The notes below the pieces were generated by a model, which was not told the origin of the DNA, made no database searches, and worked only from the letters and a program-made list of their open reading frames with translations. A program made the translations under genes and the position numbers. Shown piece after piece: positions 1 to 64,000 of a DNA stretch of 64,000 nt; positions within the stretch are counted from its first letter, which is position 1, and every line of letters begins with the position of its first letter. Source of the stretch: Gelria sp. Kuro-4 (lineage in GTDB: Bacteria; Bacillota; DTU030; DUMP01); assembly GCF_019668485.1 (NCBI RefSeq), contig NZ_AP024619.1, positions 1,797,001 to 1,861,000 of the forward strand, given 5' to 3'.

Positions 1-1
1 G

Positions 2-193
2 ACCGGCCCCCGGGATGGAGTGCTCGGTGTGGACCGCGAGATCATCATAAAGCGTTTCTTCAATCAATTGCCGGCCCGCTTTACGGTGGCCAAGGGAGAT
101 ACGGAGCTCAGCGGCATCCTGGCGGACATTGACCCTGCTTCCGGCCGCACGATGCGGATCGAGCGCGTCCGTGAAAGCGTAGTTGCGGAATAG
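2..193 (+). CDS. C-terminal end of an unrecognised protein (partial)
   Basis: The window opens inside an open frame that ends with TAG at 191-193, giving about 63 residues. The fragment is soluble-looking, with mixed charge and no membrane segment, and ends in ...VRESVVAE. No start is present and I do not recognise the family. It lies only 11 bases before the PHP phosphoesterase, in the same direction, so the two are probably co-transcribed. Function cannot be assigned from this tail. Confidence 0.5.
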   Translation, partial: TGPRDGVLGVDREIIIKRFFNQLPARFTVAKGDTELSGILADIDPASGRTMRIERVRESVVAE

Positions 194-204
194 GGAGGGA
201 TAAG

Positions 205-1020
205 GTGGACTTCCGGGCGGACCTCCATACCCACAGCACCGCCTCCGACGGCACGCTCTCCCCCGGAGAGCTGGTGGCTGCCGCCCGGGAGAAAGGCCTG
301 GGGGCAGTGGCGCTCACCGACCACGATACGCTGGCTGGTATCGGCGAGGCCGTTGAGGCAGGGCGTGAACTGAGCGTTACGGTGATACCGGGACTGGAGC
401 TCAGTACCGAGGCGGCCGCTGAAGAGGTGCATGTGCTCGGTTACTTCCTTACCCCCCAGGCGGAGGAGCTGCAGCGCCGTTTAGCCGAGCTACGACGGCA
501 GCGGCTCACCCGCGCCCGCCGGATGCTGGAACGATTGCGCGCGCTGGGCCTGCCGCTCAGCTGGGAAGCAGTGGCGGCGGAGGCCGGCACGGGTGCCGTG
601 GGGCGCCCGCACATTGCGCGCGCCTTGGTGGCGGCGGGATATGTGGAGTCGGTGGAGGAGGCCTTTGCCCGCTATCTGGACCGCGGGCGGCCGGCCTACG
701 TGCCGCGGGCCAAGCTCACTCCGGCCGGTGCCATCGCTTTGGTGCAGCGCAGCGGCGGTGTCGCCGTGCTGGCGCACCCCGGGCTCTTGTCCGGAGCAGG
801 TCTTTTGGAAGAACTGCTGGAGCTCAATTGGCAGGGGATAGAGGTGTTCTACCCGGAACACAGCAAAGAAGTCGAGGAGAGGCTTTACGCGCTCGCCAGG
901 ATGCATAGCTTAGTGCCTACCGGTGGGAGCGACTTTCACGGCGCGGGCAAGGCTCAGCTGGGGGCGTGCAGCGTGGGCGGCGAGGTGCTTGCGGAGCTCA
1001 GGAGAAGGCGCAGGTTCTAA
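205..1020 (+). CDS. PHP-domain phosphoesterase (TrpH/RNase AM family)
   Basis: This 271-residue protein is a polymerase-and-histidinol-phosphatase (PHP) metal hydrolase. The metal ligands typical of the family are visible: DLHTH at residues 6-10, D15, the TDHD motif at 38-41, E65 in GLELS, H76, an AHPG motif near 190 and GSDFHG near 245. Family members hydrolyse 3',5'-nucleoside bisphosphates or trim RNA 5' ends (RNase AM); which one applies is inferred, not seen. The GTG start at 205 follows GGGAGGGA. The length is normal for TrpH-type proteins. It is preceded by the partial gene and followed by an exported protein, probably in one transcript. Confidence 0.85.
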   Translation: MDFRADLHTHSTASDGTLSPGELVAAAREKGLGAVALTDHDTLAGIGEAVEAGRELSVTVIPGLELSTEAAAEEVHVLGYFLTPQAEELQRRLAELRRQRLTRARRMLERLRALGLPLSWEAVAAEAGTGAVGRPHIARALVAAGYVESVEEAFARYLDRGRPAYVPRAKLTPAGAIALVQRSGGVAVLAHPGLLSGAGLLEELLELNWQGIEVFYPEHSKEVEERLYALARMHSLVPTGGSDFHGAGKAQLGACSVGGEVLAELRRRRRF

Positions 1021-1071
1021 ACCCTTGGCCTGGAGCCATACACTGGTTCCAGGAAGAAAGGGGGGGGGAAC

Positions 1072-1779
1072 ATGCGCCTCTTTTTGACTGTGCGGCCGCG
1101 CCCGGTGCTGTTGGTGCCGGCCGCAGTGCTGCTTGTCCTGGCGCTCCTTTTTGTGCGCGGCCTGGGTCGACCCGGCCCGGCGGTGGAGGAGCTCGGCCGG
1201 CGGGCCCAGGAAGAGCTCCGGCGCACGGCCAGCTACCGCTTTCGGTTGGCCATCCGCAGCGTCATTGAAGGCCGGGAAGCGGTGGTGAGTGAGGTGGAGG
1301 GGGAGTATGTACATCCCGATTCTTACCACCTGCGCGGGCGAAGTTATGATTACCCTTTGGAACTGTACCAGCTGGGGCGCCGCATCTTTTTTAAGGATCC
1401 CGCCGATGGGACCTGGAAGGAGGCACAGGGTGGTCCCAACCTGGTGACCGAGGCCGTGAGCCTGGGAACCAGCCCGCTGGTGGATTTTCTTCAGGCACCC
1501 TCGTTCGAGCTGGTAGGGCGGGAAAAAGTGGGAGGGGCTGGCTGCTATCGCCTGCGTTCGGAGCTGGGGGAAGTAGCCAATCCGTACTGGCGCGTTTTCT
1601 TTTCGGACTTCACCCTGGAGAGCTGGATCAGCCGGGCCACGTTTAAGGTTCACAGGCTGCGGCTGGAAGGTAGTAACCGGAGCGTACCAGGTGATAAACT
1701 AGAAATCGATCTAGTGGTTTACGACCATGATGCACCGCTTACCATCGCCCTGCCGCCTCAGCTACAAAAGAGCCAGTAA
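1072..1779 (+). CDS. membrane-anchored or exported protein, LolA/LprG-like fold suspected
   Basis: This 235-residue protein begins with a basic stretch and a hydrophobic segment (about residues 12-30), which looks like a signal anchor without a lipobox cysteine. The remainder is rich in beta-strand-like alternation and contains blocks such as YRFRL, GEYVHPDSYHLRG and KDPADGTWKE. These resemble the half-barrel lipoprotein-carrier group (LolA/LprG) that Firmicutes use at the cell surface. That family assignment is pattern-based inference. The ATG at 1072 follows a GAAAGGGGGGG ribosome-binding site. It ends 162 bases before glutamate dehydrogenase. Confidence 0.65.
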   Translation: MRLFLTVRPRPVLLVPAAVLLVLALLFVRGLGRPGPAVEELGRRAQEELRRTASYRFRLAIRSVIEGREAVVSEVEGEYVHPDSYHLRGRSYDYPLELYQLGRRIFFKDPADGTWKEAQGGPNLVTEAVSLGTSPLVDFLQAPSFELVGREKVGGAGCYRLRSELGEVANPYWRVFFSDFTLESWISRATFKVHRLRLEGSNRSVPGDKLEIDLVVYDHDAPLTIALPPQLQKSQ

Positions 1780-1941
1780 AAGAAAAGTTTTCTAACCCAG
1801 GAGGAGTTTTGGCGTGCGGGGAGAATATACGTTATAGGAAAAGAACCATTGATCCATCCTTTAAGCCAATAAAGGGGGTGAAGCAGGTCCGGTTCGGCTG
1901 AGTAAGTTCTCTGTGCAGCTTAAGAATGGGGGGGCTTAGTC
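1780..1941 (+). promoter_or_regulatory. gdh leader region with an orphan ribosome-binding site and mini-ORF
   Basis: The 162-base gap before glutamate dehydrogenase holds an excellent Shine-Dalgarno (AGGAGGAG, 1799-1806) that serves no annotated gene. It is followed nine bases later by GTG and a seven-codon frame (1814-1837, MRGEYTL). A second purine run (AAAGGGGGTGA, 1871-1881) also lacks a proper gene. These may be a leader peptide, remnants of a lost gene, or chance. No strong sigma-A promoter was found; a weak candidate is TTGGCG (1809) with TTATAG (1832). Confidence 0.3.
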
Positions 1942-3186
1942 GTGGAAGAAAAACTGAATGTCCTTGACATCGTGCGGGATCAAATCAAGACGGTGTGTGG
2001 CAAACTGGGGCTGGAACCAGTCGTCTACGAACTCCTCAAGGAGCCGGTGCGTTTCCACGAGGTGACCTTCCCCGTCCGGATGGACGACGGCAGCATTCGC
2101 GTCTTCAAGGGCTATCGCTCGCAGCACAACGACGCCATGGGCCCGACCAAGGGCGGTATCCGCTTCCATCCCGATGTCTACGCCGATGAGGTAAAGGCCC
2201 TTTCCATGTGGATGACCTTCAAGTGCGCCACGCTGGGACTGCCCTACGGCGGTGCCAAGGGCGGCCTCATCGTCAATACGAAGGAGCTTTCTCAAGGCGA
2301 GTTGGAACGCGTCTCGCGCGGCTTTATCCGCGCGCTGGCGCCCTATGTCGGGCCGGAGAAGGACATACCGGCTCCGGATATGTATACCACCCCGCAGATC
2401 ATGGCCTGGATGATGGATGAATACGACAAGATCAAAGGTTACCCCAACCCGGGCATGATCACCGGTAAGCCCATAGCCGTTGGCGGATCGCTGGGCCGGT
2501 CCTCCGCTACTTCCCGGGGTTGCCTGTTTGTGGCCCGTGAAGCGGCGCGTAAACTGGGCTTCGACGTAAAGGGCGCCAGGGTGGTCATTCAGGGCTTCGG
2601 GAATGTCGGCGGCTTTGCGGCCGAACTCTTTGCCGAAGCCGGTACCAAGGTTATCGCCATTGCGGACACGAAGGGCTGCGCCTACGATGCCGACGGGCTC
2701 GATATTAAGGCTCTGGAGGCATACAAGAAGGAACACGGCAGTGTTGCCGGCTTTGGCGCCGCCAACCTCAGCAAGGAAGAGATGTTCGCGCTCGAGTGCG
2801 ACATCTTGGTTCCGGCGGCCATGGAGAACCAGATTACGCCGGAGATCGCCAAGAACATCAAGGCGAAGCTTATCGCTGAAGCGGCCAATGGACCCACCAC
2901 GCCCGAGGCGGATAAGATCATTAACGAGCGTGGCATCCTTGTCCTGCCCGACATCCTGGCGAACGCGGGCGGCGTGACGGTGTCTTACTTCGAATGGGTC
3001 CAGAACCTGCAGAACTACTACTGGACCGAAGAAGAAGTCAACGCCAAACTCGAGGTTAAGATGGTGCAGGCGTTCAACGATGTGTGGGCCATGCACGAAA
3101 AGTACAACGTCAGCATGCGCGATGCCGCCTATATGACGGCTATCGACAAGGTAGCCCGGGCGATGAAACTGCGCGGTTGGTACTAG
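1942..3186 (+). CDS. gdhA: glutamate dehydrogenase (Glu/Leu/Phe/Val dehydrogenase family)
   Basis: This 414-residue enzyme interconverts glutamate with 2-oxoglutarate and ammonia. The substrate domain shows KGGIRFHP and the catalytic-lysine motif PYGGAKGG (residues about 100-110); the nucleotide domain has GFGNVGG near 218, and an aspartate after the second strand (IAIADTKG) that suggests NAD rather than NADP. Length is standard for hexameric bacterial GDH. The GTG at 1942 sits seven bases after a GGGGGGG run. Its product is the substrate of the 2-oxoacid:ferredoxin oxidoreductase encoded next, so the likely job here is glutamate oxidation. It is followed by a strong hairpin (3204-3233), so it may be its own transcript. 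Confidence 0.95.
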   Translation: MEEKLNVLDIVRDQIKTVCGKLGLEPVVYELLKEPVRFHEVTFPVRMDDGSIRVFKGYRSQHNDAMGPTKGGIRFHPDVYADEVKALSMWMTFKCATLGLPYGGAKGGLIVNTKELSQGELERVSRGFIRALAPYVGPEKDIPAPDMYTTPQIMAWMMDEYDKIKGYPNPGMITGKPIAVGGSLGRSSATSRGCLFVAREAARKLGFDVKGARVVIQGFGNVGGFAAELFAEAGTKVIAIADTKGCAYDADGLDIKALEAYKKEHGSVAGFGAANLSKEEMFALECDILVPAAMENQITPEIAKNIKAKLIAEAANGPTTPEADKIINERGILVLPDILANAGGVTVSYFEWVQNLQNYYWTEEEVNAKLEVKMVQAFNDVWAMHEKYNVSMRDAAYMTAIDKVARAMKLRGWY

Positions 3187-3203
3187 AGTAAGGGTGTAAG
3201 CGG

Positions 3204-3233
3204 GGTAGGCCCTGCCGGAAGGCAGGGCCTACC
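3204..3233 (+). other. perfect 13-bp hairpin downstream of gdhA
   Basis: Bases 3204-3216 are perfectly complementary to 3221-3233 around a GGAA tetraloop. The stem is very stable (GGTAGGCCCTGCC) but no T-run follows, so it is not a textbook intrinsic terminator. It could be a weak terminator, an mRNA 3' stabiliser or an attenuation device between gdhA and the gntR operon. Confidence 0.7.
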
Positions 3234-3244
3234 TGAAGGGCCAA

Positions 3245-3283
3245 TTGGAACCATCAACCACTCCTAGCGGGGGATGGTTCCAA
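3245..3283 (+). promoter_or_regulatory. 11-bp inverted repeat upstream of the GntR gene (candidate operator)
   Basis: TTGGAACCATC at 3245-3255 is repeated in inverted orientation as GATGGTTCCAA at 3273-3283, separated by 17 bases. It lies 22 bases before the start of a GntR-family regulator, a position typical of autoregulatory operators. The arm spacing is wide for a single GntR dimer, so it might instead be an RNA stem in the leader. Function is inferred from position only. Confidence 0.5.
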
Positions 3284-3305
3284 GAGCAGAAAGGAGGTGA
3301 GGTGG

Positions 3306-4283
3306 GTGGCAGCGACCAATCCGGGTCTCCTGATTAACCCCAAAAGCGGCATTCCCCTCTACGTACAGTTGAAAAATCAAATTAAGCACTTCATCAATAC
3401 CGGCGTCTGGGAACCCGGCTTGAAGCTGCCGACGGAGCGCGAGCTGGCAGAGACCCTGGCTGTAAGCCGCAATACGGTGAGCGCGGCTTACAAGGAACTC
3501 GAAGCAGAAGGATTTCTGGTTTCCCTGCAAGGACGTGGGACCTTTGTAGCGGGAGAGACACCAAACAGAAAGAAAACAAGCCGTAAGGAACGCCTGCTGA
3601 AAGTTATTGACTTGGCGCTGGAAGAAGCAGCCGAGCTAGGTTTTAGCCCGGACGACTTTCTCGCGTTTACCGTAGGCCGGGCACGCGAGCGCAAGCAGCT
3701 CTTAAGCACAGTGCGCCTCGCCTTTGTTGCCCCTGCTGACGATCAAAGCGAGTACTTTCGGCAAGAACTCGTGGCGGAGGCAGGGGTTAAGGTTGTGCCT
3801 TTCCTTTTGAGCCGGGTTAAGAACCGGCCGGAGGAGGCGCGCCAGGAGTGGCGCAGCGTCGACCTGATTGTTACCACCTTGCCGCATGTGGAAGCGGTCA
3901 AGCAGCTGGCCTACCCCCTGGAGAAGCCGGTGGTGGGCGTGTCGTTGGAGCTGGAGCTTGAGACCATTGTACGCATTGCGCGCCTTCCGGAAGGAAGCAC
4001 GCTGGCCCTGGTGTGCCGGGATCCGGCTTTCGCGCAGGGTGTGAGTGAGGCTTTAAGGGGTGCCGGCATCATCGGCATCCACATCCGACCGGGTACGACG
4101 GCCGAGCTTAAGGACATCCTGGCCGGCAGCGATGCTGTGGCCAGCTCCTTGGACCGGTTGGCCGAGGTCAAGAGGCTCACCGACAAAGAGGTAATACCGC
4201 TGCAGTACCGCCTGGATACCGGTTCCATCAACATGCTGCGCTGCTTGCTTCTGGACCTAAAAAAGCAGGAACGGGAGCCTTGA
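3306..4283 (+). CDS. GntR-family transcriptional regulator with an unusual C-terminal domain
   Basis: This 325-residue protein has a classic GntR winged helix at residues about 10-75, with the recognition part KLPTERELAE..VSRNTVSAAYKEL and the wing GRGTFV. The roughly 240-residue C-terminal part does not look like FadR, HutC or aminotransferase (MocR) domains. It has alternating hydrophobic strands (VDLIVTTLPH, PVVGVSLELE) that suggest a Rossmann or periplasmic-binding-like sensor; this is inference. The GTG at 3306 was chosen because AAGGAGGTG ends at 3299 with good spacing; the upstream in-frame GTG at 3297 overlaps that site. Its stop overlaps the region preceding the ferredoxin gene, so it probably controls the downstream oxoacid operon. 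Confidence 0.85.
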   Translation: MAATNPGLLINPKSGIPLYVQLKNQIKHFINTGVWEPGLKLPTERELAETLAVSRNTVSAAYKELEAEGFLVSLQGRGTFVAGETPNRKKTSRKERLLKVIDLALEEAAELGFSPDDFLAFTVGRARERKQLLSTVRLAFVAPADDQSEYFRQELVAEAGVKVVPFLLSRVKNRPEEARQEWRSVDLIVTTLPHVEAVKQLAYPLEKPVVGVSLELELETIVRIARLPEGSTLALVCRDPAFAQGVSEALRGAGIIGIHIRPGTTAELKDILAGSDAVASSLDRLAEVKRLTDKEVIPLQYRLDTGSINMLRCLLLDLKKQEREP

Positions 4284-4306
4284 CGAAAGGGAATGAGGTG
4301 AAATTT

Positions 4307-4519
4307 ATGCCGAAAGTGCCGGCGGAAATAAAACTCAACGAAAAGTGGTGCAAGGGCTGCGGCATCTGTATCGCCTTTTGTCCGGCGAAGGTGTTCACGG
4401 CCCGTGCCGATGGGAAACCGGTGATAGCTGATCCAGCTGCCTGCACAAACTGCGGCCTTTGCGAACTCAGGTGCCCGGACTTCGCGATCAGTTTAGGAGG
4501 TAAAGCCCATGGCGAATGA
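4307..4519 (+). CDS. korD: 2-oxoacid:ferredoxin oxidoreductase, 2x[4Fe-4S] ferredoxin (delta) subunit
   Basis: This 70-residue ferredoxin has two cluster motifs, CKGCGICIAFCP and CTNCGLCELRCP, each CxxCxxCxxxCP. It is the electron-transfer subunit of a four-subunit oxoacid oxidoreductase. The ATG at 4307 was preferred over the TTG at 4280 because GAGGTGA precedes it at the right distance. It overlaps the alpha-subunit gene by 11 bases, which implies translational coupling. It passes electrons from the TPP site of KorB to soluble ferredoxin in the cytoplasm. Confidence 0.9.
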   Translation: MPKVPAEIKLNEKWCKGCGICIAFCPAKVFTARADGKPVIADPAACTNCGLCELRCPDFAISLGGKAHGE

Positions 4520-5660
4520 TCGGAAAGCGCAGCTTCTTTCCGGCAATGAAGCCTGCGTGCGCGGCGCCCTGGCTGCGGGCGTGCGGTTCTTTGCCGGTTA
4601 CCCCATAACCCCGTCCACCGAAGTGGCAGAGGGTCTGGCCGCTGCTTTACCGAAAATCGGCGGCACCTTTATCCAGATGGAAGACGAAATAGCCAGCATG
4701 AGCGCCGTTGTCGGCGCTTCCCTGGCCGGGCTGAAGGCGATGACGGCCACCTCCGGTCCGGGATTCTCTTTGAAGCAGGAGAACATTGGTTTTGCGGCCA
4801 TGACGGAGGTCCCCTGCGTAATTGTCGATGTGCAGCGCTACGGCCCGAGCACCGGCCTGCCCACCTCGCCGGCCCAGGGTGACATCATGCAGGCGCGTTG
4901 GGGTACGCACGGCGATCACCCGATGATCGCCCTGATGCCTTCCTCCGTCCGCGAGACCTTCGACCTGACGGTGGAGGCCTTTAACCTGGCGGAAGAGCTG
5001 CGGACCCCCGTGATCCTGCTCTTGGACGAGGTCGTGGGGCACATGCGTGAACGAGTCGAGTTGCCCGCGCCCGGGGAAGTGCGCGTGGTTTCCCGGGTGA
5101 AACCCAGTGTGGACCCGGAGAGCTTCCTGCCTTACGAACCGGGCCCCAACCTGGTTCCGCCGATGCCGGCCTTCGGCGATGGTTACCACTTCCATGTCAC
5201 CGGGCTGGTTCACGATGAGAGCGGTTTTCCTTCCGGGCGGGGACAAGACGGCGACCGCCTGGTGCGGCGCCTGCACGCCAAGATCATGAAGCGGCGGCCC
5301 GCGGTCGCCCGGGCGGAAGAATGGGAGCTGACGGATGCGGAGATCGTGGTCGTGGCGGCTGGTTCGGTGGCCCGTTCGGCGCGGGCGGCGGTGCGTGAAG
5401 CTCGGGCGCAGGGACTCAAGGCAGGGCTCCTCCGTCCGGTGACTGCCTGGCCGTTCCCGGAGGATGCCGTGCGGACGGCGGCGAAGCAGGCCAAGACCAT
5501 CATCGTGGCCGAGATGAACCTCGGGCAGATCGTCCGCGAAGTTGAGCGGATAGCGATGGGCCAAGCGGAGATTTCGCCCCTCAACCGCTTGGATGCCGAG
5601 CTCATAACGCCAGCGGAAATCTTAAAGCGGATTCAGGAGGTGGCGGCACATGTCGGTTGA
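4509..5660 (+). CDS. korA: 2-oxoacid:ferredoxin oxidoreductase, alpha subunit (2-oxoglutarate type suspected)
   Basis: This 383-residue protein is the pyrimidine-binding and substrate-domain subunit. It has the hallmark GYPITPSTEV near residue 30, ATSGPGFSL near 80 and PTSPAQGD near 118. The substrate could be 2-oxoglutarate or a branched-chain oxoacid. The neighbours (glutamate dehydrogenase upstream, methylmalonyl-CoA mutase downstream) favour 2-oxoglutarate to succinyl-CoA, but that is a context argument. The ATG at 4509 follows TTAGGAGGT. It overlaps korB by 11 bases. Confidence 0.92.
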   Translation: MANDRKAQLLSGNEACVRGALAAGVRFFAGYPITPSTEVAEGLAAALPKIGGTFIQMEDEIASMSAVVGASLAGLKAMTATSGPGFSLKQENIGFAAMTEVPCVIVDVQRYGPSTGLPTSPAQGDIMQARWGTHGDHPMIALMPSSVRETFDLTVEAFNLAEELRTPVILLLDEVVGHMRERVELPAPGEVRVVSRVKPSVDPESFLPYEPGPNLVPPMPAFGDGYHFHVTGLVHDESGFPSGRGQDGDRLVRRLHAKIMKRRPAVARAEEWELTDAEIVVVAAGSVARSARAAVREARAQGLKAGLLRPVTAWPFPEDAVRTAAKQAKTIIVAEMNLGQIVREVERIAMGQAEISPLNRLDAELITPAEILKRIQEVAAHVG

Positions 5661-6477
5661 GGAGCTCATGGAGCGCTATTTCCGGGTGAATAAGCTGCCC
5701 CACATCTGGTGCCCGGGTTGCGGTAACGGGATCATCATGGGCGCCGTGGTTCGTGGTTTGGACCAGGCAGGGATAGACCAGAAGAAGACGGTCATCGTTT
5801 CCGGCATCGGCTGCTCTTCCCGCGCTCCCGGCTACATGAAGTTCGATACCTTGCACACCACCCACGGGCGCGCGATTGCCTACGCCACGGGTGTCAAGCT
5901 GGCCCGACCGGAACTTAAGGTTGTGGTCTTGACCGGCGATGGGGACTGTGCAGCCATCGGGGGGAACCACCTTATTCACGCCGCCCGGCGCAATATCGAC
6001 CTTACCGTGGTGGTTTTCAACAACGACATCTACGGCATGACGGGCGGACAGTACAGCCCGCTTACCCCGCGCGGCAGCTACGCCACCACGGCCCCTTACG
6101 GTACGGTGGACCGCAATTTCGACCTCTGCGAGCTCGTCAAAGCGGCGGGGGGTACCTTTGTGGCCCGGGGGACAACCTACCATACGCGGCCCCTCATCGA
6201 CCTGGTAGCCAAGGGGCTGGAGCACAAGGGCTTTTCCTTCATCGAGGTTGTCAGCCAGTGCCCCATGTACTACGGGCGCAAAAACAAGCTGGCCTCGCCG
6301 GTGGCGATGCTGGAGTGGCAAAAGGAACACGCCGTTCCCGTTAAAGCCGCAGCCAAGCTCTCGCCCGAGCAGCTGGAGGGCAAATTCTTGATTGGGGAAC
6401 TGTACCACCAGGATGCACCCGAGTACACAGAGGTCTACGCCGAAGTGGTGGCCAGGGTAAGGGGGGAACAAAAGTGA
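5650..6477 (+). CDS. korB: 2-oxoacid:ferredoxin oxidoreductase, beta (TPP-binding) subunit
   Basis: This 275-residue subunit carries the thiamine diphosphate site: CPGCGNG near residue 24, GIGCSSR near 55, the GDGD motif near 97 followed by the NNDIYGMTGGQ loop near 120. Conserved cysteines in the N-terminal part bind the proximal [4Fe-4S] cluster. It decarboxylates the oxoacid and forms the acyl-CoA. The ATG at 5650 overlaps the end of korA and is preceded by CAGGAGGTGG. Its stop overlaps korC by 4 bases (GTGA). Confidence 0.92.
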   Translation: MSVEELMERYFRVNKLPHIWCPGCGNGIIMGAVVRGLDQAGIDQKKTVIVSGIGCSSRAPGYMKFDTLHTTHGRAIAYATGVKLARPELKVVVLTGDGDCAAIGGNHLIHAARRNIDLTVVVFNNDIYGMTGGQYSPLTPRGSYATTAPYGTVDRNFDLCELVKAAGGTFVARGTTYHTRPLIDLVAKGLEHKGFSFIEVVSQCPMYYGRKNKLASPVAMLEWQKEHAVPVKAAAKLSPEQLEGKFLIGELYHQDAPEYTEVYAEVVARVRGEQK

Positions 6478-7028
6478 CGAAAACCGAAGTGCGTTTGAGC
6501 GGCTTTGGCGGGCAGGGCCTGATCACCGCCGGCATTATCCTGGCCGAAGCTGCGATTCTCGATGGAAAAAACGCCGTACAAAGCCAGTCTTACGGCCCGG
6601 AAGCCCGGGGCGGGGCCAGCAAAGCAGAGGTTATCATCAGCGACGGCGACATCGATTACCCGAAGGTGGGCGAGGCAGACCTGTTCCTGGCGATGAGTCA
6701 ACAGGCCTGCGATAAGTACGCTTCCAGCATCCGCGCGGGCGGGGTTTTTGTGGTGGATACGGATCATGTCCAGAAAGTTCCCGCCTTCACCGGCCAAATC
6801 TACCGTGTGCCGATAACTAAAATAGCGGTGGAGCAGGCGGGGAAGGACCTGGTGGCCAACATTGTCGCCCTGGGCGTCATCGTCGGTCTCACCGGCCTCG
6901 TGAGCCGCGAGGCCTTGGAGACGGCGGTCCTCGACCGTGTACCGCCGAAGACCAAGGACCTGAATAAAAAAGCGCTGGCCGCCGGTTTTGCTGCGGCGGA
7001 AGGACTCCTGCACCAGGGAGGCGAGTGA
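6474..7028 (+). CDS. korC: 2-oxoacid:ferredoxin oxidoreductase, gamma subunit
   Basis: This 184-residue protein matches the gamma domain of the oxidoreductase family (CoA-binding part). It shows GFGGQG near residue 10, the SYGPEARGG motif near 40 and SQQACDKY in the centre. The GTG at 6474 overlaps the korB stop and follows AAGGGGGG. With KorD, KorA and KorB it completes a four-subunit enzyme. The stop overlaps the first possible start of the mutase gene, so translation is likely coupled. Confidence 0.9.
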
Positions 7029-7030
7029 AT

Positions 7031-8701
<1,671 letters not shown>

Positions 8702-8712
8702 GAGGTGCGGGT

Positions 8713-9108
8713 ATGGAACGGCCAATCAGGGTTTTGATTGCCAAACCAGGGCTCGATGGGCACGATCGCGGCGCCAAGGTTCTGGCCCGGGCCCTGCGCG
8801 ATGCGGGCATGGAGGTCATCTATACGGGGCTGAGGCAGACCCCCGAGCAGATTGTTGAGGCGGCGCTGCAGGAGGATGTTGACGTTATCGGCCTTTCCTG
8901 CCTTTCCGGCGCCCACAATCACCTTTTCCCACGTGTTACAGAGCTACTGCGGGAAAAAGAGGCGACGGACATCCTGGTGTTAGGCGGCGGGATTATACCG
9001 GAGGAAGATATCCCCGGCCTTATCGCCGCCGGCATCAGCGCCGTGTTTACGCCCGGCACGCCCACGGCGGCGGTCGTGGAGTACATTAAGGAGCACGTTA
9101 AGCGGTGA
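8713..9108 (+). CDS. mcmA2: methylmalonyl-CoA mutase, small B12-binding subunit
   Basis: This 131-residue protein is a stand-alone cobalamin-binding domain. The DxHxxG signature is DGHDRG at residues 15-20, with H17 the lower axial cobalt ligand, followed by GLSCLSG near 58 and the GGG motif near 95. It pairs with the barrel subunit encoded 11 bases upstream. The ATG at 8713 follows GGAGG at 8701-8705. An in-frame upstream start at 8614 would overlap the mutase gene and is not needed. It overlaps meaB by 4 bases. Confidence 0.95.
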
Positions 9109-10082
9109 TTGAACACAAGGATTATTGTGTCCCGGCTGATACCTGGGCGGCGCGCGTGGCCGGAGGTGACCGCCGGGCCCTGGCCCGCGTCATCAGCTTT
9201 TTAGAAAACGACGATCCCTGCGGGGTGGCGGCCCTCAAGGAGCTTTACGCCCGCACCGGCCGGGCGCACATCGTAGGGATCACCGGCCCCCCGGGGGCGG
9301 GGAAAAGCAGCTTGGCGGACAAGCTGATTCGCGAGCTGCGCGGCCGGGGCAAGACTGTAGGTGTGGTGGCCGTTGACCCGACCAGCCCCTTCAGCGGGGG
9401 AGCCATCCTGGGCGACCGGGTGCGGATGCAGGGCTGGACGGGCGACAGCGGCGTTTATATCCGCAGCATGGGTACGCGCGGCAGCCTGGGCGGCCTGGCC
9501 CGGGCTGCCTACGGTACAATACAGCTCTTGGATGCGGCCGGGTTCGATTACGTTTTGGTGGAGACCGTGGGCGTCGGGCAGTCCGAGGTGGACATCGTCC
9601 GCGTGGCCGACACAGTGGTGGTGGTGGCGGTTCCGGGCCTGGGGGACGACATCCAGGTGAGCAAGGCGGGCATTACCGAAATTGGTGACGTCTTCGCTGT
9701 GAACAAGGCCGACCTACCGGGTGCCGAACGCGTGGCCACCGAGCTGGAGATGATGCTGGACCTGGGCAACCACGCGGCCTGGCGGCCGCCGGTGGTGCTC
9801 ACCGTCGCCGCGAGCGGCAAGGGCATACCGGAGCTGGTGCAGGCGGTGGGAGACCATTTTGCCGCCCTCGTACGCGCAGACCAACTGGTCAAGCGGCGTC
9901 TGGCGCGTGAAAAGGAAGCCCTGCTCCTGCGCCTGGCGGAGAGGGTGCGCCGGGAAATCCTGCAAAGCTGGTCCCAGGAGGAGCTGGCACGGTTGTGGTC
10001 GGATTTGGCCGCGCGGCGACTTGACCCCTATACCCTGGAAGAAAGGCTGTACAGCGTCTGGAAAGGGGCGAAGGAAGCATGA
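9105..10082 (+). CDS. meaB: MeaB/ArgK-type GTPase, mutase chaperone
   Basis: This 325-residue G3E-family GTPase has P-loop GPPGAGKSS at residues 61-69, the [16 protein letters not shown] block, an ETVGVGQSE motif and NKAD for guanine recognition. MeaB proteins load and protect adenosylcobalamin in methylmalonyl-CoA mutase. The GTG at 9105 overlaps the B12-subunit stop, and its own stop overlaps the epimerase start (ATGA), so all three are translationally coupled. The older family name (lysine/arginine/ornithine transport ArgK) does not fit this context. Confidence 0.95.
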
Positions 10083-10483
10083 AGATCAGCCGGATAGATC
10101 ATGTGGGTATTGCGGTCCGAAGCTTGGAAGAGGCCCTCAAGTTTTATGAAGGGGTGCTGGGCATCAAGGCCAGCGGTGAGGAAGAAGTACCGGAACAGCT
10201 GGTGCGCACGGCGTTTTTGCCGGTGGGAGACAGCGAAATTGAACTCCTCGCATCCACCAGCCCGGAAGGCCCCATCGCCCGCTTTATCGAAAAGCGGGGC
10301 GAGGGGATCCAGCACATCGCCCTGCGCGTGGATAACATTGAGGCGGCTTTGGAGAGACTGAAGGCGGCGGGTGTGCGCCTGCTGGATGAGGTGCCGCGGC
10401 ACGGCGCCGGGGGCGCCCGGATCGCCTTTCTCCATCCCAAGGCCACCGGCGGGGTGTTGCTCGAACTGACAGAACGCGCTTAG
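10079..10483 (+). CDS. mce: methylmalonyl-CoA epimerase
   Basis: This 134-residue vicinal-oxygen-chelate (glyoxalase fold) protein has two beta-alpha-beta repeats. It starts [18 protein letters not shown] and carries the metal-ligand regions around H8, E61-like (EIELL), H82-like (IQHIALRV) and the C-terminal LLELTE. It interconverts the R and S forms of methylmalonyl-CoA, linking the mutase to the decarboxylase encoded next. It overlaps meaB by 4 bases. After its stop the sequence contains a strong promoter for mmdA. Confidence 0.93.
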
Positions 10484-10490
10484 GCTCCCC

Positions 10491-10519
10491 TTGACCGATC
10501 ATAAGGTAGTAGATACAAT
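10491..10519 (+). promoter_or_regulatory. sigma-A promoter for the methylmalonyl-CoA decarboxylase genes
   Basis: TTGACC at 10491-10496 and TACAAT at 10514-10519 are separated by exactly 17 bases, an excellent housekeeping promoter. It lies directly after the mce stop and 31 bases before the mmdA start, so the decarboxylase subunits can be expressed separately from the mutase operon. Confidence 0.75.
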
Positions 10520-10549
10520 GGAAGCAAAATGTGCCAGGAGGTGGGCGAA

Positions 10550-12094
10550 TTGCCAAAGGATGTCTTAACCGATCTGGCCGAGCAACGGTCCAGGGTGCTG
10601 GCGGCCGGAGGGGAGAAGCGCATCGCGAAGCAGCATGGTATGGGCAAGCTTACGGCACGCGAGCGTCTGGCGCGGTTGCTGGATGAAAACAGTTTTGTGG
10701 AACTGGATATGCACGTCCGCCACCGCTGCACCGAATTCGGCATGGCCGAGGTCGAGGCGCCGGCTGAGGGTGTCATCACCGGGTATGGCACCATCGACGG
10801 GCGTTTGGTGTATGTTTTCGCCCAGGACTTTACCGTTATCGGCGGTTCATTGGGCGAGATGCATGCCAAAAAAATTACGAAGGTTATGGATCTGGCCCTG
10901 AAGATGGGGGCACCGCTCATCGGCATCAACGACTCCGGGGGCGCCCGCATTCAAGAAGGTGTGGATGCGCTGTCCGGCTACGGGCAGATCTTCTTTCGCA
11001 ACACCATCGCTTCCGGTGTCATTCCGCAGTTTTCAATAATCATGGGCCCCTGCGCCGGGGGCGCGGTGTATTCGCCGGCACTCACGGACTTCATCTTTAT
11101 GGTGCAGGGGGCGAACATGTTCATCACCGGCCCGCAGGTAATTAAAGCGGTCACGGGGGAAGACGTTTCGGCCGAAGAGTTGGGCGGCGCCCAGACCCAC
11201 AACCGGACGAGCGGGGTCGCCCACTTTATGGCCGCCAGTGAAGATGAGTGCTTTGCCCAGGTGCGCACGCTGCTCTCCTACCTGCCCAGCAACAACCTGG
11301 AGGCACCGCCGCGGCGCGCCAGCGCCGACCCGCTGACCCGGGCCGACCTTTCTTTGCGCGACGTCGTTCCGGCCGAGTCGAATCGAGGCTACGACATGCG
11401 GGATGTCATCACCCGGGTGGTGGACGAGGGCGTTTTCTTTGAGACCCAGAGCCTATACGCGCCCAACATGCTCACCGGTTTCGCCCGCCTTAACGGCTAC
11501 AGCATCGGGATCATCGCCAACCAGCCCCGGGTGCTGGCCGGGTGTCTTGATATCAATGCCTCGGACAAGGCTGCGCGCTTCATACGCTTTTGCGATGCCT
11601 TCAACATCCCGGTGGTTAACTTTGTGGACGTCCCGGGCTTCCTTCCCGGTACGAACCAAGAGTACGGCGGCATCATCCGTCACGGGGCAAAAATGCTCTA
11701 CGCGTACTCGGAAGCCACTGTGCCAAAGATCACCCTAATCGTGCGCAAGGCGTACGGCGGTGCGTATCTGGCCATGTGCAGCCGCGACCTGGGTGCGGAC
11801 CAGGTGTTCGCCTGGCCGGGGGCGGAAATCGCCGTCATGGGCCCGGAGGGTGCGGCCAACATCATCTTCCGCAAAGACATCGAGGCGGCGAGTGACCCGC
11901 AGGCGATGCGGGAAGAAAAGATCGCCGAATACCGTGAGCGCTTCGCCAATCCCTACATCGCTGCCGCCCGCGGCTACCTGGATGACGTGATCGATCCGGC
12001 AGAGACACGTTCACGCTTAGGGTGTGCCCTGGAGATGCTGGCCAGCAAACGGGAAACCAGGCCCGCCAAGAAGCACGGGAACATCCCGGTATAG
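10550..12094 (+). CDS. mmdA: methylmalonyl-CoA decarboxylase, carboxyltransferase (alpha) subunit
   Basis: This 514-residue protein belongs to the propionyl-CoA carboxylase beta family. It shows KLTARERLARLLD, the oxyanion-hole glycines in GAPLIGINDSGGARIQEG, CAGGAVYSPAL, and the C-terminal half with NIPVVNFVDVPGFLPG and KAYGGAYLAM. With a biotin carrier and membrane pump encoded downstream, it transfers CO2 from methylmalonyl-CoA to biotin. No biotin carboxylase gene is present, which favours decarboxylase over carboxylase. The TTG at 10550 was chosen because AGGAGGTG (10536-10543) precedes it; the upstream ATG at 10529 would leave that site inside the gene. Confidence 0.92.
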   Translation: MPKDVLTDLAEQRSRVLAAGGEKRIAKQHGMGKLTARERLARLLDENSFVELDMHVRHRCTEFGMAEVEAPAEGVITGYGTIDGRLVYVFAQDFTVIGGSLGEMHAKKITKVMDLALKMGAPLIGINDSGGARIQEGVDALSGYGQIFFRNTIASGVIPQFSIIMGPCAGGAVYSPALTDFIFMVQGANMFITGPQVIKAVTGEDVSAEELGGAQTHNRTSGVAHFMAASEDECFAQVRTLLSYLPSNNLEAPPRRASADPLTRADLSLRDVVPAESNRGYDMRDVITRVVDEGVFFETQSLYAPNMLTGFARLNGYSIGIIANQPRVLAGCLDINASDKAARFIRFCDAFNIPVVNFVDVPGFLPGTNQEYGGIIRHGAKMLYAYSEATVPKITLIVRKAYGGAYLAMCSRDLGADQVFAWPGAEIAVMGPEGAANIIFRKDIEAASDPQAMREEKIAEYRERFANPYIAAARGYLDDVIDPAETRSRLGCALEMLASKRETRPAKKHGNIPV

Positions 12095-12110
12095 AGAGCA
12101 GGTGATAGGA

Positions 12111-12497
12111 GTGGAACCGCGTATCGGCGCCTTAGCCTTGACCATTATCGACATGACCATAGTCTTTGCCGTCCTTTTTGGTTTAGCCTTGGTGATTAGA
12201 CTCACGAAATGGGTACTGGCCCAGGGGCAGCGCGGCCGGGAGGATGGTGCGGTGGTGGTGACTGAACCAAAGGAAGCCCCGGCTGCGGCGGGACCAGTGG
12301 CGGCGGACGGGGTCGGGGTCACGCCGGCTGTACTCTCCGCCATCACCGCGGCTCTGGCGGCCTATCTGGGTGACGGGCCAGCTGACTTGCGCTTGAGTTC
12401 CCTCCGACGGCTGGAGCCGGCGGAAAGCTGGAGCGCCGCCGGTCGCCTGGAGAACACTGCAGGAAGAAGCCACTTACAGATGAGGAGGTTTTCGTAA
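12111..12497 (+). CDS. mmdD: Na+-translocating decarboxylase small membrane (OadG-like) subunit
   Basis: This 128-residue protein has a single N-terminal membrane segment (about residues 8-28), a short charged linker and an alanine-rich, acidic tail ending with a LSAITAALAAYLG helix, the layout of OadG/MmdD subunits. It holds the carboxyltransferase and the membrane pump together. The GTG at 12111 follows AGGTGATAGGA. It ends directly against the biotin carrier gene with no gap. Confidence 0.8.
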   Translation: MEPRIGALALTIIDMTIVFAVLFGLALVIRLTKWVLAQGQRGREDGAVVVTEPKEAPAAAGPVAADGVGVTPAVLSAITAALAAYLGDGPADLRLSSLRRLEPAESWSAAGRLENTAGRSHLQMRRFS

Positions 12498-12905
12498 GTG
12501 AGAAAGTTCCGCGTCACTGTCAACGGCGAGACATACGAGGTAGAGGTGGAAGAGACCGGGGCCGTGGAGGCCGTCGCTCCCGCCGCCAAGGCGGCTGCAC
12601 CGAGTGCGCCTCCGGCTCCGGCAGCCCGGGCAGCGGAGCGTCCGCAGCCGGCTCCGGCGCCAAAACCGGCGGCCCAACCAGCGGCGGCCGCTGCCGGCAG
12701 CGTTAAGGCCCCCATGCCCGGCAATATCCTGGCGGTGAAGGTTAAACCGGGCGACCAGGTGAAGAGCGGCCAGGTGCTGCTCACGCTGGAGGCCATGAAG
12801 ATGGAGAACGAGATTGTGGCGCCGCGCGCGGGGACGGTGAAAGATGTTTTTGTGAGCGCCGGGCAGTCGGTGAACACGGGCGATGTGCTGGTGAACCTGG
12901 AGTAA
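12498..12905 (+). CDS. mmdC: biotin carrier subunit of methylmalonyl-CoA decarboxylase
   Basis: This 135-residue protein has a short N-terminal beta domain, an Ala-Pro linker (about residues 25-68) and a C-terminal biotinyl domain with the AMKMEN motif; K101 is the biotinylated lysine. The low-complexity Ala/Pro hinge lets the domain swing between the carboxyltransferase and the membrane decarboxylase. The GTG start follows GAGGAGG. It lies between the small subunit and the pump subunit. Confidence 0.93.
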   Translation: MRKFRVTVNGETYEVEVEETGAVEAVAPAAKAAAPSAPPAPAARAAERPQPAPAPKPAAQPAAAAAGSVKAPMPGNILAVKVKPGDQVKSGQVLLTLEAMKMENEIVAPRAGTVKDVFVSAGQSVNTGDVLVNLE

Positions 12906-12929
12906 AAGGCGCACCGGGAGAGTGAGGAA

Positions 12930-14048
12930 ATGAGCATTCTGGACAATCTGGCGACCCTGGCCGCAACGACGGGCCTCGCAGAGCTGACATGGGGCAACGT
13001 CGTTATGATCCTGGTGGGCTGTGCGTTGCTGTACCTGGCCATTGCCAAGGGGTTTGAGCCGCTACTCTTGGCGCCCATCGGTTTTGGTTGTGTTCTGGCC
13101 AACCTGCCGCTCACCGGCATCATGGACGAGGGTGGACTGCTGCGTTATCTCTACTTTGGCGTCGAGCACGAGATCTTCCCTCCCCTCATCTTCCTTGGAG
13201 TCGGTGCGATGACGGACTTCGGGCCGCTTCTGGCCAACCCCAGCACCATACTCTTGGGGGCGGCGGCCCAATTCGGCGTTTTCGTCTCGCTTTTGGGTGC
13301 TGAACTCTTGGGGTTCAACATAAGAGAAGCGGCCTCGATCGGGATCATCGGTGGTGCCGACGGGCCTACCGCCATCTACCTCACCATGAAGCTGGCTCCC
13401 CACCTGCTTGGACCGATTGCGGTTGCCGCCTACTCGTACATGTCTCTGGTACCACTTATTCAACCGCCCATCATGCGGGCGCTGACTACGCCTAAAGAGC
13501 GCCAGGTGGTGATGGAGCAGCTGCGGCCGGTGTCGAAGGCCGAGCGCATTCTGTTTCCCATTGTTTCCACCGTTACCGTGTCATTGCTTCTTCCCCCGAT
13601 CGCGCCCCTGCTCGGGATGCTGATGTTGGGGAACCTGTTACGGGAAAGCGGCGTGACCGAAAGGCTTTCGAAGACGGCCCAGAATGAGCTGATCAATATC
13701 ATCACCATTTTCCTGGCGACTTCCGTCGGGGCCACCATGAATGCTGAAAGCTTCCTCAACGCACAGACGATCAAGATTATTCTACTGGGCCTGGTGGCCT
13801 TTGCCGGCGGCACCGCCAGCGGAGTACTTTTGGGCAAGGTCATGTATGTCCTGTCGGGCGGCAAGGTGAACCCGCTCATTGGCTCTGCCGGCGTATCGGC
13901 GGTGCCGATGGCGGCTCGCGTTTCCCAGGTGGTTGGGCAGCGCGAAAACCCGGGCAACTTCCTCTTAATGCACGCCATGGGGCCCAACGTCGCCGGTGTC
14001 ATCGGTACGGCCGTGGCGGCGGGCGTGATGCTGGCTCTGCTGCAGTAA
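12930..14048 (+). CDS. mmdB: Na+-pumping decarboxylase, membrane (beta) subunit
   Basis: This 372-residue polytopic membrane protein is the OadB/MmdB sodium pump. The functionally essential aspartate lies in GGADGPT (D144), and the C-terminal half contains [11 protein letters not shown] and [10 protein letters not shown]. It decarboxylates carboxybiotin and exports Na+. About nine to eleven hydrophobic segments are visible. The ATG at 12930 follows GGGAGAGTGAGGAA. It is the last gene of the propionate block. Confidence 0.95.
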
Positions 14049-14126
14049 AAGGCAGCGGCCGCGCGGCATAGAAGACGGCCACCTGCATAAAATATACTGC
14101 TTAGTAAGAGTGAGCAGGTGGTAAGG

Positions 14127-14408
14127 ATGCAAGAAGAATGTGCCGGCGGCGTTGAAGCGCTGCACCGCGAGATCAGCGGCCTGGAAGCGCGGCTGGCCGG
14201 GCTGCGCCTGGGCAGGCGTGTACTCATGAATCTCATTGAGCTGCTCGAGAAAAGACGGCGCACAGAGGTGCAGCAGCTGGAGCGGGAGGTGGCGCGTCTA
14301 AAACGCCGCAACCGAGCGCTGGCCCGGCTCCTCTGGGAAAAAAGCAGGCTGAGTGTCGAGCCGGTAGAGAAGCCGGCCCGACCGGGGTCAGAAAGACGAG
14401 CGGAATAA
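14127..14408 (+). CDS. small coiled-coil protein, function unknown
   Basis: This 93-residue protein is almost entirely helical, with heptad-like leucines (EISGLEARLAGLRLGRR, REVARLKRRNRALARLL) and a highly basic C-terminal half. I do not recognise a family. The ATG at 14127 follows AGGTGG; GTG at 14118 is an alternative. A candidate -10 (TATACT, 14093-14098) and a clear terminator downstream support expression as an independent unit. Confidence 0.55.
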   Translation: MQEECAGGVEALHREISGLEARLAGLRLGRRVLMNLIELLEKRRRTEVQQLEREVARLKRRNRALARLLWEKSRLSVEPVEKPARPGSERRAE

Positions 14409-14426
14409 GAAAGCGGCCTTTACCTA

Positions 14427-14455
14427 AAGCCTCCACCCGGCGGTGGGGGCTTTTT
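14427..14455 (+). terminator. intrinsic terminator after the coiled-coil gene
   Basis: Bases 14427-14437 pair with 14442-14452 (11 bp, one G-U) around a four-base loop, followed by TTTTT at 14451-14455. It closes the transcript of the coiled-coil gene and separates it from the decarboxylase gene. Confidence 0.85.
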
Positions 14456-14536
14456 CGTGCCCTGATCCTGTTAAAACAGCATACAGAGCGCCAATCCTGT
14501 GCCAAGAATTTTTATTGGCGAAGGGCTCCTTCTATC

Positions 14537-14565
14537 TTGCATTTAGCTCTGGTTTATGCTTAAAT
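14537..14565 (+). promoter_or_regulatory. probable promoter for the Orn/Lys/Arg decarboxylase gene
   Basis: TTGCAT at 14537-14542 and TTAAAT at 14560-14565 are 17 bases apart, and the -10 is extended by a TG at 14557-14558. It lies 32 bases before the start of the decarboxylase. Confidence 0.5.
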
Positions 14566-14596
14566 AGACGTGTTGTCAAGGAAAGGAGTGACACTG

Positions 14597-16099
14597 GTGA
14601 CGGTCGTACAGGAAGAAACCCCCCTCTTTACGGCCCTCAAGAAGTACCTCGACGCTGGAGTGTTGCCCTTTCACGTTCCCGGTCACAAACAAGGGCGCGG
14701 TTTGCCGGAGTTTACGAATTTCGTCGGGCCCAATGTCATGGGGATCGACCTGACCTGCATGGAGGACCTGGACAACATCTGCAGCCCTCGGGGGGTTATC
14801 CAGCAGGCAGAGGAACTGGCTGCCGAGGTATGGGGGGCAGACCATGCTCATTTCTTGGTCAACGGCACCACGTCGGGCATTCAAGCCATGATCATGAGCG
14901 TCTGCGCTCCGGGAGATGAAATCATCCTGCCGCGCAACGCGCACAAGTCGGCCATCGGCGGGATTATCTTAAGCGGGGCACGCCCGGTTTACATTGAGCC
15001 GGATATTGATGATTACTTCGGCATCGCCATGGGAATCAGTGTAGAGCGGGTGGCCCGGGCGCTGCAACAACACCCGCACGCCAAAGCGGTGTTCGTGATC
15101 AACCCCACCTACTATGGGGTGGCTTCACCGCTGGAGGCGATCATCCGCCTTGCGCACGCATACGGGGCAGCGGTCATCGTTGACGAGGCGCACGGCGCCC
15201 ACCTGCGGTTTCACCCGGAGCTACCGGTGAGCGGTGCCGAGGCGGGAGCCGATCTTGTCGCCACCAGTGTTCACAAGCTGGCCGGGTCGTTAACGCAGAG
15301 TTCACTCCTTTTGGTAAATGAAGGCCGGGTGGATCCCAAACGGGTGAAAGCAGTGCTCAACCTTACCCAGACCACCAGCCCTTCCTACGTGCTTTTAGCA
15401 TCGCTTGATGTCGCGCGCAAGCAGATGGCGGCTGAGGGTCGGCGCTTGGTGGACAAGGCGCTGCGCCTGGCTCGTCGGGTGCGGGCTCAGCTGGCGGAAG
15501 TGCCCGGCCTGGTGGTGCTGGACGAAACGGTGCTTAACGACAGCGGTTGCTATGCTTTCGATCCGACGAAGATTGTGGTCAATGCCCGCGAGCTGGGCCT
15601 TTCCGGCCACGAACTGGAGAAACTGATGCGCCGGCACTTTGGCGTCCAGGCCGAGCTCTCTGATCTTTACAACGCCCTCTTCTTAATTACCATCGGTGAT
15701 GACGAAGGGCTGGTGGAGCGCCTGGTGGCGAGCCTGAAGACCATCGCCGGCCGGCGCGAACGGTTCAATGTGGTCAAGTACCCCACCTACCTGCCGGAGC
15801 TGCCGGAGCAGGTATTGTCCCCCGAAGAAGCCTTCTACGGTGAAACGCGCTCGGTCCCACTGGATGAGGCGGAAGGCGAGGTCAGTGCGGAGATGATTAT
15901 GGCGTATCCGCCGGGCATCCCTCTGATTTGCCCCGGAGAGCGGCTGAGCCGTGAGGTAATTGATTATATCAATATCTTAAAACGCGAACGCCTTAACCTA
16001 CAGGGCACCGAGGATCCAACCGTAGGGCGAATCAAAGTGGTCCAAAGCTGCCCCGCTTTGGCCCGACCACGGATCGACCTGGCCCAGCACGTGGGTTGA
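14597..16099 (+). CDS. speA: Orn/Lys/Arg decarboxylase family protein (arginine decarboxylase likely)
   Basis: This 500-residue PLP enzyme is of the fold-I amino acid decarboxylase group. Visible features are FHVPGHKQGRG near 25, VNGTTSGIQA near 88, DEAHGAH at 196-202 and the PLP lysine K227 in SVHKLAG, then the C-terminal domain with YPPGIPLICPGE. Size fits Bacillus SpeA (arginine to agmatine, polyamine synthesis). An S-adenosylmethionine decarboxylase at 57,446 supports polyamine synthesis, but lysine or ornithine remain possible substrates. The GTG at 14597 follows AAAGGAGTG. It ends at a terminator that overlaps the miaB promoter. Confidence 0.88.
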   Translation: MTVVQEETPLFTALKKYLDAGVLPFHVPGHKQGRGLPEFTNFVGPNVMGIDLTCMEDLDNICSPRGVIQQAEELAAEVWGADHAHFLVNGTTSGIQAMIMSVCAPGDEIILPRNAHKSAIGGIILSGARPVYIEPDIDDYFGIAMGISVERVARALQQHPHAKAVFVINPTYYGVASPLEAIIRLAHAYGAAVIVDEAHGAHLRFHPELPVSGAEAGADLVATSVHKLAGSLTQSSLLLVNEGRVDPKRVKAVLNLTQTTSPSYVLLASLDVARKQMAAEGRRLVDKALRLARRVRAQLAEVPGLVVLDETVLNDSGCYAFDPTKIVVNARELGLSGHELEKLMRRHFGVQAELSDLYNALFLITIGDDEGLVERLVASLKTIAGRRERFNVVKYPTYLPELPEQVLSPEEAFYGETRSVPLDEAEGEVSAEMIMAYPPGIPLICPGERLSREVIDYINILKRERLNLQGTEDPTVGRIKVVQSCPALARPRIDLAQHVG

Positions 16100-16107
16100 T
16101 CCCTCAC

Positions 16108-16141
16108 CCTGGCCGTTCTTTTGTCTGGCGGCCAGGTTTTT
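16108..16141 (+). terminator. intrinsic terminator of the decarboxylase gene
   Basis: CCTGGCCG (16108-16115) pairs perfectly with CGGCCAGG (16129-16136) over a 13-base loop and is followed by TTTTTG. The loop and 3' arm carry the -35 hexamer and spacer of the next promoter, so the two signals are physically interleaved. Confidence 0.75.
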
Positions 16142-16149
16142 GTTATAAT
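16121..16149 (+). promoter_or_regulatory. sigma-A promoter of the miaB-mutS-mutL-miaA-hfq run
   Basis: TTGTCT (16121-16126), a 17-base spacer and a perfect extended -10 (TGT then TATAAT, 16144-16149) lie 32 bases before the miaB start. The -35 sits in the loop of the preceding terminator. Confidence 0.75.
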
Positions 16150-16180
16150 AGGAGACAGGGTTTCAGGAAGGGTGAGATGG

Positions 16181-17503
16181 GTGGCGCGCGGAAAGTTCTT
16201 GCTGAAGGTGGCCGGGTGCCAGATGAGTTTTCACGATGCCGAGGTGCTGGCCGGGCTCCTTAAGCAGGCCGGCTACACGGAGGCGGCTGCGCCTGCCGAG
16301 GCCGACGTTATTGTTTTTCAGACCTGCTGCGTGCGCGAGACGGCGGAACGCAAACTTTACGGCCAGGTCAACGAGCTGCGCGGCTTAAAACGCGAGAAGC
16401 CGGGGCTCATCGTCGGTCTGGCCGGTTGCTTGGCGCAAAAGGACAGGGAAAAGGCCTTGCAGCGGTGCCCCCACCTGGACTTTGTGCTGGGAACGCAGCG
16501 GTTGGGCGATCTGCCCCAAATCCTCGCCGCCCTCAGGGATGGCTGCCAGGGGATCGTGGATGTGGACGAAGGGGCGAACCTGGAGGGACTTCCCATAGCG
16601 CGGGCGGAGGGCGTACGGGCTTACGTAAATATCAGCTACGGCTGCAACAACTTTTGTACCTACTGCATAGTTCCCTACGTGCGCGGGCCGGAGAAGAGCC
16701 GCCCGCCGGCGGCGGTGCTGGCCGAGGTGGAGGAGGCGGCGCAGGCCGGCTACCGTGAGGTCATGCTTCTAGGACAGAACGTGAACACCTACGGGCGGGA
16801 CCTTGAGGAGCCTACTGATTTTGCCGCCCTGCTGCGGCGGGTGGATAAGGTGCCACAGCTCGCGCGGATCCGGTACATGACTTCCCACCCGCGTGACTTT
16901 ACGGAAGAGATGATCCGAGCGGTAAGGGAAACAGAAAAGGTCTGCGAGCACTTCCACCTGCCGCTGCAAGCCGGTAGTAACCGCATCCTGGCGGCGATGA
17001 ACCGCGGTTACACACGTGAACGCTATCTGAAACTGGTTGCGAAGGTGCGCTCCCTGGTACCGGGTGCCAGCATAACCACCGACCTGATCGTCGGTTTTCC
17101 CGGAGAGACGGAGGAAGACTTTCAGGCCACGCTGGACATGGTGGAAAGGGTGCGCTTTGACGCCGCTTACACCTTCATCTTTTCACCGCGCGAAGGAACG
17201 CGGGCGGCTACTCTGCCCGGCCAAGTTACGGCGGCGGTAAAGAAGGAACGCTTGGCCCGGCTGAACGCGTTGCAGAACCGCATCAGCCGGGAGCTGAACG
17301 AGGCTTTGGTCGGCCGGGTGGTGGAAATCCTGGTGGAGGGCCCGAGCAAGAACAACCCCGACCGGCTGGCCGGCCGGACGCGGACCAACAAGCTGGTGCA
17401 TTTTACCGGACCGGCGAGCCTGCGCGGGGAGCAGGTGAAGGTACGCATCAAGAGGGCCTTTACGTGGACGCTGGACGGGGATCTGGTGACGCCGCCCAAC
17501 TGA
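16181..17503 (+). CDS. miaB: tRNA-2-methylthio-N6-isopentenyladenosine synthase MiaB
   Basis: This 440-residue radical SAM methylthiotransferase has an N-terminal UPF0004 domain with cysteines in GCQMS, TCCVRE and GCLAQ (auxiliary cluster). The radical SAM core has CNNFCTYC, followed by VRGPEKSR, and a C-terminal TRAM domain. It methylthiolates A37 of tRNAs after MiaA has added the prenyl group, and miaA is encoded 4.5 kb downstream. The GTG at 16181 was chosen because family members start just before the GCQM motif; GAAGGGTGAG precedes it. The longer frame from 16121 would begin within the promoter. Confidence 0.93.
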   Translation: MARGKFLLKVAGCQMSFHDAEVLAGLLKQAGYTEAAAPAEADVIVFQTCCVRETAERKLYGQVNELRGLKREKPGLIVGLAGCLAQKDREKALQRCPHLDFVLGTQRLGDLPQILAALRDGCQGIVDVDEGANLEGLPIARAEGVRAYVNISYGCNNFCTYCIVPYVRGPEKSRPPAAVLAEVEEAAQAGYREVMLLGQNVNTYGRDLEEPTDFAALLRRVDKVPQLARIRYMTSHPRDFTEEMIRAVRETEKVCEHFHLPLQAGSNRILAAMNRGYTRERYLKLVAKVRSLVPGASITTDLIVGFPGETEEDFQATLDMVERVRFDAAYTFIFSPREGTRAATLPGQVTAAVKKERLARLNALQNRISRELNEALVGRVVEILVEGPSKNNPDRLAGRTRTNKLVHFTGPASLRGEQVKVRIKRAFTWTLDGDLVTPPN

Positions 17504-17556
17504 AGTGCGGGGGCGTGACCGGAGCGACGACTTTGGTCGAGGGAGGGGAGAGGACG

Positions 17557-20148
17557 GTGGCGGAGACACCGATGATGGAGCAGTACCGGGAGATTAAAAA
17601 AGAGTACCCGGACACCATCCTCTTCTTCCGTTTGGGCGACTTTTACGAGATGTTCTTTGCGGATGCGGAACTGGCATCCCAGGAACTGGGGCTGACTCTA
17701 ACCTCCCGTGAGGCCGGCAAGGGCCGGCGGGTGCCGATGTGCGGCGTACCCTACCACGCCTCGGATGGTTACATTGCGCGCCTTTTACAGAAGGGGCATA
17801 ACGTAGCCATCTGCGAGCAGGTGGAGGACCCGCGGCTGGCCAAGGGTTTGGTGGAGCGCCAGGTGGTCCGGGTGGTGACACCCGGCACCCTGCTCGACAG
17901 CGACGTTTTGGAAGAAAAACGGAACAACTACCTGGTGGCGCTGGCGCGCGACGAGGAACGCTGGGGCCTGGCGGTGCTGGATGCCGGTACAGGGGAACTT
18001 AAGGTGACCGAGCTGGCGCTCGCAGAGGAGGAGCAGCTCCTCGAGGAACTGGTGCGCCTGCAGCCGGCGGAGGGTCTCCTGGCGCCGGTACTGGCGGCGG
18101 ATGAAGCGTTCCGGGCGCGCCTGGAGGAAGTGGTTAAGTTTCCCTGTGGGAAGCTGGGGCCACACTCTTGGGAAAAGGCCGAGGCGGAAGCGGCGCTGGC
18201 CAAGGTGTGGGGCGACGACTACGCAAAACGGTTCAATTGTCAGGGATTGGGCCCGGCCCGGGTGGCTGCCGGCGCGGCCCTGAATTACCTGGCGAGTACC
18301 CAGAAGACGCTGCCGGCGCACGTTACAGAACTGGTGCCGTATACCATCAGCGCCTACATGCAGCTGGATGCCTATACACGGCGGAACCTGGAACTGGTGC
18401 GCACCCTGAGGGAAGGGAAAGTGCAGGGTTCGCTGCTGGGAGTGCTGGATCTTACCGTTACCGCCATGGGTGGCCGGCTGCTGCGCCAGTGGCTGGAGCA
18501 GCCCCTGCGTTCGCCCCGGGCCATCAACCGGCGCCTCAGCGCCGTAGCGGAGCTGCGCGGCCGCGACACCTTGCGCCAGGAGCTGCGGCGCCTGCTGCGC
18601 CAGATACCGGACTTGGAAAGGTTGCTCGGTAAGGTTGTTTACGGCACGGCCACACCGAAAGACCTGGCCTCCTTGCGCACCGGTCTCGGCGTGCTGCCAA
18701 ATGTTATTGCCTGCCTGGCCGGACTGACGGCCGCCAAGCGGCTGTGCGCCGACCTTGCGCCGCTGGCGGATTTGCGGGAGCGGCTGGCGGCTGCTCTGGT
18801 GGACGACCCGCCGGCCACCGCCCGGGAAGGTAAGCTTGTCCGCCCGGGCTACGACGCTGAGATTGACCGCCTGCGCGAGCTGGCCCAGGGCGGGCGGCAG
18901 TGGATTGCCGCCTTGGAAGCACGCGAGCGGGAGCGTACCGGCATTAAGTCGTTGCGCGTTGGGTACAACAAGGTGTTCGGGTATTACATAGAAGTGACGC
19001 GGGCCAACCTCGACAATGTACCCCCAGACTACATCCGCCGACAAACGCTGGTGGGAGCCGAGCGCTTCGTCACGCCGGACCTGAAAGAGCAGGAGGCCAG
19101 CATTTTGGGTGCCCAGGAACGCTTGGCGGAGCTGGAGTATGCTGTCTTTCGCCGCCTCTGCCAGGAAGTGGTGGCGGAGGCGGCTGCGGTGCGCCGGACG
19201 GCCCAGGCACTGGCGCGGCTGGATGTGCTGGCTACGTTTGCGGAAGCGGCCGCCCGCTACAATTATGCCCGGCCCGAGGTCAATGCCGGCGATGTCATCC
19301 GGCTGGTGGAGAGCCGGCACCCGGTGGTGGAAAGGCTCCGCCCGGAAGTGCCTTTTGTACCCAACGACGTCTATCTCGATGGCGGAGAGAACCGTTTTAT
19401 CCTGCTCACCGGACCGAACATGGCCGGCAAGTCGACCTGCATCCGCCAGGTGGCCCTGAACGTGCTGCTGGCGCAAGTGGGAAGCTTTGTCCCCGCGCGG
19501 CAGGCGGAAATCGGTGTTGTCGATCGCATCTTCACTCGGGTAGGAGCGGCCGACGACCTGGCGGCCGGGGACAGCACCTTTATGGTGGAGATGCGCGAGT
19601 GCGAGGTGATTCTTCGGGAGGCCACCCCCAAAAGCCTGGTTATCTTGGACGAGGTAGGACGCGGAACCAGCACCTTGGACGGTCTTAGCCTGGCGCAGGC
19701 CATTGCGGAGCACCTGGCGGCGCAGGTGGGTTGCAAGACGCTTTTTTCCACGCACTACCATGAGCTGACAGCTTTGGCCGGGAGGGTTTCCGGGATTAAG
19801 AATTTCAGCATGGCGGTGGCAGAAAAGGGACAGGACCTTCTCTTCCTCCGGCGGGTGGTGCCGGGCGGCAGCGATCGCAGCTACGGCATCCAGGTGGCAC
19901 GCCTGGCCGGCCTACCCCAAGCAGTGTTGCGGCGGGCCGCCGAGGTGTTGGCGTCTCTCAGCGGCCAGGAGGCGGCGGCCAGGGAGGCTGCAGCCACCTG
20001 GGATACGGCCGCTTCGGTGTGGGAGCGGGTGGGGCGGCGGCTGCTGGCGCTGGACCTGGCCAAAACCCCTCCCCTGGAGCTGGCGCTCCAGGTGGCGGAG
20101 CTGCAAGAGGAATTGCGACGCGGGGGTGCAGCCAGTGGGAAAGATTAA
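17557..20148 (+). CDS. mutS: DNA mismatch repair protein MutS
   Basis: This 863-residue protein has the mismatch-reading motif FYE in GDFYEMF near residue 30, the Walker A GPNMAGKST at 619-627, a Walker B region LVILDEVGRGTSTLDG and the signature helix after it. It recognises mispaired bases and recruits MutL. The GTG at 17557 follows GGGAGGGGAG; the protein then begins AETPMMEQY as is usual for the family. It overlaps mutL by 14 bases with the chosen starts. Confidence 0.97.
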   Translation: MAETPMMEQYREIKKEYPDTILFFRLGDFYEMFFADAELASQELGLTLTSREAGKGRRVPMCGVPYHASDGYIARLLQKGHNVAICEQVEDPRLAKGLVERQVVRVVTPGTLLDSDVLEEKRNNYLVALARDEERWGLAVLDAGTGELKVTELALAEEEQLLEELVRLQPAEGLLAPVLAADEAFRARLEEVVKFPCGKLGPHSWEKAEAEAALAKVWGDDYAKRFNCQGLGPARVAAGAALNYLASTQKTLPAHVTELVPYTISAYMQLDAYTRRNLELVRTLREGKVQGSLLGVLDLTVTAMGGRLLRQWLEQPLRSPRAINRRLSAVAELRGRDTLRQELRRLLRQIPDLERLLGKVVYGTATPKDLASLRTGLGVLPNVIACLAGLTAAKRLCADLAPLADLRERLAAALVDDPPATAREGKLVRPGYDAEIDRLRELAQGGRQWIAALEARERERTGIKSLRVGYNKVFGYYIEVTRANLDNVPPDYIRRQTLVGAERFVTPDLKEQEASILGAQERLAELEYAVFRRLCQEVVAEAAAVRRTAQALARLDVLATFAEAAARYNYARPEVNAGDVIRLVESRHPVVERLRPEVPFVPNDVYLDGGENRFILLTGPNMAGKSTCIRQVALNVLLAQVGSFVPARQAEIGVVDRIFTRVGAADDLAAGDSTFMVEMRECEVILREATPKSLVILDEVGRGTSTLDGLSLAQAIAEHLAAQVGCKTLFSTHYHELTALAGRVSGIKNFSMAVAEKGQDLLFLRRVVPGGSDRSYGIQVARLAGLPQAVLRRAAEVLASLSGQEAAAREAAATWDTAASVWERVGRRLLALDLAKTPPLELALQVAELQEELRRGGAASGKD

Positions 20149-21943
20149 GGTGCTGCCGGCTGAGGTGGTGGAGAAGATCGCCGCGGGTGAGGTGGTGGAA
20201 AGGCCGGCTTCGGTGGTGAAGGAACTGGTCGAGAACTCCCTCGATGCAGGAGCGACGCGCATCGAGGTGCGCCTGGAGCGGGCGGGGTTGGGACTGATCG
20301 CCGTCCGCGACAACGGGGAAGGCATGACGGCTGAGGATGCGGCTTTGGCCTTGACCCGTCACGCTACCAGCAAGATCCGTACGGCAACAGATTTAGCGGC
20401 GGTGGTCAGCTTCGGCTTCCGGGGCGAGGCTTTACCCAGCATCGCCGCAGTGTCACACCTCGAGCTGGTTTCGGCCGTGCGCGGTGCCGTGGCCGGGGTT
20501 AAGGTGGCTTGCACGGGCGGGGGCGGGCCGGAAGTAACCAGCTGCGCGGCCGCGCCGGGGACGCTGGTTGAGGTACGGCAACTCTTTTTCAACACGCCGG
20601 CGCGCTATAAGTTCCTCAAGAGCGAAGCCACGGAGCTGAAGCATATTGTTGAGGTGCTGACGCGTCTGGCGGTGGTGCGCCCGGACGTCTCTTTTCAGGC
20701 CGCGCACGAGGGCCGGGAGCTCTTTACGACCTCGGGTTCCGGTGACCGGCGTGAGGTGCTGGGCCTGGTTCTAGGCCGGGGTGAGGACGCTCGGTGGTTG
20801 CCCCTGGAAGCGGACAACCGCCTCTTTCACGTGCGCGGCTGGCTGGCACCGCCCGAACTGGCACGGACAAGCCGGCAGCAACAAATCATTATCATCAATG
20901 GGCGCTGGGTAAAAAGCCCGGTCCTGGCCCTGGCGGTGGAGGGTGGGTACGGCCCGTTTTTGGTCAACAGCCGCCGGCCGGTCTTTTGCCTGGAGATCAG
21001 TTCCGAGCCGGCGTTGGTGGATGTCAACGTACACCCGGCGAAGCTTGAGGTGCGCCTCAGCCACGAACAGGAACTTAAAGCGCTGGTGGGTCAGGCGGTG
21101 CGCCAGGCGCTGCGCCGCCACGCCGTTTTGCCGGCGGCATCTTCCCGCATGCCGGCCCCGGCGCTCGGAGACAATAAGGAGGACTTCCGGCAACCGGCGG
21201 CCTGGGTGGTAAAGGAAAGAGCAATCGCCTATCCCCGGGAGGAGCCGGCGGGAAGCCCGCGTACTTTTGCATTCCCTGCCGCCGACCCGGTTGGAAAGGG
21301 CCTTCCTGCCCCTGGCGGGCCGGCGGAAGGGGCGCCAACCGAGGTGGAAGGCTGTGGCAGCTTTCCGGCCCTTACGTTGCTCGGCCAGATACTGGACACT
21401 TACCTGGTGGCGTCCGGCCCGGAGGGGCTTTACCTGATCGACCAGCACGCGGCCCACGAACGGATTTTGTTCGAGCAGCTGCTCGCGGAAGCGGAAAGGG
21501 GAACAGTAGCCGTGCAGCAGCTGGCGGTACCCCAGACCATAACGGTAACCGAGCCGGAGCTTGCGGTCTGGCGGGAGGGGAGTGACACCTGGCGACGGAT
21601 CGGGTTCGATTTGGCGGAATTCGGCGCCGATACCCTGGTTCTCCGTGCGGCGCCCAAGGTGCTCACACTCGGGGCGGCCGTACGGCTGGTGCAGGACCTC
21701 TTGGAACAACCCCCGGCAGGGGAACAGGGCGCCTGGGAGCGCGAGCGTCACCGGCTGCTGTCTTTGCTGGCCTGCCATGGCGCGATCCGTGCCGGCCGGC
21801 CGCTTTCGTTGGCGGAAGGGAAAGAACTGCTCGCTCAGCTGGCGCGCTGCCGGCATCCTTACAACTGCCCGCACGGCAGGCCCACCTGCCTTTGCCTGAC
21901 GAAGCGGGAGCTTGACAAGCGTTTCTTACGCCTCCTGGCTTAG
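20135..21943 (+). CDS. mutL: DNA mismatch repair protein MutL (endonuclease type)
   Basis: This 602-residue GHKL ATPase starts GKIKVLPAEVVEKIAAG, with the ATP motifs ELVENSLDAGA, DNGEGM and GFRGEAL. The C-terminal dimerisation domain carries the endonuclease motif DQHAAHERILFEQ (DQHA-x2-E-x4-E) and CPHGRP. This shows the nicking form used by bacteria that lack MutH. The GTG at 20135 fits the GGGGGTG site; GTG at 20126 is the alternative. The middle linker (residues about 330-420) is low in conservation and rich in Pro/Ala. Confidence 0.96.
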   Translation: MGKIKVLPAEVVEKIAAGEVVERPASVVKELVENSLDAGATRIEVRLERAGLGLIAVRDNGEGMTAEDAALALTRHATSKIRTATDLAAVVSFGFRGEALPSIAAVSHLELVSAVRGAVAGVKVACTGGGGPEVTSCAAAPGTLVEVRQLFFNTPARYKFLKSEATELKHIVEVLTRLAVVRPDVSFQAAHEGRELFTTSGSGDRREVLGLVLGRGEDARWLPLEADNRLFHVRGWLAPPELARTSRQQQIIIINGRWVKSPVLALAVEGGYGPFLVNSRRPVFCLEISSEPALVDVNVHPAKLEVRLSHEQELKALVGQAVRQALRRHAVLPAASSRMPAPALGDNKEDFRQPAAWVVKERAIAYPREEPAGSPRTFAFPAADPVGKGLPAPGGPAEGAPTEVEGCGSFPALTLLGQILDTYLVASGPEGLYLIDQHAAHERILFEQLLAEAERGTVAVQQLAVPQTITVTEPELAVWREGSDTWRRIGFDLAEFGADTLVLRAAPKVLTLGAAVRLVQDLLEQPPAGEQGAWERERHRLLSLLACHGAIRAGRPLSLAEGKELLAQLARCRHPYNCPHGRPTCLCLTKRELDKRFLRLLA

Positions 21944-21956
21944 GGGGTGGCAGGCG

Positions 21957-22892
21957 ATGTTGCCCTTACTGGTGCTCTTAGGCCCGACGGCGGCGGGCAA
22001 GACGGCGGTGGCCATCCGGGTGGCGAAACTCCTGGGCGGGGAAATCATCTCCGCCGATTCCATGCAGGTGTACCGCCACCTGGACATCGGCACGGCTAAA
22101 CCTACGGCGGCCGAACGGGAGGGGGTTCCCCATCACCTGCTGGATATCGTCGAGCCGGATGAGGAATTCAATGTGGCCCGTTTTCAAGCCGAGGTGAAAC
22201 GCATCATCCCTGCCATTGTCGCCCGCGGCCATCTCCCCATGCTGGTGGGAGGAACCGGGCTTTACATCCGGGCCGTAGTGGACAACTACGACTTCAGCCC
22301 GGGTGGACCGGATCCCGACCTGAGGCACCGGCTGAAAGAACGGGCGGCGAGAGAGGGGGCGGCCGCCCTGCATGCGGAACTGGCCCGGGTGGACCCGGCG
22401 GCGGCGACGCGCATTCAACCCACGGACGTGCGGCGCCTGATCCGGGCGCTGGAGGTCCGTGAGCTTACCGGCCGGCCGATTTCAGAACAGGGAAAGGGTC
22501 CGCCGCTCTATCGTTCCTTGCAGATCGGCCTAACGCGCGACCGGGCACGTCTGTATGCGGCCATCGATGCCCGGGTGGATGAAATGATAAAGCGCGGCCT
22601 GGTGGAGGAGGCCAGGTGGCTGCTGGCGCAGGGTTATCCGCCGACGCTGCCGGCCTTCCAGGCACTGGGCTATAAGGAGCTGGTTCCTTACCTTAAAGGA
22701 GAAGCCACGTTGGCTGAAGCCTGCCGGATCCTCAAGCGCGAGACGCGGCACTTTGCCAAGCGCCAGCTGACCTGGTTTCGGCGCGACAAGCGTATCATCT
22801 GGCTGAATAGGGATAGCTTCCCCAGCGAGTCCGCTTTGGCCGAGGAAATTAGCCGCCTGGCAGAAGGAAAACTTCTGACCGATCACGAATAG
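21957..22892 (+). CDS. miaA: tRNA dimethylallyltransferase MiaA
   Basis: This 311-residue enzyme adds a dimethylallyl group to A37 of tRNAs reading U-starting codons, making the substrate for MiaB. Motifs seen are GPTAAGKT near residue 10, [19 protein letters not shown] near 34, [11 protein letters not shown] near 98 and the C-terminal [16 protein letters not shown]. The ATG at 21957 follows a GGGGTGG purine run 14 bases after the mutL stop. The gene order mutL-miaA-hfq is widespread. Confidence 0.96.
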
Positions 22893-22938
22893 CTATTTCG
22901 GTGGAGTCGGTGTAGAGAAAGAACTGGAGGCGATGAGG

Positions 22939-23184
22939 ATGACAAAACCGCAGCCCAATCTGCAGGACGTGTTTTTGAATCAGGTGCGCAAGGAGAACGT
23001 ACCCACCACGGTTTATCTGGTGAATGGCTTTCAAATCCGCGGCATGGTACGTGGGTTTGATAACTTCACGGTAGTGCTCGAATCAGATGGCAAGCAGATG
23101 CTGGTGTACAAGCATGCCATCTCCACCATAACACCCGTGCGTCCCGTCAACTATAGTGTCCCTCCGGAGCACCCGGCTGAGTAA
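22939..23184 (+). CDS. hfq: RNA chaperone Hfq
   Basis: This 81-residue Sm-like protein has Sm1 ([19 protein letters not shown]) and Sm2 ([11 protein letters not shown]) motifs, with the lysine-histidine pair YKH important for U-tail binding. It forms hexamers that aid sRNA pairing. The second ATG (22939) is preferred because GGAGG at 22926-22930 is eight bases away; the ATG at 22933 is too close. The C-terminal tail is short, as in Gram-positives. Confidence 0.96.
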
Positions 23185-23369
23185 GCCTCCTGCTTGGTGC
23201 TGCCCGGGGAGGGCAGGTTCGTTCGTTTTGGTTCGGCCGGATTATGGCCCTGGACGCGCCGTGGCGCAGCCAGGGCCTGCGTGTTCTTTGACCGGCCTCT
23301 TCCTCCCACTCACACCTGGGCCCATCCGGGCGTATATTATAGTGACTCAGGCGGCCGGAGGTGACAGCT

Positions 23370-24332
23370 GTGATGAAATGGGGGGAGAGGAGGTTACCGC
23401 CCCAGGTAGAGCGCATCAGCCTGTTGGTGGAAAAGGGCGAGCTGGCTCCGCCCGCAGCGCTGGCCGGCTTGCGGCAGGTGGATGAACCTCTCTTGACGGC
23501 CTCAGCGACGGGCGCACATTCTCCCCTGGCCGAAGCCCTGGCCCAGCTGGACGCGTTGGTCGGGCTCGAAGAGGTTAAGCAGCTCGTTTACGAGATCAAG
23601 GCGTTCATTGAAATCCAGCAGCGGCGCCGGCAAGAAGGGCTGGCCACGGAGCCCTTGACCTTGCATATGGTTTTCCGGGGAAATCCCGGCACCGGAAAGA
23701 CTACGGTGGCGCGCATCCTGGGCACGTTGTTCAAGGAGCTTGGTGTCCTCTCCAAGGGGCACCTGGTTGAGGTGGAACGGGCCGACCTGGTGGGCGAGTA
23801 TATCGGCCATACGGCGCAAAAAACCCGTGAGCAGATAAAGCGGTCGCTGGGCGGCATCCTGTTTGTTGACGAGGCTTACTCGCTGGCGCGGGGTGGCGAT
23901 AAAGACTTCGGTAAAGAGTCCATCGATTGCCTGGTCAAAGCCATGGAAGACCACCGCGGTGACCTGGTGCTCATCCTGGCCGGGTACCGGGAGGAGATGG
24001 ACTACTTCCTGCAGACAAACCCCGGCCTGCGCTCTCGTTTTCCCATTAAGATCGACTTCCCTGACTATTCGCTGAATGAGCTCTTGGAGATTGCCCAGGT
24101 TTTTTTAGCGCAAAGGGATTATTACCTGAGCCCCGGGGCTAGGGAAGAACTGCTGCGCCAGCTGCAGGTAACCCATAACTTCCGCCACAGCGGGAACGCG
24201 CGCCTGGTGCGCAACATAATCGAGCGCGCCATCCGGCGCCAAGCTGTGCGCCTCGCCGGGCAGAGCAGCTTGAGCCGTGACCAATTGATGGCCATTGAGC
24301 GGGTAGACCTGGAAGGGGGGGCGGCGGCGTGA
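23370..24332 (+). CDS. spoVK: SpoVK/CbbX-type AAA+ ATPase
   Basis: This 320-residue protein has an AAA core with Walker A GNPGTGKTT at residues 104-112, Walker B ILFVDEAYSLARG, sensor 1 ILAGYREEM and an arginine finger region GLRSRFP. It matches stage V sporulation protein K and red-type Rubisco activase CbbX; no Rubisco is present, so the SpoVK role is favoured. The N-terminal ~75 residues are not conserved core. The GTG at 23370 (or ATG at 23373) follows GGAGGTGA. It overlaps the GTPase gene by 4 bases, so the two are coupled. Confidence 0.85.
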   Translation: MMKWGERRLPPQVERISLLVEKGELAPPAALAGLRQVDEPLLTASATGAHSPLAEALAQLDALVGLEEVKQLVYEIKAFIEIQQRRRQEGLATEPLTLHMVFRGNPGTGKTTVARILGTLFKELGVLSKGHLVEVERADLVGEYIGHTAQKTREQIKRSLGGILFVDEAYSLARGGDKDFGKESIDCLVKAMEDHRGDLVLILAGYREEMDYFLQTNPGLRSRFPIKIDFPDYSLNELLEIAQVFLAQRDYYLSPGAREELLRQLQVTHNFRHSGNARLVRNIIERAIRRQAVRLAGQSSLSRDQLMAIERVDLEGGAAA

Positions 24333-24937
24333 AGGAGTGCCTGGTCATCGGGAAGACCCACGCCGGCAAGACACTGTTCGCCCTCAACTTCGCCCACTAC
24401 TTGGGAGTGACGAATCTCGAGATCACCTTCCGCCACCCGAACGGCCTGATTGCTAAGAAAACATACAGCCTTGCGGCCGCACGCCGTGAGCTGGTAGGCC
24501 CGGCGCCGCATATGACGCGGGCCCTCCAAAGCTTTGTGTTGGATCTGCCGGTGGGTAAAGGGGCAAAGCGTTGCACTTTTACGGATACCAGCGGGCTGAT
24601 CGACCACATTCATGCCGACGTCGAGGTCCGCCGGGCCATTGCGCAAACCTTGGGGGCCATCCGGGAGGCAGACCTTATCCTGCACCTGGTGGACGCGGCG
24701 GCCGTGGGCAGGACAGACGCGCCTTCCGCGCTGGGGGAGGTTGACTACCAGGTGGCGCAGTTCGCGCAGCTGCGCAGTGGGTACGCCGTCTTGGCCAATA
24801 AAATGGACCTGCCCGGTGCAGCCGGCGGCCTGGAGAGGCTGAAGCTGGAACTGCCGGGGCACGCCGTCTTCCCGATCTCGGCTCTCTACAAGCGCGGTTT
24901 TCGGGAGGTGAAAGGCTTTGTCCAGCGGTATCTTTGA
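24329..24937 (+). CDS. Ras-like P-loop GTPase of unknown function
   Basis: This 202-residue protein has P-loop GKTHAGKT (residues 8-15), switch II DTSG (86-89) in place of DxxG, and NKMD (157-160) for guanine specificity, with a final SAL motif near 180. It has no membrane segment. The GTG at 24329 overlaps the SpoVK stop, and its end overlaps the membrane protein gene by 20 bases. I do not recognise a named family; the coupling suggests that it acts together with the AAA ATPase and the membrane protein. Confidence 0.8.
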   Translation: MKECLVIGKTHAGKTLFALNFAHYLGVTNLEITFRHPNGLIAKKTYSLAAARRELVGPAPHMTRALQSFVLDLPVGKGAKRCTFTDTSGLIDHIHADVEVRRAIAQTLGAIREADLILHLVDAAAVGRTDAPSALGEVDYQVAQFAQLRSGYAVLANKMDLPGAAGGLERLKLELPGHAVFPISALYKRGFREVKGFVQRYL

Positions 24938-25505
24938 AGCCTGCCGGGATATCCTGGCGCTCTTTAGTGTTGGCCTGGCCATAAAGCTCATGGATGATCA
25001 CCTGGACCGGGAGGAAGCGGACGGCGCGCGCCTGCCCCTGGCCGCAAGGCTGGGGCGGGGGGTCTGTGCTTACACCGTACTGAGTTATGCCCTGGCGGCC
25101 TGGCTCAAGCCTTCCTGGGCCTGGACCCTGTTTCTTGCCAGTTACGCCTGTGGCATGTTGGGAAGCGGTGCCTGGCGTTTGCCCAGCGGGTTGCCGGGCT
25201 GGCTCGAGACCGTCCTGGCCTTCGCTTTGGGCGTTACGGCGGCGGGCTGGCGGGAGATGGCTTCTTCCACGGCCTTCGTTATGGGGGTGCAGCTGTGGGA
25301 CGATGTGGTCGATTTTGCGCGTGACCGCTACCTGACACGTGCCAACCTGGCCCAACGCTGGGGCCGGGTGGAGGCGGCACTGGCGGGTACGGCGTTGCTT
25401 TTTATTGCTCTCTTTCTGGCAGCGGCCAAGACGCTGCTGGGACTTTTGGTCCTGCCGTGGGTGCTCTATGTGGCGGCAGCACCGTGGGGAAAGGAGCGTG
25501 GGTGA
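24918..25505 (+). CDS. integral membrane protein with two DDxxDxxxD motifs
   Basis: This 195-residue protein has about five or six hydrophobic segments. It carries two acidic motifs in comparable context: MDDHLDREEAD (D26, D27, D30, D35) and WDDVVDFARD (D128, D129, D132, D136). Each is followed about 10 residues later by a leucine/alanine-rich run and a glycine. Such pairs resemble the Mg-pyrophosphate motifs of UbiA-type prenyltransferases, but the protein is about two-thirds of UbiA length; homology is not established. The TTG start at 24918 lies inside the GTPase gene. Confidence 0.65.
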   Translation: MSSGIFEACRDILALFSVGLAIKLMDDHLDREEADGARLPLAARLGRGVCAYTVLSYALAAWLKPSWAWTLFLASYACGMLGSGAWRLPSGLPGWLETVLAFALGVTAAGWREMASSTAFVMGVQLWDDVVDFARDRYLTRANLAQRWGRVEAALAGTALLFIALFLAAAKTLLGLLVLPWVLYVAAAPWGKERG

Positions 25506-25729
25506 GCATGGGCGGTGCTTGGTCGGGGGTGATCCTTGTCTCTTGGCTGCTACTTTTTCTGGCGGGTTTTGCTTGGGGACGGCGCCGGGGGAGGGCGGAG
25601 GGAGAACGCTTGGGTCTCAGGGAAGCGCCGCTGGTGTGGCGCCAGGCATCGCTTTTAGCCGGCCGCTGCCTGATTTGCCAGGCGGAAGTAACCGGGGAAG
25701 ATTTTCCTTGTTGGCCGAAGGAGGTATAA
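25502..25729 (+). CDS. small single-span membrane protein with a CxxC motif
   Basis: This 75-residue protein has one N-terminal membrane helix (about residues 8-24), a basic stretch (RRRGRAEGER) and a CLIC motif near residue 57, with a further cysteine near 70. The GTG at 25502 overlaps the preceding stop; ATG at 25508 is an alternative. No family was recognised. The cytoplasmic cysteines could bind metal. Confidence 0.5.
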   Translation: MSMGGAWSGVILVSWLLLFLAGFAWGRRRGRAEGERLGLREAPLVWRQASLLAGRCLICQAEVTGEDFPCWPKEV

Positions 25730-25774
25730 TTGCTTAAGGGATAGCAAGTTGTCAACGCACAAGGAGGAGCAGGT

Positions 25775-27061
25775 TTGAACAACCCGATCGACGAACTCTA
25801 CCGGGACCAGTTCGATCGCCGTTTGTTGCAACAGGCGGAGGAAGTGAAGGAAAGCCCGGCTTTCGCACAGGCACGGCGGCGCGTGGAAAGAGTTGTGCAG
25901 CGGAATCAACTGCGTGTACTGGCGGCCTTCCGGGAAGCGCAGGTCAGCGAGTTTCATTTTGCGCCCACCACAGGGTACGGTTACGACGACGCCGGGCGGG
26001 AGAAGCTGGAGGAAGTCTTCGCCCGAGTGTTCGGTGCCGAAGCTGCGTTGGTGCGCAGCCAGATTGTCTCGGGAACGCACGCCCTAGGCCTTTGCCTTTT
26101 CGGCGTTTTGCGCCCGGGAGGAGAACTGCTCTCGGTAACCGGGCGGCCCTATGACACGCTTGGCGCAATCATTCACGGGCCGGCGGGCAGTGGCTCCCTG
26201 CGCGACCTGCAGGTAAACTACCGCGAGGTGCCCTGGACAGGGGGCGAAGTCGACCTGGAGGGCATCGAGCGTGCCATTGGCCCCCAGACCAGCGCAGTGC
26301 TCATCCAGCGCTCACGCGGCTACAGCCTGCGCCCGGCCTTGAGCGTAAGGCAGATAGGCAGGATCATCCAGACTGTAAAAGCGGTAAAGCCGGACGTCGT
26401 CACCATCGTCGACAACTGCTACGGCGAGTTTGTGGAAACCGAGGAGCCACCGGCGGCGGGGGCCGACCTCACCGCTGGTTCCCTCATCAAGAACCCAGGG
26501 GGAGGGATAGCTCCCTCGGGTGGGTACGTGGTGGGAAAGAAGAAGTGGGTGGAGCGGGCGGCCGGCCGCTTGACAGTGCCCGGGCTGGGCGGCGAGTGCG
26601 GGCCCAGCCTAGGCCTTAACCGTCTACTGTTCCAGGGGTTTTACCTGGCTCCCCTTATGGTGGGGGAAGCCCTGGTGGGTGCAAGCTTTGCCGCCCAGCT
26701 TTTTCAGCGCCTCGGTTTTGCCGTCCAGCCGGCCCCGGAAGAGGAGCGCCACGATTTAGTACAGGCCATTTCCCTGGAACGACCGGAACGGCTCCTGGCG
26801 TTTTGCCAGGCCATCCAAGAAGCCTCGCCGGTCAACTCCTTTGCCCGTCCCGAGGCCGCGCCGCTGCCGGGTTACGATACGCCGATTATAATGGCGGCGG
26901 GAACCTTTGTGCAAGGAGCCTCGTCGGAGCTGTCCGCGGATGCACCCCTGCGTCCGCCGTACACGGTTTTCCTGCAGGGCGGCGTCTCGCGTTACCAGGT
27001 GGAATTCGCCGTTCTCCGGGCAGCCCAGGTGTTGCTAGAACGCGGTCTATTGATCTTGTGA
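25775..27061 (+). CDS. ynbB: YnbB-like PLP-dependent enzyme (Cys/Met metabolism, aluminium resistance family)
   Basis: This 428-residue fold-I PLP protein matches the methionine-gamma-lyase-like YnbB group. It shows FHFAPTTGYGYDDAGR near 62, the GTHALG block near 107, DNCYGEFVE with the PLP aspartate near 212, and SLIKNPGGGIAPSGGY with the PLP lysine near 240. The true substrate of YnbB proteins is unsettled. In Bacillus the gene also lies downstream of hfq. The TTG start at 25775 follows AAGGAGGAG. The protein is full length. Confidence 0.88.
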   Translation: MNNPIDELYRDQFDRRLLQQAEEVKESPAFAQARRRVERVVQRNQLRVLAAFREAQVSEFHFAPTTGYGYDDAGREKLEEVFARVFGAEAALVRSQIVSGTHALGLCLFGVLRPGGELLSVTGRPYDTLGAIIHGPAGSGSLRDLQVNYREVPWTGGEVDLEGIERAIGPQTSAVLIQRSRGYSLRPALSVRQIGRIIQTVKAVKPDVVTIVDNCYGEFVETEEPPAAGADLTAGSLIKNPGGGIAPSGGYVVGKKKWVERAAGRLTVPGLGGECGPSLGLNRLLFQGFYLAPLMVGEALVGASFAAQLFQRLGFAVQPAPEEERHDLVQAISLERPERLLAFCQAIQEASPVNSFARPEAAPLPGYDTPIIMAAGTFVQGASSELSADAPLRPPYTVFLQGGVSRYQVEFAVLRAAQVLLERGLLIL

Positions 27062-27201
27062 GCCGCCGTTTAGGGTTGCTGCTCGCTGCAGCCTATTACC
27101 GCATTTGGGCTATTTTGGCGGTGTTTGACGGAGTAACGGTACAGAAGTATAGTAGGGCTGAATCCTCAGGTGCAGCAACCGCACTTAGGAGGGACTTCAG
27201 C

Positions 27202-28221
27202 GTGGCCAGAAAACGAATTGGCATCCCGCGCGCACTCTTTTTTTACTCGTACCTGCCTTTTTGGCAGGCCTTTTGGCGTGCGCTTGGTTGGGAAGTGGTT
27301 GTTTCGCCCGTTACCAACAAGGAGATCCTCGACCTGGGTGTGGAAGAGGCGTCCACCGATCTGTGCGTTCCCGTAAAAATCTTGCATGGACATGTGGCTT
27401 ACTTGGCGCAGCAGGTGGACGCGATTTTCCTCCCGCGCATGGTGAACGTCGGTTCAGGTGCAACCTTTTGCCCCAAGTTCCTGGCCCTGCCGGAAATGGT
27501 CAAGTACAGCATGTCCGGGCTTCCTCCCCTGGTGGAAGCGCGACTCGACCTAGGGAAACCCTGGGATCTTTTTAATTTGTGCCGGGAGCTGCAGCGGGAA
27601 TGGGCACCCGGCGAAGGCTTCTGGGCCGCCTACCAGCATGCCCGCGCCGCACAAAGGACGTTCGAGGGAAAACTTGCCCAGGGCGAACTGGCCGGACCCC
27701 TTTTGGCCGCCTTGGTTGGCAATGCCGCCGGTCCGGCGGCGCCGGCCCCGGCGGAGGCACAAGAAGGGCTTATCTCCCGTGAGCTGAAGGTCGCTGTGCT
27801 CGGCTATCCTTATGCCGTCCACGATGCGTTTCTCAATGGGGATCTGGTGAAAAAGCTCCAGCACATGGGAGTGAAAGTTTACACCGCCGACATGGTGCCG
27901 GCGCAGGCCCGCCGGCGTTACCGCTTGCATAAAGACCTTTTTTGGCATTACAGCAACATGGTCCTGCAGGCGGGAAAGTTCTGGCTGAACGGCGCGCAGG
28001 GCATCGCAGGGCTTATTCACGTAACCAACTTTGCCTGTGGGCCGGATGCCATGGTCGGCAAACTGCTGGAGCTGGAGGCCAAGGCGCATGGTATTCCCCT
28101 GATGGCCCTTACGCTGGACGAGCAAACCGGCCAGGCCGGCCTGGAGACGCGCGTGGAGGCCTTTGTCGATATGCTGGCAAGGAGGAAGACCCGTGCGCAT
28201 AACATTTCCCTACATGGGTAG
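27202..28221 (+). CDS. DUF2229-type protein of the acyl-CoA dehydratase activase group
   Basis: This 339-residue protein begins RKRIGIPRALFFYSYLPFWQAFWRALG and contains a CVPVK motif near 62, characteristic of the DUF2229 part of very large activase-related proteins. The C-terminal half has a HVTNFACGPDAM motif and ends TLDEQTGQAGLETRVEAF. Those larger proteins carry this domain fused to the ATPase; here it is separate. The GTG at 27202 follows TTAGGAGGG. The gene continues with its partners at 28,193 and 29,275. Function is not known beyond association with radical-type dehydratase activation. Confidence 0.8.
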   Translation: MARKRIGIPRALFFYSYLPFWQAFWRALGWEVVVSPVTNKEILDLGVEEASTDLCVPVKILHGHVAYLAQQVDAIFLPRMVNVGSGATFCPKFLALPEMVKYSMSGLPPLVEARLDLGKPWDLFNLCRELQREWAPGEGFWAAYQHARAAQRTFEGKLAQGELAGPLLAALVGNAAGPAAPAPAEAQEGLISRELKVAVLGYPYAVHDAFLNGDLVKKLQHMGVKVYTADMVPAQARRRYRLHKDLFWHYSNMVLQAGKFWLNGAQGIAGLIHVTNFACGPDAMVGKLLELEAKAHGIPLMALTLDEQTGQAGLETRVEAFVDMLARRKTRAHNISLHG

Positions 28222-29290
28222 TTCACCGCCCGTTTTCAAACAGCTCTTCCGGGAACTGGGACATGAGGTGGTGGTGCCCCCGCCGCCCAGTAAGCATACG
28301 CTGGACCTGGGAACCAAATACGCCCCCGAGTTTGCCTGTATTCCGTTTAAAATTTTGCTGGGGACTTACCTGGAAGCCATCCAGCTGGGAGCGGATACCA
28401 TCGTCAGCACCGGGGGCGTGGGGCCCTGCCGGGCGGGCTACTATGGCGAACTGCACCGGGGCATCCTGCGTGATCTGGGTTATGATGTGCGCTTGATAAT
28501 CCTGGAACCGCCTCTGAGACGGCCCGGCGACTTCTTACGGGCGCTGAGCAAAATCATCGGCGGTCCCCGTACCTGGCTGCGTCTGCCCGGCATTCTGCGG
28601 CACGTCTGGATGAAGCTCAATGCCATCGACCGGGTGGAGAAGGCAGCTCATCACATCCGCCCTTATGAACTCGTTAAGGGCGAAACCAGTAAGGTCTATG
28701 CGGCCTGCCTGGAGCAGTTGGATGCCGCCGCCACCGCTGCGGAAATCCGCGCGGCGGAGAAAGCGGCGCTGGAGCAGCTGGCTGCGGTTCCCCAGGACAG
28801 GAGCCGGTGTCCGCTGAAGGTGGGACTGATCGGCGAGATATATGTGGTTCTTGAGCCTTTTGCCAACCACAACGTTCAGGTGGTGTTGGAAGAAATGGGC
28901 GTCCTGGCCGAACGGTCGATTTACCTGGCCGAGTGGACGCGGGGCAACGCCATTGTGGCCGGCGAAAAGGACATTAAAGGAGCGGCCCGGCCGTACCTTA
29001 GCGAGCTTATCGGCGGGCACGGGGTCAACAGCATCGGGGAGACGGTGCTCTACGCCCGCCAGGGCTTTGACGGTATCATTCAGCTGGCCCCGTTTGCGTG
29101 CATCCCTGAGATAGTGGCCAAGAGCCTGCTGCCGCGCGTCAGCCGGGACCTGGGCATTCCCATTCTTACGCTCTTTTTGGACGAACAGACGGGTGAAGCC
29201 GGCATCAGGACGCGCCTCGAGGCCTTCGTCGATTTACTCGCACAACGTCGTAAGAAGAAAGAGGGGCAACCGGCGTGGCTGGGTATCTAG
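28193..29290 (+). CDS. 2-hydroxyacyl-CoA dehydratase-like component (activase-associated)
   Basis: This 365-residue protein has an N-terminal MRITFPYMGS, an ACIPFK motif near 50, STGGVGPCRAGYYGE near 75, and ends FLDEQTGEAGIRTRLEAFVD, mirroring the end of the previous gene. The repeated tail suggests the two proteins are duplicated halves of a dehydratase-like scaffold. Conserved cysteines could bind an iron-sulfur cluster. The GTG at 28193 follows AAGGAGGAAG and overlaps the previous gene by 29 bases. Confidence 0.8.
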   Translation: MRITFPYMGSSPPVFKQLFRELGHEVVVPPPPSKHTLDLGTKYAPEFACIPFKILLGTYLEAIQLGADTIVSTGGVGPCRAGYYGELHRGILRDLGYDVRLIILEPPLRRPGDFLRALSKIIGGPRTWLRLPGILRHVWMKLNAIDRVEKAAHHIRPYELVKGETSKVYAACLEQLDAAATAAEIRAAEKAALEQLAAVPQDRSRCPLKVGLIGEIYVVLEPFANHNVQVVLEEMGVLAERSIYLAEWTRGNAIVAGEKDIKGAARPYLSELIGGHGVNSIGETVLYARQGFDGIIQLAPFACIPEIVAKSLLPRVSRDLGIPILTLFLDEQTGEAGIRTRLEAFVDLLAQRRKKKEGQPAWLGI

Positions 29291-30234
29291 GGGTGGATGT
29301 GGGTTCGGTGAGCACGAACCTGGTGGTGACCGATGAGCAGGGAGAAATTGTGGCCAGTTTATATATCCGTACGCAGGGGCAGCCGATCAACGCTCTGCAG
29401 GAAGGCCTGCAGGAGCTGGAAAAGATGCTGCCGCCGCGTTTTACCATCCTGGGCGCCGGTACCACCGGCAGCGGGCGTACCTTGGCCGGCGTAGTGGTGG
29501 GGGCGGATCTGGTGAAGAACGAGATCACCTGTCATGCGGTGGCGGCCGCCCGTCTGGTACCGGACGTACAAACGGTGCTGGAAATCGGGGGGCAGGATTC
29601 AAAGATCATTATCCTGCGCGACGGCGTAGTGACGGACTTCGCCATGAACACCGTCTGTGCCGCTGGGACAGGATCTTTCTTGGATCACCAAGCCGAGCGC
29701 TTAAACGTTCCCATTGAAGAATTTGGCAATTATGCGCTGCGGGCGAAAAATCCTGTGCGGATCGCCGGGCGTTGCACCGTGTTTGCTGAGTCCGACATGG
29801 TCCACAAGCAGCAGCTGGGTCACAGCTTGGAGGACATCATCGCCGGTTTATGTGAAGCCTTGGTGCGTAACTACCTGAACAACGTGGGCAAAGGCAAAGA
29901 AATCCTGCCACCCGTTGTTTTCCAGGGCGGCGTGGCGGCCAACGTGGGCATTAAGGCGGCCTTTGAAAAAGCCCTCAATCTTAAGGTGCATGTTCCCAAG
30001 AATTACGGGGTGATGGGCGCCTGGGGCGCAGCCCTGCTGGCCCAGGAAAAGACGGCGCTTAAGCCGGAGGCCACGCGCTTTCGTGGCTTCCAGGCGGCAC
30101 ATCTCGAGTACAAGACCTCGAGTTTCGACTGCACGGGGTGTTCAAACCAGTGCGAAGTGGTCAGCATCAGCGTGGAAGGAAAAGTGATTGCCCGCTGGGG
30201 CGACCGCTGCGGCCGCTGGGAAAGCATGCTATAA
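29275..30234 (+). CDS. acyl-CoA dehydratase activase (BadF/BcrA/HgdC ATPase family)
   Basis: This 319-residue ASKHA-fold ATPase has GVDVGSVSTNLVV near residue 6, GAGTTGSGR near 62, and the cluster-ligand cysteines in NTVCAAGTGSFLDHQ near 125 and AGRCTVFAESDMVHKQQ near 165. HgdC-type activases use ATP to inject a low-potential electron into 2-hydroxyacyl-CoA dehydratases. No dehydratase alpha/beta pair is encoded nearby. A CTGCSNQCEV cysteine motif near 285 is an extra, and may bind a second cluster. The GTG at 29275 overlaps the previous gene by 16 bases. Confidence 0.88.
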   Translation: MAGYLGVDVGSVSTNLVVTDEQGEIVASLYIRTQGQPINALQEGLQELEKMLPPRFTILGAGTTGSGRTLAGVVVGADLVKNEITCHAVAAARLVPDVQTVLEIGGQDSKIIILRDGVVTDFAMNTVCAAGTGSFLDHQAERLNVPIEEFGNYALRAKNPVRIAGRCTVFAESDMVHKQQLGHSLEDIIAGLCEALVRNYLNNVGKGKEILPPVVFQGGVAANVGIKAAFEKALNLKVHVPKNYGVMGAWGAALLAQEKTALKPEATRFRGFQAAHLEYKTSSFDCTGCSNQCEVVSISVEGKVIARWGDRCGRWESML

Positions 30235-30257
30235 AAAATCCCCCGGCCACGGGGGAT
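30233..30257 (-). terminator. intrinsic terminator of lexA
   Basis: On the minus strand, ATCCCCC (30257-30251) pairs with GGGGGAT (30244-30238) and is followed by a T-run. It sits in the 35-base gap between the convergent activase and lexA genes. Confidence 0.8.
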
Positions 30258-30269
30258 GTGCCTGTGAGA

Positions 30270-30887
30270 CTACAACAAGCGGAAGACGCCGATAACCTTG
30301 CCCAGGATCTGCACCGAGCGCACCATGATGGGCTCGTATACGCGGTTTTCAGGTTGCAGTCGCACGTAGCCGTTCTCTTTGTAGAAACGCTTAACGGTAG
30401 CCTCGTCCCCCAGCAGAGCCACAGCGATTTCACCGTTTTCCACCGCAGGTTGCTGGCGCACGAGGACGAAGTCGCCGTCCAGGATTCCGGCTTCAACCAT
30501 GCTGTCCCCGCGAACGCGCAACAGGAAAGTTGTGCCGCGCCGGGCCAGGGAGGCGGGTAGGGGGAAAGTACCTTCCCTGTTTTCTTCGGCCAGAAGCGGC
30601 TGGCCCGCGGCTACCCGGCCTAAAACAGGTACCTCCACCACGTCCTCGGTAGGCACCGAACGATTAGCGGTGATTTCGATGGCGCGCGGCTTGCTGGAAT
30701 TGCGCTTCAGGTAACCCTTTGCTTCCAGCTGTTTCAGATGCATGTGCACGGTGGAACTCGATCGCAGCCCCAAGGCCTGTCCGATTTCCCGTACAGCGGG
30801 CGGGTAGCCATGGTCTTTTATCCACCGCTGGATAAAGCCGAGCATTTCCGCCTGACGGGGGCTGAGTCCCAGTGCCCGTTTGCGCAT
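30270..30887 (-). CDS. lexA: LexA repressor
   Basis: This 205-residue SOS repressor has an N-terminal winged helix (residues 1-70, with YPPAVREIGQALGLRSSSTVH) and a C-terminal self-cleavage domain. The scissile bond is A94-G95 in RVAAGQP, the catalytic serine S129 in GDSMVEAG, and the lysine K166 in GDEATVKR. It represses DNA-damage genes until RecA filaments stimulate autocleavage. The ATG at 30887 follows GGGGGTGTG. A single-mismatch SOS-like box lies upstream of its putative promoter. Confidence 0.97.
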   Translation of the reverse strand: MRKRALGLSPRQAEMLGFIQRWIKDHGYPPAVREIGQALGLRSSSTVHMHLKQLEAKGYLKRNSSKPRAIEITANRSVPTEDVVEVPVLGRVAAGQPLLAEENREGTFPLPASLARRGTTFLLRVRGDSMVEAGILDGDFVLVRQQPAVENGEIAVALLGDEATVKRFYKENGYVRLQPENRVYEPIMVRSVQILGKVIGVFRLL

Positions 30888-30948
30888 ACCCTAGCACACC
30901 CCCTTCAGCTTAGCACCTTTGCTGACCTCAGTATAACATAGAATATAT

Positions 30949-30967
30949 ATTATACAAACACTTGTTC
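30949..30967 (-). promoter_or_regulatory. lexA promoter with a candidate LexA box
   Basis: On the minus strand GAACAAGTGTTT (30967-30956) differs by one base from the Firmicute SOS core GAACNNNNGTTC. It lies one base upstream of a perfect -10, TATAAT (30954-30949). The -35 is poor (TTCCGA). The arrangement fits autorepression. A second possible -10 (TATACT) is at 30935-30930. Confidence 0.5.
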
Positions 30968-30994
30968 AGCATCGGAACGGATAGCGGCGCCCGG

Positions 30995-31339
30995 TTATTC
31001 CGCCGGCGCAAAACAGGCGAGAAGAAGGAGCGGCTCCGTGCCCGCGTTGCGCAAACCGTGTTCCTCGCCGGGCGGAGTATAAACGCTCATACCGCAGACA
31101 AGCTTTACGATCGAGCCATTAACCAGGGCTGAGGCCTCGCCTGCCAGTACGCTGAAAAATTCCAGGGTGGTGTGGGTGTGCGGGGTGATTTCGCCCCCTG
31201 GGTTCACCTGTACCAGCATGGTGCGCAGGTTCGGATCAACCTCTGGGCTTAAAAGCGGCTTCACCAGTACGCCCTTATTGGCCTTGTTGGGGTGCGGCTG
31301 CCAGCTTTGCTCGGCGGGGGAAAACACCAGGCTTTTCAC
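30995..31339 (-). CDS. cupin-domain protein
   Basis: This 114-residue protein is a single beta-barrel cupin. Motif 1 is PGGEITPHTHTTLEFFSVLAG (positions about 48-68, key residues H55, H57, E61) and motif 2 is VYTPPGEEHGLRNAG with H94. These histidines and glutamate are a metal site; the substrate is unknown. The GTG start at 31339 follows AAAGGAGG with eight-base spacing. Confidence 0.8.
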   Translation of the reverse strand: MKSLVFSPAEQSWQPHPNKANKGVLVKPLLSPEVDPNLRTMLVQVNPGGEITPHTHTTLEFFSVLAGEASALVNGSIVKLVCGMSVYTPPGEEHGLRNAGTEPLLLLACFAPAE

Positions 31340-31874
31340 ACAAGAGGCCTCCTTTATCCTTATCTCTGTGTGCGCGTATCGGTTTCTACCGACAGAATTC
31401 GGCACTACCAGGCCGTTTTCCTTCGGGGGAGGCCGTTTTTCTTTTTAGCCCCGTTTCGCTGATGCCGGTTTCACGGCCAATATAATTTTTTTTTTTGGCC
31501 TCGGTAGCGTGAAGAGAGGTAGTGTGGCTCGCCAGAAGCTCAGCTGTGGGCAGTAATACCGGATGCAAACGCTCAAATATGAGTTGGCCATTTTTAAGAC
31601 CTGAATCGCGTACTTGAGGTACTCACGACGGCTGCCCAGATACACATCCCCTCGGTATATTTCGTAGTGAGCCCAGACCCCTAAGGCAGCATGGCTTGCC
31701 AGCAGCACGTCGGTTCGATTTTAGCTGAACGTCCGATAATATATATTATGTTAAGTAAGAGCCACGAGTCCTCACTTGCCCTCTCTGCGCCGCAAGTTAA
31801 AAACCGGTTTTCCAACTTTTCCAACCGGGAACGTTGTAGATCTTTCTTGCTGCCTTGTACCTGCCTTTTGGTAT
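31340..31874. other. 535-base stretch without a confident gene, AT-richer than its surroundings
   Basis: No frame here has a ribosome-binding site or recognisable product. It contains a plus-strand hairpin with a TTCG loop and T-runs (31411-31446), an 11-base T-run (31486-31496), a perfect 14-base AT palindrome (ATAATATATATTAT, 31736-31749) and a duplicated AGGCCGTTTT block. Composition is visibly lower in GC than both sides. It could be a decayed gene, a regulatory or replication-related AT island, or encode a small RNA. Confidence 0.6.
31411..31446 (+). terminator. orphan intrinsic terminator-like hairpin
   Basis: On the plus strand GGCC plus TTTCC (31411-31421, with a two-base bulge) pairs with GGGGA plus GGCC (31426-31434) around a TTCG tetraloop, followed by TTTTT-C-TTTTT. 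All neighbouring genes run the other way, so the transcript it would end is unknown. Confidence 0.5.
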
Positions 31875-32330
31875 CTACTCTGATTTCTGGGTTTCCCATG
31901 CCTGCAGTTTGGCGGCCACCGCTTGGTAAGCCGCGGCGGGGTCAGCCAGGGGCAGCGTCAGGGATTCCATGGGACAAAGGCCGCTTTTCTCCCGGTTCAG
32001 GATGTTGGGTACCAGCCGGTCGTAGGCAACAGCCAGCCCCTCGCCTTGCAATACTGCCTGGGCGGGCGCGCTTAAAATGCGGGCGTAGACGGCGGCGAAG
32101 CCGGCATAGAGGGCCAGCAGCGCGGCTGCTTTACCCACCACTGTATCGGCCAGAGCAGCGCCGGCAAGTTCCGGCCCCACCTCCTCTATTAAAGAAAAGA
32201 GCGGGCGGATGCCGCGCCCTGCCTTGCGCCATACCCGCTCCCCTTTCACCGCCACGAGGGAAGAAGCCGTAAGGAGCGCCCGGGCCCGGTCGAGCTCGTT
32301 GTCTGCTGCAGGTTGCACAGGTTGCACCAT
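31875..32330 (-). CDS. DUF1893 domain protein
   Basis: This 151-residue protein matches the DUF1893 family closely: RGIRPLFSLIEE, GAALADTVVGKAAALL, a cysteine-containing LCPMESL near 120. The family is often found in anaerobes; the conserved motifs suggest a small-molecule or nucleotide deaminase-like fold, but function is unknown. The start is uncertain: ATG at 32330 has a poor Shine-Dalgarno (AAGAAAGG adjacent) and a GTG at 32423 would extend it. It is the last gene of the pilus operon by position. Confidence 0.75.
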   Translation of the reverse strand: MVQPVQPAADNELDRARALLTASSLVAVKGERVWRKAGRGIRPLFSLIEEVGPELAGAALADTVVGKAAALLALYAGFAAVYARILSAPAQAVLQGEGLAVAYDRLVPNILNREKSGLCPMESLTLPLADPAAAYQAVAAKLQAWETQKSE

Positions 32331-32361
32331 CCTTTCTTTCGGAACCCAGCGGGTCTGTTGC

Positions 32362-32994
32362 TTACGAGAAGGGATCGCTTTTTCCCAAAGGCGGGGAAAA
32401 AGACTGAGCCGGTCTCGGCGCACCGGACGGCTCCGGGAGATCGGGATCCGGCAGGAAATAGGCGGCCAAAACGAAGCGCGCCTCTAAGACGCCTGCACCC
32501 TTGCCCTCGGGGCGAAAGAATTCAAGGGACTTAAGGGCGAGATAGCGTTCCCCGGCCGTAACTTCTGCCAGGTACCCTTTTAGGTTGGCATAGCCGCCGT
32601 GTACGATCGCCTCGATCTCCACCTCTTGTGCCGCTCCGCCGGCTGGGGTGGGAGAATGAACGGTGAGCTTAGTTACGCCCACCCCGTTTTCTGCCGCGGC
32701 GCGATTAAGCGCGGCGAGAAGGGCGGGCTGTTTTTCTTCCGTGGGCAACGCCCCGAGTGTATGCCTGGTTTTCTTCCTCGCCTGGTCTAGACGCTGCTCG
32801 AGGTCGGCCTGCTGCTGGGCCAGCTGGTCCTGCTGCGTCAGGTACGCCTTGGCTTGAACCAGCTCTGCCGACAGGCGCCGCACCGTGAGCCACTCCGAGG
32901 CGGTGTAAAGGCCGGTCAGCGCAAGCACGAGGGCGGCACCGCCCAGGAAGCAAAGCTCGCGCCAGCGAATTCCGGCCAAGACCGGGTACTTCAT
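32362..32994 (-). CDS. pilO: type IV pilus assembly protein PilO
   Basis: This 210-residue protein has a short cytoplasmic N-terminus, one membrane helix (about residues 15-35), a coiled coil (about 40-75) and a ferredoxin-like periplasmic-type domain. It partners PilN in the inner-membrane alignment complex. The ATG overlaps the pilN stop by 4 bases (ATGA). A Pro/Ser-rich tail follows the fold. Confidence 0.8.
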   Translation of the reverse strand: MKYPVLAGIRWRELCFLGGAALVLALTGLYTASEWLTVRRLSAELVQAKAYLTQQDQLAQQQADLEQRLDQARKKTRHTLGALPTEEKQPALLAALNRAAAENGVGVTKLTVHSPTPAGGAAQEVEIEAIVHGGYANLKGYLAEVTAGERYLALKSLEFFRPEGKGAGVLEARFVLAAYFLPDPDLPEPSGAPRPAQSFSPPLGKSDPFS

Positions 32995-33533
32995 TTGAAC
33001 CGCGCCTCCCCGCCCAGCTCAAAGTAGTACCGTCCATCTTCCCGCCTCTCCCAGCCTTGCAGGCGCACGCCGGAGCCGAAGGTCGCCTGAACGTTGGCCA
33101 GCAAAACAGCAACCTCTTGGGGTTCCAACGTGGTTCCGGTCAGGGAGAGCGCGTTTTTCTCAAGGGAAAGGGAGGCTAAGGTTACTCCGGGCGGCAGGAG
33201 GGCTTCAAGGGCCGCCAGGTGTGGGAGCGGGTTTAATCCTTCCTCTTGTTTCTGCAGCAGAAAGGCCTCGCGCTTTTCGGCCCGCTCCGTTTCTGCCTGG
33301 AGCTTTTGCCGCGCAGCGGCCAGGGCGCGCAGGGGCGTCAGCTTCCCGGCGAGCGCCTCCTGCTCGCGCCTTAGTTGAGTCGCCTCCTGGTGAAACCGGC
33401 CGGCAGGAAGGGCCAGGAGGGCGGCGAGAAGTAAACAGGAGAGAAAAAAGGCGGTGACTTTTCTTCTGCGGCGGCGCTCCGCCACATAGGCCGGCGGAAG
33501 GAGATTAAGTCGTGGCGCGGTGTGAGAATGCAT
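32991..33533 (-). CDS. pilN: type IV pilus assembly protein PilN
   Basis: This 180-residue protein has the PilN signature LNLLPP at residues 9-14, which binds PilM, followed by a basic stretch, a membrane helix (about 27-46), a coiled coil and a C-terminal alpha/beta domain. It overlaps pilM by 29 bases and pilO by 4, so pilM, pilN and pilO are translationally coupled. Confidence 0.82.
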   Translation of the reverse strand: MHSHTAPRLNLLPPAYVAERRRRRKVTAFFLSCLLLAALLALPAGRFHQEATQLRREQEALAGKLTPLRALAAARQKLQAETERAEKREAFLLQKQEEGLNPLPHLAALEALLPPGVTLASLSLEKNALSLTGTTLEPQEVAVLLANVQATFGSGVRLQGWERREDGRYYFELGGEARFK

Positions 33534-34446
33534 GCTTTTCTACCTCACCCAAAGCTAATCCCACTGCGGTGGCCAGGAGATGGCCGGGAACCTGGTGCGA
33601 ATTGCCTTCCCCCACCGCCTTTTCTCCGGCCACCTGGACAGGGATTCCCAGACCGGCCTCCAGCTGGGCGAGGAAAGCCGTCTCGTGCACCAGCCCGCCG
33701 GTGCACAGGCAGGTACCGAAATGTGGGGCACCCCTGTGCTGCTGGAGGAAAAAGTAATCGGCGCTCCGTCGGATCTCCCCCACCACCCTTTCCCAGGCAT
33801 CCGCGCCGGTACCAAACTCCTTCAGGGTGATGGTGCGCGCAAACTCCAGCCTTCCCTTATTTTGAACGATGATCTTCACGCTGGCCGCTCCCAGGTCTAA
33901 AATAAGAAACGGGTCGGCACTGGCGTCTGCTGCGGAGTGGGAACCGATGAAGCGCAGGAGTGCCAGCGGGCCCGGCTCCAGCACCTCCGGCACCAGGCGG
34001 GCTGCTGCCAGGGTGCTGAGGAGGGAGGTTACCACAGCTTGGGGAGCGGTCGCCAGGAGCGCCACCGCCTTATCCGGCAGCATTTCCAAAGGCTGGACAT
34101 CGTATTCCACTGCAGTCGCCGCGTAAGGGACGTACCGTTCCAATTCCCAGCGCAGGGACGTTTTGAGCTGCGCCGGCGAGAGCGGCGGCAGCTCCACCAA
34201 ACGCAGGAGCAGACCGGAACCGTTCACCGCGCAGGCCACGCGGCGGGCCCGGCAGCCGGCGCGCTGCAGGGCCTTCTGTATGACGCGCCCTAGTTCGGCC
34301 GGTTGAAGCACTTGTCCATCGGCCACCGTTCCGGCAGGGGTGGCGATCACGCCGCTCCGCACCAGCTGCGGCTCCCTCCGGCCGCAAGCCACCTCGGCGA
34401 ACTTTACCGCAGCGCTGCCGATATCGAGACCGAGCACCTGCCCCAT
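33505..34446 (-). CDS. pilM: type IV pilus assembly ATPase-like protein PilM
   Basis: This 313-residue actin-like protein begins GQVLGLDIGSAAVKFAEV (phosphate-1 motif), and contains SLRWELERYVPY near 100 and a phosphate-2 region DLGAASVKIIV near 195. It sits in the cytoplasm and binds the PilN N-terminus. Its start overlaps the comFB stop by one base. Confidence 0.88.
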   Translation of the reverse strand: MGQVLGLDIGSAAVKFAEVACGRREPQLVRSGVIATPAGTVADGQVLQPAELGRVIQKALQRAGCRARRVACAVNGSGLLLRLVELPPLSPAQLKTSLRWELERYVPYAATAVEYDVQPLEMLPDKAVALLATAPQAVVTSLLSTLAAARLVPEVLEPGPLALLRFIGSHSAADASADPFLILDLGAASVKIIVQNKGRLEFARTITLKEFGTGADAWERVVGEIRRSADYFFLQQHRGAPHFGTCLCTGGLVHETAFLAQLEAGLGIPVQVAGEKAVGEGNSHQVPGHLLATAVGLALGEVEKHAFSHRATT

Positions 34447-34730
34447 CAGGCTTCCCCTTCGCCCTTTTGATGGCGCGGGGCCGCCAGCACCTGGCTGAAG
34501 GCGCGCGTCAGCGCAATGGCGATATCGGCGTTATACTGCTGGCTCAGCTGTTCGGCGCGGGCGTAAACCTCCCCCGTTTCGCTGACCACGTAGCGCGGCG
34601 GCAGGGCGTTAAGCGCCAGGGCCAGCACGTCGAGCCGGCAGCGTGGGCAGCGGCATGCCTCTGGAAAACGCCGCGCCACTTCAGAAAAATGCGCCGCTAC
34701 GGCGGCCTCCATACAGTTTACGAGCTGCAA
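34446..34730 (-). CDS. comFB: ComFB-family late competence protein
   Basis: This 94-residue protein has the cysteine cluster CRCPRC (residues 26-31) and the conserved DVLALALNALPPRYVV block of the ComFB family. In cyanobacteria ComFB-type proteins have been described as c-di-GMP receptors; in Bacillus ComFB's role in competence is unclear. Placement inside the pilus operon suggests that it regulates pilus function or DNA uptake. The TTG at 34730 follows GGGAGGAG. Confidence 0.85.
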   Translation of the reverse strand: MQLVNCMEAAVAAHFSEVARRFPEACRCPRCRLDVLALALNALPPRYVVSETGEVYARAEQLSQQYNADIAIALTRAFSQVLAAPRHQKGEGEA

Positions 34731-34760
34731 TCTCGCTCTCCTCCCTTTTATTGGGTGGTT

Positions 34761-35837
34761 TCACCGGGTGGTAATGGTGGCGAAGTTCTCATACCAGGTT
34801 GACCTTGTAACCACGAACCCAGGCAAGGGCACAGTCAGCGCGCCGGTTGTCGGTTTTACGTAAGTGAAGCTGGAATTCCCGGCGAGGTGCATGGTACCGG
34901 CCACCGCTGTGCCCGTCAAGGAAACGCGGCCGGTGAAGGTCAAGCTGCCGGGGGTGTATAAAACAGCGCGGAGATGGTCGTTGCCATGCGCCACGATTCC
35001 TTCCCGCGCAGCGAGAAAGAGCACCCCCCCGCCGGCCGCCCTGACATCGCCTCTCAGCGTAAGGGTACCGGCGGCCACTACCGCGGCCCCGGCGGGAAAG
35101 GTGCCGGTAACCGTGGCATCGCCCTCGACAAAGGTCAGGCCGGGTGCGGCAGCGGGGCCTTGGACGGTTGTCCCCCCCGGCAACGCAGTTCGAGCCAGGG
35201 CCCGGTAAAGTGCGAACCCCTCTTGCGCCGCCCCGCCCCAGGGCGGTGCGATGGGATCCACCTCGGAAAACATGCCGCCCTCCACCCTATCCTCTTTTTT
35301 GCTCCAGACCTGCCCGGCTGCGCTGACGCTCCCTGTAACCGCGGCTGAGCCGCGCACGTCGATGTCGCCGTTGGCAAAGACATCCCCGTTTACCGTGACG
35401 TTACCGCTTAGGTTTAAGGTACCCTCATCCCCCATGTAGAGGGCGTAGTCAAAGGCCCGGTGCTGCGGGTAGGGTTCGAGGGTAAAGAGCCCGGTGAGGG
35501 TTTTCTGGGCGTTGCCGGCCTGCCCCTTGGCCGTAACTCGTACGGTCCGCCGCTGGGGGCCGAAGGCTGCTTCTTCTTCAAACTTGACCGCGTAAGAGCC
35601 GGTACTGAGCTCCCCGCTGAAGGAGGAACGGTCGGCGGGGTTAACCAGGAGCCGCGCCTCAGCGGCCGCAAGACCCGCTTCCGCCAGGTAAAAGGCCTGG
35701 GCTTCGCGCAGGCGGTTCCCGGCCAGGTGGGCGTTGACGCGGGCCGCCGAGGCCAGGGCCAGCCCCAGGAGGAGCAGGACGCTGGTGAGCACCAGGACCG
35801 TGATGAGGCCGGCCCCCCTTTGCGCTTGCTTCTCCAT
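34761..35837 (-). CDS. PilX-type minor pilin-like protein with a large surface domain
   Basis: This 358-residue protein has a type IV pilin-like N-terminus (QRGAGLITVLVLTSVLLLLGLALA, a short basic leader then a hydrophobic helix) but no FTLVE. The PilX N-terminal domain is followed by a large beta-rich part with repeated short hydrophobic strands (GNVTVNGDVFANGDIDVRG), likely a beta-helix. Repeats TVNGD/TVTGT suggest a polymer-binding or adhesive surface domain. Confidence 0.75.
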   Translation of the reverse strand: MEKQAQRGAGLITVLVLTSVLLLLGLALASAARVNAHLAGNRLREAQAFYLAEAGLAAAEARLLVNPADRSSFSGELSTGSYAVKFEEEAAFGPQRRTVRVTAKGQAGNAQKTLTGLFTLEPYPQHRAFDYALYMGDEGTLNLSGNVTVNGDVFANGDIDVRGSAAVTGSVSAAGQVWSKKEDRVEGGMFSEVDPIAPPWGGAAQEGFALYRALARTALPGGTTVQGPAAAPGLTFVEGDATVTGTFPAGAAVVAAGTLTLRGDVRAAGGGVLFLAAREGIVAHGNDHLRAVLYTPGSLTFTGRVSLTGTAVAGTMHLAGNSSFTYVKPTTGALTVPLPGFVVTRSTWYENFATITTR

Positions 35838-35841
35838 GGGC

Positions 35842-36381
35842 TCACCCTTTCTTGTTGCGCAGCCACACCTTGGTCGCCACCTCCACCGGTCGCCCCGCCG
35901 CTCGCGCCACCAAGCGTACGGCCACCACCCGGCCGTTTTCCGCCAGGGAGCACGTAAACGCGGCTATACCTTCCGCCACCGGGTTATGCGAGCCGTGGAG
36001 GGAGCGCTGCAACTGGTCCCCCACCAAGGTGTAGGTCACCTCCTCCCAGTGGGGCCGAAGGTAGCTTTCTACAGGACGTTGCACCTGGGGTACCTCAAGG
36101 TAAATCTTCGTGCCATCGCCTGCCAGGGTCACCGCGCGCGCCGCTTTAAGGTCGCGTTCCAGCCAGCTCAGCGCCACCCAGGCGCTCTGAAGCGCGTCGC
36201 TTTGCAGGTTTTCATTGTGCACCGCCTTAAGCTGCGCCTGAAAGAGGCTGGCTAAGCCGGTCATGAGGAGGGCCGTCAAGGAAACCGCCACCAGCACTTC
36301 CACCAGGGTAAAACCGGCCCTCCCGCCGGCGGCCTTACTCTGCCGGCAGCGCCAGGGTAACCAGTTCAATCCTTTTTTCAT
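35842..36381 (-). CDS. prepilin-like protein (PilW/GspJ type)
   Basis: This 179-residue protein has the prepilin cleavage site GRAG|FTLVEVLVAVSLTA, an unusually long basic leader (about 22 residues) and a helix followed by a small beta domain. The ATG at 36381 follows GGGTGG; a GTG at 36387 is an alternative. It overlaps the upstream prepilin gene by 47 bases. Confidence 0.78.
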   Translation of the reverse strand: MKKGLNWLPWRCRQSKAAGGRAGFTLVEVLVAVSLTALLMTGLASLFQAQLKAVHNENLQSDALQSAWVALSWLERDLKAARAVTLAGDGTKIYLEVPQVQRPVESYLRPHWEEVTYTLVGDQLQRSLHGSHNPVAEGIAAFTCSLAENGRVVAVRLVARAAGRPVEVATKVWLRNKKG

Positions 36382-36709
36382 TTCCACCCTGCTCCCACTT
36401 GACGCTGACCTTGATCTCGCGCACGCCGCCGGGCCGGGGGGTTATGGCCACGGCGCGCTCAAAGAGCGGATCCGTCGGCACCGGCGCGAAATCCTCATCC
36501 TGCCAGGCCGCCGGGCCGAGCGCCAGAAGTTCTTCCAGACGGCTGGCGGCTAAGGATACGGCCCGGGCAGTATCCTCAGCCCCGGCGGTGGTTCGGCGGC
36601 TGGTGAGGGTAAGGGCCGTGAGCGGGGTAAGAACCAGCGCCAGGACCGCGACCGCGAGCAGTACTTCCACCAGGATGGCCCCACTTTTGTGCCGCCCTAC
36701 CCTGGCCAT
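36335..36709 (-). CDS. prepilin-like protein (PilV/GspI type)
   Basis: This 124-residue protein has a short basic leader (ARVGRHKSG), then AILVEVLLAVAVLALVLTPL, the hydrophobic pilin helix. It lacks the usual F/M after the cleavage glycine (alanine instead), but retains E5. The start is uncertain: ATG 36709 or GTG 36724, the latter overlapping the upstream stop and better placed for an AGGG site. Confidence 0.72.
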   Translation of the reverse strand: MARVGRHKSGAILVEVLLAVAVLALVLTPLTALTLTSRRTTAGAEDTARAVSLAASRLEELLALGPAAWQDEDFAPVPTDPLFERAVAITPRPGGVREIKVSVKWEQGGNEKRIELVTLALPAE

Positions 36710-36716
36710 TCTTTCT

Positions 36717-37184
36717 TCAACCACCTAATCCCTGCACCACCCGTACCCGACCTGTGGCCACCATGACTTTGACGGTAAGCAGGCCCCCCTGCTTATTTTG
36801 CAGCGGTATACTGGCCCCCGTATTGGGAGAGCCGCTGGGGTAAAACAAGAGCGGCGTCTTAGGTTGCAGGTAGTTGTTGGCGATGCTGATGCCTTCCGGC
36901 AGCCGGTGGAAGACGCCCTTTTCGCCGAAAGGCCCGGCCCTGTAGCCGTCGCGGCCATGGTCCAGCGAGTAAATGAACTGTATGTAGTACGCCCGCTCCT
37001 CCACCACAGCGCGGTTTTGCAGCTCGCGCAGGGTGCCGGCCAGCTCACGCGCCGCCTGCTGCAGGCTGAAAAAAGTCAAGAGCCTGCTTCCCTGCGGGAC
37101 GGCCGCCAGAGACAAAACGCCGATCAGCGCCAGTACGAAAAGCAGCTCCACCAGCGTGAAACCCGCGTTACCCCGCCTGCGCAT
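36717..37184 (-). CDS. prepilin-like protein (GspH/FimT type)
   Basis: This 155-residue protein has leader MRRRGNAG and FTLVELLFVLALIGVLSLAAVP, the canonical N-methylation and membrane helix. The rest includes RELAGTLRELQNRAVVEE, as in GspH/FimT, plus a C-terminal beta domain. It is probably a minor pilin that primes assembly. Confidence 0.8.
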   Translation of the reverse strand: MRRRGNAGFTLVELLFVLALIGVLSLAAVPQGSRLLTFFSLQQAARELAGTLRELQNRAVVEERAYYIQFIYSLDHGRDGYRAGPFGEKGVFHRLPEGISIANNYLQPKTPLLFYPSGSPNTGASIPLQNKQGGLLTVKVMVATGRVRVVQGLGG

Positions 37185-37187
37185 GGC

Positions 37188-37943
37188 CTACCTCCACACG
37201 TACCGAAAGTAAAGCTCCAGCAGCTCCGTACCCCACAGAGCGGCGCCCAGGCCGCCCGCCACCAGGAAAGGGCCGAAAGGGACGGCATCGGATCTTCTTT
37301 TCTTTTTCGCGAGAATAAGCCCGATTCCTGCCGCCGCGCCCAGAAAGAAGGCGAGAAAGAGCGCGGGCAAGACATTGGGCCAGCCAAGAAAGGCGCCCAG
37401 GGCGAGACCCAGCTTCACATCCCCGCCCCCCATGCCGCCGCGGCTGGCCCAGGCAATAAAAAGCAGCAGGGCGCAGCCCGCCAGCGCTCCCAGGAGGTAG
37501 GCCGGGCGCGGCCCGGGCGGTAAAAGCAAGGCGAGGGCCGCTCCACCGAGGGTGAAGGCGTCCGGGAGTACCAGGGTGTCAAGGTCGATGAGAGAGGCAG
37601 TGATAAAGAGGCTGCCCAGGGCCAGGGTGCGCAGGAGCTGCCACGTCGGGGCAAGCAGAAGCCCGGCGGCGACAAAAAACGCCCCGGTGCAGAGCTCCAC
37701 TGCCGGGTAACGCGGCGAGATAGGAGCGCGACAAAAGCGGCAGCGCCCTCTAAGCCAGAGAAAACTCAGGACCGGTACTAGGTCCCAAGCCGCCAGGGTA
37801 TGCCCGCATTTAGGACAGCGCGACCGCGGCCTAAGGAGCGACTCCCCCCGCGGCAGGCGGTGGGCCACCACGTTGAGGAAACTCCCTACCGTAAGGCCGA
37901 GGAGGGCGAGCAAGAAACTCAAGGGCGGTACAGGTAAGGCCAT
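37188..37943 (-). CDS. pilD: type IV prepilin peptidase / N-methyltransferase
   Basis: This 251-residue membrane protease has the N-terminal zinc-ribbon (CPKC near 43, CRFC near 70) and catalytic aspartates in SLIDLDTLVLPD near 140 and GGGDVKLGLALG near 195. It cleaves prepilin leaders and methylates the new N-terminus. About seven membrane helices are seen. The ATG at 37943 follows GAGGAAAT; the upstream in-frame starts add residues that would precede the conserved start. Confidence 0.93.
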   Translation of the reverse strand: MALPVPPLSFLLALLGLTVGSFLNVVAHRLPRGESLLRPRSRCPKCGHTLAAWDLVPVLSFLWLRGRCRFCRAPISPRYPAVELCTGAFFVAAGLLLAPTWQLLRTLALGSLFITASLIDLDTLVLPDAFTLGGAALALLLPPGPRPAYLLGALAGCALLLFIAWASRGGMGGGDVKLGLALGAFLGWPNVLPALFLAFFLGAAAGIGLILAKKKRRSDAVPFGPFLVAGGLGAALWGTELLELYFRYVWR

Positions 37944-37992
37944 GTTTATTTCCTCGGTGTGCATTCGGTGCAGCCGGGACTCCATGAAGAGC

Positions 37993-38394
37993 TTAGTTGC
38001 CGCTTCCGCCTTCACTGGAATCTTCGCCCCACGTTTCAGAGCTTTGGGTTACTTCGTACTCATGGTGTTCGCAGGTCAGTGTGAAGGTTTTGTCATCTTT
38101 GCTTTCGTACTCATATTGCTTCTTCCCTGCCGGGCACTGCGGAATGCCTTTGAGATACCGATCTGTGAGATCATCCAAGTGGTCGGTAGAGGGGTACTTC
38201 TGATTGTCTAAATAATAAGATTCGAGCGCCGTTTCAATCTGCTTCATATTCGCCTTGCAGGCCGTGGCCTTGGCTTCGTCGCTGCGGCCTGCGACCTGCG
38301 GCACCGCGATCCCGGCCAGCACGCCGATGATGAGGACGACGATCAGGAGCTCGATCAGGGTGAAGCCGCCCTGGTTCTTCAGCAGTCTGCGCAC
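37993..38394 (-). CDS. pilA: major type IV pilin candidate
   Basis: This 133-residue prepilin has leader MRRLLKNQGG, then FTLIELLIVVLIIGVLAGIAVPQ, followed by an acidic globular domain with cysteines near 52, 92 and 110 (a likely disulfide). The GTG at 38394 follows AAAGGAGGTG. The C-terminal tail is very Ser/Glu/Gly-rich. Its short length and canonical helix suit a major subunit. Confidence 0.85.
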   Translation of the reverse strand: MRRLLKNQGGFTLIELLIVVLIIGVLAGIAVPQVAGRSDEAKATACKANMKQIETALESYYLDNQKYPSTDHLDDLTDRYLKGIPQCPAGKKQYEYESKDDKTFTLTCEHHEYEVTQSSETWGEDSSEGGSGN

Positions 38395-38433
38395 CTTTTT
38401 CACCTCCTTTCGCGGGGATACTCGCGGCAACGG

Positions 38434-39642
38434 TCAGGTGACCATGGCCAGCGACGACAGCAGCGGGAGCATAAGCGCGAGAACGATAAAGCCGACAATG
38501 CCGCCGACGAATAGGATCAGGGCCGGCTCGGCCACCGCGGTGAGCACGGCCAGGTAGTGGTCGAGCTCGCGCTCGTAGAACGCTCCTACCTCCGCCAACA
38601 TCTCTTCCAGATTACCGGCTTCCTCCCCCACCCGCACCATCTGTACCAGGGGCCCGGGGAAGATCCGGCTCTGTGCGAACAGGTCGGCCAGCGTCCCACC
38701 GCGCTGAATGCCGGCTTGGATGCGCTCAAGTTCGCTCACAAAGACATGGTTAAGGGCGGTTCGTTTCACCAGATCCAGCGCTGCCACCAGGGGAATGCCG
38801 CTTCGGAGGGCGAGACTCAGGCTGCGGCAGAAGCGGGCCAGGTGGGCGCGGAGCAGAAGGGGGCCGATGAGCGGGAGCTTCAGCACCCGGCCGTCGCGCC
38901 ACCTGGAGCCGCGCCGGGTCGCCAGGAGAATGGAGGCCAAAGCGGTCAAAATGCCGCCGGCCAGGAGCAGCCGGAGCTGCCGCCGGGGCTCCCCCAGGGC
39001 TAAAAGAAGACGGGTGGGTGCGGGCAGTGCCGCCTGGACGTCGCCCAAGAGGCTCAGAAACTGGGGCAGGACCAGCCGCACCATGAGCAGAGAAACTGCG
39101 ACGGCCAAACAGAGGACAAAGACCGGGTAGGCGGCGGCGCTCCCGAGTTTCTCCCGGAGGCGGGCTTCGCGCTCATAGTTGGCCGCCAGCCGGTCGTAAA
39201 CTTCGTCCAGGTTGCCTGTGGCCTCGGCCGCTTCTGTCATGTGAACGAGGAGCGGCGGAAAAAGGCGGCCCTGGCTCTTGAGGGCCTGGCTGAGGGACCG
39301 CCCGCGGGCGATCTCCTGCCGGAGCGAGCGACAGGCATCCCGCAGGACCGGGCTGGCGGCTTCTCGTGCGAGGAGGTTCAGGCAGGCGAGCAGCGGTAAC
39401 CCGGCGCGAAACAGCGAACTGAACTGGCGCAGGAAGACGACCAGGGTCTTAAGAGGCACGCCGCGCCGGGCCGGGTGCCAGCGGGCCGGGGTACGCTGCC
39501 GCGTCTTACGGACTGCTTCAATGTTCACCACAAAGAGCCCCTGGTTGTGCAGCTCTGTTACCGCCTCCGCCACCGTTTCCACGGCCAGATCGCCCTGCAC
39601 GAGCTTCCCGGTGGCCGTACACGCCTGGTAGCGCACGTGCAT
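38434..39642 (-). CDS. pilC: type IV pilus inner-membrane platform protein PilC
   Basis: This 402-residue protein has two GspF domains, each with a helix bundle and membrane helices (around residues 170-190 and 215-235, 375-400). It carries FRAGLPLLACLNLLAR in the first domain and LRSGIPLVAALDLVK in the second, the internal repeat expected. It starts two bases after the pilT stop. Confidence 0.92.
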   Translation of the reverse strand: MHVRYQACTATGKLVQGDLAVETVAEAVTELHNQGLFVVNIEAVRKTRQRTPARWHPARRGVPLKTLVVFLRQFSSLFRAGLPLLACLNLLAREAASPVLRDACRSLRQEIARGRSLSQALKSQGRLFPPLLVHMTEAAEATGNLDEVYDRLAANYEREARLREKLGSAAAYPVFVLCLAVAVSLLMVRLVLPQFLSLLGDVQAALPAPTRLLLALGEPRRQLRLLLAGGILTALASILLATRRGSRWRDGRVLKLPLIGPLLLRAHLARFCRSLSLALRSGIPLVAALDLVKRTALNHVFVSELERIQAGIQRGGTLADLFAQSRIFPGPLVQMVRVGEEAGNLEEMLAEVGAFYERELDHYLAVLTAVAEPALILFVGGIVGFIVLALMLPLLSSLAMVT

Positions 39643-39644
39643 CC

Positions 39645-40700
39645 TTACATCCCTGCCCGCGCCAGCTGGACAAACAGCGCCTGGTCGTTGGCGGCTGCCA
39701 GGGCTTCTTCGTAAGCTACGCTACCGGCTTGGTACAGGCGGGTCAGGCTGTGCTCCAGCGCCTGCATACCAGTTTGGCGGCCGGCCTGGATGACAGAAGG
39801 AAGTTGAAAGGTTTTCCCCTCCCGGATGAGATTGCGCACCGCCGGCGTGGCCACGAGAATCTCCAGGGCCGCCACGCGGCCGCTGCCCGTCTGCCGGGGG
39901 AGCAGGCGCTGGGCGACGATGCCCGCGAGCACCCCGGCCAGCTGGCTACGCACCTGGGGCTGCTGGTGGGCGGGGAAAACGTCGATGATCCGGTCCACCG
40001 TTTGAGCGGCGCTGGCCGTGTGGAGCGTAGAGAGCACCAGATGGCCGGTTTCGGCGGCGGTAAGGGCCGTGGCGATGGTGGTAAGATCCCGCATTTCCCC
40101 CACCAGGATCACATCGGGATCCTGGCGCAAGGCGGCACGCAGGCCGCTGGCGAAGCTTTCTGTATCGCGCCCCACCTCACGTTGGTTGATGAGGGCGCGC
40201 CGGTTCACATGCCGGTACTCCACCGGGTCTTCAATGGTGATGATGTGAAGGTCCCGGGTGCGGTTGAGGTGTTCGATACAGGCGGCGAGGGTGGTGGATT
40301 TGCCTGAACCCGTAGGCCCAGTGACCAGCAGCAACCCCTGCCGCTGCTCGGCCAAAACCGTAAGGCCGGCCGGTAGACCCAGTTCTTCCAGGGTGGGGAC
40401 CCGCTGGGGCAGCAGGCGTATGGCAGCGGCCCAACCGCCCAGGCGGCGGTAAATGTTGAGGCGCAGGCGCAGGCTGGCCGTGGAGGCTGCTGTATCCAGC
40501 TCCCCTTTCTTCCCCAGCTCTTCCAGCTGGCCGGCCGGCAGAAGCGTGGTCAACCACTCCCGGAAGCCCTCCGCCGTTAGCACAGGCAGGTTGGTGCGCG
40601 CCAAGCGCCCGTCCACCCTGAGGAGCGGGGCTTCACCCGTGACGAGATGAATGTCCGAAGCGCCTTTTTGGGCCGCGAGTTCGAGAAGTTGCCGAAACAC
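39645..40700 (-). CDS. pilT: type IV pilus retraction ATPase PilT
   Basis: This 351-residue secretion ATPase has Walker A GPTGSGKSTT near residue 128, the Asp box ITIEDPVEY near 155, Walker B GEMRD near 200 and the His box TGHLVLSTLHT near 215, typical of PilT. It depolymerises pili for twitching and DNA uptake. A GTG start is used; the frame ends just before pilC. Confidence 0.93.
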   Translation of the reverse strand: MFRQLLELAAQKGASDIHLVTGEAPLLRVDGRLARTNLPVLTAEGFREWLTTLLPAGQLEELGKKGELDTAASTASLRLRLNIYRRLGGWAAAIRLLPQRVPTLEELGLPAGLTVLAEQRQGLLLVTGPTGSGKSTTLAACIEHLNRTRDLHIITIEDPVEYRHVNRRALINQREVGRDTESFASGLRAALRQDPDVILVGEMRDLTTIATALTAAETGHLVLSTLHTASAAQTVDRIIDVFPAHQQPQVRSQLAGVLAGIVAQRLLPRQTGSGRVAALEILVATPAVRNLIREGKTFQLPSVIQAGRQTGMQALEHSLTRLYQAGSVAYEEALAAANDQALFVQLARAGM

Positions 40701-40717
40701 GTTCTTCCCCCGTTTCC

Positions 40718-42406
40718 TTACAGTGCCGCGCGGATTACTTCCGCGATGGTTGTTCGGCCGGCGAGGACTTTAGCCACGCCGTCTTGCAAGAGGGGAATCA
40801 TACCTTCCTGGAGGGCGGCGGCACGGATTTCTTCAGCGCTGGCTTTGGCCAGAATAAGCCGGCGCAGTGCCGGGGTGACCACCATGCTCTCTTGAATCGC
40901 CGTGCGGCCCCAGTAGCCGGTATAGCGGCAGGCGGGACAACCGCGCCCCCGTTTGAGGGGCTCAGGCGGCCGGTCCGGGCCCAGCTCGAGGAGGGTCCAC
41001 TCTTCGGGCTCAGGCAGGTACTCTTCCTCGCAGCGGGGGCAGACGCAGCGCACCAGCCGCTGGGCCACTACCCCCGCCAGGGCGGAAGCGACCAGGTACG
41101 GCTCGACGCCCATGTCGAGCAGCCGGGTAATGGTCCCGGCTGCGTCGTTGGTATGAAGCGTCGAGAGCACCAGGTGCCCGGTGAGCGCCGAGCGGATGGC
41201 GACGTCGGCCGTTTCGCTGTCCCGGATTTCCCCCACCATGATGATGTTAGGATCCTGGCGCAGGATGGCCCGTAGGCCGTTGGCGAAGTCGATACCGGCC
41301 TTGGGGTTGACCTGCACTTGGTTAATACCGGGTATCTGGTACTCCACCGGGTCCTCGATGGTGATAATGTTCTGCTGCGGGGTGTTTAAGGTGCGGAGTG
41401 CGGCGTACAGCGTGGTCGTTTTGCCGCAGCCGGTAGGGCCGGTTACCAGCACCATGCCGTACGGCCGGGCGATCAGCTGGCGGAAACCGGTCAGCGCCTG
41501 GGCGGCAAACCCCAGGGCGGAGAGGTTCATGATGCGCGTGGTTTTGTCAAGGAGCCTCAGCACCACCTTCTCGCCGCGGATGGTAGGGAGGGTGGAAACG
41601 CGCACATCGATTTCGTGCCCACCCTGCTTCAGCTCAATGCGCCCGTCCTGGGGCGCCCGGCGCTCGGCGATGTCCATGCCGGCCATAACCTTGATGCGGG
41701 AGACGAGGGGCCCCAGCACGCTGGAGTTAAGGTTGATCACCGGCTGCAGCACCCCGTCGATGCGGAAGCGGACACGGAGGTCCTCGTCCAGGGGCTCGAT
41801 GTGAATGTCACTGGCCCGCGCCTCGACCGCTTGGGCAAAGAGCGAGTCAACTATGTTGATCGCGGCCGCCGAGTCTGTCCCGCTCGGACTGCCTGGGACG
41901 GGCTCTTCCCTTGTCCTGCTTTGGCTGAGGCGCCTCGACTCCTGGGCCACGTTTTCCAGGGCGCCGTAATGGTTCCGAATCTCCTGGGCAATCTCTTCTT
42001 CAGTTGCCACGGCCGGCCGGACCTCGTACCCGGAGGCCAACCGCACCTCATCGACGGCCACAACATTGAGCGGGTCGGCCATGGCGAGCAGGAGCGCGGA
42101 CCCGCTTATTCTCAGCGGCAGCACTTGGTGCCTCCGCGCCAAGGTCCCCGGAATACTCCGGAGGGCCTCCTCTTCCGGCGGGAAATCGGCCAGCGTGACA
42201 TGGGGTATACCGAGCTGAAACTCGAGCACCTCGGCGATCTGCCGAGGTGTAACATAACCAAGGCTTACCAGGGCCTGGCCCAGGCGCTCACCGGTTTCTT
42301 GCTGCCGCTTGAGGGCCTGGGCAAGCTGGTCCCGGGTGAGAAGCCCTTGGTCGACGAGCAGATCCCCCAACCGCGGCGGTTGGGAAAAAACTGTTGTCTC
42401 AGCCAC
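40718..42406 (-). CDS. pilB: type IV pilus extension ATPase PilB
   Basis: This 562-residue protein has a MshEN/GspE-N domain (DLLVDQGLLTRDQLAQAL and GYVTPRQIAEVL), Walker A GPTGCGKTTT near 325, the ITIEDPVEY Asp box, Walker B GEIRDSETAD and the zinc-binding CPRC...CPAC pair near 465-500. It drives pilus polymerisation. MshEN domains bind c-di-GMP in some homologues, which fits a comFB in the same operon. The GTG at 42406 follows GAGGTG; GTG at 42415 is an alternative. Confidence 0.93.
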   Translation of the reverse strand: MAETTVFSQPPRLGDLLVDQGLLTRDQLAQALKRQQETGERLGQALVSLGYVTPRQIAEVLEFQLGIPHVTLADFPPEEEALRSIPGTLARRHQVLPLRISGSALLLAMADPLNVVAVDEVRLASGYEVRPAVATEEEIAQEIRNHYGALENVAQESRRLSQSRTREEPVPGSPSGTDSAAAINIVDSLFAQAVEARASDIHIEPLDEDLRVRFRIDGVLQPVINLNSSVLGPLVSRIKVMAGMDIAERRAPQDGRIELKQGGHEIDVRVSTLPTIRGEKVVLRLLDKTTRIMNLSALGFAAQALTGFRQLIARPYGMVLVTGPTGCGKTTTLYAALRTLNTPQQNIITIEDPVEYQIPGINQVQVNPKAGIDFANGLRAILRQDPNIIMVGEIRDSETADVAIRSALTGHLVLSTLHTNDAAGTITRLLDMGVEPYLVASALAGVVAQRLVRCVCPRCEEEYLPEPEEWTLLELGPDRPPEPLKRGRGCPACRYTGYWGRTAIQESMVVTPALRRLILAKASAEEIRAAALQEGMIPLLQDGVAKVLAGRTTIAEVIRAAL

Positions 42407-42512
42407 GTTGCCCACCTCATCACCTAAGTCTTATTCGCCATGTGGGACCAGAATCCTCCTTTAGGACCATGATTTTCTACACAAATTAAACTGCCCCAAA
42501 CCGGCCGAGGCA

Positions 42513-42538
42513 TAAAAAAATCGCGCCGCAGCGCGATT
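42513..42538 (-). terminator. intrinsic terminator of tRNA-Arg
   Basis: On the minus strand AATCGCGC pairs with GCGCGATT around TGCG and is followed by TTTTTTT. Confidence 0.9.
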
Positions 42539-42546
42539 ATGTTCAC

Positions 42547-42621
42547 TGGTGCGCCCAGAGGGAATCGAACCCCCGCACCCAGATCCGGAGTCTGGTGCTC
42601 TATCCACTGAGCTACGGGCGC
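42547..42621 (-). tRNA. tRNA-Arg (CCG anticodon)
   Basis: A 75-nt cloverleaf with 7-bp acceptor (GCGCCCG/CGGGCGC type pairing), T arm GGGGGTTCGATTCCC and anticodon loop CTCCGGA, so anticodon CCG. The 3' CCA is encoded. Confidence 0.95.
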
Positions 42622-42639
42622 CTATCTCAAACAACACTT

Positions 42640-42668
42640 ATTATACATCAAGCGCGCGGAAATTTCCA
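42640..42668 (-). promoter_or_regulatory. promoter of tRNA-Arg
   Basis: On the minus strand TGGAAA (42668-42663), 17 bases, TATAAT (42645-42640), 19 bases before the tRNA 5' end. Confidence 0.65.
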
Positions 42669-42671
42669 CCC

Positions 42672-42959
42672 CTATTTTTTGTTCAGCAGCTTACTCCAGG
42701 TGCTGACCACCTCGTGGACCCGGCGTGACCGGTCTTCTTCGGGCAGATGCGCTGCTTCCCGTAGACAGCTTTCCAGCTGCTCTTCCAGGAGGTAATCGCG
42801 GATACGACCGAGTATGGCGTCGAGGGCGGCGACTTGCACCAGGAGGGCACTGCAGTCTGCTCCTTCTTCAATCATCTTTTCAACGCCGGTTACGTGGCCC
42901 TTAAGGGTGCGCAGGCGTTGCAGGATTTCTTTACAAGATGCTGGTCCCGGGGTGGTCAA
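42672..42959 (-). CDS. CsoR-family metal- or sulfur-sensing repressor, Cys-Gln-Cys variant
   Basis: This 95-residue four-helix DNA-binding protein belongs to the CsoR/RcnR/FrmR family. The Cu(I)-sensing triad Cys36-His61-Cys65 is here C36-Q61-C65, so the copper histidine is missing. That pattern of two cysteines without His recalls the persulfide sensor CstR, but this is inferred. An additional C9 is present. The TTG start at 42959 follows GAGGTG and lies 8 bases after fur, so the two regulators form an operon. Confidence 0.82.
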   Translation of the reverse strand: MTTPGPASCKEILQRLRTLKGHVTGVEKMIEEGADCSALLVQVAALDAILGRIRDYLLEEQLESCLREAAHLPEEDRSRRVHEVVSTWSKLLNKK

Positions 42960-42966
42960 GGCTTTT

Positions 42967-43461
42967 TCACCTCACGGTGGTGTGCCTCCGGCCGCTGGCC
43001 GGCGCGGCCGGGTTTTTTTCCTGGCACTCCCGGCAGTAACCGTAGAAGCGCAGCGAGTGGTTGACGATCTTAAAGCCGGTTTTCTCCCCTACCTGCTGCT
43101 CCAGATCCTCCAACAGGTCTTGGCTGAATTCAATGATGCGTCCGCACCCCAGGCAAACCAGGTGATGATGGTAGTGGGGAGCGTTGTCGGCTACCACCTC
43201 GAAGCGCTTGCACCCGTCACCGAAATCGGCGGCATGGATTATGCCAGCCATATTAAACAGCTCCAAAGTCCGGTACACCGTAGCCAGGCCGATGTCGCCT
43301 TCAGCTTCTTTAACCTTAAGATAGACGTCTTCAGCGCTGAGGTGCTTGTCCGACTCCTGAATCAGCGCTGCTAGGACGGCCTTGCGCCGGCGGGTCAAAC
43401 GGATATTCTGTTCCTCCAACCGTTGACGCAGGACCGCCTGTAGATCCTTCACCTGGTTCAC
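42967..43461 (-). CDS. fur: Fur-family ferric uptake or peroxide regulator
   Basis: This 164-residue repressor has a winged helix (residues about 20-80, with YLKVKEAEGDIGLATVYRTLELF) and a metal domain with H96-x-H98-H99-H100, C103-x2-C106 and C143-x2-C146, the structural zinc site. It senses iron or peroxide or zinc; the exact subgroup is not decided. A GTG start follows AAGGAAAG. A perfect TTGACA promoter lies upstream. Confidence 0.9.
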   Translation of the reverse strand: MNQVKDLQAVLRQRLEEQNIRLTRRRKAVLAALIQESDKHLSAEDVYLKVKEAEGDIGLATVYRTLELFNMAGIIHAADFGDGCKRFEVVADNAPHYHHHLVCLGCGRIIEFSQDLLEDLEQQVGEKTGFKIVNHSLRFYGYCRECQEKNPAAPASGRRHTTVR

Positions 43462-43484
43462 CTGTTTCTTTCCTTACTGACCCC

Positions 43485-43514
43485 AGTATAAGCCAGGTGA
43501 GAAGATAGTGTCAA
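43485..43514 (-). promoter_or_regulatory. promoter of fur
   Basis: On the minus strand TTGACA (43514-43509), an 18-base spacer, TATACT (43490-43485). It is 24 bases before the GTG start. Confidence 0.75.
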
Positions 43515-43612
43515 GGCAGCGTAGGTCAATACGGATGAAAGAGGCCACTGCTCTTGGCCGGCGATGGTACCAGGTGCCGCCCGCGGCATGGGTGGTGTAC
43601 GATGATTTTACT

Positions 43613-43867
43613 CTACCGCTGGTCTTCAACCGGGCGCACGCCCGGTTGCCTGTTTCCCAACTTTACCTGCCGGAAACGCTCGCTTTGCCAGGCTTTAAGT
43701 GCCGCGGCATCAGGCTCTTGCTCTCCCAAAAGCCGGGCCAGGAGATCAGCCCGCGCCGACTGTTCAGCGGCGGGCGGTGTACCGCCCGAGCTAAAGAAGC
43801 CTTGGAGAAACTGCACGCGCTCCTCGGGTGACAAGGTGTCAAGAAAAGACTTGTTCTGCCCGGGCAT
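43613..43867 (-). CDS. small hypothetical protein
   Basis: This 84-residue protein starts MPGQNKSFLDTLSPEERVQFLQGFFSSG (first residues) and is amphipathic and acidic, with no membrane segment. The ATG at 43867 is preceded by a strong AAAGGAGGGG site, which favours it over the plus-strand ORF on the opposite strand. Residues 40-75 resemble a helical hairpin. I do not recognise a family. It is divergent from the stress protein gene and next to a nested palindrome. Confidence 0.6.
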   Translation of the reverse strand: MPGQNKSFLDTLSPEERVQFLQGFFSSGGTPPAAEQSARADLLARLLGEQEPDAAALKAWQSERFRQVKLGNRQPGVRPVEDQR

Positions 43868-43891
43868 TGCTTCCCCTCCTTTTCGATTTCC

Positions 43892-43973
43892 TTTTTAGTG
43901 TGTCCGGTGCGGAGTTCTCTACCCGTCCAGTAACTGGCAGGGATAGTCGCGGCGCTCCGTGCCACACTAAAAA
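43892..43973. repeat. nested palindrome between divergent genes
   Basis: TTTTTAGTGTG (43892-43902) is inverted as CACACTAAAAA (43963-43973), followed inwards by a second weaker arm (CGGAG and CTCCG). The centre at 43932 is itself a perfect palindrome, CCAGTAACTGG (43927-43937). All three levels share one centre of symmetry, so a long cruciform or hairpin could form. It may be a mobile MITE-like remnant or a bidirectional operator. Confidence 0.65.
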
Positions 43974-43999
43974 AAGATTCATAGGAAAGGAGGATGACC

Positions 44000-44476
44000 G
44001 TGAGTAAAACCGTGATCGGGATCTTTGGCAGTGAGGATGCGGCTCGGCGTGCCGTCGAGGAGCTCCGTAATTCCGGCTTTGGCACCAACGAGATTTCCAT
44101 CGTGGCGCGCGAAGGTGCCGGCCGGGGCGGCGATGCCACCATGGGTATGGGCAACGACATCAGCGGCGGCGTCACCACCGGCGGCGTCCTCGGCGGCTTG
44201 GCCGGATTGGCGGCGGGAGCAGGTGCTTTGGCCATTCCCGGAATAGGACCGTTAATCGCGGCCGGCCCCATCGCCGGTCTTATTTCCGGGGCCGCCACGG
44301 GCGGGATCGCCGGCGGACTCCTCGATTGGGGTATCCCGGAAGAACGCGGCCGTTATTACGAGGGCAAGGTGCGCGAAGGCAAGATCCTGGCCACCATCCG
44401 CGCCGAAGACAACAAAGTGGATAAAGCCGCGCAGGTTCTACGCAACCAGGGTGCCACCGACGTGGAGACCCATTAA
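44000..44476 (+). CDS. general stress protein 17M-like / glycine-zipper protein
   Basis: This 158-residue protein begins SKTVIGIFGSEDAARRAVEELRNSGF, a ferredoxin-like YflT/GSP17M domain, followed by a glycine/alanine-rich stretch of two hydrophobic segments (residues about 55-110), then GIPEERGRYYEGKVREG and a C-terminal alpha/beta unit. Similar proteins are induced by cold or general stress, possibly membrane-associated. The GTG at 44000 follows AAAGGAGG; an in-frame ATG at 43994 is directly against it. Confidence 0.75.
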   Translation: MSKTVIGIFGSEDAARRAVEELRNSGFGTNEISIVAREGAGRGGDATMGMGNDISGGVTTGGVLGGLAGLAAGAGALAIPGIGPLIAAGPIAGLISGAATGGIAGGLLDWGIPEERGRYYEGKVREGKILATIRAEDNKVDKAAQVLRNQGATDVETH

Positions 44477-44683
44477 GCCTTACCACCCAGGCGCCGGCAA
44501 AGGCCGGAGATCACCCGGGCCGCCCTCTCGGCGGCCCTTTTGCTGAAGGCGCGAAAGTCCGCCGGCGCACCGCCGTCGGCGCGGTCGGAAATGGCCCGCA
44601 GGAGGGCGAACGGTCAGACATTCCTTAAGGACCTTCACCTCCACGTCAAGGGCTCCGAGGATACCGAACTTATTAATCACCAT
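44473..44683 (-). pseudogene. mtnN: MTA/SAH nucleosidase (mtnN) with a large internal deletion
   Basis: The first ~22 codons read MVINKFGILGALDVEVKVL, the usual N-terminus of 5'-methylthioadenosine/S-adenosylhomocysteine nucleosidase (GIIGAMDEEV in homologues). After a frame change near 44,610, the last ~45 codons read FALLRAISDRADGGAPADF and KRAAERAARVISG, matching the family C-terminus (VVRAISDVAD in E. coli). About 160 central residues, including the active-site glutamates, are gone. The fragment overlaps the ypmA stop by 11 bases and contains, in its C-terminal part, the terminator of the convergent stress gene. Confidence 0.8.
44517..44541 (+). terminator. intrinsic terminator of the stress protein gene
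   Basis: GGGCCGCC (44517-44524) pairs with GGCGGCCC (44530-44537) around CTCTC and is followed by TTTT. It lies inside the mtnN pseudogene. Confidence 0.75.
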
Positions 44684-44873
44684 TACCCTTCTCCCCATCC
44701 GTACCATAAATGCTCAAGATATATCGGCCGTCTTGCCGCCGTAAGCCGAAAATGAGCCCTCTTTTTTTGAGGGTGCGGTTGAGCATGGTCACTAACCGGG
44801 GCACTTCTTCCGGCAGGCGAAAGTTGCCTTCGGCCAGCAGGGGAAGTGGTGCGTGCTTAGCCCACAGGTCCAT
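44673..44873 (-). CDS. ypmA: YpmA/DUF4264 family protein
   Basis: This 66-residue protein has the MLNRTLKKRGLIFGL block and the YILSIYGT end that match Bacillus YpmA (DFLNRTLKKKDLMFGL). The family's function is unknown. The ATG at 44873 follows GGAAGGAAG. Its stop overlaps the mtnN pseudogene start, so the two were once translationally coupled. Confidence 0.75.
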   Translation of the reverse strand: MDLWAKHAPLPLLAEGNFRLPEEVPRLVTMLNRTLKKRGLIFGLRRQDGRYILSIYGTDGEKGNGD

Positions 44874-44892
44874 AGCTTCCTTCCTTTCGCTG

Positions 44893-44921
44893 TTGACTTG
44901 GCGGGTCTTCTTTGCTATAAT
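44893..44921 (+). promoter_or_regulatory. promoter of tRNA-Trp
   Basis: TTGACT (44893-44898), a 17-base spacer and TATAAT (44916-44921), 12 bases before the tRNA 5' end. Confidence 0.8.
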
Positions 44922-44932
44922 GGCATTGTCAC

Positions 44933-45008
44933 AGGGGAGTAGCTCAACTGGCAGAGTAGCGGTCTCCAAAACCGCCCGCTGGGGGTTCGAGTCCCTCCTC
45001 CCCTGCCA
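44933..45008 (+). tRNA. tRNA-Trp (CCA anticodon)
   Basis: A 76-nt cloverleaf with acceptor AGGGGAG/CTCCCCT, anticodon loop CTCCAAA (CCA) and encoded 3' CCA. Confidence 0.96.
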
Positions 45009-45050
45009 GATATGCAGAAAGGCGGCGAGCAGCCGCCTTTCTGCATATCT
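45008..45050. terminator. perfect 19-bp hairpin between tRNA-Trp and the FmdB gene
   Basis: Bases 45008-45026 are fully complementary to 45032-45050 around a GAGCA loop. It begins at the last base of the tRNA CCA and ends one base before the stop codon of the convergent FmdB gene, so it can serve both transcripts. There is no T-run on either strand; termination would rely on stem stability or the TTT inside the stem. Confidence 0.65.
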
Positions 45051-45051
45051 G

Positions 45052-45270
45052 CTAGTGGCAGGTACTGCAACTCCCGCCGCTGCACGTGGCGCAGGAGCCG
45101 GAGCTGGAACCTTTCGCTCCTGCCCCGCCGATGGCAAAGGTGCTGTAAACGGGTTGGGTGTTGGTTCTGTGGCAGTGACTGCAGGCGGGGTGTTCGGGCT
45201 TGGCATTCATCGGTGCGCGCACCTCAAAGCGCTGGCCGCAGTCACGGCAGCGGTATTCGTAGTAAGGCAT
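45052..45270 (-). CDS. FmdB-family zinc ribbon protein
   Basis: This 72-residue protein begins MPYYEYRCRDCGQRFEV, with C8-x2-C11 and later CSHC (C30, C33), forming a zinc ribbon, then a Ser/Gly/Cys-rich tail (residues 54-72, with CATC and CSTC). The family was named after a putative regulator of formamidase genes. Function remains unassigned. The ATG follows AAGGAGG. Confidence 0.88.
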   Translation of the reverse strand: MPYYEYRCRDCGQRFEVRAPMNAKPEHPACSHCHRTNTQPVYSTFAIGGAGAKGSSSGSCATCSGGSCSTCH

Positions 45271-45286
45271 AGGACTCCGCCTCCTT

Positions 45287-45307
45287 AGGCTGTACGGCTT
45301 ACAGCCT
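45287..45307 (-). promoter_or_regulatory. inverted repeat in the FmdB leader
   Basis: AGGCTGTA and TACAGCCT flank CGGCT. The element lies just downstream of the FmdB promoter, at about the transcription start, and could be an operator or a 5' hairpin. Confidence 0.5.
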
Positions 45308-45308
45308 C

Positions 45309-45337
45309 ATTATAGGGAAAGGGCCTGGCAACGTCAA
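45309..45337 (-). promoter_or_regulatory. sigma-A promoter of the FmdB gene
   Basis: On the minus strand TTGACG (45337-45332), 17 bases, TATAAT (45314-45309). Confidence 0.8.
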
Positions 45338-45396
45338 GGGCGCGCAGGTTCCACCGTTCCGCTCGCCGGGTTCGGCCGGCGCGGTGCTTAGGGTTA

Positions 45397-45425
45397 TTGA
45401 CTTGCGCCCCGGTATGCGGTAAAAT
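45397..45425 (+). promoter_or_regulatory. promoter of the four-tRNA operon
   Basis: TTGACT (45397-45402), 17 bases, TAAAAT (45420-45425), 17 bases before tRNA-Pro. Confidence 0.75.
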
Positions 45426-45441
45426 AAGCTGTGTCAGCGAT

Positions 45442-45518
45442 CGGAGCGTGGCGCAGCTTGGTAGCGCACTTGGTTCGGGACCAAGGGGTCGCTGGTTCAA
45501 ATCCAGTCGCTCCGACCA
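45442..45518 (+). tRNA. tRNA-Pro (CGG anticodon)
   Basis: A 77-nt cloverleaf with acceptor CGGAGCG/CGCTCCG, anticodon loop TTCGGGA and encoded CCA. Confidence 0.96.
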
Positions 45519-45524
45519 TTTTGT

Positions 45525-45599
45525 GACCCTATGGTCAAGTGGTTAAGACATCGCCCTTTCAAGGCGGTAACGGGGGTTCGAATCCCCCTAGGGTCACCA
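45525..45599 (+). tRNA. tRNA-Glu (TTC anticodon)
   Basis: A 75-nt cloverleaf with acceptor GACCCTA/TAGGGTC, anticodon loop CTTTCAA and encoded CCA; it is six bases after tRNA-Pro. Confidence 0.96.
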
Positions 45600-45604
45600 A
45601 ATGT

Positions 45605-45679
45605 GGGCCCATAGCTTAGCGGTAGAGCAGCCGGCTCATAACCGGTCGGTCCCAGGTTCAAATCCTGGTGGGCCCACCA
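45605..45679 (+). tRNA. tRNA with CAT anticodon (Ile2 likely, else Met)
   Basis: A 75-nt cloverleaf with acceptor GGGCCCA/TGGGCCC, anticodon loop CTCATAA and encoded CCA. The CTCATAA loop matches tRNA-Ile2, in which TilS converts C34 to lysidine; elongator tRNA-Met is the alternative. It is not the initiator, which has a C1-A72 mismatch. Confidence 0.85.
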
Positions 45680-45691
45680 AGGAAACTGTGT

Positions 45692-45777
45692 GGAGAGGTT
45701 CCCGAGTTGGCCAAAGGGGGCAGACTGTAAATCTGCTGGCGATGCCTTCGGTGGTTCAAATCCACCCCTCTCCACCA
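45692..45777 (+). tRNA. tRNA-Tyr (GTA anticodon)
   Basis: An 86-nt class II tRNA with a long variable arm, acceptor GGAGAGG/CCTCTCC, anticodon loop CTGTAAA and encoded CCA. Confidence 0.96.
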
Positions 45778-45793
45778 AGAAATAACGGCGCTA

Positions 45794-45822
45794 AGGGGCC
45801 CTGTCCCAGGGGCCCCTCTTTA
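45794..45822 (+). terminator. terminator of the tRNA operon
   Basis: AGGGGCCC (45794-45801) pairs with GGGCCCCT (45810-45817), followed by CTTTATTAT. It abuts the stop codon of the convergent TPR gene. Confidence 0.75.
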
Positions 45823-47703
45823 TTATGCCAGGCGCAGGGCCCGGTTGTAGCAATCCACCGCTTCTTCAGCACGCCCCAGATAATCGAGGCACATACCTTT
45901 GCCGCTGTAGTAAACCAGTTCTTCGGGCGTCAGGGCGAGCGCGCGTTCGTAAGCCGCCAGCGCCTCCTGATACTTTCCTTGTTTAAAGAGGCAGGCCCCT
46001 TTGTTCCCCCAGTAAACGGCGTTGTTAGGCTCAAGCTTAAGTGCCAGGTTGAAACACTCGGAGGCCTCGCGCATTCTGTTCAAGGCCATAAGACAAAGGC
46101 CGCGGTTGTTGAGCATGCCGGTGTCGGTCGGGTTGAGCTGCAAGACTTGATCATAGCACGCCAGCGCTTCTTTGTACCGCCCCAGCCGCGTGAGGCAGGA
46201 GGCCTTATTGTGCAGCAGGTTGAGGTCGTCACCTTCCACCCGCAGCGCCAGCTCGTAGCAGCGCAGGGCTTCTTCGTAACGGCCCAGTTTGCCCAGGCAA
46301 AAACCTTTGTTGTTGAGCAGGTTCGGATCGCGCGGGCGCCGCCGGAGGGCGCGATTGTAATACGCCAGGGCCGGATCGAACTGGCCTTCTTGGCCGAGCA
46401 GGAGGGCTAAATTACCCAGGATTACGGGATCGTCGGGCGTTAGCTTCAAGGCCTCGCGGTAAAGTCGGGCGGCTTCTTGGCGCCGGCCCAGGTTGCTAAG
46501 GCAGAGCCCTTCGTTGTTGAGCAGGGTGACGTCGGGTCCAATCGCTGCGCGCGCTTCTTCATAGACGGCGGCCGCTTCCGCGAACCCTGCGCCTGCCTCC
46601 AGCACCTGCGCCAGCGCCAGCCAAGCAGGTTTTAACTTGGGGTCTATCTCTACGGCCCGGCGAAAACAGGCTGCAGCCGGGCCGTCCTGCCCTTGTTGCT
46701 GGTAAACCGTACCCAGCAAGTGGATAAGGTACGCGTTCCCCGGGGCCCGGGCAGTAGCCTGCTCGAGCAAGGAGACGGCTTTGTCCAGGCTCCCCTGGTA
46801 CTGGTAAACCACGGCCAACGCCGCCGGAATATCAGCCGCCGCGGGCTCAGCCGCCATGGCAGCGTGCAGCAGCTTGACGCCGCCTTCTACCCGGCCGGCG
46901 AACAGGGCCAGCTGGGCCAGGCGGAGCTGAACGCCCGTCCGGTTAAAAAACGATCGCCGGGACGGCTGGGTTCGGACGATGCGGCCGAGGGCGGCGGCTG
47001 CATCCGTACGGGAAAGAGCCCCTGCCTGTTGTTCGGGGGCGGCGGCTGCTGTAAAGGTAAAGCCGGCCTGAACCAAGGCGGCGGCCATTTTCTTGGCAGC
47101 CAGGTAACCGGCTACCCGCGTCCGGAAGAAACCGCCTGCTTCCTCTTCCCACCAGGCGGCTGCGGCGGCCAGTTCGGCGGCCGCAGGTTCACGGTAACGC
47201 CCGCGGTGGATCTTAACGCCCGTTAGCCTCGATTTCCCTATCCTCTTTTCCGTTACCAGCAGGGCGGTAACGGGAAAAACGTAAGGAGGCAGCTGCAGCC
47301 GGGTGCGCACCGCCGGGGCTTCGCCTAAGGCCTGAGGTAATAAGATGCAACTTAACCCCAGCTTCTCGGCGGCCTGTGCGGCAGCCTGCGCGCTCCGGGC
47401 GGTCAGACCGACACCGTAGATGAAACCTGCTAGGCCGGCGAGGGCAAAACCGGCTTCGTGAGGGCAGGTCTGCTTAAGGGCAAAGTAGTCCAGGCAAAAG
47501 ACCATACCCACCGCTGCCTGCCGTGGCCAGTCGCATTCGGTTAAGCCGGCCAACCAGTCCCGGTCGGCGGGTTCTGTCAACACCACCACACTGGTGGCCG
47601 GTAGGTTCTCGCAACCGGGGAGCTTCTCCATGGCTGTGAGGAGTTCTTCCAGCCAGGGTAGTTCCTGAGCCGGCCTGTGCTCTTGCGGGGATGATCCGCT
47701 CAC
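45823..47703 (-). CDS. nitroreductase-like domain fused to TPR repeats
   Basis: This 626-residue protein has an N-terminal ~200 residues resembling the latter part of an NfrA/FRP-type FMN nitroreductase: VGMVFCLDY near 70, the AAQAAEKLGLSCILLP helix near 110, VRTRLQLPPYVFPVTALLVTE near 135-155 and IHRGRYREP near 175. The N-terminal RRSIR-type FMN-contacting motif was not found. The rest is at least nine tetratricopeptide repeats (units near YNRALRRRPRDPNLLNNKG, YDQVLQLNPTDTGMLNNRG). The GTG at 47703 is preceded by GGGAGG. The TPR part suggests protein binding; the reductase part may be degenerate. Confidence 0.72.
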   Translation of the reverse strand: MSGSSPQEHRPAQELPWLEELLTAMEKLPGCENLPATSVVVLTEPADRDWLAGLTECDWPRQAAVGMVFCLDYFALKQTCPHEAGFALAGLAGFIYGVGLTARSAQAAAQAAEKLGLSCILLPQALGEAPAVRTRLQLPPYVFPVTALLVTEKRIGKSRLTGVKIHRGRYREPAAAELAAAAAWWEEEAGGFFRTRVAGYLAAKKMAAALVQAGFTFTAAAAPEQQAGALSRTDAAAALGRIVRTQPSRRSFFNRTGVQLRLAQLALFAGRVEGGVKLLHAAMAAEPAAADIPAALAVVYQYQGSLDKAVSLLEQATARAPGNAYLIHLLGTVYQQQGQDGPAAACFRRAVEIDPKLKPAWLALAQVLEAGAGFAEAAAVYEEARAAIGPDVTLLNNEGLCLSNLGRRQEAARLYREALKLTPDDPVILGNLALLLGQEGQFDPALAYYNRALRRRPRDPNLLNNKGFCLGKLGRYEEALRCYELALRVEGDDLNLLHNKASCLTRLGRYKEALACYDQVLQLNPTDTGMLNNRGLCLMALNRMREASECFNLALKLEPNNAVYWGNKGACLFKQGKYQEALAAYERALALTPEELVYYSGKGMCLDYLGRAEEAVDCYNRALRLA

Positions 47704-47795
47704 GCTCCAATCCCTCCCAATAAAAGGCAACACTGGGATTTATAGCCAAGTATTCGCCTTTTCGGAAGGGAAAACCTGCTGGAGCGAGAAATATG

Positions 47796-48227
47796 TTAGC
47801 GGTTTTTTTCCGCCATAAAGCGATCGGGCTCATACTGTTTCGACGGCAATTCCGGCCAGCCTTGCTCAAGGCCTTGGAGCAGGACTTCACCGGTGGCTGG
47901 ATTGGTGGCGGCCGGAACGTAGTGCACGTCACAAAGGCGTAGCAGGGCGGTGATATCCGGCTCATGCGGTTGCGGGGTTAAAGGGTCGCGGAAGAAAAAG
48001 ACGGCGTGCACCCGCCTGGAGGCGATCTCAGCCCCAATCTGCTGGTCTCCTCCCAGGGGTCCGGACTGGTAGCGTTCCACCTCAAGGCCGGTACGCTCTT
48101 GGAGCAGGCGCCCCGTATTGCCGGTGGCGATGAGCTGGGCCTGCGCAAAAAAATCCCGGTGCCGGGCCACAAATTCTGCCAGTTGGCTCTTCATGCGATC
48201 GTGAGCGATGAGCGCGATGCGCTTCAT
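47796..48227 (-). CDS. mgsA: methylglyoxal synthase
   Basis: This 143-residue enzyme converts dihydroxyacetone phosphate to methylglyoxal, a low-phosphate bypass of glycolysis. It has IALIAHDRMK near 4, the TGNTGRLLQE phosphate loop near 35, SGPLGGDQQIGA with the catalytic D61 near 55, and the H88 region QPHEPD. Size is normal. The ATG at 48227 follows AAAGGAG and lies 31 bases from the divergent nth start. Confidence 0.93.
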   Translation of the reverse strand: MKRIALIAHDRMKSQLAEFVARHRDFFAQAQLIATGNTGRLLQERTGLEVERYQSGPLGGDQQIGAEIASRRVHAVFFFRDPLTPQPHEPDITALLRLCDVHYVPAATNPATGEVLLQGLEQGWPELPSKQYEPDRFMAEKNR

Positions 48228-48258
48228 GTCTGTAACTCCTTTCAGGAGGTGAAGTTAG

Positions 48259-48900
48259 ATGGCAAAAAGGATACCCGACCTGCTTGGGGCCCTGGCCGCG
48301 GCCTACCCTGCGGCGCGCACGGAACTGGTGTTTCACTCGCCCTTTGAGCTTTTGGTGGCTACCATGCTCTCGGCGCAGACCACCGACCGGCAGGTTAATC
48401 GCGTTACCCCGCTGCTCTTTGCCCGTTACCCTACCCCGGAGGCCCTCGCCGCTGCTGATCCGGAGGTGCTGGCCGGAGAGATTGCCGGCGTCGGTCTTAA
48501 CCGGACCAAGGCCCGGCACCTGGTAAGCGCGGCCCAGCGGCTGGCCGCGGTCTTTCATGGTCAGGTGCCCCCTCGCCTGGAGGATTTACTGACGCTGCCG
48601 GGCGTCGGGCGCAAGACGGCCAAGGTGGTTTTGGCCAACGCTTTCGGTATCCCCGGCCTGGCGGTGGATACCCATGTTTTCCGCGTCGCCCGCCGGCTGG
48701 GCTTATCGGCGGGGAGGACGCCGCTGGAGGTGGAAAAGGATCTGGAGGCGCAGATTCCGCCCACCGCCTGGACAGCCACCCATCATCGCTTGATTCAGCA
48801 CGGTCGCCGGGTGTGCCGGGCGCGCAACCCGCGCTGTGCAAGCTGCCCGCTGGGCGCTTACTGCTTGTTCCGCACGCAGCCGGAGAAATCAACCGACTAA
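48259..48900 (+). CDS. nth: endonuclease III (base-excision repair)
   Basis: This 213-residue DNA glycosylase/AP lyase has the helix-hairpin-helix LPGVGRKTAKVV with the catalytic lysine near 120, the catalytic aspartate in VDTHVFRVARR near 138, and the [4Fe-4S] motif C-x6-C-x2-C-x5-C at the end (CRARNPRC, ASC, PLGAYC). It removes oxidised pyrimidines. The ATG follows CAGGAGGTGA. Its 3' end overlaps mtaD by 12 bases on the other strand. Confidence 0.95.
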   Translation: MAKRIPDLLGALAAAYPAARTELVFHSPFELLVATMLSAQTTDRQVNRVTPLLFARYPTPEALAAADPEVLAGEIAGVGLNRTKARHLVSAAQRLAAVFHGQVPPRLEDLLTLPGVGRKTAKVVLANAFGIPGLAVDTHVFRVARRLGLSAGRTPLEVEKDLEAQIPPTAWTATHHRLIQHGRRVCRARNPRCASCPLGAYCLFRTQPEKSTD

Positions 48901-50190
48901 TTTTTCCGCCTGTTTCTGGGCCTCAGAAAGGATTTTGGCGCGGTCAAGCGTCGTCGGCCGGCCGTGCTCCAGGAGAATTCTCCCGGCAACGAGCACCGTA
49001 TCCACATCACCGGCCCGCGCACTGTAAACCACGCGGGAGATGACGTCATGGCGCGGCACCAGGTGTGCCCGCCCTTCATCCAAGAGCACCAGGTCAGCCT
49101 GCTTACCTTCCTCCAGGCTGCCGATACGGGACTCCAACCCGAGGGCCTCTGCTCCACCCAGGGTGGCTGAGCGCAGGGCCGCCCGGGCCGGCACGGCCGC
49201 AGGGTCGCCCGTTGCCAGCTTGGGCAGGAGCGCTGCCAGGCGTGCTTCTTCCAGGACATCCAGGTTGTTATTGCTGGCTGCCCCGTCGGTGCCAAGGCCG
49301 ACTTTTACTCCAGCTTCAAGCAGAGCCGCCAGCGGGGCCAGCCCGCTGGCCAGTTTGAGGTTACTCCCAGGGTTATGCGCCACTCCGATCCCGTCCGCTT
49401 TGAGGTATGCCATGTCCTGTCCACTCAGGTGCACACAGTGGGCAGCGAGGACAGGTACCGGACCCTCCCGGCCGAGGATTTCATGCAGCAGCCCCACGGG
49501 GGTGAAGCCCGTTTGAGCTTGGAGCTCCTGTACCTCAGCGCTGGTTTCTGCCAAATGAATGTGAATGCCGCAGCCCAGTTCTTTGGCGGCGGCAACCACG
49601 TCGCTCAGGAAGGGACGCGGACACGTGTAGGGGGCGTGCGGACCGAGGCGGGCCGTGATGCGTCCGGCAGCGCTCCGCTGCCGCCGCCGGACAAAGTCGG
49701 CCGCTGCGGCCAGCCGTTTGTCCGCATCAGGGGTCGTTCCTGTGAGACCGGGGGCCAGGTCGGCTCTCAGGCCGCTTTCCGTCACGGCCTGCGCCGTTTC
49801 CTCGGAGTAAAAATACATATCGGCAAAAGTGGTGACACCGGCTTCGAGCATTTCGAGGCAGGCGAGGAGTGTCCCCCAATAGACCGCTTCCGGTGTGAGC
49901 CGGGCCTCAAGGGGCCAGATTTTTTCTTCCAGCCAGGGCTTAAGCGCCAGGTCGTCGGCGTAACTGCGCAGCAAGGTCATGGCGGCATGCGTGTGCGCGT
50001 TGATGAACCCGGGGAGGGCCACCTTCCCTTCCCCGCGGATGACGCGGTCCGGCTGCCAGGCCAGGCGCTGTTGGGAAGGCCCGACATAGACCAGGCGTTC
50101 ATCCTCACAGATGATATCACCCGGCGCGTAAACATGGTTCTCGGCATCCATGGTAACCACAGTTGCGCCTTCAATAAGCAGTTTGCTCAA
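48889..50190 (-). CDS. mtaD: 5-methylthioadenosine / S-adenosylhomocysteine deaminase family amidohydrolase
   Basis: This 433-residue amidohydrolase has HTHAAMTLLR (metal site) near 67, the HLAETSAE block near 220, the HNPGSNLKLASG near 285 and GTDGAASNNNLD with the metal aspartate near 310. It deaminates MTA and SAH to their inosyl forms. It may be the main route for these by-products here, because the nucleosidase gene is a pseudogene. The TTG at 50190 follows GGGGGAGGAAG; its start overlaps the upstream TPR gene by 20 bases. Confidence 0.9.
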   Translation of the reverse strand: MSKLLIEGATVVTMDAENHVYAPGDIICEDERLVYVGPSQQRLAWQPDRVIRGEGKVALPGFINAHTHAAMTLLRSYADDLALKPWLEEKIWPLEARLTPEAVYWGTLLACLEMLEAGVTTFADMYFYSEETAQAVTESGLRADLAPGLTGTTPDADKRLAAAADFVRRRQRSAAGRITARLGPHAPYTCPRPFLSDVVAAAKELGCGIHIHLAETSAEVQELQAQTGFTPVGLLHEILGREGPVPVLAAHCVHLSGQDMAYLKADGIGVAHNPGSNLKLASGLAPLAALLEAGVKVGLGTDGAASNNNLDVLEEARLAALLPKLATGDPAAVPARAALRSATLGGAEALGLESRIGSLEEGKQADLVLLDEGRAHLVPRHDVISRVVYSARAGDVDTVLVAGRILLEHGRPTTLDRAKILSEAQKQAEKLVG

Positions 50191-51262
50191 CAGCACTTCC
50201 TCCCCCGTGGACAACTGTTTTTTTCGGTGCCCGGCGCTTTGTAGCCTGACAGAGCGAGGCCAGGTAAACCCTGGCTTCTTCGTGCCCTGCCCGGGCGGCT
50301 TTGCGTAAGTAGCAAAGCGCCGGTGGGATCTTTTTTTCCTGCCAGAGCAGGTGCCCCAGTTCGTAGTTGATGGTGGGCTGTTCCGGGTCCAGCTCATGCG
50401 CCTTCTTGAGGTGTTGTTCCGCCGCCGCTGTATTGCCGGCCTGCTCCTCGGCGCGGGCCAGGATAAGCCAGTAGTTGGGTTCGCTGGGCGCCAGGGTTAC
50501 GGCGCGCTCCGCCCAAACCCTCGCCTCTTTGTGTTTGCCGCAGGCCAGCATGAACTGAGCGAAATCGGCCTGCAGCGCCGGGTCGCAGGGGGACAGGCGG
50601 ATGGCCTCCGCCCAGGCGGCTTCCGCCTCCTCCGTTTTGCCGCCGGCCCCAAAGACCTGTGCATAGGTCACAAAAACGGCCGGATTAAAGGACTCCAGGC
50701 CTTGAGCCCGCTCCAGGTAGCTGAGGGCCAGGCCCAGGTCACTGCCGGCGGCCAGGGCAGCCATGCGACAGAGATTCGGTACCACGCGCTCCTCCCCGTC
50801 CAGCTTTACGCTGTAGGACATGTGCTCCAGGAGCTCGACCAGCCGTGCCTCTTCTTTGGCCAGCATAAGTCCCTGTTGCCAGAGAGCGCGCGCCTCGCGC
50901 AGCTGTCCCTGCTTAAAGTATACTAAACCGAGCTCAGCGTAAACGAGATCATTGCGCGGCTGTGCGGCCAGGCACTTGCCGAAGGCGAGGGTGGCTTCGC
51001 GGTACCTGCCCTGGCGGCTGTAGAGAAAGCCGAGAAAATAATGCGCCCGGCTGAGTTCCGGATCGCGCAGCAGTGCGGCCTGGAAGCATTCTTCCGCGGG
51101 ACCGACCAAACGCCCCTCCAGGTAGGCTTGTCCGAGTTTTAGGAGTCGCTCGGGGTCCTCGGGCAGCCTCCCTGTCGCAGCCCGCAGGGCTGCCACAGCC
51201 TGCTGCCAGTCAGGCTGCCCTGCTTTTTGCCCTGCCCCTTCGTGGGTGGTTTGGGTGTTCAT
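50171..51262 (-). CDS. TPR-repeat protein
   Basis: This 363-residue protein consists of tetratricopeptide-like helical hairpins, e.g. FQAALLRDPELSRAHYFLG, FGKCLAAQPRNDLVYAELG and LKKAHELDPEQPTINYELG. No membrane segment or other domain is seen. The ATG at 51262 follows GGGGAGGG. A role as a scaffold is likely but not specific. Confidence 0.85.
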   Translation of the reverse strand: MNTQTTHEGAGQKAGQPDWQQAVAALRAATGRLPEDPERLLKLGQAYLEGRLVGPAEECFQAALLRDPELSRAHYFLGFLYSRQGRYREATLAFGKCLAAQPRNDLVYAELGLVYFKQGQLREARALWQQGLMLAKEEARLVELLEHMSYSVKLDGEERVVPNLCRMAALAAGSDLGLALSYLERAQGLESFNPAVFVTYAQVFGAGGKTEEAEAAWAEAIRLSPCDPALQADFAQFMLACGKHKEARVWAERAVTLAPSEPNYWLILARAEEQAGNTAAAEQHLKKAHELDPEQPTINYELGHLLWQEKKIPPALCYLRKAARAGHEEARVYLASLCQATKRRAPKKTVVHGGGSAVEQTAY

Positions 51263-51302
51263 CGTTCGTCCCTCCCCACCCCAAATTATACCAGCGATGG
51301 CA

Positions 51303-52070
51303 TTATATGTCAAAAGGCTTGTCCGTCCACCCCTTGAGGTCGGCCAGGCGGCGGTAATCGGTCAGGTCCAGGCTGAGCGGCGTTATTGAAATCCTGCCGG
51401 CGGCGACGGCCGCAATGTCGGTATCGGGAGGGCACTCCTCCGGCAGGGGTTCCCCGGCCAGCCAGTAGTAAGTTTGCCCGCGCGGGTCTTGCCGCGCTTC
51501 AAAGGTATTCTTATAACGGCGTGTTCCCAGGCGGGTAATGCTGAGGCCGCGGATTTCCCGGGCGGGGCGCGCCGGAACGTTAACGTTGAGCAGGGTTTCG
51601 GCCAGAGCCGGCTTCGCGAGGAGGCGTTGGACGATGGCCCGCGCCAGCCGGGCGGCCAGGCTGTAGTCGGCGTCCGGGGCGTGGGTGGCCAGGGAAACGG
51701 CCAGTGCGGGCAGCCCGAACAGGAGCCCTTCTAAGGCTGCCGCCACTGTCCCGGAGTAAAAGACGTCCGTGCCCAAATTAGGGCCGCGGTTGATGCCGGC
51801 GACAACCAGGTCCGGCTTGCGGGGAAGCAGGGTGGTTAGAGCCAGTTTAACGCAATCGCCCGGTGTGCCTGTTACGGCCCACGCCGGGCCGGCGAAGTGC
51901 TTCACCTCACGCACCCGCAGGGGGCGGTCCATGGTAATGGCATGACCGGAAGCGCTCCGCTCCCGGTCGGGTGCAACTATGGCCACTTGATCGGCCGGGG
52001 AAAACGCACCGGCCAGCGCCGTAAGTCCAGCGGCATCTATTCCATCATCGTTACTAAGGAGGACAAACAT
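51303..52070 (-). CDS. surE: 5'/3'-nucleotidase SurE
   Basis: This 255-residue metal-dependent survival protein phosphatase starts VLLSNDDGIDAAGL (metal aspartates) and contains SGHAITM near 40, the SGTVAAALEG motif near 105 and GINRGPNLG near 93. It dephosphorylates nucleoside monophosphates and short polyphosphates. The length is normal. It is followed closely by the TPR and mtaD genes. Confidence 0.95.
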   Translation of the reverse strand: MFVLLSNDDGIDAAGLTALAGAFSPADQVAIVAPDRERSASGHAITMDRPLRVREVKHFAGPAWAVTGTPGDCVKLALTTLLPRKPDLVVAGINRGPNLGTDVFYSGTVAAALEGLLFGLPALAVSLATHAPDADYSLAARLARAIVQRLLAKPALAETLLNVNVPARPAREIRGLSITRLGTRRYKNTFEARQDPRGQTYYWLAGEPLPEECPPDTDIAAVAAGRISITPLSLDLTDYRRLADLKGWTDKPFDI

Positions 52071-52095
52071 TGACCGGTGGGCCTCCCCTTTGCCT

Positions 52096-52377
52096 TCATG
52101 GTTTGCAGCGTGCTACGCACTGCGGACAAAGGAGTAGGGGTTCAGCGATGACAACACCATAGACAGCGCAGCGAAAGAAGGTGATGCTTTGGCCACGGAG
52201 GGCAAAACGCTTGACCGGTTCGAGGTAGATGCACGGACGATTGGCCAACACCCGGGGGATGCTGCACCCGGCGCAGGCCCAAGCGGCTTCACTGTCGCCG
52301 GGGGAAAAGGACGCCTGCCCGAGTTTACACCGGACTTCCGCCGCCGTAAGCGTTTGAAACGGACAATAGCCCGTCAC
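52096..52377 (-). CDS. cysteine-rich small protein of unknown function
   Basis: This 93-residue protein has nine cysteines, arranged C5, C17, C35-x2-C38 (ACAGC), C49, C69 and C84-x2-C87-x3-C91. The pairs suggest a zinc or iron-sulfur site. The GTG at 52377 follows GGGGGTGGG. I do not recognise a family; it lies between surE and the EF-G paralogue and may be co-transcribed with surE. Confidence 0.6.
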   Translation of the reverse strand: MTGYCPFQTLTAAEVRCKLGQASFSPGDSEAAWACAGCSIPRVLANRPCIYLEPVKRFALRGQSITFFRCAVYGVVIAEPLLLCPQCVARCKP

Positions 52378-52462
52378 GCGCCCACCCCCTAGCCGCCTTG
52401 TAACAGTAGTCTATGAGGCAGCGCGGTGGGAGGTGACACGCCGCTCTTCGGCCCCCGGGGTG

Positions 52463-54541
52463 CTATTCTTCCGCTTTTGTCTTCTTGGCCTGGGCGGCAA
52501 TCTCCTCGGCCAGGCGTGCGGGTACCTCTTCGTAATGGTCGAAGGCGATGGTGAAACTGCCCCGGCCTTGGGTAAGCGATCTTAAGTCAATGGCATACTT
52601 GGACAGCTCGGAGAGGGGGACCTGGGCCTTAATAACCTGCAAAGAGCCGGCGGGTTCCAGCCCCAGGATGCGGCCGCGTTTGGCGTTGAGATCACCGATG
52701 ACATCGCCCATGTAGTTCTCCGGGACGGTGACCTCCAGGTTCATTATGGGCTCAAGAATGACGGGGTTGGCCTGCTCCGCTCCTTTTTTGAAGGCCAGGC
52801 TGGCGGCGATCTTGAAGGCCATTTCCGAGGAGTCGACGGGGTGGAAGGAACCGTCCACCAGGGTAACTTTGACATCCACCACGGGGAAGCCGGCCAGTAT
52901 CCCTTCGCGCATGGCTTCGCGGACTCCCTTTTCCACCGCGGGGATATACTGCTTGGGTACCGCGCCCCCGAAGATCTTTTCCTCGAAAACGAAGCCGCTG
53001 CCCTCCGGTAGGGGCTCCATTTCCAACCAGACGTGGCCGTACTGGCCGTGCCCGCCGGTCTGCTTTTTGTGCTTGCCTTCTACCTTTACCGGCTTACGGA
53101 GGGTCTCGCGGTACGGGATGGCGGGCGTGGCGGTCACCACTTCGACGCCGAACTTGCGCTTCAGCCTCTCTACGGTTACGTCGATATGCACGTCGCCCAT
53201 GCCGCAGAGAATGAGTTCCCTGGTCTCAGCCTCCTTCTTCAGGGTGAGGGTGGGGTCCTCTTCCATCAAACGGCTCAGGCCAAGGCCGAGTTTGTCTTCG
53301 TCTCCTTTGGATTTGGCGGCCACGGCTACGGAATAGGATGGGCGGGGAAATTCCAGCGGCGGCAGCAGGACGGCCTTGTCTTTATCGCACAGGGTATCGC
53401 CGGTGGCTGTCTCCTGCAGTTTGGCCACGGCGCCGATATCGCCGGCCACCACGGCGCTGACCGGGTTTTGGGTTTTACCACGCGGGATGAACACCTGCCC
53501 TACCCGCTCCGCTTTTTCTTTCGCCGTGTTGTAGACAATGCTGTCCGAGACCAGTTTGCCACGGTAAACCCGAAAATACGTTAGCTTCCCCACAAAGGGG
53601 TCGGCCATGGTCTTAAAGGCCTGGGCCACCAGCGTACCGTTCGGGTCGGGCGCAATTTCCACCTCCGACTGCCCGGCTGCTTGGGTAGCCTTGGCCGGGG
53701 GACGGTCCAGCGGTGAAGGCAGATAGCCGACGATGGCGTCGAGCAGCAGGCCCATGCCCTTATTTTGATAAGCTGAACCGCAGAGCACCGGGAACAGCTT
53801 GCCCGTTAACGTTCCTTGGCGCAGGCCCCGCAGTATCTCCTCCTGGGTCAACTCTTCCCCATCGAGGTACTTCAGGGTGAGTTCATCGTCGGTTTCCGCT
53901 GCGGCTTCCACCAGCTTTTCGCGCTGCGCTTCCGCTGCGGCCTTAAGCTCCTCAGGAAGCGGGGCCTCTTCCACCTTGCCGTTTTGGAAGAGGAGGGCTT
54001 TCATGCCGACCAGGTCGACGATGCCGCGGAAGTTGGCTTCGGCGCCGATGGGAAGTTGTAAGGGGATGGCACGGGGGGAAAGTTCGGCCTGCACCTGATC
54101 CAACACCCGGTCAAAGTGGGCGTTTTCCCGGTCGAGCTTGTTGATGAAAATGATTCGCGGCAGGCCCTTCTCGCCGGCCAGGTGCCACATGCGCGCAGTG
54201 TTAACCTCTACTCCGGAGACAGCACAGACAAGAACCAACGCAGCGTCGGCCACCTCGAGGGCGCTGATGACATCGCCGATGAAATCGGCGTAACCCGGCG
54301 TATCCAGCAGGTTCACTTTACAACCTGTCCATTCGCAGGGGACGACGGCGGTGTTGATGGTTATTTTACGCTTGATTTCGTCCGGATCGTAGTCGGCCAC
54401 GGTATTGCCCTCGTCAACCCTGCCCAAACGATCACTACCGCCGCTGGTAAAGAGAAGAGCTTCCGTCAGGGAGGTTTTGCCGGCGCTCCCGTGTGAGATC
54501 AGTGCGACGTTCCGTAACTTGTCTGGTGCATAGTCTTTCAC
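52463..54541 (-). CDS. fusA2: EF-G-like translational GTPase (EF-G2 type)
   Basis: This 692-residue protein has all EF-G domains: G domain with P-loop HGSAGKTS (residues 17-24), DTPGYADF (80-87), NKLD (134-137), domain II, domain III-V with NYMGDVIGDLNAKRG near 605. The P-loop is HGSAGKT, not the AHIDAGKT of the main EF-G, and the catalytic-histidine position (DTPGH) is tyrosine at Y84. That is the pattern of the paralogue EF-G2, so this is probably not the housekeeping factor, and is likely a slow or non-hydrolysing GTPase. The GTG at 54541 follows GGGGG. str operon neighbours are absent. Confidence 0.88.
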   Translation of the reverse strand: MKDYAPDKLRNVALISHGSAGKTSLTEALLFTSGGSDRLGRVDEGNTVADYDPDEIKRKITINTAVVPCEWTGCKVNLLDTPGYADFIGDVISALEVADAALVLVCAVSGVEVNTARMWHLAGEKGLPRIIFINKLDRENAHFDRVLDQVQAELSPRAIPLQLPIGAEANFRGIVDLVGMKALLFQNGKVEEAPLPEELKAAAEAQREKLVEAAAETDDELTLKYLDGEELTQEEILRGLRQGTLTGKLFPVLCGSAYQNKGMGLLLDAIVGYLPSPLDRPPAKATQAAGQSEVEIAPDPNGTLVAQAFKTMADPFVGKLTYFRVYRGKLVSDSIVYNTAKEKAERVGQVFIPRGKTQNPVSAVVAGDIGAVAKLQETATGDTLCDKDKAVLLPPLEFPRPSYSVAVAAKSKGDEDKLGLGLSRLMEEDPTLTLKKEAETRELILCGMGDVHIDVTVERLKRKFGVEVVTATPAIPYRETLRKPVKVEGKHKKQTGGHGQYGHVWLEMEPLPEGSGFVFEEKIFGGAVPKQYIPAVEKGVREAMREGILAGFPVVDVKVTLVDGSFHPVDSSEMAFKIAASLAFKKGAEQANPVILEPIMNLEVTVPENYMGDVIGDLNAKRGRILGLEPAGSLQVIKAQVPLSELSKYAIDLRSLTQGRGSFTIAFDHYEEVPARLAEEIAAQAKKTKAEE

Positions 54542-54698
54542 TCTGCGTTTCCCCCTTACTTCTCAAGGCTCAAACTGCCCTCTTTCATCTTATTCGGTGA
54601 AGACAAGCATTTTTCCTTCTTTACTGAGGAAGGCGATCGGGGAAGCAGTGGTATTATGCCCAGCAAGCGCCGCAATCTTCCTTTTCTGGTGCTTTCCG

Positions 54699-55733
54699 TC
54701 AGACAAGGTTACGGGCCCGCTCCTTGAAGCGTTCTTGGGCCAGGGTGATGAGCCGGTCAATGAGATCCGGGTAACTCAGCCCGCTCGCCTCCCAGAGGCG
54801 GGGATACATGGATAGGTTGGTGAAGCCCGGGATGGTGTTGATCTCGTTGACGATCACCTGGCCGGACTCCCGGTGCATAAAGAAGTCCACGCGCGCCATG
54901 CCGGCACAATCGATGGCCTTGTAGGCGGCTACGGCCAGTTCCTGCACCCGGCTTTGCACAGAGGCGGGGACGGCGGCCGGGACAATTAAGTCCGAAACCC
55001 CGTCGGTATACTTCGCCTCATAATCGTAAAATTCGTTGTGCGGGACAATCTCGCCGATGACGGAGGCGGCGGGATCATCGTTACCCAAAACAGCACACTC
55101 AAATTCCCGGCAGGGGATGTACTCCTCCACCACCACCTTGCGATCGTACTGGGTGGCCAGCTGCAACGCGGCCGTAAGTTCCTTCCTTGTGCGCGCCTTG
55201 CTGATGCCCACGCTCGAGCCTAAATTGGCGGGCTTCACGAACACCGGCAGTCCCAAGCGCTCCTCGATCAGGTCACCGGTTTTTGCCGGCTCGCGTCGCC
55301 AGGCATGCCGCCAAACCACCAGGTAGCGGGCGATGGGCAGCTTGGAGGCTTCAAAAACCTGTTTCATTATCACCTTGTCCATTCCCACTGAGGAGGCCAG
55401 CACACCCGCCCCGACGTAGGGGACGCCGCACATCTCGAACAGGCCCTGGATGGTACCGTCTTCCCCGTAGGGACCGTGCAAAACAGGGAAGATGACATCC
55501 AGGCCGGCCAGCAGCGCGGTGGGAGGCGGCCCACCTGGTTCGGCTGTTTCTTTCCTCAGGGTTTCCCAGGGGTTCCCTTCTGTCAGCCAGCCTCCGGTTT
55601 TCGTAATGCCGATGAGAACAGGGTCGTATTTTTCGCGGGGTATAAACTTGATGACCGAGGCGGCGGACATGAGCGAAACCTCATGCTCGCCGGAACGTCC
55701 GCCAAAGACGATGCCCACCTTTAATTTGGCCAT
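54699..55733 (-). CDS. ddl: D-alanine--D-alanine ligase
   Basis: This 344-residue ATP-grasp enzyme starts KVGIVFGGRSGEHEVSL, with the ATP loop KPANLGSSVGISKA near 170, and the C-terminal metal site MARVDFFMHRESGQVIVNEINTIPGF. It makes D-Ala-D-Ala for peptidoglycan. The D-Ala versus D-lactate specificity residue was not resolved. It is 25 bases after the DUF2508 gene. Confidence 0.94.
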   Translation of the reverse strand: MAKLKVGIVFGGRSGEHEVSLMSAASVIKFIPREKYDPVLIGITKTGGWLTEGNPWETLRKETAEPGGPPPTALLAGLDVIFPVLHGPYGEDGTIQGLFEMCGVPYVGAGVLASSVGMDKVIMKQVFEASKLPIARYLVVWRHAWRREPAKTGDLIEERLGLPVFVKPANLGSSVGISKARTRKELTAALQLATQYDRKVVVEEYIPCREFECAVLGNDDPAASVIGEIVPHNEFYDYEAKYTDGVSDLIVPAAVPASVQSRVQELAVAAYKAIDCAGMARVDFFMHRESGQVIVNEINTIPGFTNLSMYPRLWEASGLSYPDLIDRLITLAQERFKERARNLV

Positions 55734-55758
55734 GGTACTAGCTCCTTTCGCTTTCCGC

Positions 55759-55995
55759 CTAATGGACCGCCAACCGGATGAGTTCGCTTCGACTGAGGGC
55801 GTAACCCTCTTGTTTCAGGCAGCGCAGCAAGTACTGGTAGCGCAGACGGGCTGCCCGTTCCCAAAAGATGGCGAAATCGACCAGGGTTGGATCGGTAACC
55901 TCCTTAAAATAGCACTGGGCCTGTCGCCAGTCGCGGTAGGCTTCCCGGACGGTCTGGACTGGATTCGGTGGTAGGACTTCGGGGGTGGACTGCAC
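55759..55995 (-). CDS. YaaL-like (DUF2508) protein
   Basis: This 78-residue helical protein has the YFKEVTDPTLVDFAIFWERAARLRYQYLL block of the DUF2508 family, like Bacillus YaaL. Function is unknown. The GTG at 55995 follows TAGGAGG. It precedes ddl by 25 bases, so the two are likely co-transcribed. Confidence 0.75.
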   Translation of the reverse strand: MQSTPEVLPPNPVQTVREAYRDWRQAQCYFKEVTDPTLVDFAIFWERAARLRYQYLLRCLKQEGYALSRSELIRLAVH

Positions 55996-56099
55996 TTTTC
56001 CTCCTACCTCCTTTTCGCTTTATCCTGAAGGATTTTCACCCGGCCCTTCACACCTGCGCAGTAAAAACTATGCTTTTTGTGCGCCGAGGTGACTGGGAA

Positions 56100-57320
56100 T
56101 CATTTCCTATAGTCCACCCACACCTGCAGCCATTCGGTATCAGCCGGCGGGGAGGTGAAAACGAGTCCCGCCAGTTCCTCCGCTCTGGCCAGACGGGCGG
56201 CAAGCATGGCCTGAGCACCAGGCGTTACAAGGAGTAGTCTCTCGGGGCTGAGGTAGAACCGCAGGTCACTCAGCCCGTCCGTATCGTTCCCCGCCGCCGG
56301 CACGGCGTAGTAATCCAGGTTCAAACCCAGTACCGGTATCGAGGCGGCAGCCGCCGTCTCTGGCAGAACCAGGATCTGGGTGAGGTGTTTTATCCTGCTG
56401 CGCCGGGAATTGTAAAAGTTGAGCGCAGTCAGGGCCGCGCGATCGGCCGGCGCATAGCACCAACCCTGCCACCTGGCGGTGAGTCCTCGCCGCTGCCCCT
56501 GGGTTAATACCAGAGCCGGCAGGCGGTTTCTCCTTAAGGCACCCACCCAGGACGGCCCCAGCTCCGGTGCCAGTACCACGCCTTGAAACCAGGGCAACCA
56601 TTTAAGCCATTCCTCAGGTTGCCCGGCCGGCCAGGCCCAAAAGGCAGGCCAGCACGGCCGGCTCAGCGGTAGGACGATCTCGCCTGCCGCTGCCGCAGCG
56701 GTGTGCCGAAAGCGCCGGAGCGACACCCCGGTGCGGCTGGCGGCCTGGGCCGGGTCTACCGCCGGCGGAAAGGCGGCGCAGGACGGTACGCGCCGCAAGG
56801 AATGGATGATGACGGGCATCCGCGGTTTAAGAAGCCCTAGGAGCTCCTCCCCCAGCGCTTGACCTGCCAGTTGAAGGTGACGGGCTCTCCCCTGGCGGCC
56901 GACAGACTCCAGCCGGATCGCCGTGTGATTGCTGAACTTTAACAGGCGCGCGCCTTTGCGGGCGCGCGGCGCTGACTCCAGGTGACAGACTCCAGGGGAA
57001 ATAGCGGCGACCGGTCTTTTCAGCGGCTGCGCCCAGAGAATGCGGTCTCCTTCCTTCACCAGCAGCAGGGACCACTGAAGAAGGACCAGCAAGTGCCGCT
57101 CGTTGGGGCTCAGCTCCTGGGCTAAGGCCAGCCAGGTATCGACGTCGCAACTTCCGGTGCCGGCGAGTCCGTGCTGCAACTGAAAGCGGCGCACCACTTT
57201 CTCTGTACGCACCCCGTAGCAGCCGTCGGTGGCCAGATGGGCTCCGAGAAGGAAGTTCAAGCACGCTTGGAGTACCTTTACCTCCCGCCCGCTGCTGCCT
57301 GGTACAAGAAAGTCGGCCAC
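56100..57320 (-). CDS. peptidoglycan-binding domain protein with an unusual C-terminal part
   Basis: This 406-residue protein begins with a PG_binding_1 domain (residues about 8-60: PGSSGREVKVLQACLNFLLG, DGCYGVRTEKVVRRFQ). The rest (about 330 residues) contains hydrophobic strand runs (VVLAPELGPSWV, ILVLPETAAAASIPVLGLNL), reminiscent of a TIM-barrel glycosidase, without identifiable catalytic residues. No signal peptide was seen, which is odd for a wall-binding protein. The GTG at 57320 follows GGGAGGTGA. Confidence 0.6.
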   Translation of the reverse strand: MADFLVPGSSGREVKVLQACLNFLLGAHLATDGCYGVRTEKVVRRFQLQHGLAGTGSCDVDTWLALAQELSPNERHLLVLLQWSLLLVKEGDRILWAQPLKRPVAAISPGVCHLESAPRARKGARLLKFSNHTAIRLESVGRQGRARHLQLAGQALGEELLGLLKPRMPVIIHSLRRVPSCAAFPPAVDPAQAASRTGVSLRRFRHTAAAAAGEIVLPLSRPCWPAFWAWPAGQPEEWLKWLPWFQGVVLAPELGPSWVGALRRNRLPALVLTQGQRRGLTARWQGWCYAPADRAALTALNFYNSRRSRIKHLTQILVLPETAAAASIPVLGLNLDYYAVPAAGNDTDGLSDLRFYLSPERLLLVTPGAQAMLAARLARAEELAGLVFTSPPADTEWLQVWVDYRK

Positions 57321-57377
57321 TTGATCACCTCCCGGCTGCTTGTGCATATTAGCCTATGAAAACCGGCCGTAAAAGGT

Positions 57378-57417
57378 GCAGAGAAAAGAAAACCCCCGGC
57401 CTACCGGCGGGGGTTTC
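57378..57417 (-). terminator. intrinsic terminator of speH
   Basis: On the minus strand AACCCCCG pairs with CGGGGGTT around the loop, followed by TTTTCTTTTC. Confidence 0.8.
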
Positions 57418-57445
57418 ACCGTTCTTTTCACATCCTGTTGCCAGG

Positions 57446-57814
57446 CTAGGTATGCTCAGGCACTTTTTCGAAAATGCCACGCTTGATCTCAGCAGCCGTA
57501 ACCTTGTCCGCTTGAAAGGCAGAGGCTATATAGTTATAGGCGACCCAGGGGTCCACCTTATCACCGCAGGTGAAGACGTCAACAGCGGCATAGCCGAGTT
57601 CCGGCCATGTATGAATGGCGAGGTGCGATTCGGAGATGATCACCACACCGCTTACTCCTTGGGGAGAAAATCGGTGGAAGGCCACCTCACGGACTTCAGC
57701 CCCAGCGGTAAGTGCTGCGTCGACTAGGGTGCGTTCAATGGTAGCAACGTCGTTCAGAATCGCGCCATCACACCCAAAAAACTCAGCCAGGATGTGACGC
57801 CCCAGTGCTTTCAT
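57446..57814 (-). CDS. speH: S-adenosylmethionine decarboxylase proenzyme
   Basis: This 122-residue class 1B (Bacillus/Thermotoga type) AdoMetDC self-cleaves between E62 and S63 ([12 protein letters not shown]), producing a pyruvoyl cofactor. It supplies decarboxylated AdoMet for spermidine synthesis, whose by-product is MTA. The ATG at 57814 follows GGGAGGGCGG. No spermidine synthase is in this window. Confidence 0.94.
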
Positions 57815-57861
57815 TTCCCGCCCTCCCTTTCTGATAAAAGTCTGCGCACTGATCACCTAAG

Positions 57862-57889
57862 ATTGTAGCAGACTCTGGCGGGATGTCAA
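57862..57889 (-). promoter_or_regulatory. sigma-A promoter of speH
   Basis: On the minus strand TTGACA (57889-57884), 16 bases, TACAAT (57867-57862) with an extended TGc. Confidence 0.8.
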
Positions 57890-57931
57890 GGTATGCCGGA
57901 ACGGTTAGGAGCTATTGCAGGCTCCTTGCGT

Positions 57932-60175
57932 TTAATTACGCCTCAAAGCTAATTCTTGCTGTTTTCGCTGGTTTTCCTGGAGCCGTTCCGGGAGGGTGAG
58001 GAGGATAAGCAGCATCACCGGGAAAAGCAGGCTGGTGGCGGCCGCCACAACGCCGGAGTCGTTCGCCGCCAGCGCCACCAGCGACCCGATCAGACTGCCG
58101 CGCAGGCAGGCCGCCAGCAGGGGGCGCTCTTTCATTAACCGGGGTTGCAGGCGGTAAGGGCCTAGGAAAAGGCTGGCCAGGACCAAGAGCAGCATCAGAA
58201 GGACCCTGCTCCAAAGGGAATAACGCAGAAGCTTCAGGTTCATGGCCAGCTTGCGCACGATGATGGCCCCGAGGCTCTGGGTTCCAGAGCGAGTGGCCGC
58301 CTCCAAGGCCTGTCCCATGTGGGAGGTGGTCGCTGCCAGGCGCCAATCGGCAAAAGCGAAGAGGCCCAGGATGGCGACGCCGGTTAAGACGGCGCCGGCG
58401 ACGGCGGGCGCGCGCAGCTGGCGCCGGTTGAGCCCCAGGTAAGCGGCCGCCGCCCCGCTCACCCAGGCCAGCGTGCCCCCGGCATTGCTGCCGAGCTGGC
58501 TGGCGGCCAAGAGCCAAGCTCCAATTAAGAGCAGCACGACCAAGAGCCGTCCTACCACCCGGGCACCTACGTCAAAACGATCGCAAAGGTAAGCGGCCAG
58601 GCTTAACGCAGCCCCTAGAAACACCCCCATGTATTCATTGCCGAGGCCGTAATAGCGGGCGCCGCTGATGAAGCAGTAGCCGAGCAGCGAAGCGGCGGCC
58701 AGGTTTTGCCCGGCCAGGAGATCGCCTACCAAAACGAGCAGGGTACAGGCAGCGCTCAGCATCAAGGCCGCGGCCGCCGATGCGCTTGCCCGGCGCCAAA
58801 CAGCGACCAGGAGCGCCGTTAAGACGGCGGTGGCGGCCAGGGTCAGCGCCGGAGGCAAGGGCGGCAGGGCCGCCAGGAGGAGAAAGGTAAGGGGTACCGT
58901 AGCCCCCCCCAGGATAAAGAGTTCGAGCCACCGGGTCCCCAAGGGTGTCCGGCGCCAGAAGGCCAGGAGGGTTAGAGCCAGTGTGACAATCAGGTACCCG
59001 ATATAGATCCGAAGGATGAGGGGACGTTGCTGGAAATTGCCCACCGCCCGTTCTTCTAAAGCAGACAGGTAAGCCAGGGAATCGCGGGCGGGTACAGCGC
59101 GCAGGGGCCGGCCGAGGACGGCCGGCGACGGCGTAAGGTCAAAAAAAGTTAGGACGGTGGCGGCAACATCAATATTGGCCGCCAGCCCTAAACGGCGGGT
59201 GGTGGCCGAGGTGAGGAGACCCGCCGGTGCGTCCGGCCTAAGGAGGGCTATCGGGGTAAGGCGCTGCCCTTGAGCCCACTCTTGGGGACCGGGGGCTGGA
59301 ACCAGCAGCAGCACAGGGACCTTGGCGTCGAGGACAGCAGGGAGAAAGCGGTCCAGGAAGCCATCCAGATGCGCCAGGGCCTGGCGGCGCAGACCGGCGC
59401 CCGCTTCCGGCAGGGCCAGGGGCGCGTATTGTTCTGCCCGGTGAAGGTCAGACCATTCCACCGCCACAAGGTCTGCGTCCGGCCAAACCTTGCGTGTCTC
59501 GCGGATAACAGCATCGGTATCCAACCAGGCGCCGAAGGGACCGCTGGGATCACGTTTGAAAAGTGCGGTGCCGGTGTAACCGTACGGGACGTGGCCCCCG
59601 GCGTCCATAAGGAAATTCACCAGCGGCCGTTGGCGGCTGTTGGTGTCTGCGTTCCCGATAATGGCGACCCTGCGGCCTGCTGCCCGCAAGGCCTGCCCGA
59701 GGGCGCCCAGGTTCACGTCATAGCCCAGATCGGCGTTGACCGCCCGCAGGATGCCGATGCCGAGCTGGACGACGCCGTGCTCTACTGCCCGGCCGCTGCG
59801 CCGGGCAAAGATCTCGGCGGCGCTGCCTGGTTCTTCCGGAGAGGTCTCGCCTACCATGAGGCCGGGCTGGTTGTCGGCGGCACGGGAGCGCGTCCCTGCC
59901 CCCAGCGTAAGATAGGCGCTTTCTAAGCTGGGCGGACCGGCAACATTGGTATTCATAAGACCCCAGGCGGTGCTGTGCGCAAACTTAAACAAGGCCGGGA
60001 GGTCCTCGGGGTTGACATCGACAAGCCTCAGATTATCGACGCACAGGATAACGAGCCGTGGTGGTGCGGCGGCGTACGTGGGCGCGGTGTAACAAGGCGG
60101 CAGAGCACAGGAAAAGACCAGCGCCAGGGCTGCTGCCGAGCTCGCTCTCAGGACACGGTGCTGTAACATGCCCAC
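57932..60175 (-). CDS. alkaline-phosphatase-fold protein with a polytopic membrane domain
   Basis: This 747-residue protein has an N-terminal signal segment (residues about 10-30), then a ~380-residue domain with LVILCVDNLRLVDV near 42, GETS near 110, VAIIGNADTNS near 170 and TVLTFFDLTPSPAVLGRPL near 342, resembling alkaline-phosphatase superfamily enzymes. It is followed by about nine to eleven membrane helices. The GTG at 60175 (or ATG at 60169) overlaps the glycosyltransferase gene. The combination suggests transfer or removal of phosphate-linked groups on a lipid or surface polymer; this is inference. Confidence 0.7.
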   Translation of the reverse strand: MGMLQHRVLRASSAAALALVFSCALPPCYTAPTYAAAPPRLVILCVDNLRLVDVNPEDLPALFKFAHSTAWGLMNTNVAGPPSLESAYLTLGAGTRSRAADNQPGLMVGETSPEEPGSAAEIFARRSGRAVEHGVVQLGIGILRAVNADLGYDVNLGALGQALRAAGRRVAIIGNADTNSRQRPLVNFLMDAGGHVPYGYTGTALFKRDPSGPFGAWLDTDAVIRETRKVWPDADLVAVEWSDLHRAEQYAPLALPEAGAGLRRQALAHLDGFLDRFLPAVLDAKVPVLLLVPAPGPQEWAQGQRLTPIALLRPDAPAGLLTSATTRRLGLAANIDVAATVLTFFDLTPSPAVLGRPLRAVPARDSLAYLSALEERAVGNFQQRPLILRIYIGYLIVTLALTLLAFWRRTPLGTRWLELFILGGATVPLTFLLLAALPPLPPALTLAATAVLTALLVAVWRRASASAAAALMLSAACTLLVLVGDLLAGQNLAAASLLGYCFISGARYYGLGNEYMGVFLGAALSLAAYLCDRFDVGARVVGRLLVVLLLIGAWLLAASQLGSNAGGTLAWVSGAAAAYLGLNRRQLRAPAVAGAVLTGVAILGLFAFADWRLAATTSHMGQALEAATRSGTQSLGAIIVRKLAMNLKLLRYSLWSRVLLMLLLVLASLFLGPYRLQPRLMKERPLLAACLRGSLIGSLVALAANDSGVVAAATSLLFPVMLLILLTLPERLQENQRKQQELALRRN

Positions 60176-61230
60176 TGGGCCTCCTCGTAAACCTTGAGCG
60201 TCGCCGCCACCATGGTCCCGGCGGCGAAGTGCCGGCGTGAACGGGCAGCACCTGCTCGCCCTAAGCGGCGCGCCAGCACTGGGTCATCGATGACGAGCCG
60301 TATGGCCTGGGCCAGTTCGAGCGGCCGCCGAGGTGGAACGAGGAGCCCGGTTTCCCCATGCACAACTACTTCCGGTATACCCCCCACCCTGGTACTTATC
60401 ACCGGCCGGCCCCAGGCCATGGCCTCCAGGTTGGCCACGCCCATGCCTTCGCTTACGGGGGCGGTGGCAAAAAGGTAGGCTCCTGGAAAGAGCCGGCCCG
60501 GATCGGGCACAAAACCGAGGAACTGGACCTTCCCCGTCACCCCCAGTGTCTGCGCCAGGCGTTCCAAGCGCGGCCGCTCCGGGCCATCCCCTGCGACCAG
60601 GAGGCGCAGGTACGGATGGGTGGCTTTCAAGCTGGCCAAGGCGTGCAGCAGATACGCCGTGCCCTTCTCCGGAACCAACCGGCTGATGGTCAGGATGACT
60701 GCCTCGTCTGGCGTGCGGAGCAGGTTGTAGGCGGGCACTTGCTCGAGTTCGATGCCGTTGGGAATGACCACAATCCTTTCTGGGGGTACTCCACAGTAGC
60801 CGAGCCGGGTGGCCAGCGCCCGGGAAACGGCGATCACCCGCTCTGGCCCGCCCCCCAACCAGGCTGCACGCCAGGCAAGCTGTGCGGCGAAACCAAGCGG
60901 GAGGTTATGTACGGTGTAAACCCAAGGTGTTGAGCGGGCGCTTCTTGTCCCCACCAGCGGCCGGAGCACGGCGGCCAGGGCCCCTTGCGCATGCACTATG
61001 TCCGGGCGGAGCCGGCCGACGATTGCCGTCAGCGCCTCTGCCGCCTGCAGGAGCTTGGCCGGATGCACCGCCAGCGGCAAAGGGAAATAGTCGTCCCCTT
61101 CGCTGGCGAAGGCAGCGTCAGGCGCGGCGATGTGGACCTGGTGTCCCTCTTTTTTCAATCCCCGGGCCAGGAGGCGTACATGCGTGGCAATACCGCCCTG
61201 GCAGGGCCGCACCACGAGCAAGACGCGCAC
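60148..61230 (-). CDS. GT4-family glycosyltransferase
   Basis: This 360-residue GT-B fold enzyme starts MRVLLVVRPCQGGIATHVRLL, with the second domain IVVIPNGIE near 160, LTISRLVPEKG near 180, AGDGPERPRLE near 213 and the nucleotide-sugar motif SEGMGVANLEAMAWGRPV near 265 (E-x7-E). It likely transfers a sugar to a lipid carrier or surface polysaccharide. It overlaps the downstream membrane protein gene by 28 bases. Confidence 0.88.
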   Translation of the reverse strand: MRVLLVVRPCQGGIATHVRLLARGLKKEGHQVHIAAPDAAFASEGDDYFPLPLAVHPAKLLQAAEALTAIVGRLRPDIVHAQGALAAVLRPLVGTRSARSTPWVYTVHNLPLGFAAQLAWRAAWLGGGPERVIAVSRALATRLGYCGVPPERIVVIPNGIELEQVPAYNLLRTPDEAVILTISRLVPEKGTAYLLHALASLKATHPYLRLLVAGDGPERPRLERLAQTLGVTGKVQFLGFVPDPGRLFPGAYLFATAPVSEGMGVANLEAMAWGRPVISTRVGGIPEVVVHGETGLLVPPRRPLELAQAIRLVIDDPVLARRLGRAGAARSRRHFAAGTMVAATLKVYEEAQWACYSTVS

Positions 61231-61408
61231 ACCCCTCCCTCCCCTTCCCGCTGTCGGGCAGTACTTGCCCGCTCTTATAATTAACGTGCGCGGGCGTTCG
61301 GGCGATTATGCGCCTTCCCGGTGTCGGCTATAGCAGTGTAAGATCAAAATCGCGTACGAGGGGGCGGCTAGCCCCCGTCCTCATAGACAGCGCCCATGCC
61401 GGGCGCAC

Positions 61409-61432
61409 TAAAAAAACAGCCCTGAAGGCTGT
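61409..61432 (-). terminator. intrinsic terminator of tRNA-Pro (GGG)
   Basis: On the minus strand ACAGCC pairs with GGCTGT around TTCAG, followed by TTTTTT. Confidence 0.85.
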
Positions 61433-61449
61433 TCGCCGGCGAAAATAAA

Positions 61450-61526
61450 TGGTCGGAGTAAGCGGATTTGAACCGCTGGCCTCTTGCACCCCAAGCAAGC
61501 GCTCTACCAAGCTGAGCTATACCCCG
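61450..61526 (-). tRNA. tRNA-Pro (GGG anticodon)
   Basis: A 77-nt cloverleaf with acceptor CGGGGTA/TACTCCG (one G-U), anticodon loop TTGGGGT (GGG) and encoded CCA. Confidence 0.95.
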
Positions 61527-61539
61527 ACCTGCATCACCT

Positions 61540-61568
61540 ATTATACACTCTTTGGCCGGAAAAAACAA
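61540..61568 (-). promoter_or_regulatory. promoter of tRNA-Pro (GGG)
   Basis: On the minus strand TTGTTT (61568-61563), 17 bases, TATAAT (61545-61540), 14 bases before the tRNA. Confidence 0.7.
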
Positions 61569-61601
61569 GACCTGGGGGGCTGTTTCTTACCTTTGCCGAT
61601 T

Positions 61602-62537
61602 TCAAGCCGTGCACAGGCGCAGCTGCGGTAGCGTTTCGGCGCCCTGCCACGCTGGTTTGGTGGAAACGAAACGTGCTCTGATGCCATGGCGGGCAAAGGC
61701 GTTTACCATGGCGGCGCCGATTTCCGGGAGGTGATCCTGGGCAAAGGCGATAATGGAGGGGCCGGAGCCGCTCAATGCCACACCCAGGGCTCCTGCTTCA
61801 CGGGCACCGGCGAAAACCTCCTCCATCCCCGGGATCAAGGGTGAACGGTAGGGCTGGTGGAGACGATCCTCCAGGGCGAAGGCCAGGGCGCTGAGGTTGT
61901 TGGTGAGAAGGCTCGCGGTAAGAAGTGCGGTACGGCCGAGATTAAAGACGGCATCGCGGCGCGGCAGAAGGTCCGGCAGAACGCGGCGGGCTTCTTGCGT
62001 AGAGAGCTTCAGCTCCGGGATGGCGACCACCAGCCGCAGCGATTCCGGAAGGCGTGTCTTGAGATAATGGTTTTTGCCTTCGGGCCCGGCACAGGAAATC
62101 ACCAGCCCTCCCAGGAGGGCGGCGCTGACATTATCCGGGTGTCCCTCCAGCTCGCAGGCCAGGTCAAGCAGCTCCTCTGGACTGAACGGCACAGGCAGCA
62201 GCTCCTGCGCGGCGAGGAGCCCCCCGACGATGGCGGCGGCGCTGCTCCCCAGGCCCCGGGCCAGGGGTATGTTGTTCACCAACCGCAAATGGAGCTCAGG
62301 TGGGAGAAGTGAGCGCCGGCGGAAGGCGTAGGCGAGCGCTTGGTAAACCAGGTTGTCTTCGCCGCGCGGCAGCTCCTCGGCCCCTTCGCCCTGAACAGCA
62401 ATGCTCGGGCGACCTGTTCCGCCGCCCACCGTAACTTCGATGTAGTTGTAAAGCTCCAGGGCCAGCCCCAGCGCATCGAAGCCGGGACCGAGATTGGCTG
62501 TGCTGGCGGGTATTCGTACACAAAACACCTTCGTCAC
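61602..62537 (-). CDS. thrB: homoserine kinase
   Basis: This 311-residue GHMP kinase phosphorylates homoserine in threonine synthesis. It has ASTANLGPGFDALGLAL near 9 and the ATP loop LARGLGSSAAAIVGG near 92, plus the C-terminal ALSGSGPSI near 255. The GTG at 62537 overlaps the thrC stop by 4 bases, so thrC and thrB are coupled. Confidence 0.95.
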   Translation of the reverse strand: MTKVFCVRIPASTANLGPGFDALGLALELYNYIEVTVGGGTGRPSIAVQGEGAEELPRGEDNLVYQALAYAFRRRSLLPPELHLRLVNNIPLARGLGSSAAAIVGGLLAAQELLPVPFSPEELLDLACELEGHPDNVSAALLGGLVISCAGPEGKNHYLKTRLPESLRLVVAIPELKLSTQEARRVLPDLLPRRDAVFNLGRTALLTASLLTNNLSALAFALEDRLHQPYRSPLIPGMEEVFAGAREAGALGVALSGSGPSIIAFAQDHLPEIGAAMVNAFARHGIRARFVSTKPAWQGAETLPQLRLCTA

Positions 62538-63580
62538 CCCCCGATGAGCTGGCTCACCGCTTCTAAAGTGGCGGGAACCACCTGCGGCGCCGGGCTCTGT
62601 TTTACCGCCAGTTCAGGGTCCTTCAGGCCGTGGCCGGTGAGCACGCAGACGATCTTCTCATGCCCCTGCACCAGCCCTTGGCGGGCCCGCTGCAGCACTC
62701 CGGCTACCCCGGCTGCGGAAGCCGGCTCGACGAAGATACCTTCTTCCCGGGCTAAAAGCCGGTAAGCTGTGAGGATCTCCTCATCGGTTACCGCGGCAAT
62801 GCTACCGCCGGATTCGGCGGCGGCGCGCACGGCTTTCTCCCAGCTGGCCGGGTTCCCGATCTTAATGGCCGTGGCCACCGTCTGCGGGTCGGGTACAACG
62901 CGCCCTTGTACAATGGGTGCCGCACCGGCAGCTTCGAACCCCCAGAGACGGGGCAGCGTCCCAATTCTCCCGGCCGCATAGTAGGCCTGGAAGCCTAACC
63001 AGTAAGCGGTAATGTTGCCGGCGTTGCCCACCGGCAGGGCGAGAATGTCGGGCGCCCCCCCAAGCTGGTCACACACTTCGAAAGCCGCCGTCTTCTGGCC
63101 TTCCAGGCGCATGGGATTGAGCGAATTGACCAAGGTAATCGGGTAGCGGGCGGTGAGTTCCCGCACCAAAGCGAGGGCCTGGTCAAAGTTGCCCTGGACG
63201 GCTATCACCTGAGCACCGTAGAAGAGGGCTTGGGCCAGTTTTCCCAGGGCAATGGCTTTTTCCGGCAGCAACACCCAGCACTTGAGACCGGCCCGCGCCG
63301 CGTAAGCGGCGGCGGATGCGGACGTATTGCCGGTGGAAGCGCACATGACGGCCGTCGACCCTGCTTCCACCGCTTTGCTCACCGCCAGCGTCATCCCGCG
63401 GTCTTTGAAAGATCCCGTGGGGTTGAGTCCCTCGTACTTGGCATAGACCTCAGCTCCCACCCGTTTCGAGAGGCGGGAAAGAAAGATGAGGGGCGTGTTG
63501 CCTTCATTCAAGGTTACGCGCGGGGTGGCCTCCGTAACGGGTAAAAACGCCGCAAAATGTTCAATTACTCCCTGCCACAT
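62534..63580 (-). CDS. thrC: threonine synthase
   Basis: This 348-residue fold-II PLP enzyme converts O-phosphohomoserine to threonine. PLP lysine K59 lies in PTGSFKDRG, the phosphate-binding loop in ALPVGNAGN near 190, and STGNTSASAAAYA near 85. Size and motifs fit the short (class II-like) ThrC. The ATG at 63580 starts one base after the hom stop; an upstream TTG (63604) was rejected. Confidence 0.95.
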   Translation of the reverse strand: MWQGVIEHFAAFLPVTEATPRVTLNEGNTPLIFLSRLSKRVGAEVYAKYEGLNPTGSFKDRGMTLAVSKAVEAGSTAVMCASTGNTSASAAAYAARAGLKCWVLLPEKAIALGKLAQALFYGAQVIAVQGNFDQALALVRELTARYPITLVNSLNPMRLEGQKTAAFEVCDQLGGAPDILALPVGNAGNITAYWLGFQAYYAAGRIGTLPRLWGFEAAGAAPIVQGRVVPDPQTVATAIKIGNPASWEKAVRAAAESGGSIAAVTDEEILTAYRLLAREEGIFVEPASAAGVAGVLQRARQGLVQGHEKIVCVLTGHGLKDPELAVKQSPAPQVVPATLEAVSQLIGG

Positions 63581-63581
63581 T

Positions 63582-64000
63582 TCAGGCCTCTCCTTCCACT
63601 GCAAGTGGTTGGTGTATCGCCAGGGTTTCCGGGAACGCCTTCAGAGCGGCGACGGCGCCGGCAAACTGGCGCGTCGCCGCCGGGTGCGTTACCAACACAA
63701 CCTCGGCCCCGTGCTCGGTTAAACGCTTTTGGATTACCGCCGCCAGGCTCACTTTTTCCTGCCCGAAGGCGGCGGCGACCTTGGCGAGCACCCCGGGCTC
63801 GTCGGCCAGCTCCAGTCGCAGGAAGTAACGTATTTTTACCTGACCGGCCGGGTAAAAGGGCTTGTGATGAAAACAGGTGCAACCGTTGCGACCTCTTACG
63901 CCCTGCCTGATATTGTGAGCCACCTCGATCAGGTCGCCGCAAACGGCGCTGGCAGTGGGAAGGCGGCCGGCCCCGTGGCCGTGGAACATCACCTCGCCGA
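63582..64000 (-). CDS. hom: homoserine dehydrogenase, C-terminal part (runs off the window)
   Basis: About 139 residues are visible. They include the MFHGHGAGRLPTASAVCGDL motif (end of the catalytic domain) and a C-terminal ACT domain (RYFLRLELADEPGVLAKVAAAF, key positions). The ACT domain typically binds threonine for feedback inhibition. The N-terminal NAD-binding half lies beyond 64,000. It is followed by thrC with one intervening base. Confidence 0.92.
   Translation of the reverse strand, partial: GEVMFHGHGAGRLPTASAVCGDLIEVAHNIRQGVRGRNGCTCFHHKPFYPAGQVKIRYFLRLELADEPGVLAKVAAAFGQEKVSLAAVIQKRLTEHGAEVVLVTHPAATRQFAGAVAALKAFPETLAIHQPLAVEGEA

What the first reader, a model, noticed from the sequence alone, without database searches (positions are those of the whole stretch)
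45823..47703. Nitroreductase-like domain fused to a long TPR array
The first ~200 residues align by pattern with the second half of FMN nitroreductases, yet the FMN-contacting arginine motif at the start was not found. Following this, nine or more TPRs form a long superhelix. I know of no described protein of this architecture; the reductase fold may be a ligand sensor.
Basis: partly seen in the sequence, partly recalled or inferred. Interest (0 to 1): 0.55.

Follow-up and report, generated by a model that had tools for sequence, protein, structure and literature searches.

The report
Dead nitroreductase fused to TPR superhelix
This gene makes a protein whose front part is a flavin-enzyme fold that appears to have lost its flavin-binding residues and whose back part is a long helical spiral likely to grip other proteins; the combination is conserved within one small group of bacteria, but its job is not yet known.

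Summary
The ORF at 45823-47703 (- strand, 626 aa) joins an NfsA/FRP-type nitroreductase fold (residues 8-219; structural Z 17-20 to NfsA, NfrA and YcnD) to 11 TPRs (256-626). The fusion is found in 10 of 13 genomes held for the class and in no other genome of a 398-genome phylum sample. Flavin-site positions kept in 26-27 of 27 stand-alone relatives survive in 0-3 of 10 fusions, while structural residues survive and dN/dS is about 0.17-0.26. It looks like a selected pseudoenzyme domain. The TPR half resembles a wider family of 302-444 aa TPR proteins without a reductase domain (44 other sampled genomes), often near surE. It carries an OGT-like Asn-6 ladder and an unusual Cys-10 ladder. Best reading: a peptide-binding TPR scaffold that gained a catalytically dead nitroreductase as a structural, probably dimerising, cap. 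A ligand sensor is not excluded but gains no support: no fusion-specific conserved pocket residue was found. Flavin content, oligomeric state and partner are untested.

The parts
45823..47703 (-). CDS of the pseudo-nitroreductase-TPR fusion, 626 aa, GTG start
   Evidence: homologues of matching length
47711..47718 (-). purine-rich ribosome-binding site (GGGAGGGA) 7 bases before the GTG
   Evidence: sequence read; a similar G-rich site before all 10 homologues
47047..47682 (-). NfsA-type nitroreductase fold, residues 8-219, lacking the HRSIR segment and the other flavin-contact positions tested
45826..46938 (-). 11 TPR repeats, residues 256-626
45826..46530 (-). repeats 5-11 (residues 392-626): most conserved part; Asn at TPR position 6 (397, 431, 465, 499, 533, 567) and Cys at position 10 (401, 469, 503, 537, 571, 605)
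47796..48227 (-). upstream neighbour, methylglyoxal-synthase-like (MGS domain); same neighbour in the 5 fusion loci of family f1, absent in the f2 loci fetched

Best explanation
A cytoplasmic adaptor or scaffold protein. Shown by computation: an NfsA-type nitroreductase domain sits in front of a TPR superhelix that belongs to, or lies near, a wider stand-alone TPR protein family; the known flavin-site residues have been lost in all or nearly all of 10 fusions while the fold stayed under purifying selection. Inferred: the domain is a catalytically dead structural cap that most likely homodimerises through the long helix E (residues 91-114), as NfsA does, so that two TPR arms are presented; repeats 5-10 grip an extended polypeptide segment through an Asn-6 ladder, as in the TPR lumen of O-GlcNAc transferase. 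The bound partner is unknown.
For: Fold: VIA-align Z 17.3-19.6 to the nine NfsA/FRP-group rows, residues 8-219; profile E 2.9e-32 to 1.4e-27 for the three best PDB chains. Flavin site lost: S/T13 in 27 of 27 stand-alone, in the fusions S in 1 of 10 and T in 4 of 10 (in an unreliable N-terminal alignment); R15 27 of 27 vs 3 of 10; Q67 26 of 27 vs 1 of 10; G130 27 of 27 vs 1 of 10; basic residue at 169 27 of 27 vs 0 of 10. Structural positions kept: L51, D72, P139, Y170 in 35 of 35. Selection: N-domain dN/dS 0.167, 0.214, 0.264, 0.210 in four pairs; TPR5-11 0.035-0.075. One fusion origin: fused N-domains separate from stand-alone ones (93/88) and fused TPR regions form one clade (96/96). Fusion confined to the class: 10 of 398 genomes sampled; all other N-domain hits lie in frames of 340 aa or less. 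TPR partner family without the reductase domain: 44 other genomes, frames of 302-444 aa. Peptide groove: N6 in 4-7 repeats of each of 26 proteins; best fold match is the OGT TPR domain, 1w3b, TM 0.81 by target; the role of N6 in OGT was read in PMC10618255 and PMC5967971 (passages).
Against: Dimerisation was not tested (no multimer prediction available). Asn at position 6 is, from recall, common in TPR consensus sequences, so it is weak evidence for an OGT-like mode; controls had it in a minority of repeats. Full-model confidence is low for residues 155-228; the separate N-domain model is better (mean pLDDT 79.6) but its Foldseek TM to NfsA is only about 0.6. Neighbouring genes give no clear partner: the gene upstream differs between families f1 and f2. 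The TPR clade was built on repeats, which align ambiguously, and contains long branches.
Confidence: 0.5

Rival explanations
1. Ligand sensor: the degenerate reductase domain still binds a flavin, quinone or other small molecule by different residues and thereby switches the TPR arm.
For: The fold and purifying selection are kept; members of family f2 stay closer to true nitroreductases and still match PF00881.
Against: No fusion-specific conserved pocket residue; the glycine and basic-residue positions 130 and 169 are changed in nearly all; members of family f1 do not match PF00881.
Confidence: 0.2
2. Still a flavoenzyme: FMN is held by an alternative motif or supplied in trans, and the TPRs deliver a protein substrate.
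For: The overall NfsA fold and the helix E glutamine (NfsA Q113) are retained in 10 of 10.
Against: Loss of the S13, R15, Q67, G130 and R169 equivalents together; no stand-alone NfsA-type gene found among the neighbours, the only hits being the fusions themselves.
Confidence: 0.07
3. Passive remnant: the reductase domain has no role and persists by inertia.
For: It evolves several times faster than TPR5-11; members of family f1 have diverged beyond Pfam recognition.
Against: dN/dS near 0.2 in four close pairs and retention in 10 of 13 genomes of the class.
Confidence: 0.1
4. The Cys-10 ladder is the working part: a thiol array in the TPR stack binds metal or senses redox state, and the reductase fold is an accessory.
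For: Cys at position 10 in 57 of 114 fused and 75 of 150 family repeats against 1 of 64 control repeats.
Against: Position 10 is normally a small buried residue (recalled), so Cys may simply pack there; repeat duplication alone could spread it. One control protein was a wrong reading frame (see Tried and rejected).
Confidence: 0.13

Closest known systems
E. coli NfsA / Vibrio FRP / Bacillus NfrA and YcnD nitro-flavin reductases
   Same: Same fold over residues 8-219, four-stranded core and long helix E, conserved structural residues
   Different: First 17 residues absent; flavin contact positions lost; fused to TPRs; no evidence of catalysis
TPR domain of O-GlcNAc transferase (OGT)
   Same: TPR superhelix, Asn at position 6 along repeats 5-10
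   Different: No glycosyltransferase domain; Cys at position 10; bacterial; ligand unknown
Stand-alone TPR proteins of the same phylum, often near surE (302-444 aa; unnamed family)
   Same: 36-49% identity over the C-terminal repeats in the ten best matches outside the class, Cys-10 and Asn-6 ladders, usually a similar C-terminal end
   Different: They lack the nitroreductase domain

Membership tests
NfsA-type oxygen-insensitive nitroreductases | Nitroreductase (NfsA/FRP group) fold | tested here: met
   Z 17.3-19.6, 202-209 residues aligned; profile hits
NfsA-type oxygen-insensitive nitroreductases | N-terminal [HR]x[ST]xR FMN-contact motif | tested here: not met
   In 27 of 27 stand-alone rows, in 0 of 10 fused rows
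NfsA-type oxygen-insensitive nitroreductases | Basic residue at 169, Gly 130, Gln 67 | tested here: not met
   0, 1 and 1 of 10 fused against 27, 27 and 26 of 27
NfsA-type oxygen-insensitive nitroreductases | Bound FMN and NADPH-dependent reductase activity | not testable with these tools
   needs purified protein
NfsA-type oxygen-insensitive nitroreductases | Homodimer through helix E | not testable with these tools
   helix 91-114 predicted; no multimer prediction available
TPR superhelix proteins | Tandem 34-residue TPR units | tested here: met
   Pfam TPR_1 E 3e-65, nine stretches; 11 helix pairs
OGT-type Asn-ladder TPR | Asn at TPR position 6 along the lumen | tested here: met
   repeats 5-10 of the window protein; five of the six invariant in 10 fusions; that they face a lumen is inferred
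O-GlcNAc transferase | GT41 glycosyltransferase domain after the TPRs | tested here: not met
   the protein ends inside repeat 11
Stand-alone Cys-ladder TPR family (grouped here) | Cys-10 repeats and clade membership | tested here: met
   57 of 114 repeats; fused clade inside the 26-row group
Stand-alone Cys-ladder TPR family (grouped here) | Gene near surE | tested here: inconclusive
   surE-like gene in 12 of 16 stand-alone loci fetched and, for the fusion, in the window and 4 of 9 other class loci; several of the 5 loci without it are short or cut

The most novel reading that the evidence does not exclude
A family of TPR proteins, many of them encoded near surE, carries a stacked cysteine ladder along a peptide-binding superhelix and works as a thiol- or metal-based sensor or client-holding scaffold; in one class it acquired a decommissioned flavin reductase as a dimerising or regulatory cap.
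Probability: 0.12. Interest if true: 0.65.

Novelty: new variant of a known kind. Interest (0 to 1): 0.42.

Why it matters
Nitroreductase folds are known to have been reused for several enzymatic roles (recalled), but a flavin-free structural reuse fused to a TPR superhelix was not found in the papers searched. It offers a case of enzyme-to-scaffold conversion with intermediate stages (f2 closer to true enzymes, f1 further decayed) and points to an uncharacterised, widely kept TPR protein family with a cysteine ladder.

Tried and rejected
Rejected: a start-site or frameshift artefact that hides the FMN motif (frame closed upstream, mgsA there; the motif is absent in all 10 homologues). Rejected: the motif being supplied by the basic stretch near residue 250 (my own first thought); it is not conserved in the alignment and lies at the first TPR helix. 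Rejected: that the TPR gene at 50171-51313, next to surE, belongs to the same clade; the tree separates it, though by long branches. No RNA element other than tRNAs reached threshold between 42000 and 52000. Literature searches for the architecture, for loss of the flavin motif and for a surE-TPR link gave nothing relevant in their listings.

Weak points of my own work: one of the four own-genome control proteins (locus L074) was a wrong reading frame, and some control repeats had a gap at position 10; one search repeated the count without it and Cys is not among the six commonest control residues there. dN/dS pairs L004-L005 (saturated) and L001-L002 (dS 3.4) were not relied on. Two stand-alone rows (L030, L039) were left out of alignment A4 because my motif search picked the wrong place; they are in the 27-row counts. 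Neighbour genes were called by a simple longest-frame script, not a gene finder. Of the 44 stand-alone TPR genomes, 16 were looked at for neighbours.

Full report
What is there. The reading frame at 45823-47703 on the - strand is real: GTG start at 47703 behind a GGGAGGGA site, 626 codons. Homologues of 624-648 aa occur in 10 of the 13 genomes held for the class (the window's own included); the three without a match (G003, G005, G006) are drafts of 92-93% completeness.

The N-terminal domain. NCBIfam model NF008033 matches residues 18-149 at E 2e-9 from profile position 27; Pfam sees nothing in this part of the window protein. A profile of 10 fused N-domains finds the NfsA group in the PDB (best 3eof 2.9e-32, NfrA1 5hdj 2.9e-28, NfsA 1f5v 1.4e-27). 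An AlphaFold model made with 35 sequences (mean pLDDT 79.6, pTM 0.74) aligns over residues 8-218 with residues 18-240 of NfsA at Z 18.2 (range 17.3-19.6 for the nine NfsA/FRP-group rows). So nearly the whole fold is present, not just the second half, and what is missing is the first 17 residues with HRSIR.

The active site. Using NfsA numbering, 27 of 27 stand-alone relatives keep S/T13, R15, G130 and a basic residue at 169, and 26 of 27 keep Q67. Among the 10 fusions the same positions survive as follows: S13 in 1 (4 more have T), R15 in 3, Q67 in 1, G130 in 1, R/K169 in 0. The N-terminal columns are poorly aligned in the fusions, so their few matches may be accidental. Published NfsA structures name Arg 15, Lys 167, Gln 67, Ser 41, Arg 203 and Arg 225 in ligand or NADP binding (PMC8286842 and PMC9912195, passages and one section read); a full list of FMN contacts was not in the text I read, so calling S13, G130 and R169 flavin contacts rests on recall. 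The 18 positions at least 90% conserved in the fusions are all shared by 13-25 of 25 stand-alone enzymes; none is new. The domain is not decaying freely: dN/dS 0.167, 0.214, 0.264 and 0.210 in four close pairs, against 0.035, 0.073, 0.075 and 0.057 in TPR5-11. Family f2 fusions still match PF00881, family f1 fusions including the window's do not (30 of 35 rows match), so the loss is graded.

The TPR half. Eleven helix pairs begin near residues 256, 290... 596. Repeats 5-11 are the most conserved part. [quoted passage not shown]). Asn at position 6 occurs in repeats 5-10, five of the six invariant in the 10 fusions; in OGT this ladder contacts the backbone of extended peptides (PMC10618255, PMC5967971, passages). 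Asn 6 is, from recall, frequent in TPRs, so this is suggestive only. Cys at position 10 is more unusual: 57 of 114 fused and 75 of 150 family repeats, 1 of 64 control repeats (with the control weakness told under Tried and rejected).

Origin. The C-terminal 235 residues find a strong match (E 1e-30 or better) in 54 of 398 genomes sampled across the phylum. Ten are the fusions, and the other 44 have frames of 302-444 aa, without the reductase domain in the ten read in full. Among 16 of those 44 loci examined for neighbours, 12 have a surE-like gene within the fetched stretch; in the window four genes lie between the fusion and surE. A tree groups the fused TPR regions as one clade (96/96) within that set, away from the second TPR protein at 50171-51313. 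The fused N-domains are likewise set apart from stand-alone enzymes (93/88). The N-domain profile matched in 106 of 398 genomes, and only the 10 class genomes had frames over 600 aa. The simplest history is one fusion in the ancestor of the class, followed by loss of the flavin site. Small samples, ambiguous repeat alignment and long branches limit this.

Function. The gene next to the fusion is not constant (mgsA in family f1; a transporter-like pair next to an oligopeptide-type binding protein in f2), so context names no partner. I favour a scaffold in which the dead reductase is a structural, probably dimerising, cap and the TPR lumen holds an extended polypeptide (0.5). Shown: fold, loss of site residues, selection, distribution. 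Inferred: absence of flavin, dimerisation, peptide binding.

Novelty. No description of a nitroreductase-TPR fusion appeared in the searches made (listings only; the library lacks most subscription journals). It is a new variant of known parts, not a new kind of system.

Noticed in passing
window 50171-51313 (-): A second TPR protein (380 aa) next to surE, kept in three other class loci, in a clade apart from the fusion's TPR region.
   Followed up: partly
window 45826-46530 and loci L095-L110: Cysteine at TPR position 10 recurs at 34-residue spacing in the fusion and in a wide stand-alone TPR family, rarely in the control TPR proteins.
   Followed up: partly
loci L095-L097, L102, L106, L108-L110: The stand-alone TPR gene often sits in a stretch with surE and genes that look like folE and queC/D/E (the latter names recognised by eye, not tested).
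   Followed up: no
window 36001-42415 (-): A run of genes that look like a type IV pilus or type II secretion set (ATPase-like proteins and several GFTLVE-type prepilins), by eye only.
   Followed up: no
window 43994-44476 (+): 160-aa glycine-rich protein with a weak YflT/ActD-type match; a similar-looking protein lies near the fusion in L055 1925-2407 (by eye).
   Followed up: no
loci L054-L057, L059: In family f2 the mgsA and nth neighbours are replaced by ABC-transporter-like genes (by eye; one binding protein confirmed as SBP_bac_5) upstream of the fusion.
   Followed up: partly
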